NCBI GenBank assembly: GCA_000525675.1
Contig: CP002190.1
Span: forward strand, 1,550,001-1,614,000
Direction of reading: 5' to 3'
From: Bdellovibrio bacteriovorus W
GTDB lineage: Bacteria > Bdellovibrionota > Bdellovibrionia > Bdellovibrionales > Bdellovibrionaceae
DNA length: 64,000 bases
Position 1 is the first letter of the stretch. Each line of letters begins with the position of its first letter. The notes beneath the pieces were generated by a model. It did no database searches and was not told the DNA's origin. It saw only the letters and a program-made list of their open reading frames with translations. Below are positions 1 through 64,000 of the stretch, piece after piece. The translations under genes and the position numbers were made by a program.

Positions 1-538
1 TGTAAGTAGCACTAGAGATCATTTGCATACCAAGCGCACGGTAACCGTGGCTGTAGTCTACGTATGGATCAGATACTTGGCTACGTTTTTGAGTTTTTCC
101 AGTTTGAGAAGCGCGTGGATCTTTGAAATCCTTAGTGATGTCGCCTTCAAGTGGAGCCATGATAAGTACACCAGTACCTAGAGAAAGGTTTCCACCTTTA
201 GATACACGGTAGTTCATACCAACGTTACCAGAAAGAGCTGTTAAAGACTCGATCGATGCAGACGCACGGTAGTTAGGACGGATTGAATCAAGTGGCTTCT
301 CTAGAGATCCACCATTGTAACCAAGGCTAGACTTGAAAGAAAAAGCAGATTTAGAACCAAGAGTCGCACGCATACGAGCGTTTGTGATCTCCTGATCGAT
401 ATCTTCTTTTTTCTCGTCAGATTTCTTTACATCAGAAACCTTTACTGAGCTTGTGTTTGCGCTTTGCTCTTCTGCGTTTGCAGAAACTGCGAACATAGAA
501 CCTGCTAAAATCAGTGATAATAGAACTTGTGCTTTCAC
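1..538 (-). CDS. Outer-membrane beta-barrel-like protein, N-terminal part (truncated by window edge)
   Basis: The reading frame begins with GTG at 538, has a good ribosome site (AAGGGG, about 8 nt upstream), and runs off the left edge after 179 codons without a stop. Residues 1-22 form a signal peptide (VKAQVLLSLILAGSMF, ending near SANA). A charged Lys/Asp/Glu linker follows at about 30-50. After that come short alternating polar/hydrophobic stretches rich in Gly, Ser, Tyr and Asn, such as SFKSSLGYNGG and VGMNYRVSKGGN, typical of barrel strands. I infer an exported outer-membrane protein. The substrate or role cannot be read from this half. Confidence 0.7.
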   Translation of the reverse strand, partial: MKAQVLLSLILAGSMFAVSANAEEQSANTSSVKVSDVKKSDEKKEDIDQEITNARMRATLGSKSAFSFKSSLGYNGGSLEKPLDSIRPNYRASASIESLTALSGNVGMNYRVSKGGNLSLGTGVLIMAPLEGDITKDFKDPRASQTGKTQKRSQVSDPYVDYSHGYRALGMQMISSATY

Positions 539-888
539 TGTTTTCCCCTTCTTTGTGTTAATTATGTTTCTTTCAAAAACATTTTTTAAATCAAATCAAT
601 CAAGACTTCGTTAAGAAGTCTTTTTACTCCCACCCAAAGTGGTCCCAAATTGGAATCACGGGAAGTTATAAAGCAAGTAAGGTGCCATGACTTTAGTCGC
701 GTTACAACACCATTTGTAAAGTAAATATGAATTTTTGGATGGTTTTTTGATGAAAAAAGCGGCTAAAAGCCCTCTAGAAGCTACTTGAGGTTTTATTTCC
801 AATGCGAGCTGGGGTCAAAAGGACTCTGATCTATAAAAAAGTAAAAACTATTCAGTAAAAACTTCAGCCTCTGGCACCACTCTTCTTT
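539..888. other. 350-base gap with two hairpins, no gene seen
   Basis: The gap lies between two minus-strand genes. A perfect 8-bp stem at 602-622 (AAGACTTC / GAAGTCTT, 5-nt loop) is followed by a T-run only on the plus strand. On the minus strand it would sit in the 5' region of the gene ending at the window edge. A weaker hairpin at 761-770 (GGCT-AAA-AGCC on plus) has six T on its minus-strand 3' side (753-759), so it could end the transcript of the 889-4599 gene. A CATAAT box on the minus strand near 557-562 is a weak -10 candidate for the outer-membrane gene. I found no convincing ORF in the gap. Confidence 0.4.
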
Positions 889-3800
889 CTAAATCGGATC
901 CACAAAAATTTCTAAGATCTGACTATTATATGCATCTGAATTAAAGAATATATGAGAGTGCGTTCGCTGGATAGAGTTCCACACGCCCGTAGCTCCTACC
1001 AACCCTGGGGAGTGGTTCTTAAGCTGAGTCCCATCCGCCTTTACTGAGTATAGACTCAAGATACCATCTTTCGTTTGATCGGCTCGGAAGTAGAGTTTCT
1101 CGGACTGGGGGAATGTATAGATATCATAAATATCGGCGTAGCTGTTTAGCTCAATGAGCTTTCTTGATTCAGATCCATCCCATTTCACCGAGTAAAGGTC
1201 CCATTTCCCCAGTGTATCTATCAATCCCGTATAGACAATAGAGCGATTGGCATCCTCAAGTATTTTTACGGCCGCGCCGTTGTTGCCATTCACACTTCCG
1301 CCAGGGTAAGGACTTTTGCTAATTCTTCGCAGATCCGTACCGTCTAAATTCATGCTGAAGATTTCATAGACGTCGGGTCCCGTTTCACTCTGCACGATCC
1401 AGCGCTTATTAACACCCTCTTGAATGAAACTATAAAAAGAAGAATGAGATGCTGAATACAGAGAAGGATTCAGATCATAAAGTGTCTGATCGCTGATTCT
1501 ATATGAAACCAATCGACTGCGCCCATCAGTGACCCAATCCCCGACTACTAAAACATATTCCGAGTCATCAGAAAAAGAGCAGTTAGTACTGGTTCTTGCT
1601 GCATCGGTTGCTACTTTAATCAAATAATTTTTTCCAGCGGGGTCTAAGGCATTGGCCACATAAGACGCCAAGTGCTTAGCAGAAGTTCGATCCCCCCAAT
1701 AACAAACCCATTGAGAATCTGGAGAAATTTTAAAACCCGACATATCAATCGTATCAGCAATAGCCTGATTCAAAACCGTAGGACTTCCGGAGCCATCTGT
1801 GTTGATCTTGATGATCTCATACTTTTCATCTCTATTTAGATCCGCGCGCATAACGATATAACTTCCATCCGAAGAAAGGTCCCATGACAAGATATTCGTT
1901 AAGTGGGCTGTCGGTGGACTTAACTGAATTCCGCCAGTCCCATCAATCTTCACGGCATAGAAATAGAAATCCTTATCCGTTTCTGTGTTGGCGAGATAGA
2001 CAACCGTCTGAGTGCTTTCGTTGTATTTAAAGCCCTGAACCGTACCCCTGCCATGTTGAAAACTTCCATTGAGTCTGGTCACTTGGTCTAAGGCTATATC
2101 GCGAACAAAGAGCTCACTCACTCCTGCCGTCACCTGATCTGCCAAATAGAGCACATGGGAACCGTTTTCAGAAATTACTGCAGATACAAACTTTCCGCCA
2201 CCATTAGGGTAAGGGTCCGTTACTCTTTTAAGATTGGAGCCATCAGCGTCTGCAATATAGAGATGCATTTCGGCATCGACTTCGGGGTTCCCGCGAATCA
2301 ATATTTTATTTCTATCCCCTGAAACTGCGTAAGTGAAGAAGTCTCCAGAAAGAACTAACGGAGTCGGAATTTTCCTAAATGAATTATCCAATCGCTTTAA
2401 CGAAACTGAATAATTTCCATAAACTCCATCAATTGTATCATCAATCAGCAAAGTCGCCGTTGATTTATCCCAATCAAAAAAATGCATCAGCGTCGTGGTC
2501 TGTACATCCCCATCTACATTTGAGATCTGAGGTCCCCGCTTTTGAAAGATAGTCCCATCAAGCGTTGCAAAGTAGAATTCATACTTCGCATCCACATCTA
2601 GATCCGCAACAAAAGCCACTCGCTGACCGTCAGGACTAATCTCTACAATAGGATAATCCATGACATGGGTATTTGCTAAACCCGGTGTTAAGTTGGTCAC
2701 AATCAGAGGTTGCTCGACATTGACCGTGTGTAGACTATATTTCATATCGTTTGCAATCGCTGGAGAAACTCCACTAAGATCAGCCTCAAAGACTACGCTC
2801 TTAGAATCAGGAGTGAATAAGATGCTGCGAACCTTGAACCCTTGACGAAGTCCATTACGCAAAACGGTTGCTTCGGCTAATGCCGTCATCCCAGATCCAT
2901 CGGCTTGCACTAAAAACAGATCATAGCGTCCTGTGACTTTTGCTTGAGAAAACGCAATAGTTTGAGAATCAGGAGACCATACATAAGTGCCCACATCCGT
3001 ATTTGCATTGGTACAAACATTAGAAGCGCGGATCTCTGTTTTGAGTTCGATATTATAAACATATAAACTATAACATCCGGCGATCTCTCGATCCGTTCTA
3101 TAAATCAAAGCTTTGGAGTTCGGACTGAAGATACCCAACTCAGGAAATCCGTTAGTCATTGTGCCGTTCAAAACTAACTCTTCACCATCCACCAAAGAGA
3201 CGACACTCATTCCATAACTTGCGTGGGATTTATTCTCTTTAAAAACCACCCATGAACTGTCAGAACTTATGTCATAGTCGCTGACTAACTTCCCTGCGAC
3301 CATACTCTGATTGAGTTTTCTAAGGCGGCTGCCATCAACCCCTACAGCCCAAAGATCAATGGCCTCATCCGTATCTTTATCAACTCTAAAGACGACTGTT
3401 TTTCCATCAGGAGAGATTTTAAAATCCCGCACATCTCCACCTAAAACTAAATCACCGTTTAAGCGTATAATTTTTCCGTCACGAATTCGCACCGAATAAA
3501 TATTAAACTCATTATCGCGACTCTCTAAATCTCCCATCGCAATCACGAATTCTTCATCCGGAGTGATGAGATAGCGAGTCACACCGCCGACGGGATTTGC
3601 AGTATTAGGGCCCACCAAAAGTCGATCATCTGTGCCATCAATTTTTACTGTACGTAACTCTTTTAACTGCACGCGACCGATACTGAATCTGCCATAGATA
3701 GCGCGATTTTGCTTCGGAACAGCCGTTAATTGAATATTTTGATCAAGACCCCATTGACCTGAAATAGGACTGATACGCATCAAACCCGTACCATCTGAGT

Positions 3801-4599
3801 TTACGATTCCTAGATCTACGAGATCATCATTGCGAAGTGGGGCTGCGATCAACATCCGACCGGAGTTTCCATAAGGAGCCACAGCGCGCACGGAGGAAAA
3901 CCCTGTCGAGGTTACTTTTGGAGAGACCTTATTCCACTGCGGATACCTAATGGTGACTGAGGCCTCTTCCGAAATGTTTCCAGCCTGATCAAAGTGCTGG
4001 GCGTAGTAATCAATCGAAGCTGCTGTCTCTTGTGAGAGATTAAGTTTTAAACTCCATTTTTGAGTATTTGAACAAACCACTTGGTAGAGCTGATTCAGTG
4101 AGCTTGTCACACGCACAAGATTCATGGGATCAGAACAAGTTCCTTCAAGAACAAAGGCCGATCGCAGCGGAGAGAGTGCATAGTTTTCTGCGTGTGTGGG
4201 AATTTTAAAGGTGAGATCTGGAGGCGTAAGATCAATTAAAATTTTTATGATTTCTTTATTGTTCTCAGGGTCGCTACTTGATGCTTGAAAGACTTCGAGT
4301 TCCTGAATGCCCTCAAGGCTACCCTCCAAATCTAAATGTCCAGTAAATGTGCCCTCTGAACTGCAAGAGACTTCTTGAGTGACACTACCCATTCGAATTG
4401 ACACCGGCTCGGCAAAAACTCCGCAACGTCCTTTCACGGGATAATTGCGAAAGTTCGTGCTATTTACTGAACGATTGCTTTCGTCCACATCAAGTGAAAG
4501 TTTTTTTGCAAGACTGGGTAGATGCGTAAGTTCGAACTGCATGGAGCAGCCCAATTGCGTTAAGAATATTGAAACAATAACGTACCTAAGTAATCCCAT
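889..4599 (-). CDS. Large lipoprotein with TolB-like beta-propeller repeats
   Basis: This is a 1236-residue exported lipoprotein. Residues 1-18 are a signal peptide with lipobox LTQLGC, placing the acylated Cys at 18. Residues ~50-220 look like two Ig-like domains (pairs of Cys, TPPDLTFK). From about 240 onward there are many PD40/TolB-like blades with cores such as ISPDGKTVVF, WSPDSQTIAF, FTPDSKSVVF and ISPDGQRVAF, each followed by a blade ending in (A/V)DG(S/T). Enough repeats exist for more than one propeller. TolB-type propellers usually bind proteins or glycans. Here a surface or periplasmic adhesion/scaffold role is only inference. The ATG is chosen because the signal peptide fits, although its ribosome site is weak and the codon lies inside a hairpin (4583-4609). 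Confidence 0.8.
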   Translation of the reverse strand: MGLLRYVIVSIFLTQLGCSMQFELTHLPSLAKKLSLDVDESNRSVNSTNFRNYPVKGRCGVFAEPVSIRMGSVTQEVSCSSEGTFTGHLDLEGSLEGIQELEVFQASSSDPENNKEIIKILIDLTPPDLTFKIPTHAENYALSPLRSAFVLEGTCSDPMNLVRVTSSLNQLYQVVCSNTQKWSLKLNLSQETAASIDYYAQHFDQAGNISEEASVTIRYPQWNKVSPKVTSTGFSSVRAVAPYGNSGRMLIAAPLRNDDLVDLGIVNSDGTGLMRISPISGQWGLDQNIQLTAVPKQNRAIYGRFSIGRVQLKELRTVKIDGTDDRLLVGPNTANPVGGVTRYLITPDEEFVIAMGDLESRDNEFNIYSVRIRDGKIIRLNGDLVLGGDVRDFKISPDGKTVVFRVDKDTDEAIDLWAVGVDGSRLRKLNQSMVAGKLVSDYDISSDSSWVVFKENKSHASYGMSVVSLVDGEELVLNGTMTNGFPELGIFSPNSKALIYRTDREIAGCYSLYVYNIELKTEIRASNVCTNANTDVGTYVWSPDSQTIAFSQAKVTGRYDLFLVQADGSGMTALAEATVLRNGLRQGFKVRSILFTPDSKSVVFEADLSGVSPAIANDMKYSLHTVNVEQPLIVTNLTPGLANTHVMDYPIVEISPDGQRVAFVADLDVDAKYEFYFATLDGTIFQKRGPQISNVDGDVQTTTLMHFFDWDKSTATLLIDDTIDGVYGNYSVSLKRLDNSFRKIPTPLVLSGDFFTYAVSGDRNKILIRGNPEVDAEMHLYIADADGSNLKRVTDPYPNGGGKFVSAVISENGSHVLYLADQVTAGVSELFVRDIALDQVTRLNGSFQHGRGTVQGFKYNESTQTVVYLANTETDKDFYFYAVKIDGTGGIQLSPPTAHLTNILSWDLSSDGSYIVMRADLNRDEKYEIIKINTDGSGSPTVLNQAIADTIDMSGFKISPDSQWVCYWGDRTSAKHLASYVANALDPAGKNYLIKVATDAARTSTNCSFSDDSEYVLVVGDWVTDGRSRLVSYRISDQTLYDLNPSLYSASHSSFYSFIQEGVNKRWIVQSETGPDVYEIFSMNLDGTDLRRISKSPYPGGSVNGNNGAAVKILEDANRSIVYTGLIDTLGKWDLYSVKWDGSESRKLIELNSYADIYDIYTFPQSEKLYFRADQTKDGILSLYSVKADGTQLKNHSPGLVGATGVWNSIQRTHSHIFFNSDAYNSQILEIFVDPI

Positions 4600-4609
4600 T
4601 ACTTAGGTA
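4583..4609 (-). promoter_or_regulatory. Perfect inverted repeat over the start codon of the TolB-like gene
   Basis: TACCTAAGTAAT, CCC, ATTACTTAGGTA: a 12-bp perfect stem with a 3-base loop. The ATG of the downstream gene (complement of 4597-4599) lies at the tip of the stem. In the mRNA this would hide the start codon; in DNA it could be an operator. There is no T-run, so it is not a normal terminator for the lipoprotein gene upstream. Confidence 0.55.
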
Positions 4610-4656
4610 TCGGTATATTCATTGCGAAACTAAATCGGAAGGTTGTGAGAAAGGGT

Positions 4657-5262
4657 CTATTTTACAAGACCGTTCCCAGAGTAAGAGTTGGATTCAGCAA
4701 AAGTGTTTAAGAAGCCCACCATACCCGAGACATCATTCATATCTCGTCCCAAAAGTGGACGTGCTTCCTGAGGTTTGAACCATTGATAGACGTCCGTATG
4801 TTCTGGTTTGAATTTATCAAAATACTTACGAACGCCCTCTTGAATGATCATATTATTGTTCTGATAAATCGTTAAAGATGCATAGTAGGGATTGCAATCG
4901 ACAGTTCCACACATGGCATGGAAAACTACAAGATAGTTTCCGACATTGACTTTGCCATCTACGATTTCAGTTCCGTTGTGGCTTGTTGTTACGGGAATCT
5001 CCTGATCATTGATTAAGATTTTAGACATAACTACGCGTGGCCCTGGCTGCCCCACCGGAACGAAATATCTTCTTATATCTACAACGTCTGCTTCAAGACC
5101 GTAGGCTGCTGCCATCTCACCCGCTTCTTGTGTCTTTACTCCGTCAGCGACTGAGGCTCCCATTTTGTTCTTCGCATAACGTGCAGCAAATTCAGAGTTC
5201 TTCTTGGCGCAAGCTCCAACCATGAAAACCATCAATAATAAAAGTGATACACGTTTTAACAT
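4657..5262 (-). CDS. Predicted lipoprotein of unknown function
   Basis: This 201-residue protein starts at the ATG at 5262, preceded by GGGAG at 9 nt. A longer frame to 5367 lacks a ribosome site and would bury the signal peptide. Residues 1-18 are a signal peptide (MLKRVSLLLLMVFMVGAC) with lipobox VGAC. The mature part has a Cys pair (CGTVDCNPYY) and a YQWFKPQEARP stretch near the C terminus. I do not recognise the family. It lies 57 bases upstream of the TolB-like lipoprotein on the same strand, so the two may be cotranscribed. Confidence 0.75.
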   Translation of the reverse strand: MLKRVSLLLLMVFMVGACAKKNSEFAARYAKNKMGASVADGVKTQEAGEMAAAYGLEADVVDIRRYFVPVGQPGPRVVMSKILINDQEIPVTTSHNGTEIVDGKVNVGNYLVVFHAMCGTVDCNPYYASLTIYQNNNMIIQEGVRKYFDKFKPEHTDVYQWFKPQEARPLLGRDMNDVSGMVGFLNTFAESNSYSGNGLVK

Positions 5263-5483
5263 ACAAACTCCCTTGAAGTCCTTAGAGCTTCTAGAGAGCA
5301 AAACACTCGCCAACATTGCAGACAATCCATGTCTTGATAACTTATGAATTTTAAACAGGAATCTCATTCTGAAACACAGGGCCTATTGAGGCTATTTAGG
5401 AGATAAGACAATTTTTGCTAGTCACTTGTGAGTTCTGAAACTTTTTAGACAGGGTGATTTTTTAGAATTCCCCGAGAGAGAAT

Positions 5484-5514
5484 AAAAAAAAGGGGGTCTT
5501 AAAGACCCCTTTTT
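5484..5514. terminator. Strong bidirectional intrinsic terminator
   Basis: AAAAAGGGGGTCTT / AAGACCCCTTTTT forms a G+C-rich stem with A/T runs on both sides. It would end minus-strand transcripts coming from the kup side, about 300 bases after the kup stop, or from an RNA gene in that gap. Confidence 0.85.
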
Positions 5515-5608
5515 ACGAGGCAGGCTTTCCTTCAATGGAATCGAGAGATCTTACTAAGAAATTTACTATTGCAAACTCTCAGCGTTTTTAGACCTAACGT
5601 GGCCTCGT
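5484..5608 (-). ncRNA. Possible structured small RNA ending at a terminator
   Basis: The 300 bases between kup and the terminator have no convincing ORF. Read on the minus strand, ACGAGGC (complement of 5602-5608) pairs perfectly with GCCTCGT (complement of 5515-5521), which abuts the terminator. A second nested pair, GAGAG/CTCTC, lies at 5576-5580 and 5543-5547. This is the layout expected of a small stable RNA with its own terminator. It lacks the SRP RNA GGAAG-tetraloop motif, the RNase P core motifs and the tmRNA tag, so I cannot name it. It could equally be a kup 3' UTR. Confidence 0.3.
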
Positions 5609-5817
5609 CTTGAATTCATCATCTCAACTTCGAGCAGTTCTTTCTACTCGGATTCACCAAAACACGACTTTCTCTCAATCTTGGTGCAGTGTTAATCCAC
5701 ACTCTAGATTCAAACTCTTCCGTCATCTTTATGATATGAAAACCCAAGGTAGAAAAATCCCTTCAATTTTTTTCTCACAGAGAGCTTTGATCCAAGTTCA
5801 GCAAGAAAGATTGAATG

Positions 5818-7758
5818 TTAAATTTCTACCTGCAAGCCCACTTCGATCACCTGATTCGGTGGAATCTTAAAAAACGCTGTCGGCCGTTGCGCATTTTTCG
5901 ACATCACGGCAAACAAGCGCTCTCTCCAATAGGACATCTTCGCTTCTCCAGGCAGAGCTGGGGACTTGCTGGCGATGATTGTTTCTCGTCCCATCACAAA
6001 GGTGGTTTCATTCACGTTGAAGTTGATCTCTTGCCCACGACATGCCTCCAAAATATGTTTCATTTTCGGAGTTTCCATAAATCCATAATACGCAATAATT
6101 CGATACATATTTGGAATCACTTCTTGGATAGAAATTCTATCTTTTTTAGATACAAACGGAATATCGCGCGTTTGAATTGTAAGAATCGCAATTCGCTGAT
6201 GCATAACGCGGTTATGTTTTAAATTATGCAAGAGCGGCACTGGAACACCCCATGGGTCACCAGCCATGTACACAGCCGTTCCTGGTACGCGCAGAGGTGG
6301 TTCGCGCAAGAGCTTCTGACAGAAGTCTTCAATCGGCATAGAGCGCTCTTTGAGTTTTTGAAAAAGAATTTGTCGTCCCTTTTGCCAAGTCGTCATCAAT
6401 ACATAAATTCCTGCACCGATAACCAACGGCACCCAGCCACCGTGACTTACTTTTCGAACGTTGGCTCCGAAGAAGGCTAAGTCCATGACTAAGAAAGAAC
6501 CAAAAATCGAAGCGGCCTTAAAGAAACTCCAATTCCATTTTCCGCGCGCCACTTCGTAAGCAAGAACTGTAGTGATAACCATTGTTCCAGTAACTGCAAT
6601 CCCATAGGCTGCTGCTAAAGCTGAAGAAGTCTTAAAGGTCAGCACCAACCAAATCACCCCGATCAAGAGTGTCCAATTCACAGCTGGAACATAGATCTGG
6701 CCAATCTCTTGGCTGGAAGTATGAACAATAGAAATTCTTGGGCAGAATCCTAATTGAATAGCCTGACGTGTGATCGAGAAAACTCCAGAGATCAAAGCTT
6801 GAGAGGCAATCACCGCAGAAAGAGTCGCAAGAATGACCATTGGCAGAAGGGCCCATTTCGGAGCCAGCATATAAAAAGGACTTGTTGCAGCTTCAGGACT
6901 ATTTAAAAGCAAAGCACCTTGCCCAAAATAATTTAAAACCAGCGCAGGAAGAGCAACGAAGAACCACGCTAAACGAATGGGTCTTTTTCCAAAGTGCCCC
7001 ATATCGGCGTAAAGAGCTTCTCCGCCCGTCACAACAAGAAACACAGAACCCAAAACAATGAAGCCCGCAAAACCGTTGCGCAAGAAAAACTCAATGGCAT
7101 GATGGGGCCAAAGAGCTTCAAAGATTCCGATGTTCTTAAGCATCCCATTCACGCCTAAGGCAGCTAACGAAATAAACCAAATCAATAAAATCGGCCCAAA
7201 GATAACCCCGATTTTTCCCGTGCCGTATCTCTGCATTGCAAACAGAGCTGTAATCACGGCAAGAGTCAGAGGAATAATGAATCCATCAAACTGAGGCGCC
7301 ACAAGAGCCAACCCCTCCATGGCAGAAAGAACCGAAACCGCCGGAGTGATAATCCCATCTCCATAAAGAAGAGCGGCACCAAAGAGACCTAAGATCGTCA
7401 TCACCCACTTACGACGTGGCGGAGTTTTATTACCCTGAGAGCGCACGGCAAGGGCCATCAAAGAAAGGATTCCCCCTTCACCTTTATTATCAGCACGCAT
7501 GACGAAGGCCATGTACTTGATACAGATCACTGTGATGAGAGTCCAAAAGATCAGGCTTAAGATTCCAATTACGTTTTCTGGTGTTGGACTTAATCCGTAT
7601 TCACCAAAACATTCTCTGAAGGCATAAAGAGGACTTGTCCCGATATCCCCAAAGACGACTCCTAGAGCTGCTAAAGAAAGAACATATATATTGGTATTGC
7701 TGTGTTTGTCGGCCTGAGTTTCGATACGACGACTCCGTCTGTGAGCATTGAAAATCAA
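5818..7758 (-). CDS. kup: KUP-family potassium uptake transporter
   Basis: This is a 646-residue inner-membrane K+/H+ symporter of the KUP/HAK/KT family (E. coli Kup is 622 residues). The N-terminal family signature GVVFGDIGTSPLYAF is at about 34-48, followed by KGEGGILSLMAL, YGDGIITPAVSVLSAMEG and about 12 hydrophobic segments up to residue 450. The last ~190 residues are the usual soluble tail. The start is TTG at 7758 with AGG 4 nt upstream; no in-frame ATG occurs before the first membrane segments, so TTG is accepted. No regulatory gene is adjacent, and the gene appears to be monocistronic. Confidence 0.95.
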   Translation of the reverse strand: MIFNAHRRSRRIETQADKHSNTNIYVLSLAALGVVFGDIGTSPLYAFRECFGEYGLSPTPENVIGILSLIFWTLITVICIKYMAFVMRADNKGEGGILSLMALAVRSQGNKTPPRRKWVMTILGLFGAALLYGDGIITPAVSVLSAMEGLALVAPQFDGFIIPLTLAVITALFAMQRYGTGKIGVIFGPILLIWFISLAALGVNGMLKNIGIFEALWPHHAIEFFLRNGFAGFIVLGSVFLVVTGGEALYADMGHFGKRPIRLAWFFVALPALVLNYFGQGALLLNSPEAATSPFYMLAPKWALLPMVILATLSAVIASQALISGVFSITRQAIQLGFCPRISIVHTSSQEIGQIYVPAVNWTLLIGVIWLVLTFKTSSALAAAYGIAVTGTMVITTVLAYEVARGKWNWSFFKAASIFGSFLVMDLAFFGANVRKVSHGGWVPLVIGAGIYVLMTTWQKGRQILFQKLKERSMPIEDFCQKLLREPPLRVPGTAVYMAGDPWGVPVPLLHNLKHNRVMHQRIAILTIQTRDIPFVSKKDRISIQEVIPNMYRIIAYYGFMETPKMKHILEACRGQEINFNVNETTFVMGRETIIASKSPALPGEAKMSYWRERLFAVMSKNAQRPTAFFKIPPNQVIEVGLQVEI

Positions 7759-7889
7759 GGCCTAAGTTTAGTGAAAGTGCGAAAACTTGTCAGCAAAGCT
7801 CGTTCTTTTACTGACGCAGCAGGTCTTTTTGATGGTATTTCAGGAAGATCATTTGCAAAACAATTTTGAGATTTGAGACAATGTAATTT

Positions 7890-8048
7890 ATGAAAGTAAG
7901 TCACTTCTTACGCTCAAAATGGACTTTAGCAGTTCTTATCATACTTGGTTTGATCTATTTCGAGGGCCACGTGATCACTCAAAGCGTCGAGCGACACATT
8001 GCTTCCGATTCTCAAGCCGTAGAACCAAAGGTTGAAACTTCAAACTGA
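7890..8048 (+). CDS. Small single-pass membrane protein (52 aa)
   Basis: ATG at 7890 opens 52 codons to TGA. Residues 1-10 are basic (MKVSHFLRSK), 11-25 form one hydrophobic helix (WTLAVLIILGLIYFE), and the rest is a polar tail of about 27 residues. The topology suggests an inner-membrane protein with N terminus inside. The ribosome site is weak. It sits divergently from kup and convergent with the flavin reductase. No family recognised; coding is plausible but unproven. Confidence 0.45.
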   Translation: MKVSHFLRSKWTLAVLIILGLIYFEGHVITQSVERHIASDSQAVEPKVETSN

Positions 8049-8183
8049 GTATTTACTCACCGTTTAAGTTTCTCAAACTGCTTAAAGACTCTCTTTAATG
8101 ATCCAGCTCCTAGGTCTTATAGGCCGGATTGGATACTCTCAGGATTCACGAAAGCTTTCGCGAACCCCAAGACCTACTTGTGC

Positions 8184-8762
8184 TTAAAGCTTTGGTTTAG
8201 AAAGACAAGAGTTCGCATCAATTTCAAAAGACTTTAAAGCTGCTGAAAACTTTTGGAAGCCCACTGCTTGCTTTTGAAGCAATTCTTGAATCATCGCATC
8301 CTTAATCTCTCCAGTGTCACTGAAAATCGTATGCACATTCATCACAAACACGCGCTCTGGATAGATGAAAGCATTTCGATATCCAAAAACCTGCTGTAGA
8401 TGCTCCACAGGACGCAAGCCTCCAAAGCGTCCACCTAACCCGATAAAAGCGACAGGGCGAAACTCAAAAGACTCAGGGAACTTCAAGTGATCAATGAAGT
8501 ACTTTAAAACACCTGGCATTGAGCCATTGTATTCAGGACATACAACGATTAAACCATCACTTTGCATGACCTTATCAATGTAAGGCTGCATACTTGGAGT
8601 GGTTTTTCCATAATGTAAATCATCTAGAAGATGTTCTTTTACTTCCTTCAGATCAATGATTTCTACGTCTTCGCCAAGAGTCTTATAGATCTTTTGGATA
8701 TTCTCAGAAATCTTCAGCGTATTTGAATTCGGGCGATCAGTACCCGCGATAATGTACTTCAT
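8184..8762 (-). CDS. NADPH-dependent FMN reductase family protein
   Basis: This 192-residue protein has the flavodoxin-like fold of the PF03358 family (SsuE/ChrR/ArsH-like). The N-terminal strand plus phosphate loop is IIAGTDRPNSNTLKIS. The hallmark flavin-binding segment CPEYNGSMPGVLKYFIDHL lies at about 75-93, followed by GLGGRFGGLRPVEHL. Such enzymes reduce FMN, quinones or other electrophiles with NAD(P)H in the cytoplasm; the substrate is not predictable. ATG at 8762 has AGGAG 9 nt upstream. It appears to be a single-gene transcript. Confidence 0.88.
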   Translation of the reverse strand: MKYIIAGTDRPNSNTLKISENIQKIYKTLGEDVEIIDLKEVKEHLLDDLHYGKTTPSMQPYIDKVMQSDGLIVVCPEYNGSMPGVLKYFIDHLKFPESFEFRPVAFIGLGGRFGGLRPVEHLQQVFGYRNAFIYPERVFVMNVHTIFSDTGEIKDAMIQELLQKQAVGFQKFSAALKSFEIDANSCLSKPKL

Positions 8763-8885
8763 TGATAATTCTCCTAGACAGCTCCTATACCTTTCGCTGT
8801 AATAAAACTCAAGGTAGTTCTCTATGTTAAGAATACCTGAGCTTCATTCACTGTGAATGTTTTTAGTTTTTTCAAGGGTGTTGCG

Positions 8886-9569
8886 ATGTCTGCTCAAAAA
8901 ATTTGGTTTGTTTTAAATGCCGGTCAAGTGACTGGCCCCTTTGATTCAAATGAAATTGAACACCAAGAGAACTTACTTGGTCAGGCACAGATTTGGGGTC
9001 GAGGACAAACAGAGTGGGTTAGCTACGATAAGTGGAAGAAAAACCTGCAATCTACCCAACAAATTCTCCCTGTTAAACAAGCAACTCCTACTCTCTGGAA
9101 ATTGAGAGTGGAAGGCAGAGAAAGAGAAACTCTACCTTACGATCAACTGATTAAGTTTTTAAAATCCAACACAGACTATGCAGTCATCGACGTATCCCCT
9201 GAAGGCAGTGATGCTTGGACAGAGGTTTTTGGAGTCCCGCGCATCGTTGAAGACTTAGGAATTACTCGCAGATCTCACCCTCGCGTCCCTATCGTGGGTA
9301 TTCTTAAATGCGAAGGTGCAAACGGCCCATTCCAGTGTCGCGTGATCTCTATCAGCGAAGGCGGTCTTGGCGTGAACGATGCCATCAATCTCAGCATTGG
9401 CATGAAGTTCACAGGAACCCTAGAAAGTCCCAATTTATTTTCTAAAATAGCTTCTACATTTGAAGTGGTCTATGTCGGAAAAGATGGTTATGCCGGCCTA
9501 CGATTTGTTGGTATCGCTGATGAGTCTAAAAACTCCATCATCGAATACGTGCGGAAGTTCACTTCTTAG
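8886..9569 (+). CDS. GYF_2-PilZ domain protein
   Basis: I choose the ATG at 8886 because AAGGGTG lies 8 nt upstream; the longer frame from 8853 has no site. Residues ~5-50 are a GYF_2 (DUF4339) domain (KIWFVLNAGQ, TGPFDSNEI, GRGQTEWVSY). Residues ~70-115 resemble a second, weaker one. Residues 129-227 are a PilZ c-di-GMP-binding domain. The RxxxR element is present (RSHPR, 129-133). The second element reads SISEGG, so the usual Asp/Asn of [D/N]xSxxG is Ser. Binding of c-di-GMP may be altered. GYF_2 domains bind proline-rich peptides in related proteins, so this is probably an adaptor responding to c-di-GMP. Confidence 0.85.
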   Translation: MSAQKIWFVLNAGQVTGPFDSNEIEHQENLLGQAQIWGRGQTEWVSYDKWKKNLQSTQQILPVKQATPTLWKLRVEGRERETLPYDQLIKFLKSNTDYAVIDVSPEGSDAWTEVFGVPRIVEDLGITRRSHPRVPIVGILKCEGANGPFQCRVISISEGGLGVNDAINLSIGMKFTGTLESPNLFSKIASTFEVVYVGKDGYAGLRFVGIADESKNSIIEYVRKFTS

Positions 9570-9703
9570 CATTAACAACGACTTTCCGAATCGCCAACCC
9601 CTGATAGAGCTTAGATCCGCGACTAGCTGTCCTTATTGCTTTCTTAGATTTTTCTTCTGAGTGGCTTTTTGTTTTGAGCTTTTGTCTTTAATGCGAAAAA
9701 AAC

Positions 9704-10468
9704 TTATCCTCTTTTAAAGCTTCCACGCAGCCCTAGTGTGGAGTTCCGTTTACCTTGAAAACCATCACGAATTATGAGTTCATAAGCGTTTTCTGTGAGG
9801 GCTCTTTTGAGTGCTCCTCGACAGGCGTAGGTTGAAAATAAGCAGTTTTCTTGGGAGGACTCTTTCAAGAGACGCTTTAGAAATTCTTCTTCCCATAGGT
9901 GCGGGGATGTCTTTGAACTGAAAGCATCGTACATGATTCCGCTATAGGTCTGCGTGAATACGGAATCCTGCAAAAGCGCCCCTTGAATGTCATTTACAGA
10001 TTTAAAGTGAAACTTTAAAAAGTTTTTCAAATCCTCGCTAGATAGACTTGTTCCCTGAATAATATAACTTAGAAGAAGATCATAAACACCTTGAACTTCG
10101 GGGTGTAAATCCACCTGTCCATAGAGCCATGCCATAAAAAACTCTTTTAACTCAGGGACACTTTCATAACTTGTAATACGCTTGATGTCCTGGGGAGCTT
10201 TACCTAACTGAAGGCTTTCTTTAGCAATGCACAGCTCAATGTATCCCAAGCCCAATCCGACAACTAAAAAACTTGGATTCTTCGTATTTTTAAGGACTTC
10301 TAATATCGGCTGAGAATAAATGATTTGTGTCTCTGCATTCGCCCCGCCGGAGTGATGCATGGACTCCCCTTTATATGTCGTAGGATCGACGGACTGTAAA
10401 AGTCTCAAGCTGGGGCTGCCATCCGCAGTAATTTCGATTTCAAAGCCGATATCTCTCCAGGTTTTCAT
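9704..10468 (-). CDS. MnmC N-domain-like methyltransferase (stand-alone)
   Basis: This 254-residue protein resembles the Methyltransf_30 domain, the methyltransferase half of MnmC, which methylates the aminomethyl group on wobble uridine 34 of some tRNAs. Seen features are the substrate-side motif SMHHSGGANAETQ, the SAM loop VVGLGLGYIEL, the DAFSSKTSPHLWEEEF segment (MnmC has DGFAPxxxPxxW) and a C-terminal TYACRGALKRAL followed by GFQGKRN. The FAD oxidase half of MnmC is absent. ATG at 10468 is preferred, with GAGGGA upstream; GTG at 10495 is the alternative. It is divergent from the radical SAM gene. Confidence 0.75.
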   Translation of the reverse strand: MKTWRDIGFEIEITADGSPSLRLLQSVDPTTYKGESMHHSGGANAETQIIYSQPILEVLKNTKNPSFLVVGLGLGYIELCIAKESLQLGKAPQDIKRITSYESVPELKEFFMAWLYGQVDLHPEVQGVYDLLLSYIIQGTSLSSEDLKNFLKFHFKSVNDIQGALLQDSVFTQTYSGIMYDAFSSKTSPHLWEEEFLKRLLKESSQENCLFSTYACRGALKRALTENAYELIIRDGFQGKRNSTLGLRGSFKRG

Positions 10469-10521
10469 AGCTGCGACTTCCCTCATTGACTTCACGCGAA
10501 AGAAACTTGTACATATCCATC

Positions 10522-11523
10522 ATGGAAAAAGGTTGGTTAGGTCTCCCCTATCACACAATAGCAGAACACTACAATAAACTCTTTGGCGAGAAGGTCTATA
10601 AGATTCCCGTTGCCGTGGTTGATGATTGTCCAAACCGTCGCGGCCTTAAGGGAATGCAGACTTGCGTATTTTGTGATGTCTGGGGATCTGCTGCCAATGC
10701 AGAATCCTTAACGATGGAGCTTCGTCAGCAGATCGAAACCTTCCATGGTCGCATTAGTAAACGCTATAATGCCAAAGCCTTTCTAATCTACTTTCAAGCC
10801 TATACAAACACTTTCACCAAGGTCTCAGCTCTGAGACATAACTTCGACGTGGCATTAAGCTATCCTTGGGTGAAAGGCTTCACGGTCGGCACACGCCCAG
10901 ACTGTCTTTCAAAGTCCGTTTTGGATTTGTGGCAAGAGTATCACGAGAAAAGTTTCGTGGCCGTAGAGTTAGGTGTACAGAGTTTCAACGATAAACAACT
11001 TGAATTCATGCGCAGAGGTCACACAGCAGAGGACTCCATCAAAGCTGTTCATAAGATTGCTGAGAGCACAAAGGTCGATTTAGGAATTCATTTGATCTTC
11101 GGAAACCCCGGCGAAACTGATGAGCAAATCATTGAAACAGCTAAGATTGTGAACGACTTGCCGATCACAAACGTGAAGCTTCACAATCTTCATGTGTTAA
11201 CGCAAACTCCCCTGGAAGAGATTTACCATAGGGGTGAATTCGATCCCATCGACTTTGAAACCTATGCGCGCAGAGTGGAGCTTTTCATTCAACACCTCAA
11301 CCCTCGCTTTGCCCTTCATCGCTTGGCAGCCTTTGCTCCGCGAGAAGAAGAGTTAGTTGCTCCTGCATGGACCGGCGATAAAATGCGCACACATCAGGGT
11401 ATTATTGACTATATACGGAGCCATTCTGCTTATCAGTCGCAGTTTTTTGCACCTCAATCCCAAGAAGAATCCCTCGCGCAAGAATTCTTGCGTCGAAAAT
11501 CCATCCCACTTGCGGAACTTTAG
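10522..11523 (+). CDS. TIGR01212/YhcC-family radical SAM protein
   Basis: This 333-residue protein carries the YhcC-type N terminus (LFGEKVYKIPVAVVDDCPNR) and the cluster motif C-x11-C-x2-C (CPNRRGLKGMQTCVFC) that should bind a [4Fe-4S] cluster for SAM cleavage. Downstream are family segments GTRPDCLSKSVLDLW, VELGVQSFNDKQLEFM, HLIFGNPGETDEQI and KLHNLHVLTQTPLE, covering the TIM-barrel. The reaction of YhcC proteins is not firmly known. ATG at 10522 is chosen by family length; the TTG at 10486 would add 12 unmatched residues. It is divergent from the MnmC-like methylase, which raises a tRNA-related role, but only by proximity. Confidence 0.88.
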   Translation: MEKGWLGLPYHTIAEHYNKLFGEKVYKIPVAVVDDCPNRRGLKGMQTCVFCDVWGSAANAESLTMELRQQIETFHGRISKRYNAKAFLIYFQAYTNTFTKVSALRHNFDVALSYPWVKGFTVGTRPDCLSKSVLDLWQEYHEKSFVAVELGVQSFNDKQLEFMRRGHTAEDSIKAVHKIAESTKVDLGIHLIFGNPGETDEQIIETAKIVNDLPITNVKLHNLHVLTQTPLEEIYHRGEFDPIDFETYARRVELFIQHLNPRFALHRLAAFAPREEELVAPAWTGDKMRTHQGIIDYIRSHSAYQSQFFAPQSQEESLAQEFLRRKSIPLAEL

Positions 11524-11802
11524 GTTTCTGCCTAAGGCCGCAGGGCCAAATTTAAGATCTTGTAAGATCTGTACAGATTGAACTCCTCAAAAAACAGCTA
11601 AAGACAGAGTTTTCAAGCTGGACTTAAGTTTTGAGAGGAAGATTTTAAAATTCTTGCCCTAAATGTTTGCAGTACTTCCCTGTCAAGAATATTGGGAAAG
11701 TGCTTAATTGATGGGCAACGTCACAGAAAACTTAGCGTTAAATGCAAAAATGTAGTTGATTCTTTGTCGAATCCCTTACAAAGTTGAAATTGAGATCGAC
11801 AC

Positions 11803-11953
11803 CGCCTTATGGACAAGGCGCCTGCATCGAACCCCTAGATATAGGGGTTACCTTAGAAACTCAGTTCAACGACTGAGACATAATAAGGAACAGCGTAGGG
11901 GAGGTTTGCGGAACTAAAAAGCCGAACACATCGCTAAGGATTAGCACTCAGTC
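11803..11953 (+). promoter_or_regulatory. Multi-hairpin nrdA leader with mutually exclusive pairings
   Basis: Successive stems: CGCCTT/AAGGCG (11803-11820), AACCCCTA/TAGGGGTT (11830-11849), CTCAGT/ACTGAG (11860-11877), an outer AGCG/CGCT (11892-11935) enclosing GTTTG/CGAAC (11904-11927), and GCTAA/TTAGC (11933-11945). The strand 11871-11877 GACTGAG can pair with 11860-11865 or, over 7 bp, with CTCAGTC at 11947-11953. CGCT is shared between two stems. Such alternatives are typical of riboswitches and attenuators. I do not recognise a known class. Confidence 0.45.
11830..11849. promoter_or_regulatory. NrdR-box-like palindrome
   Basis: AACCCCTAGATATAGGGGTT contains CTAGATATAG, which matches 9 of 10 core positions of the NrdR box (CwAtATaTwG within acaCwAtATaTwGtgt, consensus from memory). 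NrdR represses ribonucleotide reductase genes when dATP is high. The outer bases are C/G rather than the usual aca/tgt, and I found no second box at the usual spacing, so this is tentative. Confidence 0.35.
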
Positions 11954-12033
11954 TCAAACAATACATACATTATTATACCACAACCAAAGCCTGAACTTTT
12001 ACGAGGGGTAAATTTTCGGGAGGGATTTTTTTT

Positions 12034-12050
12034 GCCCAAAAGGATTGGGC
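12034..12050 (+). promoter_or_regulatory. Hairpin adjoining the nrdA ribosome-binding site
   Basis: GCCCAA / TTGGGC with loop AAGGA ends one base before AGAGGGG, the nrdA ribosome site, and is preceded by eight T. The loop purines could affect ribosome loading. Confidence 0.4.
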
Positions 12051-12064
12051 AGAGGGGATACATC

Positions 12065-14476
12065 ATGTTGGAAACAACAGCTCATGTGATGAGAGTGAAA
12101 AAGAGAGACGGCAGCCTAGAGCCAGTAGACGTTACGAAAATCGTAGAACGTGTTACTCGCAACTGCCAGGGTTTAACACAAGTAGATCCACTACGTGTTG
12201 CAACTCGCGCGATCAGCGGTCTCTATGACGGTGCTACAACAAATGAATTGGATAACCTTTGTATCCAAACAGCTTCTTTGCTTATTGGTGAAGAACCTGA
12301 ATACTCTCGCCTTGCGGCTCGCCTTCTATCTATCTATATTGATGAAGAAGTTCGCTCACAAAAAATCCAGTCTTTTGCAGACTCTGTAACTTTTGGTTAC
12401 AACAACGGTCTTTTAGCTAAGACAACTTATGACTTCGTAGAAACTCACAAAGCGGCTCTTTGCGCGGCTATTGAGCCATACCGCACTGATCGTTTTGAGT
12501 ATTTCGGTCTTAGAACTGTTTATGACCGCTATCTATTAAAAAACCCATCTTCTCGTCAGGTTTTTGAAACTCCACAGTACTTCTTTATGAGAGTTGCTTG
12601 TGGTCTTGCACAAAACGTTGATGAAGCTATTGAATTCTATCGTTTGATTTCTTCACACGATTACTTGGCTTCAACTCCAACCCTTTTCAACTCTGGAACC
12701 CTTCGTCCACAGATGTCTTCTTGCTATCTGTTGGATTCTCCAGAAGATGATTTGAAAGCTATCTACAATAAATATACAGACATTGCCCTTCTGTCTAAGT
12801 TTGCTGGTGGTATTGGCGTTGCTTACTCTCGCGTACGTTCACGTGGTTCTTTAATCAAAGGAACTAACGGTCACTCTAACGGAATTATCCCATGGTTGAA
12901 AACGATGGACTCTTCTATCGCTGCTGTAAACCAAGGTGGTAAGCGTAAAGGTGCAGCGTGTGTGTACCTAGAGACTTGGCATGCGGACATCGAGGAGTTC
13001 CTTGAACTTCGCGACAACACAGGTGACGAAGCTAAACGTACTCATAACTTGAATCTTGCGAACTGGGTTCCAGATCTATTTATGAAACGTGTAGAAACTG
13101 ACGGAATGTGGTCTTTATTTGATCCAAACAAAGTTCCTCATTTCGTCGACACATTCGGCCCTGAGTTTGAAGCTGCTTATGAAAAAGCAGAAGCCGAAGG
13201 TATGTTCGTGAAGCAAGTAAAAGCTCGTGAACTTTACTCTCGTATGATGAAAACTCTTGCGCAAACTGGCAACGGTTGGATGACGTTTAAAGATGCTGCC
13301 AACATGAAAGCGAATCAAACTGGTGAACCAGGAAACGTGATTCACCTTTCCAACCTGTGCACAGAGATTCTTGAAGTTACTTCTAAAGATGAAACTGCTG
13401 TTTGTAACTTAGGTTCTATCAACCTAAGCCGTCACGTTGAAAATGGCTCTTTCAATTTCGAAAAACTTGCGAAATCTGTTCGCACGGCTGTGAAGTATCT
13501 AGATCGCGTTGTTGATATCAACTTCTACCCTATTCAAACTGCTCAGGACTCTAACCATAAATGGCGTCCAGTTGGTTTAGGTGTAATGGGTCTTCAGGAT
13601 GCTTTCTTCCAATTGAAACTTCCATTTGACTCTGCGGCAGCACGTGATCTTTCTGCAAAAATCCAAGAAGAAATCTATTACAATGCCCTTGTAACTTCTT
13701 GTGAGCTTGCTGAAAAACACGGTGCGCACGGTGCTTTCGAACAAACGAAAGCTGCTAAAGGTCTTCTTCAGTACGACCTTTGGGGTGTAACGCCATCTCA
13801 GCCAGAGCGTTTTGAAAAACTTAAAGAGCGCATTAAACAATTTGGTTTAAGAAACTCTTTGATGATTGCTATTGCTCCGACTGCAACTATCGCATCTATC
13901 GTGGGTTGCTACGAAGCTATCGAACCACAAGTTTCTAACTTGTTTAAACGCGAGACTCTTTCTGGAGAGTTTATGCAAATCAACAAGTACCTAGTTGCTG
14001 ACTTGAAAGCTCTAGGACTATGGAACGAAGACGTTCGTAACGAAATCAAACTTCATGACGGTTCAATCCAAGAAGTCGCTGCAATTCCACCGGAGTTGAA
14101 AGAGCTTTACAGAACTGTTTGGGAAATCCCAATGAAGTCTTTGATCGATATGGCAGCTGCTCGCGGAGCCTTCATCGACCAAGCTCAATCTTTGAACTTG
14201 TTCATGGAAAGCCCTACAATCGGAAAAGTTTCCTCAATGTACATGTACGCTTGGAAACAAGGTATTAAAACGACTTATTACCTACGCTCTCGTCCTGCGA
14301 CGAAAATCGCTAAAACGACGGTTCGTATGAATAATAATGGAACGGTTGCAGCTTCTAGCACTCCACAAACAATGGATGCTTCAGCGCCAGCTCCAGAAGC
14401 TAAAAAGACTTACACTGACGAAGAAGTGATTGCTTGTTCTCTGGAAAATCCAGAGGCATGCGAAGCTTGTCAGTAA
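12065..14476 (+). CDS. nrdA: Class I ribonucleoside-diphosphate reductase, alpha subunit
   Basis: This 803-residue subunit reduces NDPs to dNDPs with NrdB. The start is ATG 12065 with GAGGGG 8 nt upstream; an upstream TTG (12032) lies in the leader hairpin. An ATP-cone occupies about 5-95 and suggests dATP feedback. Active-site residues are visible: Cys220 (SSCYLLD), Asn430-Cys432-Glu434 (NLCTE), Cys447 (AVCNLGSINL) and the Tyr738-Tyr739 radical-transfer pair (TTYYLRSRP). The redox Cys pair at the C terminus is Cys799/Cys802 (EACEACQ). All features fit an active class I enzyme. nrdB follows 88 bases later, with a terminator between them. Confidence 0.97.
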   Translation: MLETTAHVMRVKKRDGSLEPVDVTKIVERVTRNCQGLTQVDPLRVATRAISGLYDGATTNELDNLCIQTASLLIGEEPEYSRLAARLLSIYIDEEVRSQKIQSFADSVTFGYNNGLLAKTTYDFVETHKAALCAAIEPYRTDRFEYFGLRTVYDRYLLKNPSSRQVFETPQYFFMRVACGLAQNVDEAIEFYRLISSHDYLASTPTLFNSGTLRPQMSSCYLLDSPEDDLKAIYNKYTDIALLSKFAGGIGVAYSRVRSRGSLIKGTNGHSNGIIPWLKTMDSSIAAVNQGGKRKGAACVYLETWHADIEEFLELRDNTGDEAKRTHNLNLANWVPDLFMKRVETDGMWSLFDPNKVPHFVDTFGPEFEAAYEKAEAEGMFVKQVKARELYSRMMKTLAQTGNGWMTFKDAANMKANQTGEPGNVIHLSNLCTEILEVTSKDETAVCNLGSINLSRHVENGSFNFEKLAKSVRTAVKYLDRVVDINFYPIQTAQDSNHKWRPVGLGVMGLQDAFFQLKLPFDSAAARDLSAKIQEEIYYNALVTSCELAEKHGAHGAFEQTKAAKGLLQYDLWGVTPSQPERFEKLKERIKQFGLRNSLMIAIAPTATIASIVGCYEAIEPQVSNLFKRETLSGEFMQINKYLVADLKALGLWNEDVRNEIKLHDGSIQEVAAIPPELKELYRTVWEIPMKSLIDMAAARGAFIDQAQSLNLFMESPTIGKVSSMYMYAWKQGIKTTYYLRSRPATKIAKTTVRMNNNGTVAASSTPQTMDASAPAPEAKKTYTDEEVIACSLENPEACEACQ

Positions 14477-14487
14477 CCCTCAAAACA

Positions 14488-14522
14488 AAAAGGCCCGCTC
14501 TTGGGCGGAGCCTTTTTTTTTA
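14488..14522 (+). terminator. Intrinsic terminator between nrdA and nrdB
   Basis: AGGC-CCGC-TCTTG-GGCGGA-GCCT hairpin followed by nine T. It may be partial, letting some transcripts enter nrdB. Confidence 0.88.
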
Positions 14523-14564
14523 AATATCTAATTATCTCACAAGAGTGAAGAAAGTGATTGAGTC

Positions 14565-15563
14565 ATGCTTTTAAATCCAGGTTTTAATCTTACACTTCGT
14601 CCAATGAAATACCCTGTTTTCTACGAAATGTACAAAAACGGTATCAAGAACACTTGGACTGTGGATGAAGTTGATTTCTCAACAGACGTTAACGATCTAC
14701 ACACTAAAATGTCTCCAGCAGAGCGCCACCTTATTTCTCGTCTAGTTGCTTTCTTTGCAACGGGTGACTCTATTGTTGGTAATAACCTTGTATTGAATCT
14801 TTATAAACACGTAAACTCTCCAGAAGGTCGTATGTACCTTTCTCGTCAGCTTTACGAAGAAGCTTTGCACGTTCAGTTCTATCTAACTCTTTTGGATACT
14901 TACATTCCAAATCCAGAAGAAAGAACTGAAGCGTTTGCTGCTATTGAAAACATTCCTTCTATTAAGAAAAAAGCAGACTTCTGCTTTAAGTGGATGGATT
15001 CCATCAACGAGCTAGAAGAACTAAGAACTCTTGAAGATCGCCGTCGCTTTATCATGAACATGGTGTGTTTTGCGACTTGTGTAGAAGGTCTATTCTTCTA
15101 TGCAGCTTTTGCTTACGTTTATTTCTTGCGCTCAAAAGGTCTTTTATCGGGCCTAGCATCTGGTACTAACTGGGTATTCCGTGACGAGTCTATGCACATG
15201 GCTTTTGCGATTGAAGTTATTAAGACTGCGCGTAAAGAAGAGCCAGAGCTTTTCAACTCGCAAATGGAAGACATGGTTACGCAAATGCTTGAAGACGCTA
15301 TTGAGTGTGAGATGGAATTTGCAAACGACGTTCTACACCTAGGTGTAGCAGGTCTTTCGCCAAAAGATATGCGTCAATACCTAGAGTATTGTGCGGACCA
15401 ACGTTTAGAGAGCTTAAACATTGCTCCTCGTTACAACGTATCTAATCCGTTCTCTTTCATGGAACTTCAAGATATGCAGGAATTAGCAAACTTCTTCGAA
15501 AGACGTGTGTCAGCTTACCAAGTTGGTGTGAGCGGTGCAGTTTCTTTTGACGAATCATTCTAA
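14565..15563 (+). CDS. nrdB: Class I ribonucleoside-diphosphate reductase, beta subunit
   Basis: This 332-residue ferritin-like subunit holds the diiron-tyrosyl radical cofactor. The metal ligands are present: Asp68 (ATGDSIVG), Glu99 and His102 (YEEALHVQFY), Glu174 (TCVEGLFF), Glu208 and His211 (RDESMHMAF). Tyr106 sits exactly four residues after His102, the spacing of the radical Tyr122 in E. coli, so this is a tyrosyl-radical enzyme and not the Phe-substituted class Ic. The C-terminal tail (VSFDESF) is acidic, as needed to dock NrdA. The ribosome site is weak (GAGT). Confidence 0.96.
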   Translation: MLLNPGFNLTLRPMKYPVFYEMYKNGIKNTWTVDEVDFSTDVNDLHTKMSPAERHLISRLVAFFATGDSIVGNNLVLNLYKHVNSPEGRMYLSRQLYEEALHVQFYLTLLDTYIPNPEERTEAFAAIENIPSIKKKADFCFKWMDSINELEELRTLEDRRRFIMNMVCFATCVEGLFFYAAFAYVYFLRSKGLLSGLASGTNWVFRDESMHMAFAIEVIKTARKEEPELFNSQMEDMVTQMLEDAIECEMEFANDVLHLGVAGLSPKDMRQYLEYCADQRLESLNIAPRYNVSNPFSFMELQDMQELANFFERRVSAYQVGVSGAVSFDESF

Positions 15564-15593
15564 TTTTTAGAGAATAGTTTGAACTTCAAAAAT

Positions 15594-15622
15594 AAAAGGG
15601 GAGTTTTGCTCCCCTTTTTTTA
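15594..15622 (+). terminator. Intrinsic terminator after nrdB
   Basis: GGGGAG-TTTTG-CTCCCC with flanking A and T runs. Confidence 0.92.
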
Positions 15623-15653
15623 TTCCTTTAAAGGAACTTAAAAGAGGACCGTT

Positions 15654-16613
15654 TTGAGAGCTCCGATCGCGTGGATTTTATTCTTTTTGATGTGCTTTGT
15701 TTTTGGATACTTCCAAGGCTCCAGCACTGAACCCATCACAAAGAATTCTCTGTCAGCATCTCAAAAAATACAGGTCCTACTAACTGACGAAGCGTTTCTT
15801 CCTGAAGATTTAAGAAAAAACATCGAACAAGAATTGAACATTCAGTTTTCCACCATCATCACACGCGACTGGAATAAAATCTTAGCCTCAAGCATCGCAA
15901 GTCCTGGGGCCGACCTTATCTTGCTTCCCCGCAACTGGGCGATCACCCTAGAGCAGCAAAATCTCTTAATAGATATTGATGCCTCTTTACCCCTTCTTAA
16001 AGATCGACTTTTTGCAGATTTTAAAATTTCTAAAGAAGGATTTTTCTTTTTCCCGCTCTTTTGGTTAAAAACATCGATCTTTACAAAACACTCTGAATCT
16101 TTCAGTGACTTTTTAAGGAATAAGAAACAAGGCACTTTGTTTTTATTGGCCGACGAAGATTTAATCTTACGTCACTTTGAGATGTGGGAATCACAAGGTG
16201 TTTTACCTTTGGTTCAAGAAAAGAAGATCCTCACTCTACAGCTTGACGAACTTGAGCGACAAGTTCCGGAAAACTCTGCGGTGGAAATGCCCATTCGAAC
16301 TCCTGAGGGACGTTTGGAGTCCGATCCTCTAAGTGCTCTTTTAGTTTGGGGCGCTGTGATTCCAGCAAGCGCTTCGCAACCCGGCTTGGCTTTAAAAGTT
16401 TTAAACTCTCTTTCAGAAAAAAAAATCCAAGAGCAGCTTCTTCTAAAAACACCTTTTAACTCAACCCTTTTAGATGTCACGGGATTTGAAATTCCAACGT
16501 CTCGTAGGGGCGATTTTATTCGCGAATTAAAATTAAAAAATACGATTATTTTAGATTCTAAGAATATCGACGCACAAAAGATCTTAAGAGATAAGTACGG
16601 ATTTCTGCTTTAA
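15654..16613 (+). CDS. Membrane-anchored periplasmic-binding-like protein
   Basis: This 319-residue protein starts with TTG at 15654, with AGAGGA 7 nt upstream. Residues 1-22 are a hydrophobic anchor or signal segment (IAWILFFLMCFVFGYF) without a lipobox. The rest resembles a type 2 solute-binding fold: an early strand IQVLLTDEAFLP, the DLILLPRNWAI stretch and a C-terminal LALKVLNSLSEKK helix, in the style of family 1 extracellular binding proteins. No transporter genes are adjacent. The binding-protein call is fold-level inference only. Confidence 0.55.
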   Translation: MRAPIAWILFFLMCFVFGYFQGSSTEPITKNSLSASQKIQVLLTDEAFLPEDLRKNIEQELNIQFSTIITRDWNKILASSIASPGADLILLPRNWAITLEQQNLLIDIDASLPLLKDRLFADFKISKEGFFFFPLFWLKTSIFTKHSESFSDFLRNKKQGTLFLLADEDLILRHFEMWESQGVLPLVQEKKILTLQLDELERQVPENSAVEMPIRTPEGRLESDPLSALLVWGAVIPASASQPGLALKVLNSLSEKKIQEQLLLKTPFNSTLLDVTGFEIPTSRRGDFIRELKLKNTIILDSKNIDAQKILRDKYGFLL

Positions 16614-16674
16614 ACTTTGGACGAAAAGTCTTCGCAGCCCGAGTTTTAAACAACTTAGGCTGATAAAAAATAAA

Positions 16675-17163
16675 CTAAAATTGAATACTAAAGTTAGCTT
16701 TTCCTTGGGCAGCATTCGTCACGTCGTTAGAACCGTCTTTTCCGATGATTTGCACGCGATATGAAAAGTATCCAGTGGATGGAGCTGGGATCCCCACTGA
16801 GAATCGCCCGCTCTTACATTTTGCTACATTCACCAAGGTCGCCGAAGCAGCATTCAGGTCATAAATTTGAATGGGTGTCGCTGTATTACCATTCATTCTT
16901 GAAAACTCAAGTCGGTGATCTGAGTAAGTGGAGGGATAACAATCTCCACTGATTTCAGCAAGGTCTCTGCCTGCTGCTGGAATAGAAGTCGTATGAACTC
17001 TCGCCATGAGTTCTTGAGGAAGCGGATCTTTATTTACGATGTGTTGAGTAGGATCGGACCTCTGATCTGTTAAAAGAGAAGTCCCGTCGATGGGAGTACA
17101 AGCACTCAATGGGATGAGCAAAAGCAGAGAGCCTGCAAAATTGCGCAAAACTGTGTAATTCAT
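16675..17163 (-). CDS. Small predicted lipoprotein, unknown function
   Basis: This is a 162-residue protein. Residues 1-22 form a signal peptide with lipobox LSAC (MNYTVLRNFAGSLLLLIPL then SAC). The mature part has one central and one later Cys (GDCYPSTY, VAKCKSG) that could form a disulfide, and beta-rich C-terminal strands (YFSYRVQIIGKDG). ATG 17163 has GGGGGA just upstream. It is convergent with the preceding plus-strand gene and downstream of the HTTM gene by 69 bases. I do not recognise it. Confidence 0.65.
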   Translation of the reverse strand: MNYTVLRNFAGSLLLLIPLSACTPIDGTSLLTDQRSDPTQHIVNKDPLPQELMARVHTTSIPAAGRDLAEISGDCYPSTYSDHRLEFSRMNGNTATPIQIYDLNAASATLVNVAKCKSGRFSVGIPAPSTGYFSYRVQIIGKDGSNDVTNAAQGKANFSIQF

Positions 17164-17232
17164 ATGTCCCCCAAAAGCAGTCTTTAGAATAAACGATCTA
17201 GCTTTGTCTCAAAACTAGTTTGGACTATTTTT

Positions 17233-18150
17233 CTAATTTTGAGACGTAAGGCGGAGCTTTTTAAGGACACTCGTTAAAAGATCAACGTCTAGGAAGAGGA
17301 AATAGGTAGAGAGCATTGTGGTCGCAAATGGCCCCAACCCCATAAATATACCAATTCCCATATGAAAGAAGACCCCTAAAAGCAGCCATAAGTTTCTGAA
17401 TTTGGGCCAAGCCACCATCACCGGGAAGTAAATTTCAAAGAGAACCGTAATATAGGCAATAATTGGAATAACCCAAGGAACGACTCTGACAAAAGATAGA
17501 TCAAAGGTTGTCATCTGCGGATTAGCCAAAACGCTCCACAAAGCCGTTCCATCCCACCAACTACCGCCTTTTAACTTTTCAAAACCGGTATAGGCGTAGA
17601 TTACGCAGATCTGAACCTGCATCATGCCGATCATAACCGAAGAGAGAATATCTGACTTCTTAAATTCTATTTTTTTACGAAGCAGATTTAAAAGACTTAA
17701 ACGTTCACAGGATTGCGTAAAGCACATGTAAAATAAAAATAGGCTAGCAATGATATCAGCACCAAAATTAACAGCGTAGTTTCGTTGAATGAAACCGGCG
17801 CTGATCATCCATGCAAGCCACATGATCCATCGCCCGCCTATCCCCAAGGTCAATAAACCAAGAAGAGCGATCATCAGAGAGTGCATCACAAAATTTAATG
17901 AGTCTGGCCAGAAAGCCCATGAAAATAACGGCCTATAGAGCTCTGGAAGCGCGCTCAGGGCATTTTCTTTCGTCACCCATGCGTCCACACCGTAATAGCT
18001 TAAATTCGCAGAGCGAGCGATATACATGTAAAACATGGTGCCACACAAAAGAATGCGCATCAGAGCTAGACCCAAAAGGTCCTTGGGAGCAAACCAAAAC
18101 TGATCCCAGGCTTTTAACGTTTGCGCGAACACTCTTTTTAGATAGTTCAT
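17233..18150 (-). CDS. HTTM-domain membrane protein
   Basis: This 305-residue protein has about seven or eight hydrophobic segments and matches the HTTM (vitamin K-dependent carboxylase-like) family: WDQFWFAPKDLLGLALMRI at the N terminus, the central YAYTGFEKLKGGSWWDGTALW and the C-terminal FFHMGIGIFMGLGPFA. The activity of bacterial HTTM proteins is not established. Its ATG overlaps the stop of the upstream gene by 4 bases (ATGA, 18147-18150), so the two are translated together. It is the last gene of the six-gene minus-strand operon. Confidence 0.85.
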   Translation of the reverse strand: MNYLKRVFAQTLKAWDQFWFAPKDLLGLALMRILLCGTMFYMYIARSANLSYYGVDAWVTKENALSALPELYRPLFSWAFWPDSLNFVMHSLMIALLGLLTLGIGGRWIMWLAWMISAGFIQRNYAVNFGADIIASLFLFYMCFTQSCERLSLLNLLRKKIEFKKSDILSSVMIGMMQVQICVIYAYTGFEKLKGGSWWDGTALWSVLANPQMTTFDLSFVRVVPWVIPIIAYITVLFEIYFPVMVAWPKFRNLWLLLGVFFHMGIGIFMGLGPFATTMLSTYFLFLDVDLLTSVLKKLRLTSQN

Positions 18151-18713
18151 GGCGCCACCTCGTCGTTATCTCCTGAACAATTATAAGTACTGCGTACGTA
18201 CTGAATTTCTTCTGAGAGATCGCGCACTCTTTCATCCTTTAAAGTCACGACTTGAGCTAAAGGAGGAACGGTTTCCACCACATGCTCCATTTCAACATAA
18301 CTCGCCTCAGGATATTTCTTACAAATCCAAGGGCCGAAAACCGTTTTTAACCTTGCGGGCTCAATCACCATAAAGCGCATAGCATACAACTCACGCTTAC
18401 GAGTGGGATCCGAAATGCCTTGGTTTTTTTCTTGGGGAAAGTAGCCCTCAACGGGCTCTTGAGTTTCGATACCATCTTCACCCATGAAGTGAACATAATA
18501 TCGGAGATACATAGTGTGCGCCGGGTCTGGGGAAAAGAAGTTCCAGCTTGCGTTCAAACCTACCGTATTAGCGTAGGGAGTAACAAATCCAGATACCCAG
18601 CGACCAAAATAAGAAGACACATTGGGCATCACAACCATCGCTAAGATATTGTAGACCGCCCAAAGGCTTAAAAAAACTTTAAGAATTTTAGAAAGAGGCT
18701 CCGCCTTCTTCAT
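18147..18713 (-). CDS. HTTM-partner membrane protein, unknown function
   Basis: This 188-residue protein has one N-terminal membrane helix (about 10-28, KVFLSLWAVYNILAMVVM), followed by a soluble domain with the motif ASWNFFSPDPAHTMYLRYYV, which I have seen described only in partners of HTTM proteins. The single helix suggests the domain faces the periplasm. It begins 26 bases inside the end of scpB and overlaps the HTTM gene by 4 bases, a sign of strong translational coupling. Function unknown. Confidence 0.7.
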   Translation of the reverse strand: MKKAEPLSKILKVFLSLWAVYNILAMVVMPNVSSYFGRWVSGFVTPYANTVGLNASWNFFSPDPAHTMYLRYYVHFMGEDGIETQEPVEGYFPQEKNQGISDPTRKRELYAMRFMVIEPARLKTVFGPWICKKYPEASYVEMEHVVETVPPLAQVVTLKDERVRDLSEEIQYVRSTYNCSGDNDEVAP

Positions 18714-20364
18714 CTATGTCGTCCGCTTCTCCGTAGAATGGCAACTCTTCGTCTTCAGACTCTTCATCGTCTTCAGAAGATAAGTCATATCCATCAGCAT
18801 CCTCGTCGGACTCAACAAAATCAAGAGTTTCCTCTTCTTCATCGTCGCTTTCCGCAAAAAGCTCATCTTCGTCAGCGTCCTCTTCCATATCCTCAGACTC
18901 TTCGTCGTCAGCCATTTCTAAAGACTCGTCCTCATCAGAATCCTCTTCAGATTCTTCTTCGGCAGAGTCTAGGGACATTTCCGCATCGTCGTCCTCTTCA
19001 GAATCTGCACTCATGTCTTCGTCTGATTCTTCAGAATCCATTTCCATTTCAGAATCTTCATCAGTCTCAGCGTCGAACTCAGCGATGGCTCTATCAAGCT
19101 CATCCATCTCATCGCCGCCTTCAGATGCTTCCACTTCTTCAGTCACTTCACCTTCAGCAACTGCTACTTTAGGTTTCATGAATGCAGCTTTTTTCTCAGC
19201 TGCGATTTGCACCAAAGTCGTTCCCGCTGCTAAAGCCTCATCGTATTTTTGTAACCAATTTGCATCACGAGTTGCGACAGGCTCTCCGAATGCCAAAGCA
19301 TCACGGATAGCTTGCGCGCGGTCTTGATCTTTTTTCTCGGCCTGACGACGTTTTTCTTCTTCAAAGAAGTTTGTCGTCGTTGAAATCTCTTCAAGTTGAG
19401 ATTGAATTTTCATCAACTCATCTTCACCTTGAGAGTAAGCCCCCATAAACGTTTCTGATAGAGAATCCGTCAAAGTTGCCAAAGTTTGTTTTTCTTCAGC
19501 TTGCTCTTCATCGATACCTTCAGGAAGAAGTTCGTCGATTTGAGAAAGAGTTGGAAGCTCTTTAAGACTACGAAGTCCGAAGATCTCTAGGAACTTACGA
19601 GTCGTACCGTATTGCATAGGACGACCTGGAAGATCAGATTTACCTTCAAAAGCGACTAAGTTTTTCTCCATCAAGGCACGCAATAAGTGACCTGATTCAA
19701 CACCACGAATCTCATCAACCTCAGCCTTAACCAATGGCTGCTTGTAAGCCACGATAGAAAGAACCTCAAGAGCAGGTCCAGAAAGCTTGAACTGACGAGT
19801 TTTCAAAGTGCGTTTCAAGAACTCCATGTTGTCGATTTTAGTGCGCAACTGATATCCGCCCGGCACTTCTTCAAGAGTGACACCACGTCGTCCACCAGCG
19901 TATTCAACCGCTAATTGATCAAGAGCTCTGCGGATTTTATCGGTTTTAATATTTGTTCCATCAAAGAGCTGTTTCAAAGAAGCTAAACTCACTGGGCGAT
20001 CACTCGCAAAAAGAACGCTCTCTACGATGCTCTCTAATTGCTCTTCTTCGACAAACTCAACTTCTTCAATTTCAACAGAGTCAAAATCGTCAAGTTCTGT
20101 TCCCTCTAAAGACATCTCTTCTTTATTAGTTTCTTCTTCCACAGAATCTTCAGAAGCCTCAGGAAGAAAGCCTTCTGACTCTTCCTCTTCTTGAAGGAAT
20201 AATGAAGCTTCTGTTTCTACATCTTCCGAATTTTCCAATTCAGAATCTTCACTATCCATATCTTCAGACTCCGCCAAAAACTCAGTCTCTTCTAGATCCA
20301 TATCGGCTTCTAGATTTTCTGTTTCCATATCTTCTACTAAGATTTCATCTTTTTCTTCTGACAT
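18688..20364 (-). CDS. scpB: Condensin subunit ScpB with long acidic extensions
   Basis: ScpB is the winged-helix (kite) subunit that, with ScpA and SMC, forms bacterial condensin for chromosome segregation. The core is at about 108-285: ESIVESVLFASDRPVSL, RALDQLAVEYAGGRRGVTL, GPALEVLSIVAYKQP and LPGRPMQYGTTRKFLEIFG. Typical ScpB is about 190-200 residues; this one has 558. Residues 1-107 and roughly 405-558 are extremely rich in Glu, Asp and Ser. Between core and acidic tail (290-400) is a helical, coiled-coil-prone segment. ATG 20364 has GAGGGG upstream, and scpA ends 8 bases before it. The acidic DNA tracts are low-complexity TCT/TCA repeats. Confidence 0.93.
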   Translation of the reverse strand: MSEEKDEILVEDMETENLEADMDLEETEFLAESEDMDSEDSELENSEDVETEASLFLQEEEESEGFLPEASEDSVEEETNKEEMSLEGTELDDFDSVEIEEVEFVEEEQLESIVESVLFASDRPVSLASLKQLFDGTNIKTDKIRRALDQLAVEYAGGRRGVTLEEVPGGYQLRTKIDNMEFLKRTLKTRQFKLSGPALEVLSIVAYKQPLVKAEVDEIRGVESGHLLRALMEKNLVAFEGKSDLPGRPMQYGTTRKFLEIFGLRSLKELPTLSQIDELLPEGIDEEQAEEKQTLATLTDSLSETFMGAYSQGEDELMKIQSQLEEISTTTNFFEEEKRRQAEKKDQDRAQAIRDALAFGEPVATRDANWLQKYDEALAAGTTLVQIAAEKKAAFMKPKVAVAEGEVTEEVEASEGGDEMDELDRAIAEFDAETDEDSEMEMDSEESDEDMSADSEEDDDAEMSLDSAEEESEEDSDEDESLEMADDEESEDMEEDADEDELFAESDDEEEETLDFVESDEDADGYDLSSEDDEESEDEELPFYGEADDIDEEGGASF

Positions 20365-20372
20365 GATCCCCT

Positions 20373-21377
20373 CTAAACTTCTGAAACTTCGTCTTTAAAC
20401 AATTCATTTTCCATAGCTAAGATCTCATCATCACTTGCTATGTCATCCTCAGAAGCCGCGATTTCACCCTCTTCGCTATCTTCTAGGAAATCAAGTTGCT
20501 CAGATTGAGCCCCTTCATCTTCTGATGCAACGACGGTGTCGGCATCAAGCATTTCATCATTTAAATCAATTTTTTGTGCATCTTCCATCAACTGAGCTGC
20601 AACGTCTTCAGCGCGCATAGAATCGTACTCTTCAACGCGAGCAAGAACATCCTGCTCAACTGGTTTTTGCGTATCAATCCAAATTTCACCATAGGCTTCA
20701 TTTTGATAAAGACGAACAAATCCCATTTTACCAAGCTCAAGCAAAGACAAGAAAGTAATCAAAGCCTGACGAGCGCGATCTTCTGTTGCATTCACAAGTT
20801 CCATCAATGTAGTACGGCGACCTACGATCAAGCGGTCTTTAATTTCCAAAACACGACTAGAAATTGATTGAGCTTTAGCAGCAACTTGATGGACCTTTTT
20901 CTTAACGGCACGAAGCATCTTGCGATAAGTTGCGATCAAAGAAAACAGAGCGTTTTCCTCTAAAACAATTTCATCTTCTTTAGGCTCTAAAGTCTCACGA
21001 GTTCCACGCAACCATACGTCACGCCCAACAAGTGGTCTTTCATATAGCATTTTAGAAGCCTCTTGATACTTTTGGTATTCAAGCAATTTCTGAACAAGCT
21101 CTTTACGTGGATCTTCTGATGCCTCAACGATTTCGCCATTGTCATCATACTGAGGCAAAAGCATGCGCGACTTGATTTGGATAAGAGTCGCCGCCATTGC
21201 AACGAACTCCCCTGCCACCTCAAGATCCAACTCTTTCATGAGTTTGATATATTCAAAGTACTGCTTCGTAATTTCATGGATCTTAATATCCATGATGTCC
21301 ATTTCTTCTTTTCTAATAAGATAAAGAAGAAGCCCTAACGGACCTTCAAACTTTGGAAGTTGAACCGTAATACTCAT
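20373..21377 (-). CDS. scpA: Condensin subunit ScpA (kleisin)
   Basis: This 334-residue kleisin bridges SMC heads. The N-terminal hallmark is clear: FEGPLGLLLYLIRKEEMDIMD, then ITKQYFEYIKLMKELDLEVAGEFVAMAATLIQIKSRMLLP (read in two overlapping parts). The C-terminal winged-helix half has ATEDRARQALITFLSLLELGKMGFV. The last ~70 residues are acidic, like the partner ScpB. trpS ends 16 bases upstream and scpB starts 8 bases downstream. GAGGGG lies 11 nt before the ATG. Confidence 0.95.
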   Translation of the reverse strand: MSITVQLPKFEGPLGLLLYLIRKEEMDIMDIKIHEITKQYFEYIKLMKELDLEVAGEFVAMAATLIQIKSRMLLPQYDDNGEIVEASEDPRKELVQKLLEYQKYQEASKMLYERPLVGRDVWLRGTRETLEPKEDEIVLEENALFSLIATYRKMLRAVKKKVHQVAAKAQSISSRVLEIKDRLIVGRRTTLMELVNATEDRARQALITFLSLLELGKMGFVRLYQNEAYGEIWIDTQKPVEQDVLARVEEYDSMRAEDVAAQLMEDAQKIDLNDEMLDADTVVASEDEGAQSEQLDFLEDSEEGEIAASEDDIASDDEILAMENELFKDEVSEV

Positions 21378-21393
21378 GAAACGTATTCCCCTC

Positions 21394-22404
21394 TTACCAT
21401 TTCATATTTGATCTTACGATCGATAACGTTTTCTGAGCCTCGACTCTTGCTTTATCCACACCGTTGTCGATGATGGCATCAAGGCGTTGGCCACTCATTA
21501 ATTCCTTTTTGCGTTCACGCGGCTCTACGGAAACCTTTTCGATATTTGTAGCTAAGCGACCTTTACAGTCTCCACAGCCAATCCCCGCAGAACGACACCC
21601 CTGCTCTACCCAAGCAACATCTTCCGCAGAAGAATACAGCTTATGGTATCCGTAAACAGAGCAAACCGTTGGCTCACCTGGATCTTCACGGCGTACACGC
21701 GCTGGATCGGTAACCATCAAGTTCACTTTTTTCTTAAGCTCTTTTTCAGAGTCTTCAGTCAAAAATAAGCTGTTGTTATAGGACTTGGACATCTTACGTC
21801 CATCAAGCCCTGGCACCAGAGGAATCTCAGTTAAAAGAGGATTCATCTCTGGAAGCTTTGCTTTATACAAATGATTAAAACGACGAACGATTTCGCGAGA
21901 AATCTCTAGATGCGAAATCTGATCAGCTCCTACTGGAACTTTTTGTGCGCGATAAATTGCAATATCTGCTGCCTGAAGAACAGGGTAAGCAAAGCGCCCC
22001 AAATTGTGCGTATCATTTGCCTTCATTTCCTCAACGGCGTCTTTCCACGTGTTGACACGCTCAAGCCAGCCCATCGGAGTCATGTTTGCAAAGATCATAA
22101 ATAATTCTAAATGCTCGGGAACGCGACTCTGCACAAACAAAGTCGCTTTTTCAGGATCAACTCCCCAAGCTAAAAATTCAGCGATCATCTCACGCGTCCA
22201 AGGTGCTATATCTTTCGGAGACTTATAGGCAGTGGTCATACCATGCCAATCCATCGCACCAAAGAAACAGTCGTACTCATCCTGAAGCTTCACCCAGTTT
22301 TGCAAAGCTCCCCAGTAGTGACCAATATGCAAACGCCCAGTGACGCGCATACCTGACATTACACGCAGCTTTCTTGTCGGAGTTTGTGTCTGCTCAGTAC
22401 TCAT
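21394..22404 (-). CDS. trpS: Tryptophanyl-tRNA synthetase with iron-sulfur-type Cys motif
   Basis: This 336-residue class Ic synthetase charges tRNA-Trp. I start at ATG 22404, whose ATGA overlaps the stop of the M50 gene; a start at 22452 would add 16 residues inside that gene. HIGH is at 26-29 (LHIGHYWG) and KMSKS at 204-208. Cys248, Cys270, Cys277 and Cys280 form C-x21-C-x6-C-x2-C, nearly the C-x22-C-x6-C-x2-C motif known to hold a [4Fe-4S] cluster in Thermotoga maritima TrpRS. That suggests a cluster in the anticodon-side domain here too (inference). Confidence 0.95.
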   Translation of the reverse strand: MSTEQTQTPTRKLRVMSGMRVTGRLHIGHYWGALQNWVKLQDEYDCFFGAMDWHGMTTAYKSPKDIAPWTREMIAEFLAWGVDPEKATLFVQSRVPEHLELFMIFANMTPMGWLERVNTWKDAVEEMKANDTHNLGRFAYPVLQAADIAIYRAQKVPVGADQISHLEISREIVRRFNHLYKAKLPEMNPLLTEIPLVPGLDGRKMSKSYNNSLFLTEDSEKELKKKVNLMVTDPARVRREDPGEPTVCSVYGYHKLYSSAEDVAWVEQGCRSAGIGCGDCKGRLATNIEKVSVEPRERKKELMSGQRLDAIIDNGVDKARVEAQKTLSIVRSNMKW

Positions 22405-23063
22405 ATTCCAAACCCTCCCAAAGCTAAAGAGACAAGCTGGTTGTAGCCCCAAAAAACAGGGACAGCTAAAACCTTCAAAGCTCCCGTTAATACCAAAGCC
22501 ATCAAAATCATTCCAGTCAGATGCTCATTTCTTTCAAGCTTCATATTTAAAGAAGCAGGCAGGAAACGCGCTAGCACCTTACCGCCATCCAATGGATGAA
22601 GAGGCAACATATTAAAAAATGCCAAGAATAGATTCATGATGATGAACGTCTTAAGAATCTCAACCAACCCGTTTGCATAAGAAGCAGCAAAAAGATATTT
22701 CGCCACAGCCCCCATTGCAAAGGCCCCAATCACCGCTAAAAGGATGTTAGAAAGAGGTCCGGCAATTGCGATCCAAAACATATCGACTCGCGGATTTTTA
22801 AGATTTCTGGAGTCCACAGGGACAGGCTTTGCCCAGCCAAAAAAGATCGGCGAAGAAAAGACGATGGCTAAAATTGGTAATATCAATGTTCCAACCATGT
22901 CCATATGAGCGATGGGATTCATCGTTAAACGTCCCATATGCTCCGCTGTGCGGTCTCCACGCAGACGCGCCACCCAACCATGAGCAAACTCATGGAAACA
23001 GAGTGCAAAAAGGAAAGGAATAAAGTAAATGCCTATTTTGGCGCCAATTTCTATCAAATCCAT
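22401..23063 (-). CDS. Site-2 protease family (M50) membrane protein
   Basis: This 220-residue polytopic protein is a zinc metalloprotease-like protein of the minimal S2P type. His24-Glu25-x-x-His28 (HEFAHGW) is the zinc site, and HPLDGGKVL near 170 supplies the third ligand Asp. About six hydrophobic segments are present. The segment AIAGPLSNILLAV fits the family loop. Substrate unknown. It is the first gene of the operon with trpS, scpA and scpB; GAGGG lies 5 nt before the ATG. In many bacteria such an S2P gene sits upstream of trpS-scpAB. Confidence 0.92.
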   Translation of the reverse strand: MDLIEIGAKIGIYFIPFLFALCFHEFAHGWVARLRGDRTAEHMGRLTMNPIAHMDMVGTLILPILAIVFSSPIFFGWAKPVPVDSRNLKNPRVDMFWIAIAGPLSNILLAVIGAFAMGAVAKYLFAASYANGLVEILKTFIIMNLFLAFFNMLPLHPLDGGKVLARFLPASLNMKLERNEHLTGMILMALVLTGALKVLAVPVFWGYNQLVSLALGGFGI

Positions 23064-23247
23064 ACGGCCCTCACGCTAAATCACACCTAGACCCTTGTCT
23101 AGTATGTCGAATAACTTGCTTATATAAAGTGCACCCATCCTAACACGGTCCGTTATAGGAATGTCCTTCGCTTTTTCCTACGCTTGAATAAATTGACTTA
23201 TGAATATATTTTCAGGCCCTGTTTTAAACAACTCGATGGGAGAAACT

Positions 23248-24411
23248 ATGTCTGACGTTAATGCACGTCCTGCGCTTACAATGTTATCAGAAGATGAACT
23301 TGCTTTCCGTGATGCTGTTCGCGCCTTTGCTGAATCTGAAATTAAACCTCTTGTGACACAGATGGACGAAAAAGCCCAGATGGACCCAAGCGTGATCCGT
23401 AAGCTTTTTGAAATGGGCTTGATGGGCATTGAAACTCCAGAGCAGTACGGTGGAGCGGGTTCAACTTTCACAATGGCTTGCTTGGCTGTTGAAGAAATTG
23501 GCCGCGTTGATGGTTCTGTTTCTGTTCTTGTCGACGTTCAAAACACTTTGACGACAAATGCATTCCTTAAATGGGGTACAGAAGCACAAAAAGAAAAGTA
23601 CCTTGGTAAAATGGCTTCTGAATGGGTAGGCGCTTACGCTCTTTCCGAGTCTTCATCTGGCTCTGATGCTTTCGCTTTGAAATTAAAAGCAGAAGACAAA
23701 GGCGACAAATGGGTTCTGAACGGATCTAAACTTTGGATCACAAACGGTAACGAAGCTGATGTATTCATCTGCTTTGCAAATATCGATATGGCTAAAGGCT
23801 ATAAAGGTATCACAGCGTTTATCGTTGAAAAATCATTCCCAGGCTTCAAAGTTGGTAAGAAAGAAGACAAGCTAGGTATCCGTGCTTCTTCAACTTGCGA
23901 ATTGCTATTTGAAAACTGTGAAGTACCTAAAGAAAACGTACTTGGCGAAGTTGGCAAAGGCTATAAAATTGCTATCGAAACATTGAACGAAGGCCGCATC
24001 GGTATCGGCGCACAAATGATCGGTATAGCTCAAGGTGCTTACGAAGCTGCTTTGGGATATGTTAAGGGCCGCGAGCAGTTCGGTAAACCTATTGCTCACT
24101 TCCAAGGTGTTCAGTTCCAACTTGCAGAAATGCGCACTGAGCTTGAAGCAGCTCGCTTGTTAGTTTACAACGCTGCTCGCTTAAAAGACGCTGGTGAAGA
24201 TTTCATCGAATCTGCAGCTATGGCGAAACTTTACTCTTCAAGAGCTGCTGAGAAAATCACTTCTCTAGCAATTGATCTTTTCGGCGGAAACGGTTTCACA
24301 AAAGAATACCCTGTTGAAAAATTCTGGAGAGATGCAAAAATCGGCCAGATCTACGAAGGAACTACAAATATGCAGCTTCAAACAATCGCTAAGATTGAGC
24401 TGGATAAGTAA
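23248..24411 (+). CDS. Acyl-CoA dehydrogenase
   Basis: This 387-residue flavoenzyme carries out alpha,beta-desaturation of an acyl-CoA, passing electrons to ETF. ATG 23248 has GGGAG 5 nt upstream and is preferred to 23200. The FAD/acyl signature GAYALSESSSGSDA and WITNG lie in the middle domain; the C-terminal helical domain has GREQFGKPIAHFQG, DLFGGNGFTKEYPVEKFWRDA and the catalytic-Glu segment IYEGTTNMQ. The overall pattern is most like short/branched-chain enzymes, but chain length specificity is not readable. A terminator follows, so it is a single-gene unit. Confidence 0.93.
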   Translation: MSDVNARPALTMLSEDELAFRDAVRAFAESEIKPLVTQMDEKAQMDPSVIRKLFEMGLMGIETPEQYGGAGSTFTMACLAVEEIGRVDGSVSVLVDVQNTLTTNAFLKWGTEAQKEKYLGKMASEWVGAYALSESSSGSDAFALKLKAEDKGDKWVLNGSKLWITNGNEADVFICFANIDMAKGYKGITAFIVEKSFPGFKVGKKEDKLGIRASSTCELLFENCEVPKENVLGEVGKGYKIAIETLNEGRIGIGAQMIGIAQGAYEAALGYVKGREQFGKPIAHFQGVQFQLAEMRTELEAARLLVYNAARLKDAGEDFIESAAMAKLYSSRAAEKITSLAIDLFGGNGFTKEYPVEKFWRDAKIGQIYEGTTNMQLQTIAKIELDK

Positions 24412-24431
24412 TCCGACCTTATTTTGACTCT

Positions 24432-24464
24432 AAAAAAGAGGGAGCATTTCTCCCTCTTTTTTTT
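24432..24464 (+). terminator. Intrinsic terminator after acyl-CoA dehydrogenase
   Basis: GAGGGAG-CATTT-CTCCCTC with A and T runs on both sides. Confidence 0.93.
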
Positions 24465-24490
24465 GCCTTTTTTACGGCTACACTAAATCC

Positions 24491-25981
24491 ATGAAAAAAA
24501 CGGCACTTCTTAGTTTGAGCATCGTGACTCTTTTTATCCCTACCTTTGCGAAAGCAAACTCGCCCCCTCAAAAGGTCGAAAATATTTTTCGTTTCCATCT
24601 GGCATCCGAACCTTCAAGTCTTGACCCCAACAAACAACGATCTGCAACTTCAAGTTTCATTCTTTCGAATCTTTATAGAAATTTATTCTACTACTCTAAC
24701 GACAAAGGCTTAGTTGCTGACCTTGCTGAATCCTGCCAACGCGATTCTAAAAACCGCCTTATCTGTAAGTTGAAAGACATAAAGTGGAGCGATGGCACGC
24801 CCCTTACAGCCAATGACTTTCTAAAAACTTATCAAAAGATTCTTGATGTAAAGACTTCAGCTCCTCGAGCAGATCTTCTTTTTAAAATAAAAAATGCGGA
24901 AGAAATTTACCAAGGAAAGCTCCCGTTAAAATCTTTGGGTATAGAAGCCTTAGATCAAAAAACATTACGTTACACATTTAAAAGTTTTGATTCAGAATTC
25001 GAGTTCAATCTCGCAAATAATATTCTAGCCCCCACAAAATCAGATCTCTCGGCTTTCACGGGGCCTTATCAGATGAAAGATTGGTCCAAAGGGAAAAGGA
25101 TTTTACTGACTCCTAATTTTGAATACAAAGCAGGCCATCCTCAAAGACCTCCTGTTGAAGTACTTTTTATCGAAGAAGACAGCGTGGCTCTGCAACTTTA
25201 TGAAAAAAGTGAATTGCACTACTTACGCCGATTACCCACTTTATTTATTCCTAAGTTCAAAACCCGCAAAGACTTTCACTTCTATCCAGTAATTCGCTTA
25301 GACTATTTGGGCTTTGGCTCTAAACTCGATAAAGAAGAAAACATTCGCAAAGCTTTAACCTATTCTTTAAATTATCCAGAACTGCAGAAAATATTCTCTT
25401 CTGAAGGCAGACCTGGATGCGCCGGCTTGCCAGACTCGTGGTTTCCAACAAAAGCCCCGTGCTTCGACTATGACTTAAAGAAGATACCTCAAGTGAAATC
25501 TTCGCCCTTGGTATTCGCTTTCTCAGCCCTTGGCGGAGAAGATCACAAGCGCGCCACAGAATGGATGCAAAACCAGTGGGCACGCCATGCTAAACTTCAA
25601 GTAAAACTTGAGGCGCGAGAAAATAAGGCCTTTGTGCTTTCTCTAGAAAACAATCCTCCTGACATTTTTCGCAAAGGAGTTGCTCCGGAAAGACCGACTT
25701 GTTTGGCGTCTTTAGAGATTTTCAGCAAAGGAAATCCTGAGAATTTTCTACGTAATAATTCGGAAGCATATGAGAAAATCGTCTCGGATTTGGCTCGCGC
25801 TCAGTCCGATTCAGAAAAGAAGCGGCTTTGCTTAGCAGGAATTGATTACCTCATGGAGCGCCATGCATTTATACCTCTTGGCGCTATTCATTTTTCTGCT
25901 CTAGTAAAACCACAATTTAAAGGCTGGAATTTGAATCAAATGAATCAGCTGGACTTGTCTGGACTTTACTTTAGCCCCTAA
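24491..25981 (+). CDS. ABC-type peptide-binding protein (SBP_bac_5/OppA-like)
   Basis: This 496-residue exported protein has a signal peptide at 1-22 (ALLSLSIVTLFIPTFAKA) without a lipobox. The family signature is ASEPSSLDPNKQRSATS, followed by WSDGTPLTANDFLKTYQKIL and SLNYPELQKIF in the second lobe. OppA-type proteins bind peptides or similar ligands for ABC import. No permease or ATPase genes flank it, so it may feed a distant transporter or act as a receptor. The CNB-EAL gene starts 11 bases downstream. Confidence 0.88.
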   Translation: MKKTALLSLSIVTLFIPTFAKANSPPQKVENIFRFHLASEPSSLDPNKQRSATSSFILSNLYRNLFYYSNDKGLVADLAESCQRDSKNRLICKLKDIKWSDGTPLTANDFLKTYQKILDVKTSAPRADLLFKIKNAEEIYQGKLPLKSLGIEALDQKTLRYTFKSFDSEFEFNLANNILAPTKSDLSAFTGPYQMKDWSKGKRILLTPNFEYKAGHPQRPPVEVLFIEEDSVALQLYEKSELHYLRRLPTLFIPKFKTRKDFHFYPVIRLDYLGFGSKLDKEENIRKALTYSLNYPELQKIFSSEGRPGCAGLPDSWFPTKAPCFDYDLKKIPQVKSSPLVFAFSALGGEDHKRATEWMQNQWARHAKLQVKLEARENKAFVLSLENNPPDIFRKGVAPERPTCLASLEIFSKGNPENFLRNNSEAYEKIVSDLARAQSDSEKKRLCLAGIDYLMERHAFIPLGAIHFSALVKPQFKGWNLNQMNQLDLSGLYFSP

Positions 25982-25992
25982 ACTAGAAACCT

Positions 25993-27189
25993 ATGACATC
26001 AGCAACTCAGTCCGTAGATATTCACAAAGACCAAATCATCTTTAACGAAGGTGACGTGGGCGACTGCGCCTACATCATCGAAAAAGGACGTGTCTTAGTT
26101 TATCTGAATAAAGATCAGGAAGATATTCCACTCACCATTCTTGGTGAAGGAGAGATCTTTGGCGAGATGGCACTGATGGATATGCAAACTCGCTCAGCTT
26201 CTGTGAGAGCTTTGGAAGACGTGCGTTTAGCAATCGTTACCAAACAACAAGTCCTTGAGCGCGTATCCACGGCGGATAAGGTTGTGCAACTTCTGATGCG
26301 TGTTTTACTCAAACGCCTTCGTCGCAATACCGGCAAGCTTCCACATCGTTTTGCTGAAGTGGAGTTTGAGAACTCAGGAGCTGGAGATGACGTCACACAG
26401 TCCACCCTGGAGCAAATCAAGCTTGAGAATCAAATCTTTCAAGCCTTCCAGCAAAAAGAATTTGAACTTTTCTATCAGCCGATTATTAATTTAAAGACCA
26501 AACAAATCGCTGGCTGCGAAGCTTTGCTTCGTTGGAACAGCCCCACGCGTGGCCTGGTTTCTCCGAATCTCTTTATTGATATCATCGAAAACTCATCCAT
26601 GGTTATTCCCATTGGTCACTGGATTATCAATCAAGCTCTTAAAGACTTAAAGCAAATCCAAGAGCACCTTACACAAAAGGGAAAAAAGAAGTTAGCCGAT
26701 GACTTCATGATGAGTATTAATATCTCTGGAAGGCAATTTACGCATTCTGATTTCGTAAATAACCTTGAAGATTTGCGTGAAAAACACGATCTTTCTCCAA
26801 GCAATATCAAGCTTGAGATGACTGAAAGAATCATGATGGATGGAGCGATCGCGCTTGAGGCCTTGAATCAATGCCGTAGCCTTGGTTATGCGATTTCTAT
26901 TGATGACTTCGGAACAGGTTTTTCGAGTTTGCAATATCTTACACAGATGCCGATTAGCTTTCTAAAGATCGATCGTTGCTTTGTGATGAAGCTCTTAACA
27001 GACCCGAAATCAAAAGCCGTCGTCAGTTCGATCATCCATTTAGCCCACGCCATGGATATTGAAATTATCGCTGAAGGCATTGAGCAAAACGAAGAAAGTC
27101 TTGTCCTGGAAACACTAGGCGCTCGCTACGGGCAAGGATATCTTTTCTCTCGCCCTGTGGATTTAGGGCGCTTTATTCAGCAAGTTTAA
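25993..27189 (+). CDS. Cyclic-nucleotide-binding / EAL domain protein
   Basis: This is a 398-residue cytoplasmic protein. Residues ~12-115 are a CNB (CAP_ED) domain with the cassette GEGEIFGEMALMDMQTRSAS; the phosphate-binding Arg is present. Residues ~145-398 are an EAL c-di-GMP phosphodiesterase domain with CEALLRW, NISGRQF, LEMTERIMM, DDFGTGFSSL, LKIDR, IIAEGIE and GQGYLFSRP, all catalytic elements intact. It should break c-di-GMP down under control of a bound cyclic nucleotide. It may be cotranscribed with the binding-protein gene 11 bases upstream. The ribosome site is poor. Confidence 0.92.
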   Translation: MTSATQSVDIHKDQIIFNEGDVGDCAYIIEKGRVLVYLNKDQEDIPLTILGEGEIFGEMALMDMQTRSASVRALEDVRLAIVTKQQVLERVSTADKVVQLLMRVLLKRLRRNTGKLPHRFAEVEFENSGAGDDVTQSTLEQIKLENQIFQAFQQKEFELFYQPIINLKTKQIAGCEALLRWNSPTRGLVSPNLFIDIIENSSMVIPIGHWIINQALKDLKQIQEHLTQKGKKKLADDFMMSINISGRQFTHSDFVNNLEDLREKHDLSPSNIKLEMTERIMMDGAIALEALNQCRSLGYAISIDDFGTGFSSLQYLTQMPISFLKIDRCFVMKLLTDPKSKAVVSSIIHLAHAMDIEIIAEGIEQNEESLVLETLGARYGQGYLFSRPVDLGRFIQQV

Positions 27190-27197
27190 AAAACTCC

Positions 27198-27297
27198 TTA
27201 AGACAAAGATCTTTACCCCGCCTTTTGTCTTAAAATGAAACATAATTTCTTATCAAGAATATCTCACAGTCCTCCGATAAGACCTATGTCTTAAGAC
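27198..27297. repeat. Cluster of TTAAGAC/GTCTTAA inverted repeats
   Basis: TTAAGACAAA (27198) pairs with TTTGTCTTAA (27224-27233), 10 bp with a 16-base loop. TAAGAC-CTAT-GTCTTA (27278-27293) and palindrome GTCTTAAGAC (27288-27297) follow. There is no T-run on the plus strand. It could be a terminator relic or an operator for the small gene at 27332. Confidence 0.5.
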
Positions 27298-27331
27298 CAT
27301 TAACAAACTTAAGATCAATGGGGGTCATCTT

Positions 27332-27550
27332 ATGGCTGACAACAAGTTTGAAAAACAAATTCCATCTAATGTCGTTTCTTTAGAGTCATCTCGCTGCGCT
27401 TGCGAAGGCTGCAAAAAGAAATCTGATAAAGCGGGGTTTTGCCCTGAGCACTTTGCGTGGTTTAAAGAAGGACTGATCACAAAAGATGGCGCGAAAGCTC
27501 CAGATTTTGACAAAAAATACTATCATTACTGCGCCCGCAAAGCTTCTTAA
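27332..27550 (+). CDS. Small Cys-rich protein (72 aa)
   Basis: ATG has GGGGGT 8 nt upstream and a strong terminator follows, so this is a well-defined transcription unit. The protein has Cys at CACEGCKKK, FCPEHF and YYHYCARK, spaced like a small zinc-binding fold (C-x-C-x2-C then C-x2-H, then C). There is no signal peptide, so it is cytoplasmic. I do not recognise the family. A metal-binding regulator or structural protein is a guess. Confidence 0.75.
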   Translation: MADNKFEKQIPSNVVSLESSRCACEGCKKKSDKAGFCPEHFAWFKEGLITKDGAKAPDFDKKYYHYCARKAS

Positions 27551-27574
27551 ACTGTTCTGAAAACAATGAGATTC

Positions 27575-27604
27575 AAAGGCGACGTATCCACGTCGCCTTT
27601 TTTT
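27575..27604. terminator. Strong terminator after the Cys-rich gene
   Basis: GGCGACGT-ATCC-ACGTCGCC with AAA/TTT extension and a seven-T tail on plus; it could also serve a minus-strand ORF at 27603-27692. Confidence 0.93.
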
Positions 27605-27692
27605 ATGGGATTTGCCCCCAAAAAGCGACCATCACGATCAAACCATATATGAAATATCTAAATCCGACACTGAGTGCCTCACGTAAAGCCAT
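27603..27692 (-). CDS. Possible 29-aa membrane microprotein
   Basis: ATG (complement of 27690-27692) opens 29 codons with AGGAAG just upstream. The product is MALREALSVGFR followed by a hydrophobic run YFIYGLIVMVAFWG, and the stop lies at the edge of the bidirectional terminator. It is too short to be sure; conservation is the only fair test. Confidence 0.35.
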   Translation of the reverse strand: MALREALSVGFRYFIYGLIVMVAFWGQIP

Positions 27693-27755
27693 AGCTTCCT
27701 ATCGGTGACAGCCTTTGCTAGCATAAGTCCTGAATCTCCGACCAAAGGGTTATAA

Positions 27756-28499
27756 ATGAAAGCAGCACTCATCACAGGAGCCAGCGGTGGCATAGGCGCC
27801 GCAACGGCAATTGAATACGGAAAAAACGGATACTTTGTTTATCTTATGGGAAGAAACCGCGAAAACCTTGAACAGGTCGCTATGCGCTGTCGCTCAGGGG
27901 CCTCGATTGTTTCCTGCGATATCAACGACGATGCGGCTCTTCATAAGCGTCTGCAAGAAATGTTGACTGCAAAAATTCATAAAATCGAAGTCGTTGTTAA
28001 CAATGCAGGAATTTTTAAAAACCAAACCACAGAAGAAAGCTCCGATGAAATGTGGTTGGAACAATTTAAAACAAACCTCTTTGCACCCGTTAAAATTATT
28101 CGCGCCTTTATCCCCTATTTTAAGGCTCAAGGAGGCGGTAGCATCGTCAACATAGGTTCAACCCTTGGGTCCAAGCCCACTGCGAATACGGCGGCTTATT
28201 CAGCCAGCAAAGCAGCCCTTATGAACTGGACACAAAGCCTTGCCCTTGAAGGTGGTCCTTTTAATATTCGCGCCAATGTTGTGAATCCCGGCATTGTTGA
28301 TACCCCGATCCATAGTTTTCACACCTTGCCAGAGGATCAAAAGTCGGCAGCTCTTTCTTCAATGGCACACCTGCAACCTCTAGGAAGAATTGGGACACCT
28401 GAAGATGTTGCAAAGGCGGCCTATTTCCTAGGAAGCCCCGCATCCGCCTGGACAACAGGAGCTGTTCTATCAGTCGATGGTGGGATTAACATCACATGA
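27756..28499 (+). CDS. Short-chain dehydrogenase/reductase
   Basis: This 247-residue NAD(P)H-dependent oxidoreductase has the classical SDR pattern: TGASGGIG cofactor loop (7-14), VVNNAGIF at about 85, catalytic Ser in VNIGSTLG, and YSASK (Tyr-x3-Lys). The C-terminal SVDGG is typical of FabG/FolM-type members. The Arg in GRN after strand 2 favours NADPH. It overlaps a pyruvoyl-tetrahydropterin synthase-like gene by 4 bases (ATGA), so a pteridine substrate (sepiapterin- or dihydropteridine-reductase-like) is a reasonable inference. Confidence 0.9.
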   Translation: MKAALITGASGGIGAATAIEYGKNGYFVYLMGRNRENLEQVAMRCRSGASIVSCDINDDAALHKRLQEMLTAKIHKIEVVVNNAGIFKNQTTEESSDEMWLEQFKTNLFAPVKIIRAFIPYFKAQGGGSIVNIGSTLGSKPTANTAAYSASKAALMNWTQSLALEGGPFNIRANVVNPGIVDTPIHSFHTLPEDQKSAALSSMAHLQPLGRIGTPEDVAKAAYFLGSPASAWTTGAVLSVDGGINIT

Positions 28500-28900
28500 T
28501 CTTAGAAATCACTGAGATTTTCAGCAGCGCGCATTACTATGAACAAAAGCTTTGGGATGAAAAACAAAATCGCGAAGCTTTTGGGGCGTGTTATACCAAG
28601 TATGGCCACGGTCACAATTATAAAGTCATAGCGGGCTTTCAATTGGACGAGTCTGATTTATCAGAAAATTTTTTGAAAAATAGTCGTGATTCCTATCAAA
28701 ACACCTTAGGAAAAATCTGCTCTGTTTTAGATCATCAGCATTTAAACTTTGATATTCAGGCCTTTGCTGATAAAAACCCTACAACGGAAAACATTGCACT
28801 TTATCTAAAGGAAGAGCTTTTAAAAGTGCTTCCGAGCAATGTATTGAAGTCCCTCCGTCTTTATGAGATGGATGACCTCTGGGTGGAGATTCAAATATGA
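28496..28900 (+). CDS. 6-pyruvoyl-tetrahydropterin synthase / QueD family protein
   Basis: This 134-residue T-fold enzyme acts on 7,8-dihydroneopterin triphosphate. Zinc ligands are His13 (SSAHYY), His38 and His40 (GHGHNY). Cys32 is the catalytic Cys, spaced C-x5-H-x-H as in animal PTPS; E. coli QueD has C-x3-H-x-H. LDHQHLN and PTTENIA are family motifs, and Glu near the C terminus (YEMDDLW) fits the substrate anchor. It is coupled by ATGA overlaps to the SDR upstream and the pseudouridine synthase downstream. PTPS (biopterin-like) and QueD (queuosine) remain possible. Confidence 0.85.
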
Positions 28901-29628
28901 GTGACGAAAAAGTACGACTTTCAAAATTGATGGCAGAGCGCGGGATCTGTTCTCGACGCGAAGCTGATGCCTATATTGAAAGAGGCTTGGTCCTTGTGGA
29001 TGGAATCCGTATCGACCAACTGGGTACGAAGGTAGATCCTAAAGTGAAGATCACTCTTGAGGCTGATGCTCTCAAGCAGCAAAAGCGACTGGCGACGATT
29101 ATTTTAAATAAACCTATTGGTTGGGTTTCTTCTCAACCAGAGCCACCCTATCTTCCTGCGATTAAGTTGATCACTCCTGAGAATCAATTCGGCGAAAGCA
29201 AACATCGCCTGCGCCCAGAACACCTGAAAGGACTGGCAGTAGCTGGCCGTTTAGATATTGATTCACAAGGCCTTTTACTTTTCACGCAAGATGGTCGAAT
29301 TGCTAAAAAAATTATTGGTGAAAACTCTGAAATTAAAAAAGAATACATCGTGCGTGTTGAAGGTTTTTTACCAGATGATAAACTGAAACTTCTCAATCAC
29401 GGCCTTTCCTTGGATGGAAAACCTCTGCGCCCCGCAAAAGTGGAATGGATTAACGAGCACCAGTTAAGATTTATTCTAAATGAGGGAAAAAAACGCCAAA
29501 TCCGCCGTATGTGCGAAGCAGTGGGACTGAAAGTCACCGGTCTAAAGCGCGTGCGCATGGGAAATGTCCGTCTGGGTCAATTACCAGAGGGAAAATGGCG
29601 TTTTCTTGAAGAAGATGAAATAATTTAG
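28897..29628 (+). CDS. RsuA/RluB/E/F-family rRNA pseudouridine synthase
   Basis: This 243-residue protein has an N-terminal S4 RNA-binding domain ([19 protein letters not shown]) at 5-65 and a catalytic domain with the Asp motif [17 protein letters not shown] (Asp near 110). [16 protein letters not shown] is the family's C-terminal motif. It isomerises a uridine in rRNA; RluF is the closest impression, but the exact site is not readable. Its start overlaps the PTPS gene by 4 bases. Confidence 0.93.
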
Positions 29629-29640
29629 TAAGATTTTTTA

Positions 29641-29662
29641 TAAGAGCCTTTAACGGCTCTTA
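29641..29662 (+). terminator. Terminator after pseudouridine synthase
   Basis: TAAGAGCC-TTTAAC-GGCTCTTA, followed by a T-rich tail and preceded by six T, just ahead of the tRNA gene. Confidence 0.75.
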
Positions 29663-29669
29663 TTCTTGT

Positions 29670-29744
29670 GGGCCCATGGTGAAGTTGGGATCATACGACA
29701 ATGGCATTGTCGAGTCAGCGGTTCGATTCCGCTTGGGTCCACCA
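29670..29744 (+). tRNA. tRNA-Ala (anticodon GGC)
   Basis: A full cloverleaf can be drawn. The acceptor GGGCCCA pairs with TGGGTCC, including the G3-U70 wobble that marks alanine tRNAs. The D arm is GTGA/TCAT, the anticodon stem CGACA/TGTCG has loop ATGGCAT (anticodon GGC), and the T arm is AGCGG-TTCGATT-CCGCT. CCA is encoded at 29742-29744. It reads GCC and GCU codons. Confidence 0.97.
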
Positions 29745-29775
29745 ACTCTTTCTTCTAAAAAAATAAGACGCTACT

Positions 29776-30447
29776 ATGATTGATATACTTATTATTCAAC
29801 ACGAGTCAGACACACCCCCTGGAACCACTTTAGAATGGGCCAAAGCACGTGGCTTATCGACAGCTACATGGCAGATCTCTGAAGCGACGACTCCTCCATT
29901 GAGCTTTGAAAATTTTAAAGCCTTAGTGGTCTGCGGTGGAAGTATGGATACCTTTGAAGAAGATCGGTTTCCGTGGCTTAAAATAGAAAAAGAGTTTCTC
30001 AAAAACTGCATTGATCTTAAGAAACCTATCTTCGGCCTGTGCTTAGGATCTCAACTCCTTGCTGAGGTACTTGGCGGCAAAGTCTATCCCATGAATAAAT
30101 GGGAAGTCGGTTTTATTCCAGTTCAAATGATGGATCAAAGCAGCGAATACAATTTAAATGTGTTTCACTGGCACCAATGCACATTTGATCTACCGCCAAC
30201 AGCAAAACTTATGGCGACGAATGATTTTTGCGCCAACCAAGCTTTTACTTTTGGTGAACGCATTGTCGCCACTCAATTTCATCCTGAATCCACTCGCGAG
30301 TGGATTCTAGAGTGTGCAGAGTCTGTGACTGAGGATCTTCAAGGTTTGGTTCAATCTAAAAATGACATTATTGCGAATCTAGCTCTTCAGGAACCTCTTA
30401 AAAATTGGTTCTTTCAAAAGCTAGATTCTTGGTTTGCTAGGGCGTAG
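29776..30447 (+). CDS. Class I glutamine amidotransferase domain protein
   Basis: This 223-residue protein has the GATase1 triad: Cys89 in GLCLGSQLL and His/Glu in ATQFHPEST. The N-terminal IIQHESDTPPG and VVCGGSMDTFEED match the GMP-synthase-like subgroup (YfeJ/ GuaA-like GATase alone). These enzymes release ammonia from glutamine for a partner. No partner synthase is adjacent and its acceptor is unknown. It is downstream of tRNA-Ala on the same strand and convergent with the next gene (14-base gap). Confidence 0.9.
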   Translation: MIDILIIQHESDTPPGTTLEWAKARGLSTATWQISEATTPPLSFENFKALVVCGGSMDTFEEDRFPWLKIEKEFLKNCIDLKKPIFGLCLGSQLLAEVLGGKVYPMNKWEVGFIPVQMMDQSSEYNLNVFHWHQCTFDLPPTAKLMATNDFCANQAFTFGERIVATQFHPESTREWILECAESVTEDLQGLVQSKNDIIANLALQEPLKNWFFQKLDSWFARA

Positions 30448-30461
30448 TTGAAATTTACGAA

Positions 30462-31787
30462 TTAGTGTAAAAAGACTCCGCGACAAAGTCGCGTGGCACC
30501 TGTGTTTCGCTGATGATCTCTGGAGACCAGTCTTAGAAATTCTGAATTTTCAAAAATCGTATATTGCTTTGTGAAGTAACCAAGCTTGCGTCTTTCGCCC
30601 GTCTCTTTATTCTCCACAAAGCTGCGCTGAACTTCTGAACGAGGTTCTATATCAATACCTGTCTGTCTTTTCACTTCGGCTTCAAATTCCGTGAAAAAAT
30701 CACGTCCCCACTGGTCATAACTTGTGGAGCTTTTATGATCTCCGACAAAATCGATCCATGTCGGTGGCATATTACCATGTAAAGTACCTACGCCCATGCC
30801 TGGCTCTCCTTTGAGAACGTTTTTACTTTCCCAAATTCTTAAAATATCGGAACGGCGATTGGCTTGAAAAAAACTTTCATAAAGATACGCATCTCCAAAA
30901 TCGCGAAGCACAATCTTACCTGTTGGTTTTTTATTCGCATCCAATTCCACTAAAAAGTTCTGAGAGTGAGGTGAATCATAACGAATCCCTGTCGCTACAA
31001 AAAACTCCGCCAGAGCCCTAGCAAGAGGTTTGTTATAGTGTTCGTTCCAAAAATGCGCGGGGTCTTTAGAGCCATTAGCTAAGGCTAGCTCTCTTCCCAC
31101 TTGGTCATGCAAAACTGAAAACCCTGGCACGTAGCTCTTGCCCGAATGAGGAAGCCCCTCATAGGAGCGAACGATCATGCCCATATCGAAATTGAAAATA
31201 CCAAAAGCGACGGGTTCATATAAAATTATAGAGTGCTGCAACGGTGGTTGAGTTTTTAATCTTTCAGCGACGTAGTCGGAAATTTTACGAATCTGAGCGG
31301 CATCATCCCATGTCTGCTGTTTGTCGGCCCAATAGCCTCCGGTGCGATCTGTAGAAGTTTTTAAAGAAAACTCAGCTCCACTGACTGGGTCCACGAGGAT
31401 ATAACTTCTGGAGGCTGTCATATAGCCTTCAAAGTGAGTTTTTTTAACGGGTTCAATATTATTGTGTCGTAAAAATTTACGAATGGTTTCTTCCCACTTC
31501 GTGTCTTCAGGGTTCAGCACCCAGCGAACATACTTTACACCATCGCGAGTGAATGTAAGGGCTTTCAGGTAATTGGGGTCGGCATTTTTCGCAATATCAG
31601 CCTCTAAAAGCTCGAGAGGAATTTCATAGTGATGGATAATTTGTTTTTCATTATTTCTAAGTGCCACGGCATTGGCCTTGGTCTCGAAGTTGACGAGATC
31701 ACGCATTTCATCAGTGATAGCTGAGACAAGTTGCGCCCATAATAACGAAGCTAAAAAGACCGTCCTTGTCAAGACTCTTTGGCCCAT
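30462..31787 (-). CDS. Exported protein with IucA/IucC- or kinase-like signature
   Basis: This 441-residue protein has a signal peptide at 1-23 (VFLASLLWAQLVSA). Near 265-300 it has GIRYDSPHSQNFLVEL followed by KIVLRDFGDAYL, a pattern like the H-x-Q-N...RDF of IucA/IucC NIS synthetases and of phosphotransferase-like folds. Other segments (VPGFSVLHDQVGRELAL, GTLHGNMPPTW) are not known to me. NIS synthetases are cytoplasmic, so an exported relative is odd. GGAGGA precedes the ATG. The last codons form a terminator-like hairpin. Confidence 0.7.
   Translation of the reverse strand: MGQRVLTRTVFLASLLWAQLVSAITDEMRDLVNFETKANAVALRNNEKQIIHHYEIPLELLEADIAKNADPNYLKALTFTRDGVKYVRWVLNPEDTKWEETIRKFLRHNNIEPVKKTHFEGYMTASRSYILVDPVSGAEFSLKTSTDRTGGYWADKQQTWDDAAQIRKISDYVAERLKTQPPLQHSIILYEPVAFGIFNFDMGMIVRSYEGLPHSGKSYVPGFSVLHDQVGRELALANGSKDPAHFWNEHYNKPLARALAEFFVATGIRYDSPHSQNFLVELDANKKPTGKIVLRDFGDAYLYESFFQANRRSDILRIWESKNVLKGEPGMGVGTLHGNMPPTWIDFVGDHKSSTSYDQWGRDFFTEFEAEVKRQTGIDIEPRSEVQRSFVENKETGERRKLGYFTKQYTIFENSEFLRLVSRDHQRNTGATRLCRGVFLH
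30469..30493 (-). terminator. Terminator-like hairpin inside the gene's 3' end
   Basis: On minus, CGCGAC-TTT-GTCGCG is followed by GAGTC then TTTTT, all within the last dozen codons of the exported-protein gene. Confidence 0.45.
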
Positions 31788-31938
31788 CTAAATCCTCCAT
31801 CCACTTTCGATGCCTTCAGATTTAGATTTCAAAGATCGTTCCAGACAAAATACAAAAAAACAAAGTGCAGGTACTAGATTTAAAGTCTAACTGACAAGTT
31901 TTGCTAACTCGTGATTATTGATTTGACGGTCTTTCAGC

Positions 31939-34452
31939 TTACCACAAATATCGATTTCTCATTATGAGACATATGCTAGAAGGACACAGGGGTGGAGAAA
32001 GCGTGAGTCTACCAAGTCCCAACTGACTCAACCTATCTGATCCCCAACATCTTAACTCGCCTGAAGTGCTGATTGCGCAGTTTTGTTCATAGCCCACAGA
32101 AAGTATCTTCGTCAGAGAGAATAGATTGACCAAAGAAAGACTCGAAGTATCTGTAATCGAAGAATCACCTAATTGTCCAAAAGTATTATTTCCCCAACAG
32201 CTCACCGTTTGCGCCTCATTCAAATAACAATAGTGACTATAGCCCGATTGAATAAATCGTTTCGGTCCCGCAACGGCTGCTGGCAGAGTCAGAACAGACG
32301 ACTGCATATTAGTCCCAGTCCAACACCTATCTTCTCCCGTCTTCGTTCTTCCGCAGAAGCGGGTTCGTCCTCTGGTAAGTTGCTCGTATTCGTTCGTCGG
32401 ATCGATATGAGAAGGAGAAAGCACATTGTTTCCCCAACAATGCAAAGCCCCTGCTAGAGTCAGGGCACAACTTGTATAGTAGTTCACTTGAACATCTTGA
32501 TAGATATCAGAGCTATTAACTTCCGTAGGCACAGATCTATTCTCTAGAGATCCATCTCCGAGCACTCCTCCATTATTTTCTCCCCAACAATAAATTTTTC
32601 CTTGTTCGGAAAGTGCGCAGGAATGCCCATAAGCTGCAGAAACTTTTTTGAATTTTAAATTCGAACTTACCGCTTTCGGAATAGCTCGTGATTGAGTTAG
32701 ACCATCTCCCAGACGAAATGTGGCGCCATTAGCCCCCCAGCATTTCAATTGGCCCTCTAGAGTAATTCCGCACGTGTGATAAAATCCGGTATTTACGAAT
32801 TTATACTTTGTGCCTCGATCCACCTCGACGGGAAAAGACTTTGCAAACGTCGTCCGATCCCCAATTTGCCCATTCCCATTATTTCCCCAGCACTTCAAAG
32901 TCCCTTGTTCTAAGATTCCACAAGAGTGATAGAAAAGTCCTGAATCAATGAAACTATATTTTATGCCACGATCAATTGTAACTGGAGATGAACTCTGGGC
33001 CATCATCCCCTGACCGCTTTGCCCATTGGCGTCTTCTCCCCAGCAATATAAAACACCTATTGAGTTCAACGCACAGGTCGTATTTCCTCCGGCGGAAACA
33101 AACTTCACATCATCTAAGTGACTCTCAACAGGAACTTTAGCGTTCGTCGTCACATTATTGCCTAAATTTCCATACTGATTAAAACCCCAGCAAAGAAGTT
33201 TCTTATCACTTTCACGAATGCCGCAGGTAAACGTAAGCCCTGCACTCAAAGAAGTGAAACGCGCACTCGTTGCCACAGTTGTACGGTCCATAAAGATTTC
33301 ATCTTCAAGACCATTCCCCATTTGCAAATAACTATTCGCTCCCCAACACTTCGCCTCGCCATCTTGGTTCAAAGAGCAAGTATGACTTGTTCCAATTGCC
33401 ACGTCTAAAAATGTATCCGTGCCATCTTGAATTTGGGTCAATGGAAATCTTGCCTGGGAATCAAACTGGATTTGTTTCTGAGGGTTCGAACCCCAGCACT
33501 TTAATTCATTATCAAGAGTTAAGGCACAGGCATGATTTGCACTTACGACGACCTTTCTGTATTTAGTTGTTGGATCAATTGCAGTTGGAGGATACTCCGT
33601 TGAGTCAGTAAGTCCTGTCCCCATAATGGCATAACTATTTTTTCCCCAACACTTAAGATCCTGACTATCGGTAATTCCGCAGGCATGAACATTCGCTAAG
33701 GCTACTGAGCTATAGGAGACTCCCCCATCAACAACCTGAAGGGGTTGAGAATCCCCCCAACAGTTCAGAGCGTTGGATTCAGTGACTCCGCACCCACGAT
33801 TGCCATAGACACTCACAAAGTTGTATTTCACGCCAGAATCAACTACAAAGGGGACACTAACCCCTTCGATTGAAGCCCCTGGTATTTGCCCCTTATCGTT
33901 AGCACCCCAACACTTCAAAACACCTTGTTTCGAAATCCCACAGGAGAAAGAACTCCCTGCGGAAACGTGTTTATAAGCATCATCAACAGTCGAATCGAAA
34001 ACAAGACGTTTAAAAATCTGCTGCCGAATCCACGATGGATAACCAATAACTTCAGTCAGAGCAATTTGAATAGAACGCGAACCCGAGGTTGATCCTGCAT
34101 AGTCGTATTCAATCTTTCCCACTAAGCTGCCTGCTGGCACCTTCAAAATTCCATCTTTTAAATTATAATCAGCGGGATTTTTCGCGGTCGTAAAAGTGTC
34201 GATCACTTTATAGCGAATAAAAATATCTGCCGGACTCTCTTTATCGATTTCAACAGAAACTGTATGCTTTTCACTTTGGTGAGATTTCACAATGACGTCA
34301 GATGCTTTCGAAAAAGACACAGCAACAGGTGGATACTCTGCATAGTACTTTTCGTCTTTACGTGGAAGATTAATGAAGCTTGCATCCATCGAGCAGGATA
34401 CTAAAAAAGCACACGTACCGATTGTCACCCAGAGGGAGTGAAGCTGTTTCAT
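31939..34452 (-). CDS. RCC1-repeat lipoprotein with probable frameshift near its end
   Basis: This 837-residue exported lipoprotein has lipobox LVSC (residues 1-20 signal). Residues ~40-150 are a non-repeat domain. From about 165 there are a dozen or more RCC1 blades with the core (H/F)xCG(I/L)...LKCWGxNxxGQ(L/I)G(D/N)G. RCC1 blades form seven-bladed propellers that bind proteins; surface binding is inference. The last residues (SPPLCPSSIC...) do not fit the repeat. A one-base shift near 32003 instead reads AFSTPVSF then stop at 31976-31978, which fits the S-x-P-V ending of other blades. Confidence 0.85.
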   Translation of the reverse strand: MKQLHSLWVTIGTCAFLVSCSMDASFINLPRKDEKYYAEYPPVAVSFSKASDVIVKSHQSEKHTVSVEIDKESPADIFIRYKVIDTFTTAKNPADYNLKDGILKVPAGSLVGKIEYDYAGSTSGSRSIQIALTEVIGYPSWIRQQIFKRLVFDSTVDDAYKHVSAGSSFSCGISKQGVLKCWGANDKGQIPGASIEGVSVPFVVDSGVKYNFVSVYGNRGCGVTESNALNCWGDSQPLQVVDGGVSYSSVALANVHACGITDSQDLKCWGKNSYAIMGTGLTDSTEYPPTAIDPTTKYRKVVVSANHACALTLDNELKCWGSNPQKQIQFDSQARFPLTQIQDGTDTFLDVAIGTSHTCSLNQDGEAKCWGANSYLQMGNGLEDEIFMDRTTVATSARFTSLSAGLTFTCGIRESDKKLLCWGFNQYGNLGNNVTTNAKVPVESHLDDVKFVSAGGNTTCALNSIGVLYCWGEDANGQSGQGMMAQSSSPVTIDRGIKYSFIDSGLFYHSCGILEQGTLKCWGNNGNGQIGDRTTFAKSFPVEVDRGTKYKFVNTGFYHTCGITLEGQLKCWGANGATFRLGDGLTQSRAIPKAVSSNLKFKKVSAAYGHSCALSEQGKIYCWGENNGGVLGDGSLENRSVPTEVNSSDIYQDVQVNYYTSCALTLAGALHCWGNNVLSPSHIDPTNEYEQLTRGRTRFCGRTKTGEDRCWTGTNMQSSVLTLPAAVAGPKRFIQSGYSHYCYLNEAQTVSCWGNNTFGQLGDSSITDTSSLSLVNLFSLTKILSVGYEQNCAISTSGELRCWGSDRLSQLGLGRLTLSPPLCPSSICLIMRNRYLW

Positions 34453-34630
34453 ACCTCATCCATCGGTCCTAATTGTAAAACTCTTAAGACTATACACATA
34501 AAAGTGTTTTCCACGAACTATGTGGTTCCCTCTCTAGCACATTTAGACCCCAGAGGTTTTCTATCTCAAATTTATCTAGGTACTAGAGAGAAAATAAGGA
34601 TTACAATCCCGCAACGATCATGCTTTCGAA

Positions 34631-35488
34631 CTATTCAATCTCTGCAATTAAAATCTCTTCCGATTTAGTCGCATGCAATCCATCAGATCTTTGAGAAAAG
34701 TATCTTTCATTAAGATCTTTGGCCTTAACAACGTGAGCACGACTAAAGCCAGCCTCCAAGGCCATGGCTATCACATCTTCTTCGCGATAAAAACTGATGA
34801 AAGGTGTTCCCGCAGAGCGCGCGCCTTTTTCTGAAACTTCTCGGCCGAACTTTTCTTCTTCGTCCGCATCTTCCATAGGGAGAAGATACGTCATGGCAAA
34901 GATACTCCCTGGAGCTAAACGACTTAAATTTGCGAGAGTCTCCATGTTGGCATCTTTGGTGAGATACATACTCACTCCCGTGGAAACTACCACCGCAGGC
35001 TTATTGAGTTGAAAGCCTGAATCTACAAGCTTAAGAATCCAATCTTCTTTTTTTTCAAAATCCACAGGAACATAAATTAAATTTTTTGGAGAAGTCAGTT
35101 CTAACTCTGCCACTCGGTTTTGTTTCCAAGCTTGTTGCGCGGGAGTGTCTATTTCAAATACTTTGTGATTCTGTAAAACTTGCGCGTGTCGAAGAGCAAA
35201 ACTATCTAACCCAGCTCCGAGAATGACGTATTGAACCGAGGTTTGCTTGGAGAATGTCTGCAGCACTAAGTCTTCAATGAAACGCGCTCGACCGACAATC
35301 GAGGCTCTGAAAATCTTGGTGAAGTTCACGTCCATGTCTTGGCGTTCTCGCCAATTTGACTCTGGATCGGCAAGTTCTAAGGCGAGAGTGTCATCTAAAA
35401 CTAGCGGCTTCGCATCGACTTCTTTATGAAGCGCTCTCCATAGGGCAACTCGAATAGCGGTGTGATCTGGTTTTGCAATTACGCTCAT
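34631..35488 (-). CDS. LCM/TIGR00027-type SAM-dependent methyltransferase
   Basis: This 285-residue cytoplasmic protein has the leucine carboxyl methyltransferase-like fold seen in TIGR00027 proteins. SAM motif I is YVILGAGLDSFALR at about 87-100, followed by VFEIDTPAQQAWKQ and VVVSTGVSMYLTKDA. In actinobacteria such proteins include polyketide methylases; the substrate here is unknown. AGGAGGA lies 5 nt before ATG. The DUF455 gene is 15 bases upstream on the same strand, so they form a two-gene unit. Confidence 0.88.
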   Translation of the reverse strand: MSVIAKPDHTAIRVALWRALHKEVDAKPLVLDDTLALELADPESNWRERQDMDVNFTKIFRASIVGRARFIEDLVLQTFSKQTSVQYVILGAGLDSFALRHAQVLQNHKVFEIDTPAQQAWKQNRVAELELTSPKNLIYVPVDFEKKEDWILKLVDSGFQLNKPAVVVSTGVSMYLTKDANMETLANLSRLAPGSIFAMTYLLPMEDADEEEKFGREVSEKGARSAGTPFISFYREEDVIAMALEAGFSRAHVVKAKDLNERYFSQRSDGLHATKSEEILIAEIE

Positions 35489-35503
35489 CGAGTCCTCCTA
35501 GTG

Positions 35504-36289
35504 TTACTTGCGCGCTCCCCCCATAAAACTATCACGAAGGCGCTCATAGTAGGCGAGTTCTTCATCTGTAAATCCCGCTTTTCGACGTAAGTCATGATTC
35601 AGCGGTTCAACTCGTTTTGGCAAACGCTCACGAAGCGAGTCCATGCGCACGGGAAAATCTTTGTTAGGATCGATCTTTTGCATCTCACAAATATTACGAT
35701 ACCATCTCGAACCAAAATCGACGTGGCCAATTTCTTCAAAGTTGATTTGCTTCACAATATGCTGAATCGTGAGCTTCCCAGCCGTTCCCTCAAGACGTCG
35801 AATCAAAGTGTCTCCTGCATCGAGACCACTGCCCTCAAGATAGCGATGTACAATGAGAATACGATCTAAAAGACTGTCTTCGGGGGAAACCGCTCGCCAA
35901 AGAGCCGTGTGCACGGGCCAGTCGCCCCATTTAAAGCCCAAACTATCAATGGCCTCAAGACACATGCGTAAATGATCAGCCTCTTGCAAAGTGACATGAA
36001 TCAATTCTTCTTTAAAACCCACAGGAGCCTCTGGATACTCCACAAGGCTTCTTACCCCTAGCTCCATGGCCTGCAACTCAATACTGGCCAAATCGTGCAG
36101 CATACGAGCCTGCCCCTCATTGGTAGAGAATCCTTTTTTAGGCGGGTGATCTTTAGGATGAAGAACCAAAATATCCCGTGCCGGAATATCAGGCGCCGAC
36201 CCTGGCTCCTTCAGTCCCATCGCGGTATGGCAGTGCTCTTCTATCTGTCGAATCTTTTCCCAGACGTCGGGAACATCAAAAGTGAACAT
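35504..36289 (-). CDS. DUF455 ferritin-like protein
   Basis: This 261-residue protein matches the DUF455 (PF04305) family. The four-helix carboxylate/His metal ligands show as HDLASIELQAMELG, TLQEADHLRMCLEA, RYLEGSGLDAGDTL and QINFEEIGHVDFGSRWY, consistent with a dinuclear iron centre. PHTALWRAV-like segments are also present. The reaction is unknown. It is the first gene of the pair with the methyltransferase and is divergent from yebC. Confidence 0.9.
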   Translation of the reverse strand: MFTFDVPDVWEKIRQIEEHCHTAMGLKEPGSAPDIPARDILVLHPKDHPPKKGFSTNEGQARMLHDLASIELQAMELGVRSLVEYPEAPVGFKEELIHVTLQEADHLRMCLEAIDSLGFKWGDWPVHTALWRAVSPEDSLLDRILIVHRYLEGSGLDAGDTLIRRLEGTAGKLTIQHIVKQINFEEIGHVDFGSRWYRNICEMQKIDPNKDFPVRMDSLRERLPKRVEPLNHDLRRKAGFTDEELAYYERLRDSFMGGARK

Positions 36290-36373
36290 AAAAACCCTTT
36301 TACATCCCGCTTACACAGTTGCCAATTAAATGATGATTTGATGCAATCAATTCTAAGAGAGGAAGTTACAAAC

Positions 36374-37078
36374 ATGGGAAAATCATGGAAAAATGCTGGA
36401 AAAATGGAAAAAGCCCAGCAGAAGGGGCAAATATTTACGAAACTGGCTCGAGAAATTGCAGTTGCTGCAAAAGCGGGCGGCCCTGACCCCAATGCAAACT
36501 CCCGTTTGCGACTTGCTATTGATGCGGCAAAAAAAGTTTCTTGTCCGAACGATACAATTGACCGCGCGATCAAAAAAGGCGCAGGCCTTTTAGATGACGG
36601 AAAAATTATCGAAGAGATCACCTATGAGGGATACGGACCTCACGGAGTTGGTGTTATTATCGAATGCCAATCTGACAATCGCAATAGAACGGCTTCAGAA
36701 GTACGCCATGCCTATAAATCGCATGATGGAAATATGGGGGAAACTGGTTCCGTCATGTGGATGTTCGATCGCGTGGGTCTGATTACGGGCTCAAAGGAAG
36801 GCTCTTTCGATCCTGACGAAGAGGCCATTGAAGCCGGAGCGAATGAAGTGTATCCCGGCGATGAGGAAGGTACTTTTGACTTTTACACAGCCGCAGATGA
36901 GTTGGACACCGTTCGCGACGCTTTAACTCAAAGAGGCTGGACTTTGACTGTTGTTGAGCTTTCTTATAAGGCAAAAAACATCACTGAACTTACGGATGAC
37001 CAACGCAAAGAAGTGGAAGAGTTCTTGGCCTTTGCTGAGGATTTGGAAGACACGCACAGGGTGCATGCGACGTTGTAG
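36374..37078 (+). CDS. yebC: YebC/PmpR-family protein
   Basis: This 234-residue protein begins at ATG 36374 with GAGAGGAAG upstream; extension to 36095 would overlap DUF455 and match nothing. N terminus MGKSWKNAGKMEKAQQKGQ, the KAGGPDPNANSRLRLAI motif and YEGYGPHGVGVI are diagnostic. YebC proteins act as transcription regulators or as translation factors easing ribosome stalling, depending on subgroup. The C-terminal acidic stretch is DQRKEVEEFLAFAEDLEDTH. Confidence 0.95.
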   Translation: MGKSWKNAGKMEKAQQKGQIFTKLAREIAVAAKAGGPDPNANSRLRLAIDAAKKVSCPNDTIDRAIKKGAGLLDDGKIIEEITYEGYGPHGVGVIIECQSDNRNRTASEVRHAYKSHDGNMGETGSVMWMFDRVGLITGSKEGSFDPDEEAIEAGANEVYPGDEEGTFDFYTAADELDTVRDALTQRGWTLTVVELSYKAKNITELTDDQRKEVEEFLAFAEDLEDTHRVHATL

Positions 37079-37085
37079 AAAATTT

Positions 37086-37119
37086 ATAGCTGCTCTTACT
37101 TGAAGAGCAGCTATCTTTT
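37086..37119 (+). terminator. Terminator after yebC
   Basis: ATAGCTGCTCTT-ACTTG-AAGAGCAGCTAT, a 12-bp perfect stem, followed by CTTTT. Confidence 0.8.
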
Positions 37120-37227
37120 AGAAATCTGTGTTATCAAGGAGTTTTTAGCAACTCAAAGACTCACTACAGGCTTTCGTTGCAGAAAAGAATTTCTTGCAAC
37201 ATCTCGTGTGAACCTCTAAAAAAACGA

Positions 37228-37866
37228 CTACCTCGGCCTCTCTGGAAAGCGATTAGGACATTGCGGACGAGCCTTGCGATGATTGCCCGTTAATTCAGAT
37301 ACAAATCCTTGTCCTTGTTCATGGAGTTCTTTACCACTCATCCAGTATTCCCCAGGGGTTGTGAAAGCCTCTTCAGCCCTTAAGAAATCGATAAACTCTT
37401 TTTTCGCACCTAAATCTAAAAGCAAAGAAATATAATCTTCTGTCAGACGCTCATTAGGAATATTGCAAAATAGATGGGTCACACCATGAAAATAGAAAGC
37501 AGCGTGACTTCCCGCTCGACGTTCATTCCCAACAAGATAAATGGGCAAACAAATACTTCCACACTGATCTCCATTTTTTACTGATGTTGTGATTTTAATT
37601 CCTTGCTTCTGTAGGCTTTGAAGCTGTTCGATAATGGCCTTACCCTCCACAACATAACCACCTGGAGAGTTCAAATTGAACACAAATTCTTTCGACCTCA
37701 ACTCAGCAAGCGCTTTTTTAATTAACTCCGCATCTCCTCGCTCTACAGCTCCGGAAAGAGTTAATGTGTAAGGTTGATTGTCTAAACGATCAAAGGTGTG
37801 ACTAATATTGGCACTCCAAGATGTGGATGCCATAAAGATCATTGATATTAAGAAGCCAAATCGCAT
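37228..37866 (-). CDS. Periplasmic ClpP/crotonase-fold protein (COG3904-like)
   Basis: This 212-residue exported protein has a signal peptide at 1-19 (SMIFMASTSWSA). The fold is ClpP-like: NLNSPGGYVVEG at about 64-75, then CGSIC with putative nucleophile Ser104, and FYFHG with His127. The paired Cys around Ser104 are as in the COG3904 periplasmic group. A serine peptidase is likely, but not certain. GAGGG is 8 nt before ATG. Confidence 0.8.
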   Translation of the reverse strand: MRFGFLISMIFMASTSWSANISHTFDRLDNQPYTLTLSGAVERGDAELIKKALAELRSKEFVFNLNSPGGYVVEGKAIIEQLQSLQKQGIKITTSVKNGDQCGSICLPIYLVGNERRAGSHAAFYFHGVTHLFCNIPNERLTEDYISLLLDLGAKKEFIDFLRAEEAFTTPGEYWMSGKELHEQGQGFVSELTGNHRKARPQCPNRFPERPR

Positions 37867-37967
37867 AAAGCGGCCCTCACCTTTGCTTTAAAAATTCGTA
37901 GTCGCCCACTGGCACTGACAAGCTTTTAAAGCAAAGGAAAGGCCATCATTATCAAAAAAATGAGTTT

Positions 37968-38597
37968 TTACTTTTTAGAAGGCGCCTTTCCAGTTTCTAG
38001 CAAACCTTCGGTCCAAATACGGATCTTTACGTCATCACCAACAGCAGGCCCAATGGCAATCTGATCGTTATAGGCAATATTGAAATCCTTGCGATTCACC
38101 ATGCCTGTCATTTGCAAAGCAGCTCTTTCTTGCCCCATAGGGTCCTTCACGTTGCCAGTGAACTTCCCTTCGAATACTACGTCCTTTGTAACACCTTTAA
38201 TGGTCAAAGCTGCCGTCAACTTAAAAGCTTCCGGTGTACCTGTGATTGATTTACTGACCAGCCTCATATCTGGAAATTTTGTGACCTCGAAAAAATCTTT
38301 CGATTTCAAATGATCATCTCTTTGCTTAACGCCTGTATCAATAGAACTCACCGGAACCTTTGCACTCACCGTAGATTTCGTAAATGGCTCTGCGAGCGTG
38401 AAAACTCCTTCAACCTCATTGAAGCGGCCTTCAACTTCTGAAACTACAAAATGGGGAATCACAAAGGAGATTCGACTATGAGCAGGGTCCACGGCATACT
38501 TTCCCTTGATATAACTTACCGCAGCCTCTGAAACCGAAACAGCGCCTAAAACACAAGCGCTAACAATGAAATGCTTTAAAGCCACTGACGTCTTCAT
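37968..38597 (-). CDS. YceI-family periplasmic lipocalin-like protein
   Basis: This 209-residue protein has a signal peptide (ending about SVSEA) and the YceI pattern: YAVDPAHSRISFVIPHF, FNEVEGVFTL, DTGVKQRDDHLKSKDFFEVTKFPDM and LTIKGVTKDVVFEG. YceI proteins bind polyisoprenoids such as ubiquinone precursors. The DFNI-Y-DQIAIGPAVGDDVKI end is also typical. AAGGAG precedes ATG. Confidence 0.94.
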   Translation of the reverse strand: MKTSVALKHFIVSACVLGAVSVSEAAVSYIKGKYAVDPAHSRISFVIPHFVVSEVEGRFNEVEGVFTLAEPFTKSTVSAKVPVSSIDTGVKQRDDHLKSKDFFEVTKFPDMRLVSKSITGTPEAFKLTAALTIKGVTKDVVFEGKFTGNVKDPMGQERAALQMTGMVNRKDFNIAYNDQIAIGPAVGDDVKIRIWTEGLLETGKAPSKK

Positions 38598-38731
38598 AGG
38601 TCATTCTCCTTGAAATTTCTTTTATTCTTTAAAAGAAATACGGCGACGTCTAGCTAGGCTCTTGTGAGCTGCAATCTTGCAAACCGCTAAAGGTGAAAAA
38701 TGCAATGCCACAAATCTTCACCATTCAAATA

Positions 38732-38768
38732 AAAAAAGCCGTCGTTGATTTTTAAACGACGGCTTTTT
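38732..38768. terminator. Terminator after pyk
   Basis: AAAAGCCGTCGTT / AACGACGGCTTTT, 8-base loop, T-run on both strands; it lies 22 bases past the pyk stop on minus. Confidence 0.93.
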
Positions 38769-38789
38769 AAAGATATCTTAATAAAAATA

Positions 38790-40277
38790 CTACTGAACTT
38801 CAGGAATCGTCTGACAACGCAAAGGCAGCTCAGAATCCGGTAACTTTGAATACTGTTCCCCATTGATTGTATGAACATAGATCGAGTTTGTTTTGGCACC
38901 TTGAGCTATGGGCTGACCAAGAGTGATAATAACCTTATCCCCTGTTTTTGCCAGACCATGAGTAACCATCAACTGATCTACTTGAGTCAGAATATCTTCC
39001 ATATTTTTATACGATTTGATGATATGAGTTTGAATTCCCCACATTAGCTCCATCGTATTCAAAACATCAATATGCTGAGTTACCGCAATCACGCGCGCTC
39101 TCGGTCTAAATCCAGAGATAATATTGGCAGTCTTACCTGAGGTCGTTAGACAAATGATCGCCTTTGCATTGAGCTTTAATGCGCTTAAAGAGGCACTGGC
39201 TGCAATTGCCGCTGGTGTGCTTAAAAACTCATTCTCTAAAGAGAGTTTATAGTACTCTTCTTCGTTCTTTTCGACTTCCGTGATAATTTCATGCATAGTG
39301 CGGATACAGCGGAAAGGATAATTTCCACTTGCTGACTCTGCCGAAAGCATCAAAGCATCTGAGCCATCCAAAACCGCATTGGCAACGTCTGTAATCTCGG
39401 CACGCGTTGGACGTGGATTTTCAACCATACTATCCAACATCTGTGTTGCTGTGATTACAGGTTTCCCCAATTGATTGCACACATTGATAATGCGCTTTTG
39501 AAATCCCGGTAAACGGCTTTGCCCAACCTCAACAGCAAGGTCTCCACGCGCCACCATCACCGCGTCTGAAAGACGACAGATCTCTTCGAGATTCTCTAAA
39601 GCTTCTACCATTTCAATTTTGGCAATAATTTTAGCTTCAGAATTTCTTTCTTCAATGATTTCTCTAAGTTTACGAATATCTCGAGCGTGGCGAACAAAGC
39701 TTAGAGCTACATAATCAACATTGTTTTGCAGACCGAACTCTAAATCCTCGTAATCCTTTTCAGTCATCGCATCCACAGGCAGATCGACACCTGGTAAATT
39801 CATACCTTTACGATTCTTTAAAATGCCACCGTAGATAACTTCAACGTCCAACTCAATACCACGAACTGCGAGTACTTTTACTTCCATCAACCCGTCATCC
39901 AAAAGGATACGCGTTCCCGGCTTACACGCCAGTGGCAGCTCTTTAAAATCTGAAGGGATCAACCCTGGCTTACCAAGGACTTCATCCGTCGTGATAACTA
40001 GTTTCTCACCAGGTTTAATTTCAATGGAGCCATTTTCAAATTTCCCAACACGAACTTTAGGCCCCTGAAGATCCTGAAGAATTGCAACTGGTGCACGCAA
40101 GTCTCTTGAAAGCTTACGTAGCGATTGAATAACTTGTAGATGATCTTCATGAGTTCCATGGGAAAAGTTAAGGCGTGCCACATTCATGCCCGCCTTAATT
40201 GCTTTTTCTAGATTTTCTTCCGAATGAGTTGCTGGGCCTATCGTAGCCACAATCTTTGCGCGACGATTCGCTAACAT
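38790..40277 (-). CDS. pyk: Pyruvate kinase
   Basis: This 495-residue glycolytic enzyme converts PEP and ADP to pyruvate and ATP. Motifs run in order: RRAKIVATIGPAT, NVARLNFSHGTHEDH, LQDLQGPKVRVG, the active-site IIAKIEMVEALENL, MVARGDLAVEVG, ATQMLDSMVENPRPTRAE, DAVLDGSDALMLSAESASG. The C-terminal allosteric domain is present. ATG has GGAAGG 8 nt upstream, overlapping the end of the coiled-coil gene that stops 2 bases before it, so the two are cotranscribed. Confidence 0.97.
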   Translation of the reverse strand: MLANRRAKIVATIGPATHSEENLEKAIKAGMNVARLNFSHGTHEDHLQVIQSLRKLSRDLRAPVAILQDLQGPKVRVGKFENGSIEIKPGEKLVITTDEVLGKPGLIPSDFKELPLACKPGTRILLDDGLMEVKVLAVRGIELDVEVIYGGILKNRKGMNLPGVDLPVDAMTEKDYEDLEFGLQNNVDYVALSFVRHARDIRKLREIIEERNSEAKIIAKIEMVEALENLEEICRLSDAVMVARGDLAVEVGQSRLPGFQKRIINVCNQLGKPVITATQMLDSMVENPRPTRAEITDVANAVLDGSDALMLSAESASGNYPFRCIRTMHEIITEVEKNEEEYYKLSLENEFLSTPAAIAASASLSALKLNAKAIICLTTSGKTANIISGFRPRARVIAVTQHIDVLNTMELMWGIQTHIIKSYKNMEDILTQVDQLMVTHGLAKTGDKVIITLGQPIAQGAKTNSIYVHTINGEQYSKLPDSELPLRCQTIPEVQ

Positions 40278-40279
40278 TT

Positions 40280-41953
40280 TTACGCCTTCCTGCTATAGCT
40301 AACCTTATTTGCTAAGTTTTGCATATCTACTTCATGGCGTCTATTCATTCTATCAATTTGCTGCTGATGGGCTTCATTTAATTGCGCAAGCTTTGCTTCG
40401 TACTTCATGGCAATCGTTTCCTGCTCCATGCGGCCAGCTTTACTACGATCCGCTGAGCGCTCATTATGCATTTTTTCAAGCCTTGTCATTTGCTTAGCAT
40501 GCTCATCCTGCATCTGCGCTATTTTATTTTCATAGGTCTTAACCGTTTGATTCATTTTTTGGTTAAACGAGGTCTCCATATTACGGAACCTCTCCGACAT
40601 AACCTTGTGAGTAGCCACTTGATCGTTCACTGTTTTTTCACGGTAAGTATCCATACGATTTTCGTAATTCGACTTCACAACATCCAATGATTCCGAGTAA
40701 TACTTACCCAACTCATCACTATTGCGATTCGTAAGATCTAAAATCTTCTGAACACGGCCCTCGGCGTTATTAGAGATCTGACTCACTTGATCCTTATGTT
40801 GCTGAGCAAGCATCTCACGTTCTTCGCGATGACGCGCCTTCATAGTCGACACCTGAGATTTAAACTCGCGATCCCTACTTCTCAAGATTTGGTCATTCTT
40901 CTCTTGCACCTTACCAATGCGATCGTCATTGATCTGCTTTAACTGCTGAATGCCACTATCCCTTTGAAGTTCTGCCAGTGACAATCTATCCTCATATGCG
41001 TTGGACAAATTGCGACGCTCAATACCCCTCAAACGTTCGTTCTTAGAAACCTCATTATTCAGCTTACTGTTCAAACGCGCTATTTTACTATCACGCGAGC
41101 GAATTTGCGAATCTAAACGCTCATTCACGGAGTCTTTAAAGTTCTCGTGTTGTTGATCAATTTGCGCCTGTTTTTGCGCAAGGGCATTATCAAATTTATT
41201 TTTTATCTCGCCTCTTTGTGCATCCAAAAGCTGCTGCTTAATATCTAGATTATCACTATACTCTTCAGCCTTACCGACAACTGTATCCGTGTACTTTTGC
41301 GACCATTTAGAATTATCTAGCTGCCTTTGACGTTCAGAATCCTTAAGGCGCGACTCCAAACTCTTTCTCACATCAGCGGCCGTACGATCCCTGTTGCCTT
41401 GAGTTTCTGCAAACCCTTGCAATAGAACATCGCGCTCTTTTCCATGGGCTTCATTCATACGGCGACTTAGGTTCTGAATACTTTCTTTTGATTTCTGTTG
41501 AGTCTCAGTGGCCATCTGAGAATAGCGCTCATCGCGCAAGCCAATTTCTTCCTGCATTTGATTGCGAAGATTTGCCTGCTGGTGCTCAGCGACCTCTTTC
41601 TGCTTAGCAAGAGCCCCTTCATAACTATTTCGCATAGCTTGGCGAGATTGATAGTTTTCCTCTGTCTTTGATTTTAGAGAGTCTTGATAGGCTTGTCGAA
41701 CTTCAGCAATCTTGCGATTATTAGCAAAATCCTTCTCATTCAAAGTCTGACGATTTCGCTCATTCAGTTCAGAGAGACGACCTTCATAGCTATCTTTGAT
41801 ATTCGCCAACTCATTACTGTGGCGTTCTTCAAGACGCTGAATCTCGGCGTTTTTCTTTTTAGCGCTTTCAGCTTCTTTCTTGTCATACTCATCACGAATA
41901 CGGCGAAGCTGTTCATCATATCGAGCTCGATCTGAAGACGAAATAGAAGACAT
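40280..41953 (-). CDS. Long coiled-coil protein, pyk operon
   Basis: This 557-residue protein is almost one continuous coiled coil rich in Arg, Lys, Glu, Gln and Asn. It shows a recurring pattern of Tyr-Glu-x-Arg/Lys (DSYEGRLSEL, NSYEGALAKQ, NAYEDRLSLA, SNYENRMDTY, KTYENKIAQM) roughly every 80-100 residues. No membrane segment or known enzymatic motif. It could be a filament or scaffold; B. bacteriovorus has an intermediate-filament-like coiled-coil protein (Ccp), but I cannot confirm orthology. GGAGG is about 6 nt before the ATG. Confidence 0.8.
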   Translation of the reverse strand: MSSISSSDRARYDEQLRRIRDEYDKKEAESAKKKNAEIQRLEERHSNELANIKDSYEGRLSELNERNRQTLNEKDFANNRKIAEVRQAYQDSLKSKTEENYQSRQAMRNSYEGALAKQKEVAEHQQANLRNQMQEEIGLRDERYSQMATETQQKSKESIQNLSRRMNEAHGKERDVLLQGFAETQGNRDRTAADVRKSLESRLKDSERQRQLDNSKWSQKYTDTVVGKAEEYSDNLDIKQQLLDAQRGEIKNKFDNALAQKQAQIDQQHENFKDSVNERLDSQIRSRDSKIARLNSKLNNEVSKNERLRGIERRNLSNAYEDRLSLAELQRDSGIQQLKQINDDRIGKVQEKNDQILRSRDREFKSQVSTMKARHREEREMLAQQHKDQVSQISNNAEGRVQKILDLTNRNSDELGKYYSESLDVVKSNYENRMDTYREKTVNDQVATHKVMSERFRNMETSFNQKMNQTVKTYENKIAQMQDEHAKQMTRLEKMHNERSADRSKAGRMEQETIAMKYEAKLAQLNEAHQQQIDRMNRRHEVDMQNLANKVSYSRKA

Positions 41954-42039
41954 CCTATCCTCCCAATCTGCAGATTAGCATGCATTACAGGAAGAAACTT
42001 CTATTCTAAAGATGAGGATATTTAAATCTCGACAGAGGT

Positions 42040-42771
42040 CTAGCGCATAAAGGTGCGCCAAAAATAATAGTCTTTTTGAGCTTTTTTTTCAGCCGCCTTT
42101 TTCTTTTCTAAAGCCACTTCTTTTTTGCGCTCTTCTTCGCGACTGGCGATCTTTCTTTCAATATTTATCTGATAGGCCGCACTGGCTTTTTGAACAGCTT
42201 GCCGCCTCAAGGCTTTTAGCTCTTCCAACTCGACCTTGAACTCCGCCGCACTTCCTGAAAAGTGATTCTTTAGCAATGCAATCTGCCCTTCAAAATCCAA
42301 CGGCGAAGGAACTCCGTAGTTACTTTTTCCTGTGGAGTCAATTCCACTGACCCACATCTCAAACCCGCCATGCAGGATCAATTTCTTTCCGTCTCTTAGA
42401 AAGATCTCAATATCCGCACCCTGATTTTTAACTAAGACCTTACCCCCCTCTTCTTCTAACCAAAAGGAAGCTTGCTGTGGAGCCACCACATCAAAAAAGA
42501 GAGTGCGAATTTCAACAATTTCTTTAGTCTTTAACCACACGCGCCCTTTAACAAAATCAAAGGTGCCTTCATGGATTTTTAGTATGCTATTTTGCGACAA
42601 AACGGCCTCGTAGGCTTCTTTATCGATACGCGCAATTTCTTGCCGCGATTGAACTGAACACTCAACGGAAGTCTTTAGACAACCATTGGGCACCTGAACA
42701 GGGCTTGCATGGACTCGAATCTCCATCTGAAAGCATATTAAAAAAAGAAAAAGTCGAAGACCTAGACTCAT
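42040..42771 (-). CDS. Exported FecR-like protein, unknown function
   Basis: This 243-residue protein has a signal peptide at 1-22. The middle (about 55-150) is beta-rich, with VWLKTKEIVEI, SFWLEEEGGKVLVKNQG and LRDGKKLILHGGFEMW, resembling a FecR-type periplasmic domain. The last ~70 residues are a basic Lys/Glu/Ala coiled coil. It overlaps the TPR gene by 4 bases (ATGA) and likely functions with it. The FecR-like call is weak. Confidence 0.55.
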   Translation of the reverse strand: MSLGLRLFLFLICFQMEIRVHASPVQVPNGCLKTSVECSVQSRQEIARIDKEAYEAVLSQNSILKIHEGTFDFVKGRVWLKTKEIVEIRTLFFDVVAPQQASFWLEEEGGKVLVKNQGADIEIFLRDGKKLILHGGFEMWVSGIDSTGKSNYGVPSPLDFEGQIALLKNHFSGSAAEFKVELEELKALRRQAVQKASAAYQINIERKIASREEERKKEVALEKKKAAEKKAQKDYYFWRTFMR

Positions 42772-43445
42772 AAAACAATACTGCTCGCTAGCTGACGAGC
42801 TTGCTTCCGCAGGTCCTTATGTTCAAAGTTTTTCAAGACGGTTTTATAAATTTCTAACGCTTCTTCTTGCTGGTGATTGGCTTGGGTGATTTGCCCCATT
42901 CTTAAAAGAATAAACCCTGTCAACTCATGCTCTGGGTATAAAGTCACCATGCGCTCAATTTGCGATAGGCTATTTTTATAATCTTTTTTTAGAAAATAAC
43001 TTTCAGCGATAAAGAAACGCGCCTCCACTGTATGTGCAGAGACAGGGTACTTGTCTAAAAGCTCATAAAACTCTGAAATTGCGTTGTCATACTGAGCACG
43101 ATTAAACTTCTTCTTAGCTCTCTCGTAGATCACGCCCGAAAGATCGATAGACGAAGCGCTAGCGGGAACCCTTAATACGGACGCCAAATTTTGCATCTCA
43201 TACTTTGCCAAAGCTTTCTTTTCATTTGGCAGAAGTTGCGCCACTGTTTGATGAAAATCCTTCATCTGATGGGCCAACAATTCTTTTTCTAATCGTTCTT
43301 TTTCAAGCTGCCCCTCAAGCCTTTCAATCTGCGCAAGATAGACCTTGCCAGAGTTAAAATACTCCACAAAAGCAGCATAGGATCCTGCAAGTCCTAGAGA
43401 TAAACAAAGAGTGAACACAATGAAGGCTGAATTCTTTTTCTTCAT
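42768..43445 (-). CDS. Exported or anchored TPR protein
   Basis: This 225-residue protein has an N-terminal hydrophobic segment (8-26), then a coiled coil at about 35-75. Residues ~110-225 are tetratricopeptide repeats of the YbgF/CpoB kind (YDNAISEFYELLDKYP, EARFFIAESYFLKKDYKNSL, LLRMGQITQANHQQEEAL). CpoB-like proteins trimerise by a coiled coil and coordinate envelope processes. It is the first gene of a coupled pair with the FecR-like gene. Confidence 0.75.
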   Translation of the reverse strand: MKKKNSAFIVFTLCLSLGLAGSYAAFVEYFNSGKVYLAQIERLEGQLEKERLEKELLAHQMKDFHQTVAQLLPNEKKALAKYEMQNLASVLRVPASASSIDLSGVIYERAKKKFNRAQYDNAISEFYELLDKYPVSAHTVEARFFIAESYFLKKDYKNSLSQIERMVTLYPEHELTGFILLRMGQITQANHQQEEALEIYKTVLKNFEHKDLRKQARQLASSIVL

Positions 43446-43561
43446 TCTTCATTTTTCGGAATTCCTAAGAAATTATTAAGACTTGCAGCGTGGCATTCTC
43501 AACTTGAGACAATTTTAAAACGCTCTCCGCAAAACTAGACCGTTTTTGAGAGGTTGAGCCT

Positions 43562-43582
43562 TGACCCTCGAAGCGAAGGTCA
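43562..43582. promoter_or_regulatory. Imperfect inverted repeat upstream of HU gene
   Basis: TGACC-C-TCG-AAG-CGA-A-GGTCA, 80 bases before the HU start. It may be an operator; no promoter could be fixed around it. Confidence 0.3.
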
Positions 43583-43664
43583 TTAGGTTAGGCATTCCTG
43601 AAACGACCTTTACGTTTGGCCCCTTAGCAAAACGCAAAAGGCTGATTTGATAAAAGGTCCGAAG

Positions 43665-43940
43665 ATGAACAAAGCACAACTCGTTGAACTGATTGCTAAA
43701 AAAACTCAATCTACAAAAATGCAGGCAGAGCAATTCTTAGACGCCACTCTTGAATCTATTAAAGAAACTCTTAAAGAGGGTGAAGAAGTAAAACTTGTTG
43801 GATTTGGAAATTTCTCTCGCTCATTGAGAAAAGCAAAGCAAGGGCGCAATCCCAAAACAGGAGACACTCTGACAATTCCTGCGGCCTACGCCCCTAAATT
43901 CAAACCTGGCAAAGACCTTAAAGATTACCTTAATTCATAA
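43665..43940 (+). CDS. HU-family DNA-binding protein
   Basis: This 91-residue nucleoid protein starts at ATG 43665 with AAAGG upstream. It has the N-terminal dimerisation helices (NKAQLVELIAKKTQ), the VKLVGFGNFS strand and the DNA-contacting arm GRNPKTGDTLTIPA including the conserved Pro. AYAPKFKPGKDLKDYL is the C-terminal helix. It bends DNA as a dimer. Confidence 0.97.
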   Translation: MNKAQLVELIAKKTQSTKMQAEQFLDATLESIKETLKEGEEVKLVGFGNFSRSLRKAKQGRNPKTGDTLTIPAAYAPKFKPGKDLKDYLNS

Positions 43941-43942
43941 TT

Positions 43943-43971
43943 CGATAGATCAAACAAGATCTGATCTATCG
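43943..43971. terminator. Hairpin between convergent HU and GYF_2 genes
   Basis: CGATAGATCA / TGATCTATCG, 10-bp stem, without a clear T-run. It overlaps the end of the GYF_2 gene. Confidence 0.4.
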
Positions 43972-44360
43972 CGCACCCGACACCAGCCCGACAATCCCGT
44001 TTTCCAAACATAGTGGTCCATAGCGATTTCTTGAGCTCGCACCTTGAGCTTCAGATCTTCCGTCGTATAGGGACCTTCCTGAATCGGCTGCCCGCCGACA
44101 GTTTGTTTTAAGACCACCCACTGAGGATCCTTTTCACTGACAGAGATCTGCCCCATTTGAAATGCTGGAAAAAGTCTTTCTTCAAAGACCTTCCATTGGC
44201 AAGCGGCCTTCCACTCCCCAGCGCCTTTACCCTCTTCGTCACAAGAAACTAGGTCCCATGGACCAATATCACCCACCATAATTTTTTGGCGAATCTCTTC
44301 TACACCTACGGGTCCCTGAGGCTTCAACCCTTTGCTATAAAACCAGTTTTTTGCACTCAT
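43950..44360 (-). CDS. Double GYF_2-domain protein
   Basis: This 136-residue cytoplasmic protein has two GYF_2-like domains. The first is at 5-55 (WFYSKGLKPQGPVGVEEIRQKI, GPWDLV) and the second at 80-130 (VVLKQTVGGQPIQEGPYTTEDL, DHYVWKTGLSGW). The domain is thought to bind proline-rich or similar peptides. Its start overlaps the stop of the ChaN-like gene by 4 bases, so it may be an accessory subunit of that protein. Confidence 0.8.
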   Translation of the reverse strand: MSAKNWFYSKGLKPQGPVGVEEIRQKIMVGDIGPWDLVSCDEEGKGAGEWKAACQWKVFEERLFPAFQMGQISVSEKDPQWVVLKQTVGGQPIQEGPYTTEDLKLKVRAQEIAMDHYVWKTGLSGWCRVRDRSDLV

Positions 44361-46027
44361 AACACTTCCTCTTTACTCACAAATGGTAATACGACTCGCT
44401 CAACAACTTCAACGATCTTAAAATAGTCCCCCGCGTTTAGTGCACTACTTTGAAATGCAGATTTAAACCAAGCCAAAACTTGCGCATTAGAAATCTCCTG
44501 ATGACGATAACCCCAGTGAAGCTTTTCCCCGAGCATCCCCCCAAGAAATCTTGCCGCCAGAAAATATACCAAATGCTCCGAACCGGAAGTCTCTAAAACA
44601 AAACTCTCCGGCGCTCGCACTCCTCGGAGCGACATCATCTCACTGAGTTTTTGTGATAAGGCGATTTTCATCGCAGAATGAACAACTCCCTGTTGGTTTT
44701 GCGCCAAAAGCGCCAACTGCAGATCTTGTAGAGTAGAAGCCTTACGTTTAGGGTTGACTAGCTTAGAACCAAAATAAATCAAACTCTCTTGCAGAATGAT
44801 CTGCAAAAACGTCTCTTTGTCTGGCAGCAAGAACCTACCACTATTGCCGACAGCCAGCCCCACGTAGTGAGTCGCCAAAGTGGCTCCATGGTTCACAGAC
44901 AATCGAGCTAAATATCCGCACTGAGCTTCGGGAAGATAAAACGAGACATCTTGCTCAACTAAGCTCTCGACCCATTTTAAGGAGCAATCACCGTAAGACT
45001 CAGTAAGCAGTTCGAAAAAGTTTTCTGACTGGGTTGAATACACGGACAAACGATCTAAATTGCACTCCACATCTAAATCTGAAGATAATAATTTAACAAA
45101 ATCTGCAACTTGATCCACAACGTCCGTCTCAGAGCTTTCGTCATCATCGTCGTCCCAATCATCATCGAAATCCATATTCCCTGACAACTCTATGGAACGA
45201 TCTGAAGCTCTTTCTAAAAACATTAAGTAGCTCTGCCATTTTACCCAAGGTGGAATATTCAAAAGGCAAAAACTTGTCGGACTCAATGAAACCAAATCTG
45301 TTTTTAAATCCAACCCTTGCTCGGCAATATCAAAATATATCTCTTCTGAATTTTGAAAAACGCGAACCGATTTTTCTAAAATCTGACTTCCCAATCTTGC
45401 TGCCAGACACTGCGGCAGATGCGCCGACGCCAAATGCAGATCCCCATAAATCACAACTGTCAAAGCCTCTGGGTCCGAAAGCACGAGATCAAAAACGCAT
45501 TCAGCAGCAAACTCATCCCGAGCTTTGAGCGTGGTCGCAGATACCGAGGTCATGTACTTGTTAATACCACGAACTATTATGTTGCGCTGCTTAGCCCAAT
45601 CCAAAAGTATTTTATAGTGATGAAATGGAAATCCCCAACGTTCTTGCCAGCGTACTTTTTCTAAGAATTCGGATTCATCCAATTCACCCAACATGTAGGC
45701 ATCAATCAAAGCTTGATCTTCGGCAAATAAAAACTCGACAGCTAAATAGACATTTTTCTTTTCAGGAAGATTGCGCAAAATGCGTAACTGAGCCCTTTGA
45801 GACTGATGAAGGGCGTGAAAGTCTGCTAAAAGCAGAAGCTGTGCCTTTTCAATAGCAGCAAATAGTTGCTGCTTAGACGCGATTTGCCAATTCTTAAACT
45901 CTTTACGATATTGAGACTCATAGGCACGAAACCCCGCCGAATCCACGCCGAGTCGATAAAGCACTTCTTGCTGTGCCTTTTTATATAGATTTTTACGAAC
46001 CTCTAACCACTTTGCTAAATCATTCAC
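44357..46027 (-). CDS. Cytoplasmic ChaN-like (DUF399/TIKI-superfamily) protein
   Basis: This is a 556-residue protein. GTG 46027 has AAGGA 8 nt upstream. The N-terminal half (about 45-250) resembles ChaN: LLLLADFHALHQSQRAQL, YLAVEFLFAEDQALID, WQERWGFPFHHYKILLDWA and VIYGDLHLASAHLP. ChaN binds haem and the superfamily includes TIKI metalloproteases; His-rich positions in DFHALH and GDLHLA fit. There is no signal peptide, unlike ChaN. The centre has an acidic stretch (DFDDDWDDDDDESSE). The C-terminal ~250 residues are helical and unrecognised. Confidence 0.7.
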   Translation of the reverse strand: MNDLAKWLEVRKNLYKKAQQEVLYRLGVDSAGFRAYESQYRKEFKNWQIASKQQLFAAIEKAQLLLLADFHALHQSQRAQLRILRNLPEKKNVYLAVEFLFAEDQALIDAYMLGELDESEFLEKVRWQERWGFPFHHYKILLDWAKQRNIIVRGINKYMTSVSATTLKARDEFAAECVFDLVLSDPEALTVVIYGDLHLASAHLPQCLAARLGSQILEKSVRVFQNSEEIYFDIAEQGLDLKTDLVSLSPTSFCLLNIPPWVKWQSYLMFLERASDRSIELSGNMDFDDDWDDDDDESSETDVVDQVADFVKLLSSDLDVECNLDRLSVYSTQSENFFELLTESYGDCSLKWVESLVEQDVSFYLPEAQCGYLARLSVNHGATLATHYVGLAVGNSGRFLLPDKETFLQIILQESLIYFGSKLVNPKRKASTLQDLQLALLAQNQQGVVHSAMKIALSQKLSEMMSLRGVRAPESFVLETSGSEHLVYFLAARFLGGMLGEKLHWGYRHQEISNAQVLAWFKSAFQSSALNAGDYFKIVEVVERVVLPFVSKEEVL

Positions 46028-46108
46028 GCTGTCGTCCTTGAAAGCTTGAAAATATTTTTACATAATTTTGATTGATTTCAAACAGCAATCTAAGCTTGAA
46101 TTAAATCC

Positions 46109-47314
46109 ATGAAAACAAGCCTAAATAAAAAAACACCGCTTTTAATCGCAATCCTAGCAACAGTTGTTGCTTTAGGAGTTCATCTTTACCTTACTCAGCA
46201 TTATTACGGTGTGAAATACGGAACAGCCACAGAGTCAGCCGTTTGCAATATCAACGAAGTATTCAACTGCGACGCGGTTTCCGCTTCTAAGTTTAGCTCT
46301 ATCTTTGGAATTCCCTTGGCACTATGGGGTTTGGCAACAAACCTAGTGCTGCTTTACTTCCTTCTTGTCACTCGCTTCAACCTTGTCGCCGACCAAGACA
46401 AAACAAGCCGCTATAGCTTCCTGATCTCCACTCTAACGGTGGGTGCAAGTTTAGTTATGGGTGTAATTTCGATGACCATGGACAACCTATGCCTGTTCTG
46501 CATAACAGCCTACGTACTTTCAATCATTGGCTGGATTGGGATCTACCTTGCGCAGGACAAGGGCTTTGCCAAAGACTTAGCTGACGATATTAAAGATGTT
46601 TTCTCTTCTCAGCGCTGGGTTCTAGGCTTCCTCGCGGCAATTCCAGTGATCGCCTTCACGGCAAACCTCATGTACATGGAGAGCCAAGGCTTTACAGAAA
46701 TTGAAAAACGCTCTCAGGAAATCGTAGCTTACTGGGGAGCCTCTCCAACACGCACATTCAATCCTGAAGAAGGTCTTATCTACCAAAATGGCGACGCCGA
46801 GCCTGTGATGACAATCGTAGAGTTCGCTGACTTCCGCTGCCCGCACTGTAAACACGCTGCCACTCCTCTTCATGCCTTCACAAAAAGTCACTCAGATGTG
46901 CGCCTTATCTTCAAACCATTCCCTTTAGATGGCACTTGTAACGATGCTATGGGCGGTGGCGGCGATGGTATTTCTTGCGGCTTAGCGGCGGCAGTTGTTT
47001 GTGCTGAATCTATGAATAAAAAAGGCTGGCAAGCTCACGATCATATCTTCGATCGCCAAATGGAAGTAATCCGCGCTCAAAACCTTCAGCAAAACCTAAA
47101 GGAAGTCGCAGAGTTCACGTCGTTAGATGAAGCTGCTCTTAAAGAGTGTGTTAAATCTCCAGAAACTTTGGAAAAAGTTCGAAAAATGGCGAATGAAGGA
47201 AAAGAAGCCCAAATTCAGGGAACACCAACAGTGTTTGTGAACGGAAAGCTTTTAAGAAACGGCCAGATGGTACCTGTACTTGAAGCCGTTTATAAGCACA
47301 TCAAAGGTAAATAG
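46109..47314 (+). CDS. VKOR-DsbA fusion for disulfide-bond formation
   Basis: This 401-residue membrane protein joins two redox modules. Residues ~10-150 are a VKOR domain with loop Cys46 and Cys54 (VCNINEVFNC) and quinone-side Cys128-Cys131 (CLFC). Residues ~225-401 are a DsbA-like thioredoxin domain with Cys244-Cys247 (CPHC) and the cis-Pro GTPTVF. Electrons should pass from substrate thiols through CPHC to VKOR and quinone. It replaces a DsbA/DsbB pair. A likely client, LptD, lies 2.4 kb downstream. Confidence 0.94.
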   Translation: MKTSLNKKTPLLIAILATVVALGVHLYLTQHYYGVKYGTATESAVCNINEVFNCDAVSASKFSSIFGIPLALWGLATNLVLLYFLLVTRFNLVADQDKTSRYSFLISTLTVGASLVMGVISMTMDNLCLFCITAYVLSIIGWIGIYLAQDKGFAKDLADDIKDVFSSQRWVLGFLAAIPVIAFTANLMYMESQGFTEIEKRSQEIVAYWGASPTRTFNPEEGLIYQNGDAEPVMTIVEFADFRCPHCKHAATPLHAFTKSHSDVRLIFKPFPLDGTCNDAMGGGGDGISCGLAAAVVCAESMNKKGWQAHDHIFDRQMEVIRAQNLQQNLKEVAEFTSLDEAALKECVKSPETLEKVRKMANEGKEAQIQGTPTVFVNGKLLRNGQMVPVLEAVYKHIKGK

Positions 47315-47899
47315 TTACCAACCTAATAAATCAAAGCACCAGTTGATAAATTGAGTATAGAGATCATCTATAACAATCCAACTGGTCGCTGCCAGACCGT
47401 GGCGCACTTCTAACCAAAATGCCACTCCTGCCACACAGGCTGCCGCTATCCAAGCCGCTTTAACAACATATATAGTTGACTTTGCGTCCTCAAGGCGAAG
47501 ATCGGCTTGAATTCTTTCAATGACCTTCAAGACATACTTTAACTCACGAAAATGTTCGCGAAATTTTTCACGCAGATCTTGCTGCTTAGCTCTTGTTAAG
47601 GAATTAATCCCAGGAAAACTACGTTTTGCTTTAATGGCATAAATTAAGTCGATGGAATGATTCACAAATCGCGTGATTTTTTCTTTAAACCGAGGATAAG
47701 GCGAAGGCGCATCCAGAAACTCTTTAAGCTCCGCAACAGCAGCATCATACCTCTCGTCCAAAACCCAAGTTAAAATATTATAACGTAAAGAATTAGGAGA
47801 TCCCAACTCATTGCGGTCCAACGTGACTTCGAAGAACACGGCAGGTTCTTGATAGGCATCAGGAGCTACTAAAGCTTTTTTTGCGGCACTTTCTGACAT
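47315..47899 (-). CDS. Hypothetical protein with C-terminal membrane segments
   Basis: This is a 194-residue protein. Residues 1-140 are helical and charged (REKFREHFRELKYVLKVIERI). A hydrophobic segment lies at about 146-166 (YVVKAAWIAAACVAGVAFWL) and a weaker one near 180. ATG has AAGG 7 nt upstream. Its stop abuts the VKOR-DsbA stop with no gap between the two convergent genes. Not recognised. Confidence 0.65.
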   Translation of the reverse strand: MSESAAKKALVAPDAYQEPAVFFEVTLDRNELGSPNSLRYNILTWVLDERYDAAVAELKEFLDAPSPYPRFKEKITRFVNHSIDLIYAIKAKRSFPGINSLTRAKQQDLREKFREHFRELKYVLKVIERIQADLRLEDAKSTIYVVKAAWIAAACVAGVAFWLEVRHGLAATSWIVIDDLYTQFINWCFDLLGW

Positions 47900-48040
47900 A
47901 GAGGCCTTTTCGGCTTTCTTCCGGAAAAATTAAACCCACCCACCTTAGTCTAGTCTTATCGACCTTGGTTTGACTAAGCCTGTCTGAAACTGAGAAAATA
48001 CACTTAGGTATGGGAGACCTAGACTTCATGGAGGAGGCCT

Positions 48041-49159
48041 ATGGAAACCGAAACTTTCCAAACTGCACAATTGTCACATTTAGATTTTGCCTCTGACTCA
48101 ATGTCTGTGGGCAGTATCCCATTGCCAGATGAGCTCCCTCAACGAGCCGATCTGAGCCATTTACCGAAAGACATTTTGAAGTCTTCAACGGTTGAAAATC
48201 TTATTTCTCAAAACGAAGACCTGATGTCGCGTCTAAAGGTAGCCTTGCGCCGTCTGTCTACACTTGAAGAAGAGAACCATCGTTTCTCTGATCAGGCCCA
48301 CAAGGCTCGCCTTGCTCAGTCATCAGCAGCTGATCAACTGATGGTCTTTAAAGAAAAAGACAGTGTTTGGAAGCGTAAAGTAGATTCTCTTGAAAGAGAA
48401 AAAGAAATCTACGCAGAGAAGGCCAAGGCTCTTCAGATAAAAATTGAAACTCTGGAGACTGATTTACTGCGCCATGTGAAATACCATGATCGTATTAAAA
48501 ATCAAGTGAAGCCTTATATTTCTCAACTCAAAGAGTACTCAAAAATTCAAGAAGACAAAGTTGAAGAGTTGAATAATTTATTGGCGCAAAAAGAAGCTTT
48601 CATCAGCGATCTTCGCCACCAAATTATTGAGGTTACAAAGAACTCTCGCTTCCAAGTTGAGTCGACAGAAAAGAAAATGCTCGAGCTGACAACGCATTAC
48701 GAAGAGCAAATTCAATCTCTCAACTATCAAGTGATTGAATTGCAACGCTCTCAAGAAGATCTAGAGATCAAAACTGTTAAACTCCACAACGCACTTGAGA
48801 AACAAGACTCTTTAGAAAACGAAATCATCACACTTCGTCGCTCTAAAGAAGAACTCAAAGATCGTCTAGAGAAAGAGATTTCTCGCCAAGCAGAGCGCGT
48901 CTCTGAGCTTTCTCGCCAAAATCAGAAGTTGGGCGTAGAACATGCAGATCTACAAGTTCGCGTGGTGGAAGATGCAGAGTCTATGAAGCGTCTCCAAAGA
49001 GAGAATTTCGAGAGCCAAGAACAACTCGAAAGCCTGCGCTTTATGTGGAATGCTAAAAACGAAGAAAACGAAAAATTAAAAACGGCTATTGGCGCCCTTG
49101 AGAAGCTGAACTTAGAACTCAGCCAGAAACTCAACGAACTGCGCAAAAACGAAAAATAG
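48041..49159 (+). CDS. Coiled-coil protein
   Basis: This 372-residue protein has a very strong ribosome site (GGAGGAGG, 6 nt before ATG). Residues 1-50 are low in helix propensity (LSHLDFASDSMSVGSIPLP), then 55-372 is almost continuous heptad repeat (LISQNEDLMSRLKVALRRL, LTTHYEEQIQSLNYQVIELQ). No other domain or membrane segment. A structural or scaffolding role is only a guess. Confidence 0.78.
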   Translation: METETFQTAQLSHLDFASDSMSVGSIPLPDELPQRADLSHLPKDILKSSTVENLISQNEDLMSRLKVALRRLSTLEEENHRFSDQAHKARLAQSSAADQLMVFKEKDSVWKRKVDSLEREKEIYAEKAKALQIKIETLETDLLRHVKYHDRIKNQVKPYISQLKEYSKIQEDKVEELNNLLAQKEAFISDLRHQIIEVTKNSRFQVESTEKKMLELTTHYEEQIQSLNYQVIELQRSQEDLEIKTVKLHNALEKQDSLENEIITLRRSKEELKDRLEKEISRQAERVSELSRQNQKLGVEHADLQVRVVEDAESMKRLQRENFESQEQLESLRFMWNAKNEENEKLKTAIGALEKLNLELSQKLNELRKNEK

Positions 49160-49179
49160 AGCGAAGTCCCCTTCGCTCT
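49158..49179 (-). terminator. Terminator for STAS gene, inside the end of the opposite gene
   Basis: AGAGCGAAG / CTTCGCTCT, 9-bp stem, 4-base loop. The T-run is only on the minus strand (complement of GAAAAAT), so it ends STAS transcription. Confidence 0.7.
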
Positions 49180-49210
49180 ATCCCCTCTAGCAATCAACGC
49201 TATCAGTCAA

Positions 49211-49540
49211 TTATACGAAACTTTGCATGGCCACTTCGATACTTTCATGGGCTTCTAAGTTTTTACAATCAGAAAACTGAAAGAGCCTTTGGAAGTCTGC
49301 ATTCAATCCCGCAATTTTTGCGTTCATCGTACTTTCTAAATTTAGCTCGTTAAGGATAGTAAAGAAATTCTGAATGCCTGACGAACCTACAAAACTAAGG
49401 TTCTTCATGCAGAAAACAACTTTTCGATCTGAGAAATTTTTTAGACACGCAGCTTTAAACGTCAGCGTTTTTTCGATCTCAATGCGGCCACTTAAGGAAA
49501 CTATAGTTATCTCGCCATCCGAGAGAAGTTTCAGATGCAT
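49211..49540 (-). CDS. STAS-domain protein (anti-sigma factor antagonist-like)
   Basis: This 109-residue protein is a single STAS domain. The strand LSGRIEIEKTLTFKAAC is followed by the phosphoacceptor loop LSFVGSSGIQNFF, where Ser54 corresponds to the SpoIIAA phosphoserine. It probably takes part in a partner-switching cascade with a HPK-type kinase and phosphatase encoded elsewhere. GGAGGA is 6 nt before ATG. Confidence 0.88.
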   Translation of the reverse strand: MHLKLLSDGEITIVSLSGRIEIEKTLTFKAACLKNFSDRKVVFCMKNLSFVGSSGIQNFFTILNELNLESTMNAKIAGLNADFQRLFQFSDCKNLEAHESIEVAMQSFV

Positions 49541-49676
49541 AAATCCTCCGTAATTTTACTGAATCTCAACAACCCCACTCATCGGGCAAAAGCAGCGATC
49601 CTTTGAGTCCTAAAGAAGGCCAGAAATTGTCGATTTCCAACTCGACAAAGGGATTGCACCTCTCTACACTAGTACG

Positions 49677-52085
49677 GTGCAACAGAGCTCGATCATCCCG
49701 TTTTTACTTTTAATGTCATTCATCGTCTTGAATGTGACGCCGTCGTGGGCCCAAGAACCTACGGCAAAAATCCATGGCATGCTCATCAATGCAGACTCTA
49801 GTTTTCATGATAGCGAAAAAGATACGGCAGAGCTCGAGGGCAATATTCAAATCGTCTTTCAAGGGCAGCATTTAAAAGCCGACAAAGCTCGTGTTTATCG
49901 CCGGTCTCGCCAAGTGGAACTTTACGGCAACGTTGAAATCATGGATGCAAAAAACACCATCGTCGGAGAACGCGTTTTTCTAGATTATGAAAACAACACC
50001 GGCATGATCTACAATGGATACGTTCAATCGGGTTCCGTTTTATTTGCCGGCACCACTTTGCAAAAAGTGGGAGAATCTGAATACATCGTGAGTGACGCTG
50101 AGTATTCCGCCTGTGGCAACTGCCCAGCCTCTTGGAGTTTTTCAGGATCATCTGTCCGCGCAGAACTCGGTGGTTATGCTTATATTAAAAATGCGGTTCT
50201 ACGCTTTGGCCACCTTCCCGTTTTCTGGCTCCCCTATCTTATCGTCCCTTTAAAAAGTGATCGCCAGTCGGGTCTTCTAAATCCCAACTTCGAGGTTTCT
50301 GAAACTGGGGGTATCGCCGTATCACAGCCATACTTTTGGGCGATCTCTCAAAACACAGATGCAACAATTGAAATCAAAGACTACTCTAAGAGGGGTCTCA
50401 AAGGTCTCTTAGAATATCGCTATGTTCTGAATGAGAATTCTGAAGGAACACTGAACACGGCTTCGATCGTGGATCGTGCCTTTGGCGAAGACAGTCGCCT
50501 TAATACGTTCCGCCCTTCGAGCCAAAGAGGTGATCCACTTGATCGCTGGTTTATGCGCTATAGTCACTACATCGAACTTCCTGATGGCGGAGTTCATCGC
50601 GCACAAGTCAATCTCGCTAGCGACTTGCAATATCCAAAGGACTTCCCGGAAGAGACCATGAATCACGGGGACTCGGCCATGGAGAACCGCGTTTCCTACA
50701 CAAAAAACACTGAAGACCAACACTTCAGCGTGGATAGTTCTTACTACATCAATCTTCTGCACGCAGATCCTCTTTCAAACAATGAAGATGCTGTCCATCG
50801 CCTGCCGGAGCTGCGCTATGCACACACTCAGAAAAACTTAGGCGAAACCAACTTCGTTTACTCTTGGGATTTTAAATTTACCAACTTTGCTCGAACTGGA
50901 AACGCCTACGATGACATGACCGAAACTACGGTGGATGGAAATCGCATTCGCTTCCCAACAAACTCGTGCAATAAACCCAATTGGGAAAACGACCCTAACT
51001 GTCGCCGCCAATACGATGGAGTCTTCAACCCAGGTATTGACCAGATTCGCGCCGGGCAACGCATCGACTTCAATCCTTCGATCTTCTACCCAGTGAAACT
51101 AGGAGAAGGCTTTGATATCGTTCCGAAACTCAGTTACCGCGAAACTCATTATCATTTTAATATTGAAGAAGACCCCTTTTTAGCTCGTAGATACCTAAGA
51201 ACAGAGATCTCATCGCGCATGAACTTAAGCCGCATCTACGGCGACACGGTCAACCCGAAAGCCAAGCGCTATAAGCACGAGATTGTTCCAGAGATCACCT
51301 ACACGCGCCTACCTTGGACCTCCCAAGACAATCACCCGTTCTTTGGCAAGGCCTCTGGACAAGACTCCCCGTTCTCTACTCGTGACAGCATCACTGATCT
51401 TGATATTGCCAGCGATTTCGGCCTGCAGTTCGACTATGAAGATCGCATCTACGATCGTGATCTAGTGACTTTATCATTGCTAAACAAAGTCACAGAGAAA
51501 CGCTGGATTGGGGATCGCCCTGAATACCGCCAGATCGGTTATCTAAAACTTGCGCAGTCCTATGACGCCTCTCAAAACTCACGCTCCAATGAGCCGTGGT
51601 CCGACGTGACAGCAACTTTAGATATGCGTCTTGATCGCTTTCAGACCTACTCTATTTTCAACTACTTCCCTTATCAGAACGTTACCAACGCATCTTCACG
51701 TGTGCGCCTCTTGAATGATAAGGGGCAGTTTTTTCAAGTCGGGATGACTCGTCAGTATAAGATCATTCCAGGCCAAGAAGTTGATACCTCGGCACGCCAA
51801 GAAGACTACACGTTCTCTGCAGGGTTTACTTCGACCTTCGTCAACCTTATGGGTAAATTCGTGTACGATGCTAACTGGGCAGAGTCACAAACCGGTGAGC
51901 AAATTAAATCATGGGCCTATATCGCACAATTTAAACCACCTGGCGATTGTATGATCATCTCTTTTGTTCACGAACAAATTACAGGTGGGGATACGAAGCT
52001 AAGATTTAATTTTGAATTCACATTCGATGGAAATCCAAAAGCTCCACTCCCGCCTGAAGCACTCGATGCTTACGGCTTCTACTAA
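49677..52085 (+). CDS. lptD: LPS-assembly protein LptD
   Basis: This 802-residue outer-membrane protein is the final step of LPS export. The signal peptide is at 1-25 (SFIVLNVTPSWAQ). Residues ~30-180 are the OstA jellyroll (LEGNIQIVFQGQHLKADKA, VELYGNVEIMDAKNTIVGE). Family motifs PVFWLPYLIVPLKSDRQSGLL and FRPSSQRGDPLDRW follow, then a long barrel. Cys pairs CGNCPASW and CNKPN...NC could form disulfides. The start GTG 49677 has a poor ribosome site; ATG 49713 is an alternative that shortens the signal. Confidence 0.95.
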   Translation: MQQSSIIPFLLLMSFIVLNVTPSWAQEPTAKIHGMLINADSSFHDSEKDTAELEGNIQIVFQGQHLKADKARVYRRSRQVELYGNVEIMDAKNTIVGERVFLDYENNTGMIYNGYVQSGSVLFAGTTLQKVGESEYIVSDAEYSACGNCPASWSFSGSSVRAELGGYAYIKNAVLRFGHLPVFWLPYLIVPLKSDRQSGLLNPNFEVSETGGIAVSQPYFWAISQNTDATIEIKDYSKRGLKGLLEYRYVLNENSEGTLNTASIVDRAFGEDSRLNTFRPSSQRGDPLDRWFMRYSHYIELPDGGVHRAQVNLASDLQYPKDFPEETMNHGDSAMENRVSYTKNTEDQHFSVDSSYYINLLHADPLSNNEDAVHRLPELRYAHTQKNLGETNFVYSWDFKFTNFARTGNAYDDMTETTVDGNRIRFPTNSCNKPNWENDPNCRRQYDGVFNPGIDQIRAGQRIDFNPSIFYPVKLGEGFDIVPKLSYRETHYHFNIEEDPFLARRYLRTEISSRMNLSRIYGDTVNPKAKRYKHEIVPEITYTRLPWTSQDNHPFFGKASGQDSPFSTRDSITDLDIASDFGLQFDYEDRIYDRDLVTLSLLNKVTEKRWIGDRPEYRQIGYLKLAQSYDASQNSRSNEPWSDVTATLDMRLDRFQTYSIFNYFPYQNVTNASSRVRLLNDKGQFFQVGMTRQYKIIPGQEVDTSARQEDYTFSAGFTSTFVNLMGKFVYDANWAESQTGEQIKSWAYIAQFKPPGDCMIISFVHEQITGGDTKLRFNFEFTFDGNPKAPLPPEALDAYGFY

Positions 52086-52110
52086 ATGATTTTTATCTGA
52101 ATGGTAAAAT

Positions 52111-52143
52111 AAAAAAAAGATCTCACTTTTGAGATCTTTTTTT
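52111..52143 (+). terminator. Terminator after lptD
   Basis: AAAAGATCTCA-CTTT-TGAGATCTTTT with long A and T runs. Confidence 0.9.
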
Positions 52144-52263
52144 CGTTTTATACAAATTAAAATGGAAGCAAGACTGATCTATCTGACTCTTGTAAGCTCT
52201 AAAACCTTTTCCTACAGCTGATTCTCGCGAAGTACCTGCTAGTTACTTCTTCCATCTTACTTT

Positions 52264-52614
52264 TTAAAAACTAAATACAGTTCCAGAAAGCTGCACCCCA
52301 TCGACTTTGCCTTCAGCAAAAGTAGGAACCAAAACGTATCCTGAGTCATACTGCGGAGCCGGTTGATAATTATGCATATAAACTCCGTAGGCGATTCCCG
52401 CATAAAGCCCAAGAGAGGCTCCTCTAGCAACATTATTCCAAGACTCTCCTGGCTTATCTGAAGCCACAAGCGTTACAAAGCCAACTCCGGCACCAATCGC
52501 TGTCCCCCAAAGGCTGCGATTTAAAAACTGCCCCATTGTCTGAGCATGAGTTGTTGATGAGAAGACTTGCATAAGCACAGCGAGAATTAAAAATTTTAGA
52601 TTTTTAAAGTTCAT
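52264..52614 (-). CDS. Small exported Gly-rich protein
   Basis: This 116-residue protein has a signal peptide at 1-24 (LILAVLMQVFSSTTHA). A glycine-zipper-like hydrophobic stretch (WGTAIGAGVGFVTLVA, ASLGLYAGIAYGVYMHN) may span or sit in the outer membrane. Family unknown. It lies downstream of yraN by 30 bases on the same strand and could be part of that transcript. Confidence 0.6.
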   Translation of the reverse strand: MNFKNLKFLILAVLMQVFSSTTHAQTMGQFLNRSLWGTAIGAGVGFVTLVASDKPGESWNNVARGASLGLYAGIAYGVYMHNYQPAPQYDSGYVLVPTFAEGKVDGVQLSGTVFSF

Positions 52615-52644
52615 ACACTTATTGTCGCTGTCTCAAACTGAGGG

Positions 52645-53115
52645 TCAACCAGATAAATCATCAAGGACCAGAACCTCACCATCTAAAGACACAAACGCCA
52701 AATGAAGCTCTAGTGATTCTCCCCAGAGATCAGAGAGGTAAAGCTGCGCCCTCTGTAGGCGTTGTTTTTGTTTAAAGCCTAATCGATGCTCTAAGAAATC
52801 AAAAGAGCCCACTGTCTTTACTTCGACGAGAACTGAATCCTTATGAGGATGACGGAAAATAATATCAATCTCTGCATAAGGAGTGCGAAATCGCTCCTTA
52901 TAAACAGAGTAACCAAGCTTTGAGTAATAGGTTTGAATGATCTTTTCTGACTCTAAACCCCGCTGCCAGGAAGAGTACTTTGATTTAGGACTCGACTTCG
53001 ACGAGGTATTCTTTAACTCCAGAAAAGGTCTTGCGGTGGACTTCGCAAGGGCCTTGCTCTTGGATACTAGTTTTATGTAGGACTGTTGAGTAGCCTTTGT
53101 GCGCTTCGAATCCAT
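52645..53115 (-). CDS. yraN: YraN/UPF0102-family endonuclease-like protein
   Basis: The core at about 45-156 matches UPF0102: [17 protein letters not shown], then [14 protein letters not shown] and [14 protein letters not shown], with the Glu-x-Asp...Glu-x-Lys nuclease-like pattern. The first 44 residues are Ser/Lys-rich and are read from DNA that also encodes the end of rnhB in another frame (131-base overlap). No ATG, GTG or TTG lies nearer the core. Either the overlap is real or translation starts at an unusual codon. Function of YraN is unsettled. Confidence 0.82.
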
Positions 53116-53665
53116 AGCCAGGGTATTGCTCCGCTAGTTCTTTCATCAGGCGATCACGCGTGACCTTTGCTACAATAGAGGCGGCTGAAATCGCAGGAAC
53201 TCTTAAGTCCCCTTTGACAACTGTCGTCTGAACAAACCCATCAAGATTAGGAATTTTTTTATTCCCATCAATCAAGACGTGTCCTGTCTTTTCTCCAAGT
53301 TGCAAAACAGCTCTCTTCATTGCAAGAAGCGACGCCTGAAGAATATTGAGTTCATCAATCTCCTCAACCGTTGCATACCCAATTCCTACATGATGCTCTT
53401 TGAGAATTAATTCTGCCAACTCTTCACGGCGCTCTTCGGACAAGAGTTTAGAGTCAGTGACTTGGTCATTTAAAAAAGTAGATTTAAAAATAACGGCTGC
53501 GGCATAGACAGGGCCCGCAAGACATCCTCTTCCCACTTCATCCACTCCGATAATTGGAGCCGGCTGAAATTCACGCCATGCAATCTCTGGAAGATCTAAC
53601 TTCTCACTTGCTGACGCTTTTTTCTTTGAAGATGTAGATTTACGAACAGATACTTTTTTTGCCAT
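52985..53665 (-). CDS. rnhB: Ribonuclease HII
   Basis: This 226-residue enzyme removes RNA from RNA-DNA hybrids. [20 protein letters not shown] holds the DEVGRG catalytic motif near 40, followed by [13 protein letters not shown] and the second metal Asp in [26 protein letters not shown] and YGFEAHKGY are typical. The first 34 residues are a Lys/Ser-rich extension ([18 protein letters not shown]) absent from E. coli RNase HII. A terminator lies between rplS and this gene. Confidence 0.95.
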
Positions 53666-53683
53666 AGCGATAGCCTATAATAA

Positions 53684-53715
53684 AAAAAGACCTAGCTTTA
53701 AACTAGGTCTTTTTT
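53684..53715. terminator. Terminator between rplS and rnhB
   Basis: AAAAGACCTAG / CTAGGTCTTTTTT, 7-base loop, T-run on minus. Confidence 0.85.
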
Positions 53716-53739
53716 AAATCTTACGATTTTAAATCTGAA

Positions 53740-54111
53740 TTAAGCTTTAGCAGTTACTAGCTCAGACTCAATTTTCGCAGCTTTACCAGCAAGCTTACGT
53801 AGGAAGTAAAGTTTCGCACGACGAACTTTACCGATATTTACGCGCTCAACTTTATCAACGATTGGGCTAGAGAACGGGAAAGTTCTTTCAACACCAACAC
53901 CTGCAGACATTTTACGAACTGTGAAAGTTCTAGCAGCACCAGCGCCTTGAATTTTGATTACGATACCTTTGTAAAGCTGGATACGCTCTTTTTCACCCTC
54001 TTTTACTTTAACGTATACGTTAACAGTATCACCTGCACCAAATTCTTGGATGTTAGAGTTAGCGGGTTTTACGCTTACACGACGAACGAGATTTGTTTCT
54101 TTAGTAGCCAT
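53740..54111 (-). CDS. rplS: Ribosomal protein L19
   Basis: This 123-residue 50S protein sits at the subunit interface. [23 protein letters not shown] and [22 protein letters not shown] are the family core; [16 protein letters not shown] is the C-terminal signature. AAGGATTAAGCA precedes ATG. Confidence 0.97.
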
Positions 54112-54166
54112 TGCTTAATCCTTGTAGCAGTCAATTTCTCAATATATCAAAAAGTAAAGTAAGGGT

Positions 54167-54754
54167 TTACCATGGACCCATCACTCGGTCAAGACAGATA
54201 CTTACTGCCGACCTCACTGAAAGATGTCGATAGTCGTTAGGGGGAGCGCCTCGAATACTCTCTAGCACACCAGAGCAAGACCCTATTAATTCCTCTGTCA
54301 TCCCGAAACCAGTACCAAATAACATGAAGACGGGCTTTTTTTCCACATGCATTTGATGACGCAAGCCGGAAAACGTGAACTTTTCTTTCGCCCACTCCAC
54401 TCGAGCCGAAGTCGCAATTGTCAGACAATCCGGAACATTCCAGTCAGCCAAGGCCTTTTCAACGCTTTCGGCGGTGGCTACAGGCCCTAGAGCGGTTTTG
54501 CGCATGGGATTGAACTTTGCCCCCTGCCCCGTTCTCCAATGATCCAGGACCCGCTCAACAAACATTCTCTGCTCCTGCATCGGGTGGATGATGTAATATT
54601 TTTCCACCCCATAAACCTGAGCCGCCCTAGCGATGTCATGGATATCGAAATTAGTGATGTTCGTGGCCACCGTCTTTTGGAGGCGATCACGAACTGGGTA
54701 ATGAACTAAACCAATGGCCAAACGAGGCACATAGGGATGAGTGGCTTCACTCAT
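54167..54754 (-). CDS. SPOUT-type RNA methyltransferase (PF09936-like)
   Basis: This 195-residue protein has the trefoil-knot methylase pattern: [22 protein letters not shown] at the N terminus, [13 protein letters not shown] in the middle, and the knot segment [15 protein letters not shown]. It overlaps trmD by 8 bases, in the same operon, so an RNA substrate (tRNA or rRNA) is likely. The site is not known. TrmD is itself a SPOUT enzyme; this may be an old paralogue. Confidence 0.85.
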
Positions 54755-55571
54755 GGATATCTTCCTCTCTTAAAGAGCTTAACCCCAGAGTCTTTTTATC
54801 ATTTTCACTCAGAGAGCGAAAAAATTCCTTTAACTCTTCGATCGGCAAAGGACGCTTTTTCTTTTTTTGCGCCAATGCCAACTGGGTCTTTTCAAAAATA
54901 TATTTCTTAAATAAATCAGGGCGCTTTACCAGAGTTACTAAAACAGAAACTTGATGTTTCCAAATCTCAATCTTCTCATGATGACCGCTGAATAAAATTT
55001 CCGGTATAGACTGTTCAAGGACCTCACGAGGTCTGGTAAAATGAGGTTCCTCTAAAAGCCCGTCTGAAAAACTGTCCTTTTCTGCTGAATCTGCATGCCC
55101 AAGGACCCCAGGGATGAAACGAGAAAGCGAATCAATCACGACAAGCGCGCCTAATTCTCCCCCAGAAAGTACATAATCCCCAATGGATAACTCTTCATCT
55201 ACAAAGGAGTTTAAAACTCTTTGATCCACGCCACCATAGCGTCCACACAGCAAGATAACGTGCTCTGCCTGGCTCAGGTCTTTGGCTTTTTGCGCCGTCA
55301 AGGTAGGCCCTTGTGGGGAGAGATAGATGACCTTTGAATTCTTATGTTTCTTTTCTTCAAAAAGTTTTTTGAGGGGATCTGCCAACATGATCATCCCGTC
55401 GCCGCCGCCAAAAGGGCGATCGTCGACGGAGCGATGGCGATCTTCCGTGTAATCCCTTGGATTCACGACAGAGACTTCAAGTAGTTTTTTTTCCAGAGCC
55501 TGACCTAGGACGCCATATCCAAGGGCGCCCAAAATCATCTCCGGAAAAAGAGTCACCACTTCAACTTTCAT
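54747..55571 (-). CDS. trmD: tRNA (guanine37-N1)-methyltransferase
   Basis: This 274-residue enzyme makes m1G37 next to the anticodon. [11 protein letters not shown] at the N terminus and [13 protein letters not shown] are diagnostic; the knot has [14 protein letters not shown] and [15 protein letters not shown]. The C-terminal ~110 residues are somewhat longer than E. coli TrmD. It shares one base with the rimM stop (TAATG). Confidence 0.97.
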
Positions 55572-56086
55572 TAGTGACTTTCGATGTCCAAAAGCCCTTC
55601 AGGAAGATCCATCACAACAGACGTGTGCTTGAAATCAATTTTCTTGATGAAATCATCAACGAAAGGAACTTCAACTTTTCTTCCGTCCATCTCTACAACC
55701 AAAAGATCCTGAACGCCATTTGAAGAAAAGCCAACGATTTGACCTAGAATGTTTTGCTCTACATCCTTCAAGTTGAAGTTTAAGATCTCAGATAGATAGA
55801 TTGTCTCGCCTGGCTTAGAAACCAAAAGATCAGCATCAATGTAAAATTCAAAATGTTCTAATTTTTCAGCCGCCGTACGATCAGCAACTTCTTGCGCTTT
55901 CACGATAAAACCTTTTTTGAAAGGTTTTGTTCTTTCAACTGTGAAAGTTAAAGTTTCTTCTGAAGTCTTAGACTTAAGATAGAAGCTCTTCATTCTCTTG
56001 GCCCATGTAATGTCACCAGAGAGGATTAGAATATAAAGATCTCCTTTAAGACCATGAGCTTCTCTAACTTTACCAACTAACTTCAT
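55571..56086 (-). CDS. rimM: Ribosome maturation factor RimM
   Basis: This 171-residue 30S assembly factor binds S19. It has the N-terminal [15 protein letters not shown] barrel and a PRC-barrel with [23 protein letters not shown]-type strands (here [18 protein letters not shown]). It is coupled to trmD by a one-base stop-start overlap. Confidence 0.94.
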
Positions 56087-56171
56087 CTCTACTCCCTATT
56101 CCCCGCACTCAAGCTTTCGGATTCATACTTAAGAATCTACTTGAAGTCATTTAAATGATATTTGGGAAAAG

Positions 56172-56203
56172 AAAAAGGGGTTGCCAATGACAACCCCTTT
56201 AAA
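56172..56203 (-). terminator. Terminator between khpA and rimM
   Basis: AAAGGGGTTG / CAACCCCTTT, 7-base loop, followed on minus by TTTTTCTTTT. It splits the ffh-rplS cluster in two. Confidence 0.78.
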
Positions 56204-56238
56204 ATTTTATTTCAACTAACCCTTATTGGGACCCTAGA

Positions 56239-56478
56239 CTATTCAACGATATCCAAGTGATAACGTTTATTAAGCTTTGTACCCGCTGCGCGGATGATTG
56301 TTCTCATAGCCGCAGCAGTTTTACCTTGCTTACCGATAACTTTACCTAGGTCCTCTTTGTCTACTTTGAGAGCAAGAAGAGTTGTTTGCTGACCTGGAAT
56401 TTCGTCGACTTCCACATTCTCGGGTTTATCAACAAGAGACTTAGCCATAAACTCAACAAGGTCTTTCAAGCTATCCAT
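56239..56478 (-). CDS. khpA: KhpA-type KH-domain RNA-binding protein
   Basis: This 79-residue protein is a single KH domain (GKVIGKQGKTAAAMRTIIRAAG). KhpA binds RNA and in other bacteria works with KhpB. It lies between rpsP and rimM, its standard place. Confidence 0.93.
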   Translation of the reverse strand: MDSLKDLVEFMAKSLVDKPENVEVDEIPGQQTTLLALKVDKEDLGKVIGKQGKTAAAMRTIIRAAGTKLNKRYHLDIVE

Positions 56479-56545
56479 AAAATTCCCCCAACCGATAGAA
56501 CTTTGCTATTCCGATAATCTCTCGAAATAGCATATCTGCCAAGAA

Positions 56546-56794
56546 TTATTTTGCTTGGGCCAATTTGATAACGTGCTTAACGCGATCAGAAGGTTGAGCA
56601 CCTTTTTTGATCCATTCTTCAACTTTAGCAAGATCAAGCTCTACTTTTTTCTCGTTACCTTGTGCAAGTGGATTGTAAAAACCAAGGATATCGATGAATT
56701 TTCCAGTCACATATCTACGTGAATCCGCAACAGTGATGCGGTATTTAGGGTCATGCTTAGCGCCCATACGAGCCATACGAATTACAACTGCCAT
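56546..56794 (-). CDS. rpsP: Ribosomal protein S16
   Basis: This 82-residue 30S protein has the family start [18 protein letters not shown], then [21 protein letters not shown]. It stands 72 bases downstream of ffh. Confidence 0.97.
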
Positions 56795-56866
56795 TTATAA
56801 ACCTCTATGTATCAAATAAAACAGTAAGACCAAGTGTGTACTTTGTTAACGAATAAATATCAAGAA

Positions 56867-58198
56867 TTAAAATGGAAACTTCATGCCCCCTCGACCCATT
56901 CCCATTTTCATCATTCCGCTCATCATCTTTTTAGCGTCCTCAAACTGCTTTATTAGCTTGTTCACGTCTTGAACTTGAGTTCCGCTACCGTTCGCAATTC
57001 TCATGCGTCGCGACGCATTAAGAATCTTGTGATTTTGACGTTCTTGAGGGGTCATCGAGCGAATGATCGCCTCAATTTTTTTAATTTCCGCATCCGGAGG
57101 AGTCATATTTTTTAGCTGTTTTGAAAGCTCGCCCATACCAGGTAAAAACTTCAAAACGCTTTCAAAACCACCCATTTTTTTGAGCTGTTGAATCTGGCCC
57201 AAAAAGTCCTCAAGGGTGAATTCATTTTTCATCATTTTCTTAGCTGATTCACGAGCTGATTTTTCATCAATCACCTCTTGAGCTTTTTCAACAAGACTTA
57301 AAACGTCCCCCATATCCAAGATACGTCCTGCAAGGCGGTCTGGATGGAAGACTTCAAGGGCAGAAACTTTCTCACCCATACCAAGGAACTTAATTGGAAT
57401 TCCTGTGACTTCACGAATCGACAGAGCCGCACCACCGCGCGCATCCCCGTCCACCTTCGTAAGGATCAAACCTGTCAACGTCAGGCGCTTATGGAAGCCC
57501 TCAGCGACGTTGACTGACTGCTGACCAAGCATCGCATCTGCGACCAAGAGAATCTCTTGTGGCGTCCAAATTTCACGCAAACGACTTAGCTCAGACATCA
57601 ACTCATCATCGACTTGAAGTCGACCTGCTGTATCCACAAGAACCACGTCGACCATGTTATCCTTGGCCCATTGCTTGGACTTCTCAAGGATCTCTTCTGG
57701 CTTCATTCCTAACTCGGTTGGGAATGTCGGGATGTTGTTTTGCTTGCCAAGCACCTGTAATTGGTCAATGGCCGCTGGACGATAGATATCCGCAGGCACA
57801 AGTCCTGGCTTCTTCCCTAGTTTTTGACGAATATAAAGAGCTAACTTAGCAGCGGAAGTAGTTTTTCCCGCCCCTTGCAAACCCACTAGGAAGATAACAC
57901 TTGGGTTTTCACGCACGTTGATATCAACGGCTCCACCACCTAAAACGTTCACAAGTTCTTCGTGAACGATTTTTACAAACATTTGCCCTGGATTGACGTT
58001 CTGAAGAACTTCCGCGCCAATAGCTTTTGCTTTTACTTTATCAATGAAAGTTTTAACGACTTTGAAGTTAACGTCGGCCTCTAAAAGACTCAGACGGATT
58101 TCTTTAAGAACCTCTTCAATGTTCGCTTCGGTGATTTTGCTTTGCCCGCGAACCTTTTTAAGGCTCGCCATAATTTTATCGGATAGATTTTCAAACAT
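56867..58198 (-). CDS. ffh: Signal recognition particle protein Ffh
   Basis: This 443-residue GTPase targets membrane proteins with 4.5S RNA. Residues ~100-300 are the NG domain with GLQGAGKTT, DTAGRLQVD and TKVDGDARGGAA. The M domain has the Met-rich end (KMMSGMMKMGMGRGGM). It is the first gene of the minus-strand translation cluster. Confidence 0.97.
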   Translation of the reverse strand: MFENLSDKIMASLKKVRGQSKITEANIEEVLKEIRLSLLEADVNFKVVKTFIDKVKAKAIGAEVLQNVNPGQMFVKIVHEELVNVLGGGAVDINVRENPSVIFLVGLQGAGKTTSAAKLALYIRQKLGKKPGLVPADIYRPAAIDQLQVLGKQNNIPTFPTELGMKPEEILEKSKQWAKDNMVDVVLVDTAGRLQVDDELMSELSRLREIWTPQEILLVADAMLGQQSVNVAEGFHKRLTLTGLILTKVDGDARGGAALSIREVTGIPIKFLGMGEKVSALEVFHPDRLAGRILDMGDVLSLVEKAQEVIDEKSARESAKKMMKNEFTLEDFLGQIQQLKKMGGFESVLKFLPGMGELSKQLKNMTPPDAEIKKIEAIIRSMTPQERQNHKILNASRRMRIANGSGTQVQDVNKLIKQFEDAKKMMSGMMKMGMGRGGMKFPF

Positions 58199-58297
58199 AA
58201 GTTACCCCGAATTTCAAAAACTAAGACTTACCCCAACATATTCACAATAACAACGCAGGCCATCCTGTATTTAACCTAGATGCGCCGCGCCTATGAA

Positions 58298-59071
58298 CTA
58301 CCAACGCTGGAAGCTGCCTTTACGGAGGCTGAATAAAGCCGTCCCAAAAAAGAATATGAAGCCCACAATAGAGATCAGGGCCGCCGTCATCACATCCACG
58401 TCACTCACACCAAGAATCCCGTAACGAAGTCCGTTAATGAGATACAAGAGAGGATTTACCTTACTAATCATCTGCCAAAACGGATGTAGATGCTCAATCG
58501 ACAAGAACACACCGCCTAGATATGTCAAAGGCAGAAGAATGAAGGCTGAAAATGCAGAGAGCTGGTCAAAAGATGTCGCCCAGAAAGCAACGCTGATCCC
58601 GATCATTCCAAAGAGCAATCCCGCAATCACCAAAAAGAATAAAGTCGTCAAAGGATTTGCAATACTCAACCATTGCCCCTGTTGGAAATACATAAACACC
58701 GTACCCACGATGAATGTAATCACGGCAACAACCGAGCCCCTCACAAGACTTGCAAGACTCATTGCCCAGATGATCTCTTGATCTGAAACCGGAGCCACAC
58801 GCAAGTCTTCCATGTCCCCAGAAAACTTTGAAGAGACTACAGACGAGGAAGAGTTTTGAAAGGCATTATTGATTAAGCCCATCATCATTAATCCTGGGAT
58901 CAAAAAAGACAGATAACTCACGCCCTGCTGGGCGCTCATTTGCTCTCCTAAAGAAACACCGAAAATTAATAAATATAAAAATGACGAAACAAACGGTGTG
59001 ATCACCGTCTGCACAAGAACTTTGCAGAATCGCGCAATTTCTCTTTGGAATAATGTAATAAAACCTGTCAC
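58298..59071 (-). CDS. ABC-2 type transporter permease
   Basis: This 257-residue protein has about six membrane segments and the ABC-2/NodJ-YadH pattern: LIPGLMMMGLINNAFQNSSSS, SDQEIIWAMSLASLVRG and ILLPLTYLGGVFLSIEHL. The start is GTG 59071. Its ATPase lies 11 bases upstream. The export substrate is unknown. Confidence 0.9.
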   Translation of the reverse strand: MTGFITLFQREIARFCKVLVQTVITPFVSSFLYLLIFGVSLGEQMSAQQGVSYLSFLIPGLMMMGLINNAFQNSSSSVVSSKFSGDMEDLRVAPVSDQEIIWAMSLASLVRGSVVAVITFIVGTVFMYFQQGQWLSIANPLTTLFFLVIAGLLFGMIGISVAFWATSFDQLSAFSAFILLPLTYLGGVFLSIEHLHPFWQMISKVNPLLYLINGLRYGILGVSDVDVMTAALISIVGFIFFFGTALFSLRKGSFQRW

Positions 59072-59082
59072 AGCGCCTGCTC

Positions 59083-60015
59083 CTAAACTCTGACCTGAGA
59101 TGAACTATCGGATGTCTCTGTTCGGCTGACGAGCTTCAAGAAGGCCTCTTCTAAATCCCCATTTTGAATTTCGACGTCCTTAATGAACTGCATCGGAATA
59201 TTGAGCTCCGTCAGTAAATCCCCAATAGCTTTATGTTGCGGAACAACCAAAAGATAAGAGTTCTCGTTTCTTTCCTTTAGGTACTCGGACTGAACTGGAT
59301 AGTCTTGAGTCAACAAAAGGCGGATTTTTTTGAGCGAGTACTCACGAATGATTTCTTTAGTATTCCCCACATGAACAACGTTACCGAAATTTATAATGCC
59401 CACGCGATCACAAAGCTCTTCAGCTTCTTCAAGATAATGAGTCGTTAAAAGAATCGACATCCCCTCAGAACGCAATTCTTGAACAAACTTCCAGAGGTCT
59501 TCACGCAGACGAATGTCTACGCCCGCTGTGGGTTCATCTAAAAGCAATAACTTCGGATTGTGCACTAAAGCTTTAGCAATCATCAGTCGTCTTTTCATAC
59601 CGCCAGAGAGTTGTTTTACTTTTTTATCGCGATGTTCAAGCAAAGAAAGTTTCTCAAGTAGAAATAAAATACGCTCTTGGTTCTTTCTTAGTCCGTAGTA
59701 TCCAGAATGAAACTTCAAGATTTCTTCTACCGTAAAAAAACCAGAGTTGATGATTTCTTGGTGAACGATACCGATTTGTTTTTTAGTAAACATCGGCTCT
59801 TTTGTAACGTCGACTCCAAAGACTTTCACACTTCCTGAGGTCGGCTTTTCTAAAGTCGTGATTGTTGAAATGATAGAAGTTTTGCCTGCACCATTAGGCC
59901 CTAAAAGTCCGAAAATTTCTCCGGCTTTGACTTCAAAACTCACTCCGCGAACAGCTTCTTTGGGGCTGTTCGTATAGCGTTTTCTTAAATCAGTGATTTC
60001 TAATGGATGACTCAC
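59083..60015 (-). CDS. ABC transporter ATPase (YadG-like)
   Basis: This 310-residue nucleotide-binding subunit has Walker A GPNGAGKTS, signature LSGGMKRRLMIA, Walker B KLLLLDEPTAGVD and the switch His in LTTHYLEEAEEL. GTG 60015 has AAAGGAG about 10 nt upstream. prfC lies 25 bases upstream on the same strand. Confidence 0.94.
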   Translation of the reverse strand: MSHPLEITDLRKRYTNSPKEAVRGVSFEVKAGEIFGLLGPNGAGKTSIISTITTLEKPTSGSVKVFGVDVTKEPMFTKKQIGIVHQEIINSGFFTVEEILKFHSGYYGLRKNQERILFLLEKLSLLEHRDKKVKQLSGGMKRRLMIAKALVHNPKLLLLDEPTAGVDIRLREDLWKFVQELRSEGMSILLTTHYLEEAEELCDRVGIINFGNVVHVGNTKEIIREYSLKKIRLLLTQDYPVQSEYLKERNENSYLLVVPQHKAIGDLLTELNIPMQFIKDVEIQNGDLEEAFLKLVSRTETSDSSSQVRV

Positions 60016-60040
60016 TAAAAACTATCTCCTTTTACAAAAA

Positions 60041-61648
60041 CTACCGAGCCTGAGTAATACTCGTGTGGAACTCAATCTCTGGATTTTCACGTACCAACCA
60101 GTTCAAATCCCACTCTTGATTTACCATCACAACTGGGTTGTTCTGCATATCGCGGAAAATACGTGCGCCGCCCTTAAGTTCAGCAACAGGCTTGCCCTCT
60201 TTCGTGCGTGGCCAACGAGCTACCGAATACGGCAAGCGAGAAAGTTGAACATCCAAGTTATATTCATCGTGCAAACGACGAACAAGAACTTCAAACTGAA
60301 GCTCCCCGACGGCCCCAATTAAGGGGTCTTGCATACCAACTAGTGGATCGATGAATAATTGAATGGCTCCCTCTTCAGAAAGATGGATCAGAGCTTCTTG
60401 CATTTTTTGACGTTTTAAAGCGTCACGCACAGAAAGTTTTGAAAAAAGCTCTGGAGCAAACTTTGGAATGTCTTCATAGCGAATATTTCCGCCAGAGAAC
60501 ACTCCGTCACCGATAGCAAAGTTCCCTGTGTCACCAACACCGACGATATCCCCTGCGTAAGCATCTTCGATGGTCTCTTTATCTGCAGCCACAAATTGGC
60601 TGGCATAGGAGAGACGAAGTTCTTTATCGTGACGAGTGTGCTTCACTTTCATGCCGCGCTCGAACTTTCCAGAACAAATACGAATGAAGGCAATACGGTC
60701 ACGATGACGACGATCCATATTGGCTTGGATTTTAAATACGAAACCAGAGAAGTTCGCATCACAAGGGTCAATCTCTCGACCATCTTGAGTTTTGCGCGCC
60801 TGTGGCCCTGGAGCGTACTTTGTGAAAAATTGTAGGAATGTATCTACACCGAAGTTTTGTTTGGCTGATCCGAACGTCACAGGTGAGATCGTACCATTTA
60901 GGAACTCTTCCACATCAAACGGTGGTAAAGCTCCTTCAATAAGTTCTAATTCATCAATCACTTGGTCAGCAGACTCTTTATCAAGATAGTCATAAAGAAT
61001 GGCATCATCTTTTCCTTTTTCAAAAGGGATGATTTTATAGTCCTCGACTTCTTCACGATGCTGATCGTAGATCCAAAGTTCTTTCGTCAAACGATTGTAA
61101 ATTCCACGGAAACGTTGACCAATTCCTAAAGGCCAAGTCACTGGGTAGCATTGCATGTTGAGTGTTTTTTCAACCTCATCAATCAATGTTAGAGGGTCTT
61201 TTCCCTCACGATCGAGTTTGTTTACGAAAGTGAAAATAGGAATTTTTCTAAGACGACAGACCTCGTAAAGTTTCTTTGTACGATCTTCCACGCCCTTAGC
61301 AACGTCGATCAACATACAAGCTGATTCCACGGCCATCAAAACGCGGTAAGTGTCTTCACCGAAGTCCTTATGCCCAGGAGTGTCTAGTAAGTTCACGCGA
61401 AGATCATTGTAATCAAACGTCATCACTGAAGACGTGACGGAGATCCCTTTTTCTCGCTCCATGGCCATCCAGTCAGACGTGACGGCTTTGGTTCCAGATT
61501 TTCCTTTAACTTCACCGGTTTCGTGAATCACGCCCCCGTGATAAAGCAATTTTTCTGTTAAAGTGGTCTTACCCGCATCCGGATGAGAGATAATCGCAAA
61601 CGTACGACGACGTTTAATTTCTTTTTGAATTTGAGGTGTGGCTAGCAT
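60041..61648 (-). CDS. prfC: Peptide chain release factor 3
   Basis: This 535-residue GTPase recycles RF1/RF2 after termination. RTFAIISHPDAGKTTLTEKL is the P-loop, LLDTPGHKDFGEDTYRVL is G3 and FVNKLDREGKDP is G4. GIGQRFRGIYNR and PFDVEEFLNGTISPVTFGSA are typical of RF3 rather than EF-G. AAGGATTATAGA precedes ATG. Confidence 0.97.
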   Translation of the reverse strand: MLATPQIQKEIKRRRTFAIISHPDAGKTTLTEKLLYHGGVIHETGEVKGKSGTKAVTSDWMAMEREKGISVTSSVMTFDYNDLRVNLLDTPGHKDFGEDTYRVLMAVESACMLIDVAKGVEDRTKKLYEVCRLRKIPIFTFVNKLDREGKDPLTLIDEVEKTLNMQCYPVTWPLGIGQRFRGIYNRLTKELWIYDQHREEVEDYKIIPFEKGKDDAILYDYLDKESADQVIDELELIEGALPPFDVEEFLNGTISPVTFGSAKQNFGVDTFLQFFTKYAPGPQARKTQDGREIDPCDANFSGFVFKIQANMDRRHRDRIAFIRICSGKFERGMKVKHTRHDKELRLSYASQFVAADKETIEDAYAGDIVGVGDTGNFAIGDGVFSGGNIRYEDIPKFAPELFSKLSVRDALKRQKMQEALIHLSEEGAIQLFIDPLVGMQDPLIGAVGELQFEVLVRRLHDEYNLDVQLSRLPYSVARWPRTKEGKPVAELKGGARIFRDMQNNPVVMVNQEWDLNWLVRENPEIEFHTSITQAR

Positions 61649-61841
61649 TCTATAATCCTTAAAACATTCTTTTTACTGGCTTATGGGCAGTTCTACAACC
61701 CCTATCTATGTCGCTGAGAGTTTATCAAAACCCCAGAGAGCCTTTCTAAGCACCGAATATGACAGCTCTTTCCCGCTTTGCCGGCGCTTGCCCTTTTCGC
61801 AGGCATTGATGAGGCCGTTCTTACAAGAATTAAAAAAAATC

Positions 61842-61870
61842 TTGCTTAACTTTATCAAAACCCTTTATAA
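61842..61870 (+). promoter_or_regulatory. Putative promoter of trhO
   Basis: TTGCTT, 17 bases, TTATAA. The -10 box lies about 60 bases before the trhO start. Confidence 0.45.
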
Positions 61871-61930
61871 ACCTTGCGAACATTCAACTCCCATGGGTTT
61901 GGAGCCTAAGAGGGATAACTGAGGTGACAC

Positions 61931-63001
61931 ATGTCTGATTTACGCTCTGACGCTAAGAGTGTTGGCGAAAACGCCGCTCAAAGCTATTATGTTACAGCTT
62001 ACTATAAATTCCTTAAGCTGAACGACCTAGAAACCATCCAAACAAAACTTGAAGAAAAAGCCGTTGAACTTAAAATCAAAGGTTTAGTCATCTTAGGTAG
62101 CGAAGGTTTCAATTCAACATGTGCTGCGACTTCTAAAGAATCCCTCAATGCATGGAAAGTCTTTATTGCTGAGTTCTTCGGTGCAACGGGCATTGCCTTT
62201 AAGGACTCCGAAAGTCCAAAAGCTCCCTTCCGCCGATTTAAAGTTAAAATTCGCGAAGAGATCGTTACCACAGGTATTCCTGAAATGATGCCACCTGAAG
62301 GAAAGAACTATCACCTTTCTCCTGCTGAATGGAATCAAGTCATGAAGGAAGAGGACGATTACGTAGTTATTGATACTCGCAATTGGTATGAGTATAAAAT
62401 CGGGACCTTCAAGGGCGCACTGAATCCTAATATTGAAAAGTTCACTGACTTCCCTCAATACATCGAAGCTCAAGGCATTCAAAAAGATAAGAAAATGCTG
62501 ATCTTTTGCACCGGCGGAATCCGCTGCGAAAAAGGTATTCTTGAGTTGCAAGATAAAGGCTACAACAATGTCTACCAACTTGATGGTGGTATTTTAAATT
62601 ACCTTGCGGAATATCCAAACGATCAGTTTGAAGGTGAATGTTTTGTTTTTGATCACCGCGTAGCTGTTGATCAAAACTTAAAACCTAGCACTAAGTATGG
62701 CCTTTGCCCACACTGTGGACAACCATCTGAAATTAAAATCGACTGTGTTCGCTGTGACTCCGAAGAGTTGATTTGCGTGGATTGCGCAGAGATTGAATTT
62801 AAGAAAGACACTTGTTCTAAAAACTGTGCTCACCAAACGAAGATCCATCCTGGTAAAAAAGGACCAAAACAAATCGTCCCTTTTGAAGTGGAGCAGCTCG
62901 CAGCTCAAGGTATTAATGATCTTCCAGAAATTCGCGTTACAAAGACCAAAGTTGTTCAGCTCAATGCTTTGGGCGAAGCCGAGACAATGACCAAGAAATA
63001 G
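61931..63001 (+). CDS. trhO: tRNA uridine(34) hydroxylase (rhodanese family)
   Basis: This 356-residue enzyme forms 5-hydroxyuridine at tRNA position 34 (YceA/TrhO). The N-terminal acylphosphatase-like part has GLVILGSEGFNST. The rhodanese domain has DDYVVIDTRNWYEYKIG and the active loop FCTGGIRCEK with Cys193. The C-terminal part has several CxxC pairs (GLCPHCGQP, DCVRCDSEELICVDC) likely binding zinc. GAGG is upstream of the ATG. Confidence 0.94.
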   Translation: MSDLRSDAKSVGENAAQSYYVTAYYKFLKLNDLETIQTKLEEKAVELKIKGLVILGSEGFNSTCAATSKESLNAWKVFIAEFFGATGIAFKDSESPKAPFRRFKVKIREEIVTTGIPEMMPPEGKNYHLSPAEWNQVMKEEDDYVVIDTRNWYEYKIGTFKGALNPNIEKFTDFPQYIEAQGIQKDKKMLIFCTGGIRCEKGILELQDKGYNNVYQLDGGILNYLAEYPNDQFEGECFVFDHRVAVDQNLKPSTKYGLCPHCGQPSEIKIDCVRCDSEELICVDCAEIEFKKDTCSKNCAHQTKIHPGKKGPKQIVPFEVEQLAAQGINDLPEIRVTKTKVVQLNALGEAETMTKK

Positions 63002-63027
63002 TCTTTCTCGATTCATATGAAGGTCTT

Positions 63028-63058
63028 AAAAAACAGCTCTCTAGGGAGCTGTTTTTAA
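63028..63058. terminator. Shared terminator of trhO and LysR gene
   Basis: AAAAACAGCTC / GAGCTGTTTTT; it includes the last bases of the LysR gene and serves both convergent transcripts. Confidence 0.9.
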
Positions 63059-63952
63059 TTTCTGACTCATAATCTCAGAAGCTACTTTTAAAAATGCACG
63101 TAAATTCGGAGAAGGATATCTGTGGGCTGGATACACGAAATGCAATGGGCGCGGGTTTGATCTCCAGCCTGGTAGCAATTGCACGAGTTTACCTTTTTTG
63201 GATTCGACGGTGCAAAAGAAAGTCGGTAATAAAGCAATTCCCAATCCTGCCAAAGCCAACGACTTCACCACCTCTAATTCATTCACCTTCACTCGGGTCA
63301 TCACCGGAACTTGAGCTTTGCCCTTAGCTCCCTCAAGAGTCCATGTATCCTTTCCAAGTGGAGTGAATTGAATGCATTGATGCTCTGAAAGATCTTTGGG
63401 AGTTTTTGGAGTCTTGTGCTTTTTCAAATATTGCGGTGATGCGAACGGAGCAAAGTAGGCAGTTCCAAGTTTCTTGGCAATTAAAGATGAGTCCTTAAGA
63501 TCTCCCGCGCGAATAGCGAGATCAACTCCTTCAGAGACTAAATTCAAAGTCTCATCCGAAAGAATCATCTCTAAATCTACTTCTGGATACTGCTTTCCAA
63601 ACTCTGCCAAAACATCAACCAAAAGATAATTTGCAAGAAAAACGGGTGCGGTAATCCTCAAAGTTCCGCGTGGGGTTTCCTGAGAACTTAAAACACTGCT
63701 CTCGGCCTGGGTGATTTCGTTTAAACCTTGAAGAGCTTTTTCGAAATAAACTTGTCCAATTTCGGTCACATGAAGCTGGCGTGTCGTACGTTTTAAAAGA
63801 CTCACACCCAATCGTTTTTCAAGACTAGAGACTCGCGCGCTCACCGTCGAGTTGGGCATGCCCAAAGCTTTTGCTGCTTTTGAGAAGCTTCCCATTTGAA
63901 CTACTTTTACAAAAACCATGATCTCATTGAGATCCAGAACTTGTGTATTCAT
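63041..63952 (-). CDS. LysR-family transcriptional regulator
   Basis: This 303-residue regulator starts at ATG 63952 with AGGGG upstream, preferred to 63982. The helix-turn-helix is at about 20-45 (GSFSKAAKALGMPNSTVSAR, VSSLEKRLGVSLLKRTTR). Residues ~90-295 are the effector-binding domain (PRGTLRITAPVFLANYLL). It resembles the DmlR/PA-type subgroup. No target gene is adjacent in the window; a divergent partner would lie beyond the right edge. Confidence 0.93.
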   Translation of the reverse strand: MNTQVLDLNEIMVFVKVVQMGSFSKAAKALGMPNSTVSARVSSLEKRLGVSLLKRTTRQLHVTEIGQVYFEKALQGLNEITQAESSVLSSQETPRGTLRITAPVFLANYLLVDVLAEFGKQYPEVDLEMILSDETLNLVSEGVDLAIRAGDLKDSSLIAKKLGTAYFAPFASPQYLKKHKTPKTPKDLSEHQCIQFTPLGKDTWTLEGAKGKAQVPVMTRVKVNELEVVKSLALAGLGIALLPTFFCTVESKKGKLVQLLPGWRSNPRPLHFVYPAHRYPSPNLRAFLKVASEIMSQKLKTAP

Positions 63953-64000
63953 AGGCCCCTTTGTCGTGTGACTTTCTAACATAGTACGGATATTTACGGT

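Follow-up and report, generated by a model that had tools for sequence, protein, structure and literature searches.

A conserved, structured leader upstream of nrdA in Bdellovibrio carries a predicted NrdR operator, a terminator-like hairpin, and a hairpin predicted to pair the Shine-Dalgarno sequence

The window analyzed here (64,000 nucleotides of contig CP002190.1 of Bdellovibrio bacteriovorus W) lies entirely within the single contig of a 3.0-Mb genome. The nrdA leader is located between an open reading frame ending at position 11523, which by its appearance may encode a radical SAM protein, and the ATG codon of nrdA at position 12065 (open reading frame list). An nrdA-like gene was present in 99/99 relatives, and 85 upstream regions were collected, one of which belongs to a second, more distant ribonucleotide reductase (RNR) of genome G023. 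The locus contains the following features.

11545..11784, + strand: conserved upstream DNA with putative promoter/operator blocks AATTTAAGATC-N2-TGTAAGATCAGTACAG and GATGAGCAACGTCACAAAAAAGTTGGCGTTA (Bdellovibrio consensus)
11790..11799, + strand: 5' strand of stem P1, pairing with 11948-11957
11804..11819, + strand: hairpin P2, GCCTTATGGACAAGGC, 99 to 100% paired in the alignments, U.G pairs included
11832-11847, no strand assigned: P3, predicted NrdR box (operator DNA), CCCCTAGATATAGGGG, from conservation of the box and the presence of nrdR in the genome
11851..11888, + strand: variable arm P3b; its inner hairpin (11859-11877) is specific to this species, being found in none of the other 23 Bdellovibrio genomes
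11898..11931, + strand: conserved GGGGAGG and, after it, an arm that varies (called P4 in relatives, where it is of the GGUU/GACC type), from alignment by eye
11933..11945, + strand: hairpin P5, loop AGGAU, with a stem that changes on both sides between genera
11948..11957, + strand: 3' strand of stem P1, pairing with 11790-11799
11984..12024, + strand: H6, an extended, terminator-like hairpin tipped by an invariant CGAGGGG
12026..12033, + strand: run of eight U, candidate terminator tail and/or anti-Shine-Dalgarno strand
12025..12059, + strand: H7, a U8-GCCC ... GGGC-AGAGGGG stem hiding the Shine-Dalgarno sequence, with GGA in the loop, from folds and alignment
12051..12058, + strand: nrdA Shine-Dalgarno sequence, AGAGGGGA
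12065..14476, + strand: nrdA, large subunit of class I RNR; start codon and N-terminus kept in Bdellovibrio

The original prediction was that of a regulatory leader comprising at least five serial stems, one strand of which would switch between two partners. All of these stems were found where they had been placed, and the region folds beyond the expectation from dinucleotide shuffles: the folding energy of 11785-11965 was −52.5 kcal/mol versus −36.4 kcal/mol (standard deviation, 3.75) for 200 shuffles (z = −4.29), and that of 11785-12075 was −83.3 kcal/mol versus a shuffle mean of −62.3 kcal/mol (z = −4.73), neither value being equaled by any shuffle. One of the five stems, P3, coincides with the predicted NrdR operator palindrome and is uninformative on RNA, and the list lacked both the outer stem P1 and H6, the most strongly covarying hairpin. 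Searches of Rfam at gathering and permissive thresholds returned chance-level matches only, in the window and in the corresponding loci of nine relatives, in agreement with the prediction that no known riboswitch class fits. Judged from its sequence, the leader belongs to a general type that is already known, that of structured leaders with a terminator and a Shine-Dalgarno hairpin, with no Rfam family of its own.

Conservation of the leader in relatives had been proposed as a check, and a structured leader was found at nrdA in 24/24 Bdellovibrio genomes. Comparison of DNA sequences detected the leader in 22 of the 66 genomes of the family around Bdellovibrio, mostly through its two ends. Covariance models matched upstream of nrdA in all 24 Bdellovibrio genomes, and the 5' part was matched in 45/66 genomes of the family. 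At E values of up to 1, model R1 matched 47 of the 140 genomes of the order, namely, all 24 Bdellovibrio genomes, 21 other members of the family, and two genomes outside the family with weak matches (E values of 0.2 and 0.5). Within the family, the R1 matches are located upstream of nrdA, a weak match in G054 (E value of 0.057) having no assigned place. Model R2 matched all Bdellovibrio genomes and three other genomes of the family at E values below 1e-5, the remaining matches being at 0.008 or weaker. Among 80 nrdA loci from named genomes, the models matched five loci of the Bdellovibrionaceae type (L154-L158) and none of the 75 others. The predicted leader is conserved, specific to nrdA, and equipped with an apparent expression platform (terminator-like H6 and Shine-Dalgarno-sequestering H7); the proposed switch strand did not stand, as described below.

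The P3 palindrome is best read as operator DNA, that is, as a predicted NrdR box, rather than as an RNA hairpin. Applying a threshold of at least 12 of 14 consensus positions, a box was present in 57/57 upstream regions of the family, in 2/28 regions outside the family, and in 2/570 shuffles, the consensus having been drawn up after the family sequences had been seen. In relatives, CCCCTAGATATAGGGG is replaced by CCACTAGATATAGTGG, ACACTATATATAGTGA, and other sequences. The box contains a conserved C (11835) and a conserved G (11844), nine bases apart, in columns that are both invariant in the Bdellovibrio alignment; NrdR boxes are characterized by such a C and G in a published description (PMC9110341). 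A gene encoding NrdR (TIGR00244) is present in the genome (G000:C1:781488-781922; 190.5 bits, above the cutoff) and was found in 86/99 relatives. The box pattern has a single further match in the 3.0-Mb genome. Since DNA palindromes change symmetrically, the covariation seen in P3 does not speak for an RNA structure. NrdR boxes and similar operator palindromes can thus masquerade as covarying RNA hairpins in leader surveys. Like the NrdR operators of other bacterial RNR operons, the element is a 16-bp A+T-centered palindrome upstream of an RNR gene, with the C and G at the same interval and nrdR in the genome, and by these marks the operator itself appears to be of an already known kind. Unlike these operators, it is located 218 to 233 bp upstream of the start codon, and Bdellovibrio has one strong box, the degenerate candidate partner of which overlaps an RNA-like hairpin. 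A second, distant RNR-like gene of the same genome (G000:C1:863401-865059; 27% identity to NrdA) has no NrdR-box match nearby. At the score used, no NrdR box was detected upstream of the second RNR large subunit of G023, which is carried by another contig (G023:C2:134538-136868; 65% identity to NrdA), and neither R1 nor R2 matched there.

The candidate partner would lie at P2. A CTTAT-like 5' arm of P2 is found 25 to 27 nucleotides before the NrdR box in 43/57 regions, and at exactly 26 nucleotides in 38/57; the sequence of the linker is not conserved, and its length is fixed. Such constant spacing points to a possible overlap of P2 with a degenerate second NrdR box. A C/G pair at position −32 from the box was found in 24/24 Bdellovibrio regions and in 31/57 regions overall, and position −29 also scored (20/57 regions, 8 genera). 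A weight matrix search for a second box detected no strong partner in Bdellovibrio. Elsewhere, pairs of boxes are 31 bp apart in G070, G076 (another family), and G063, as in other NrdR operators, and 41 bp apart in G043, and a box-like 16-mer is present at −31 in five genomes of another genus (g19). Spacers of 14 to 17 and 24 to 27 bp are bound well by NrdR according to PMC12051234.

Upstream of the leader, 20-nucleotide blocks of the region 11545-11784 are 0.68 to 0.97 conserved in 17 to 18 Bdellovibrio genomes, so that this DNA roughly equals the leader in conservation. The search for covariation upstream of 11785 revealed no helix with more than one compensated pair. Conservation of about 240 bp without covarying helices would place the boundary between the promoter and the transcribed DNA near 11780. 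The conserved block is probably an unusually large promoter/operator region, with a probable transcription start close to its 3' end. A simple scan of 11500-12100 detected no sigma-70-like promoter. The one start-site map found for Bdellovibrio covers 140 promoters of the attack phase only (Karunker et al. 2013, PMC3627812), and a text search of this article retrieved no occurrence of "nrd." In several genera (e.g., L073, L059, L061, and L064), a shared motif AACT(A/G)GACTTT follows the NrdR box and precedes the start codon. A block resembling it, CT(A/G)GACTTTGGTTTTACGAGGTAAAA, is found far upstream in Bdellovibrio (about 11617-11645).

The 5' domain of the leader is closed by P1. Pairing of the structure reaches 98.3% across the 21 Bdellovibrio sequences of alignment A1, versus 36 to 44% when it is slid along the alignment; P1 itself is 100% paired, with one pair varying between U.G, C-G, G.U, and U-A. 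In the family alignment of 40 sequences, which was fitted to the model and hence leans towards the structure, 96.2% of cells are paired (slid controls, 37 to 45%), and double-sided changes are present in 15/22 pairs, including 5/5 outer pairs of P1. The stem of P5 appears as GCUA/UAGC, GACC/GGUC, or GGCA/UGCC across genera, with AGGAY or AGAAY in the loop in most sequences. For single genomes, a duplex-energy test of P1, which is dominated by long gapped duplexes, gave no signal in 52 regions, and a longest-helix test was weak per genome (lowest p value of 0.007, in G048 and G056). Thus, P1 is unconvincing in single genomes and is supported by the alignments, of which the widest was fitted to the model. 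A separate small RNA is not favored, because no U run was seen after the 3' strand of P1.

Within this domain, the 24 aligned Bdellovibrio leaders differ greatly in the number of nucleotides that separate the NrdR box from P5. In the window, the stem of P3b is formed by 11851-11855 and 11884-11888. The original prediction assigned two exclusive partners to the strand GACTGAG (11871-11877), and both pairings do exist, with ACTCAG at 11859 and with CTCAGTC at 11947. They are private to the species of the window, being part of an insertion. The one other exact GACTGAG among the 24 Bdellovibrio leaders is located elsewhere, inside H6 of G013, and G006 has a looser variant only. Since the GACTGAG hairpin is limited to this species, the predicted switch is not a conserved feature.

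H6 is the part of the leader in which covariation is strongest. In alignment A2 (24 sequences, 23 distinct), 9 of its 10 stem pairs show changes on both sides, CGAGGGG is present in 24/24 rows, and the whole structure is 94.2% paired, versus 41 to 70% when slid. The H6 hairpin of the window has a folding energy of −12.3 kcal/mol (mean of 12 shuffles, −1.1 kcal/mol). Following removal of 7 near-duplicates from the 24 Bdellovibrio genomes, a stem separated from the U run by a single base was found in 15 of the remaining 17, at −10.8 to −22.6 kcal/mol (shuffle means of −0.3 to −3.6 kcal/mol, 12 shuffles each); the closing stem is absent in G015 and G024. Among 13 leaders from other genera, chosen by eye, 6 have a terminator-like stem (−9.4 to −21.7 kcal/mol), 5 have no U run, and 2 have a stem no better than shuffles. 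A simple terminator scan of 11500-12100 detected no terminator-like site.

The tip of H6 was also used as a search pattern. Hairpins of at least 8 pairs with GAGGG in the loop occurred in 38/85 upstream regions, and 17 control 5-mers gave 0 to 11 occurrences except AGGGG, which overlaps the motif and gave 36; as related sequences were counted singly, these counts are not an independent statistic. These hairpins were found in Bdellovibrio, in g9, g17, and g20, and sporadically in other families, and the cutoff missed the H6 of the window owing to mismatches. Exact matches to the H6 motif in the 24 Bdellovibrio genomes are all at nrdA with one exception (G017:C1:1072077). One-mismatch matches occur elsewhere in these genomes, as they do for a reversed control pattern. 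The loop of H6 (12002-12008) repeats the Shine-Dalgarno motif of nrdA, GAGGGG, even in other genera whose stems are very different, and this copy is mostly open in single-sequence folds of 19 Bdellovibrio leaders (0.83). It might act as a decoy for ribosomes, as a standby site, or as a site for a protein.

H6 resembles the intrinsic terminators of attenuators in being a stable hairpin that adjoins 7 to 8 U, is preceded by a folded 5' domain, and is followed by the start codon. It differs from them in its rather A+U-rich stem with internal loops and in its invariant GAGGG loop, and no antiterminator was found for the nrdA leader: a search for conserved alternative helices produced short candidates of low complexity, none of which was identified as an antiterminator. 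The U7-GCCC stretch can also pair with the 3' half of H6 (GGGUGAAA) in 95% of cells, a pairing that is lost in G013 and G024, as judged by eye.

In H7, this U run, together with GCCC, is predicted to pair with GGGCAGAGGGG, and 98.7% of the alignment cells of the hairpin are paired. A further hairpin had been predicted at the ribosome site of nrdA, and H7 does end over the Shine-Dalgarno sequence. The probability that this sequence is unpaired is 0.01 in the window and 0.01 to 0.40 across 19 Bdellovibrio leaders folded as single sequences, so that it is mostly paired in 19/19. Covariation says little about H7, because H7 hardly varies. The Shine-Dalgarno motif GAGGG is itself ordinary in the window (6/50 crude open reading frames).

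Together, these observations led us to a two-tier model, in which NrdR controls initiation and the leader attenuates nrdA; we give it an even chance of being correct. At the DNA level, NrdR loaded with dATP and ATP would bind 11832-11847 and repress nrdA at high dATP, probably with the help of a weaker partner site that overlaps P2, some three helix turns further upstream. At the RNA level, we infer a start just upstream of P1 (about 11780-11790), producing a leader of about 280 nucleotides, the 5' part of which would fold into the P1-closed domain containing P2, the variable arms, and P5. H6 and its run of 7 to 8 U would then act as an intrinsic terminator. After read-through, formation of H7 from the same U run and GCCC would hide the ribosome site and limit translation. 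Full expression of nrdA would require a trigger acting on the leader to block H6 and/or open H7, and this release might plausibly be timed to the onset of growth-phase replication.

Some of this evidence would fit a ligand riboswitch, an extension of the original prediction, in which P1, P2, and P5 form an aptamer, perhaps for a deoxynucleotide, and UCUC of the P1 3' strand moves between P1 and either GGGAU by the U run or the Shine-Dalgarno sequence. A covarying P1-closed domain followed by terminator and Shine-Dalgarno hairpins is what such a device would look like, and the exchange pairings are available in 18 species (AGUCUC of the P1 3' strand with GGGAUU in 98% of cells; GUCUC with GGGA(C/U) of the Shine-Dalgarno stretch in 100%). 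However, these alternative helices are short and of low complexity, the element is found at nrdA and at no other gene of the pathway, Rfam offers no class for it, and outside Bdellovibrio there is no clear conserved core except P2, which may be an operator, and P5. We therefore consider a riboswitch improbable. A more specific version, a riboswitch-like attenuator sensing nucleotides or prey-derived precursors in series with NrdR and gating nrdA at entry into the growth phase, is quite improbable. A protein could read the same hairpins: CsrA, which recognizes an ANGGA core, would repress translation through GGA motifs in the P5 loop, in the H7 loop, and close to the Shine-Dalgarno sequence, and its release would open the ribosome site. 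In line with leaders controlled by CsrA/RsmA as commonly described, csrA is present (69/69 relatives), and GGA is located in hairpin loops and near the Shine-Dalgarno sequence (24/24 rows for H7; 18/21 for P5, where AAGGAU fits the core). Unlike in such leaders, GGA is not kept in all members, since it is replaced in the P5 loop by GAA in three Bdellovibrio leaders and by GAA, AGA, or UGA in some leaders from other genera, many leaders carry UGA in P2, and, as judged by eye, several other genera lack a GGA loop in the H7 region. We consider control by CsrA unlikely.

If control were mostly exerted on DNA, the palindromes would be operators and transcription would start downstream, for example, after the A+T-rich stretch at about 11965-11980, leaving only H6 and H7 in the mRNA. 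This is consistent with the NrdR box, with the fixed distance of P2 despite a varying linker, and with an A+T-rich block of the TATATATT type that is kept before H6 in Bdellovibrio. It leaves the compensated changes of P1 and P5 between genera unexplained, no −35-like partner was seen for the A+T-rich block, and the strong DNA conservation is upstream of 11780; we regard it as distinctly unlikely. In another alternative, H7 would passively hide the Shine-Dalgarno sequence, or act as a fourU-like thermometer, and the U run would be kept for that pairing. In almost all of the 23 distinct rows, the U run does pair with AGAGGGG, several of the pairs being U.G, as the U run of fourU thermometers and other sequestering hairpins pairs with the Shine-Dalgarno sequence. 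Unlike fourU thermometers as commonly described, H7 is clamped by GCCC/GGGC and precedes a housekeeping gene. This explanation, which accounts neither for a covarying H6 separated from the U run by a single base nor for the GAGGG loop kept in other genera, is very improbable.

The two-tier model would place a conserved attenuator and a Shine-Dalgarno clamp behind the NrdR operator, adding an RNA layer to RNR control, which is usually framed as repression by NrdR together with allosteric control of the enzyme. Its hosts do not replicate during the attack phase, with which they alternate bursts of DNA synthesis within their prey, and the element is a short, testable region. Titles and opening abstract lines of open-access articles on RNR or nrdA with riboswitches, attenuation, CsrA, leaders, or Shine-Dalgarno sequences mentioned no such nrdA leader, and a search of open-access articles on Bdellovibrio and NrdR retrieved nothing. 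Downstream of the gene, a terminator-like hairpin with a T run is located between nrdA and nrdB (14490-14521); the two subunits may thus be produced in unequal amounts from one message.
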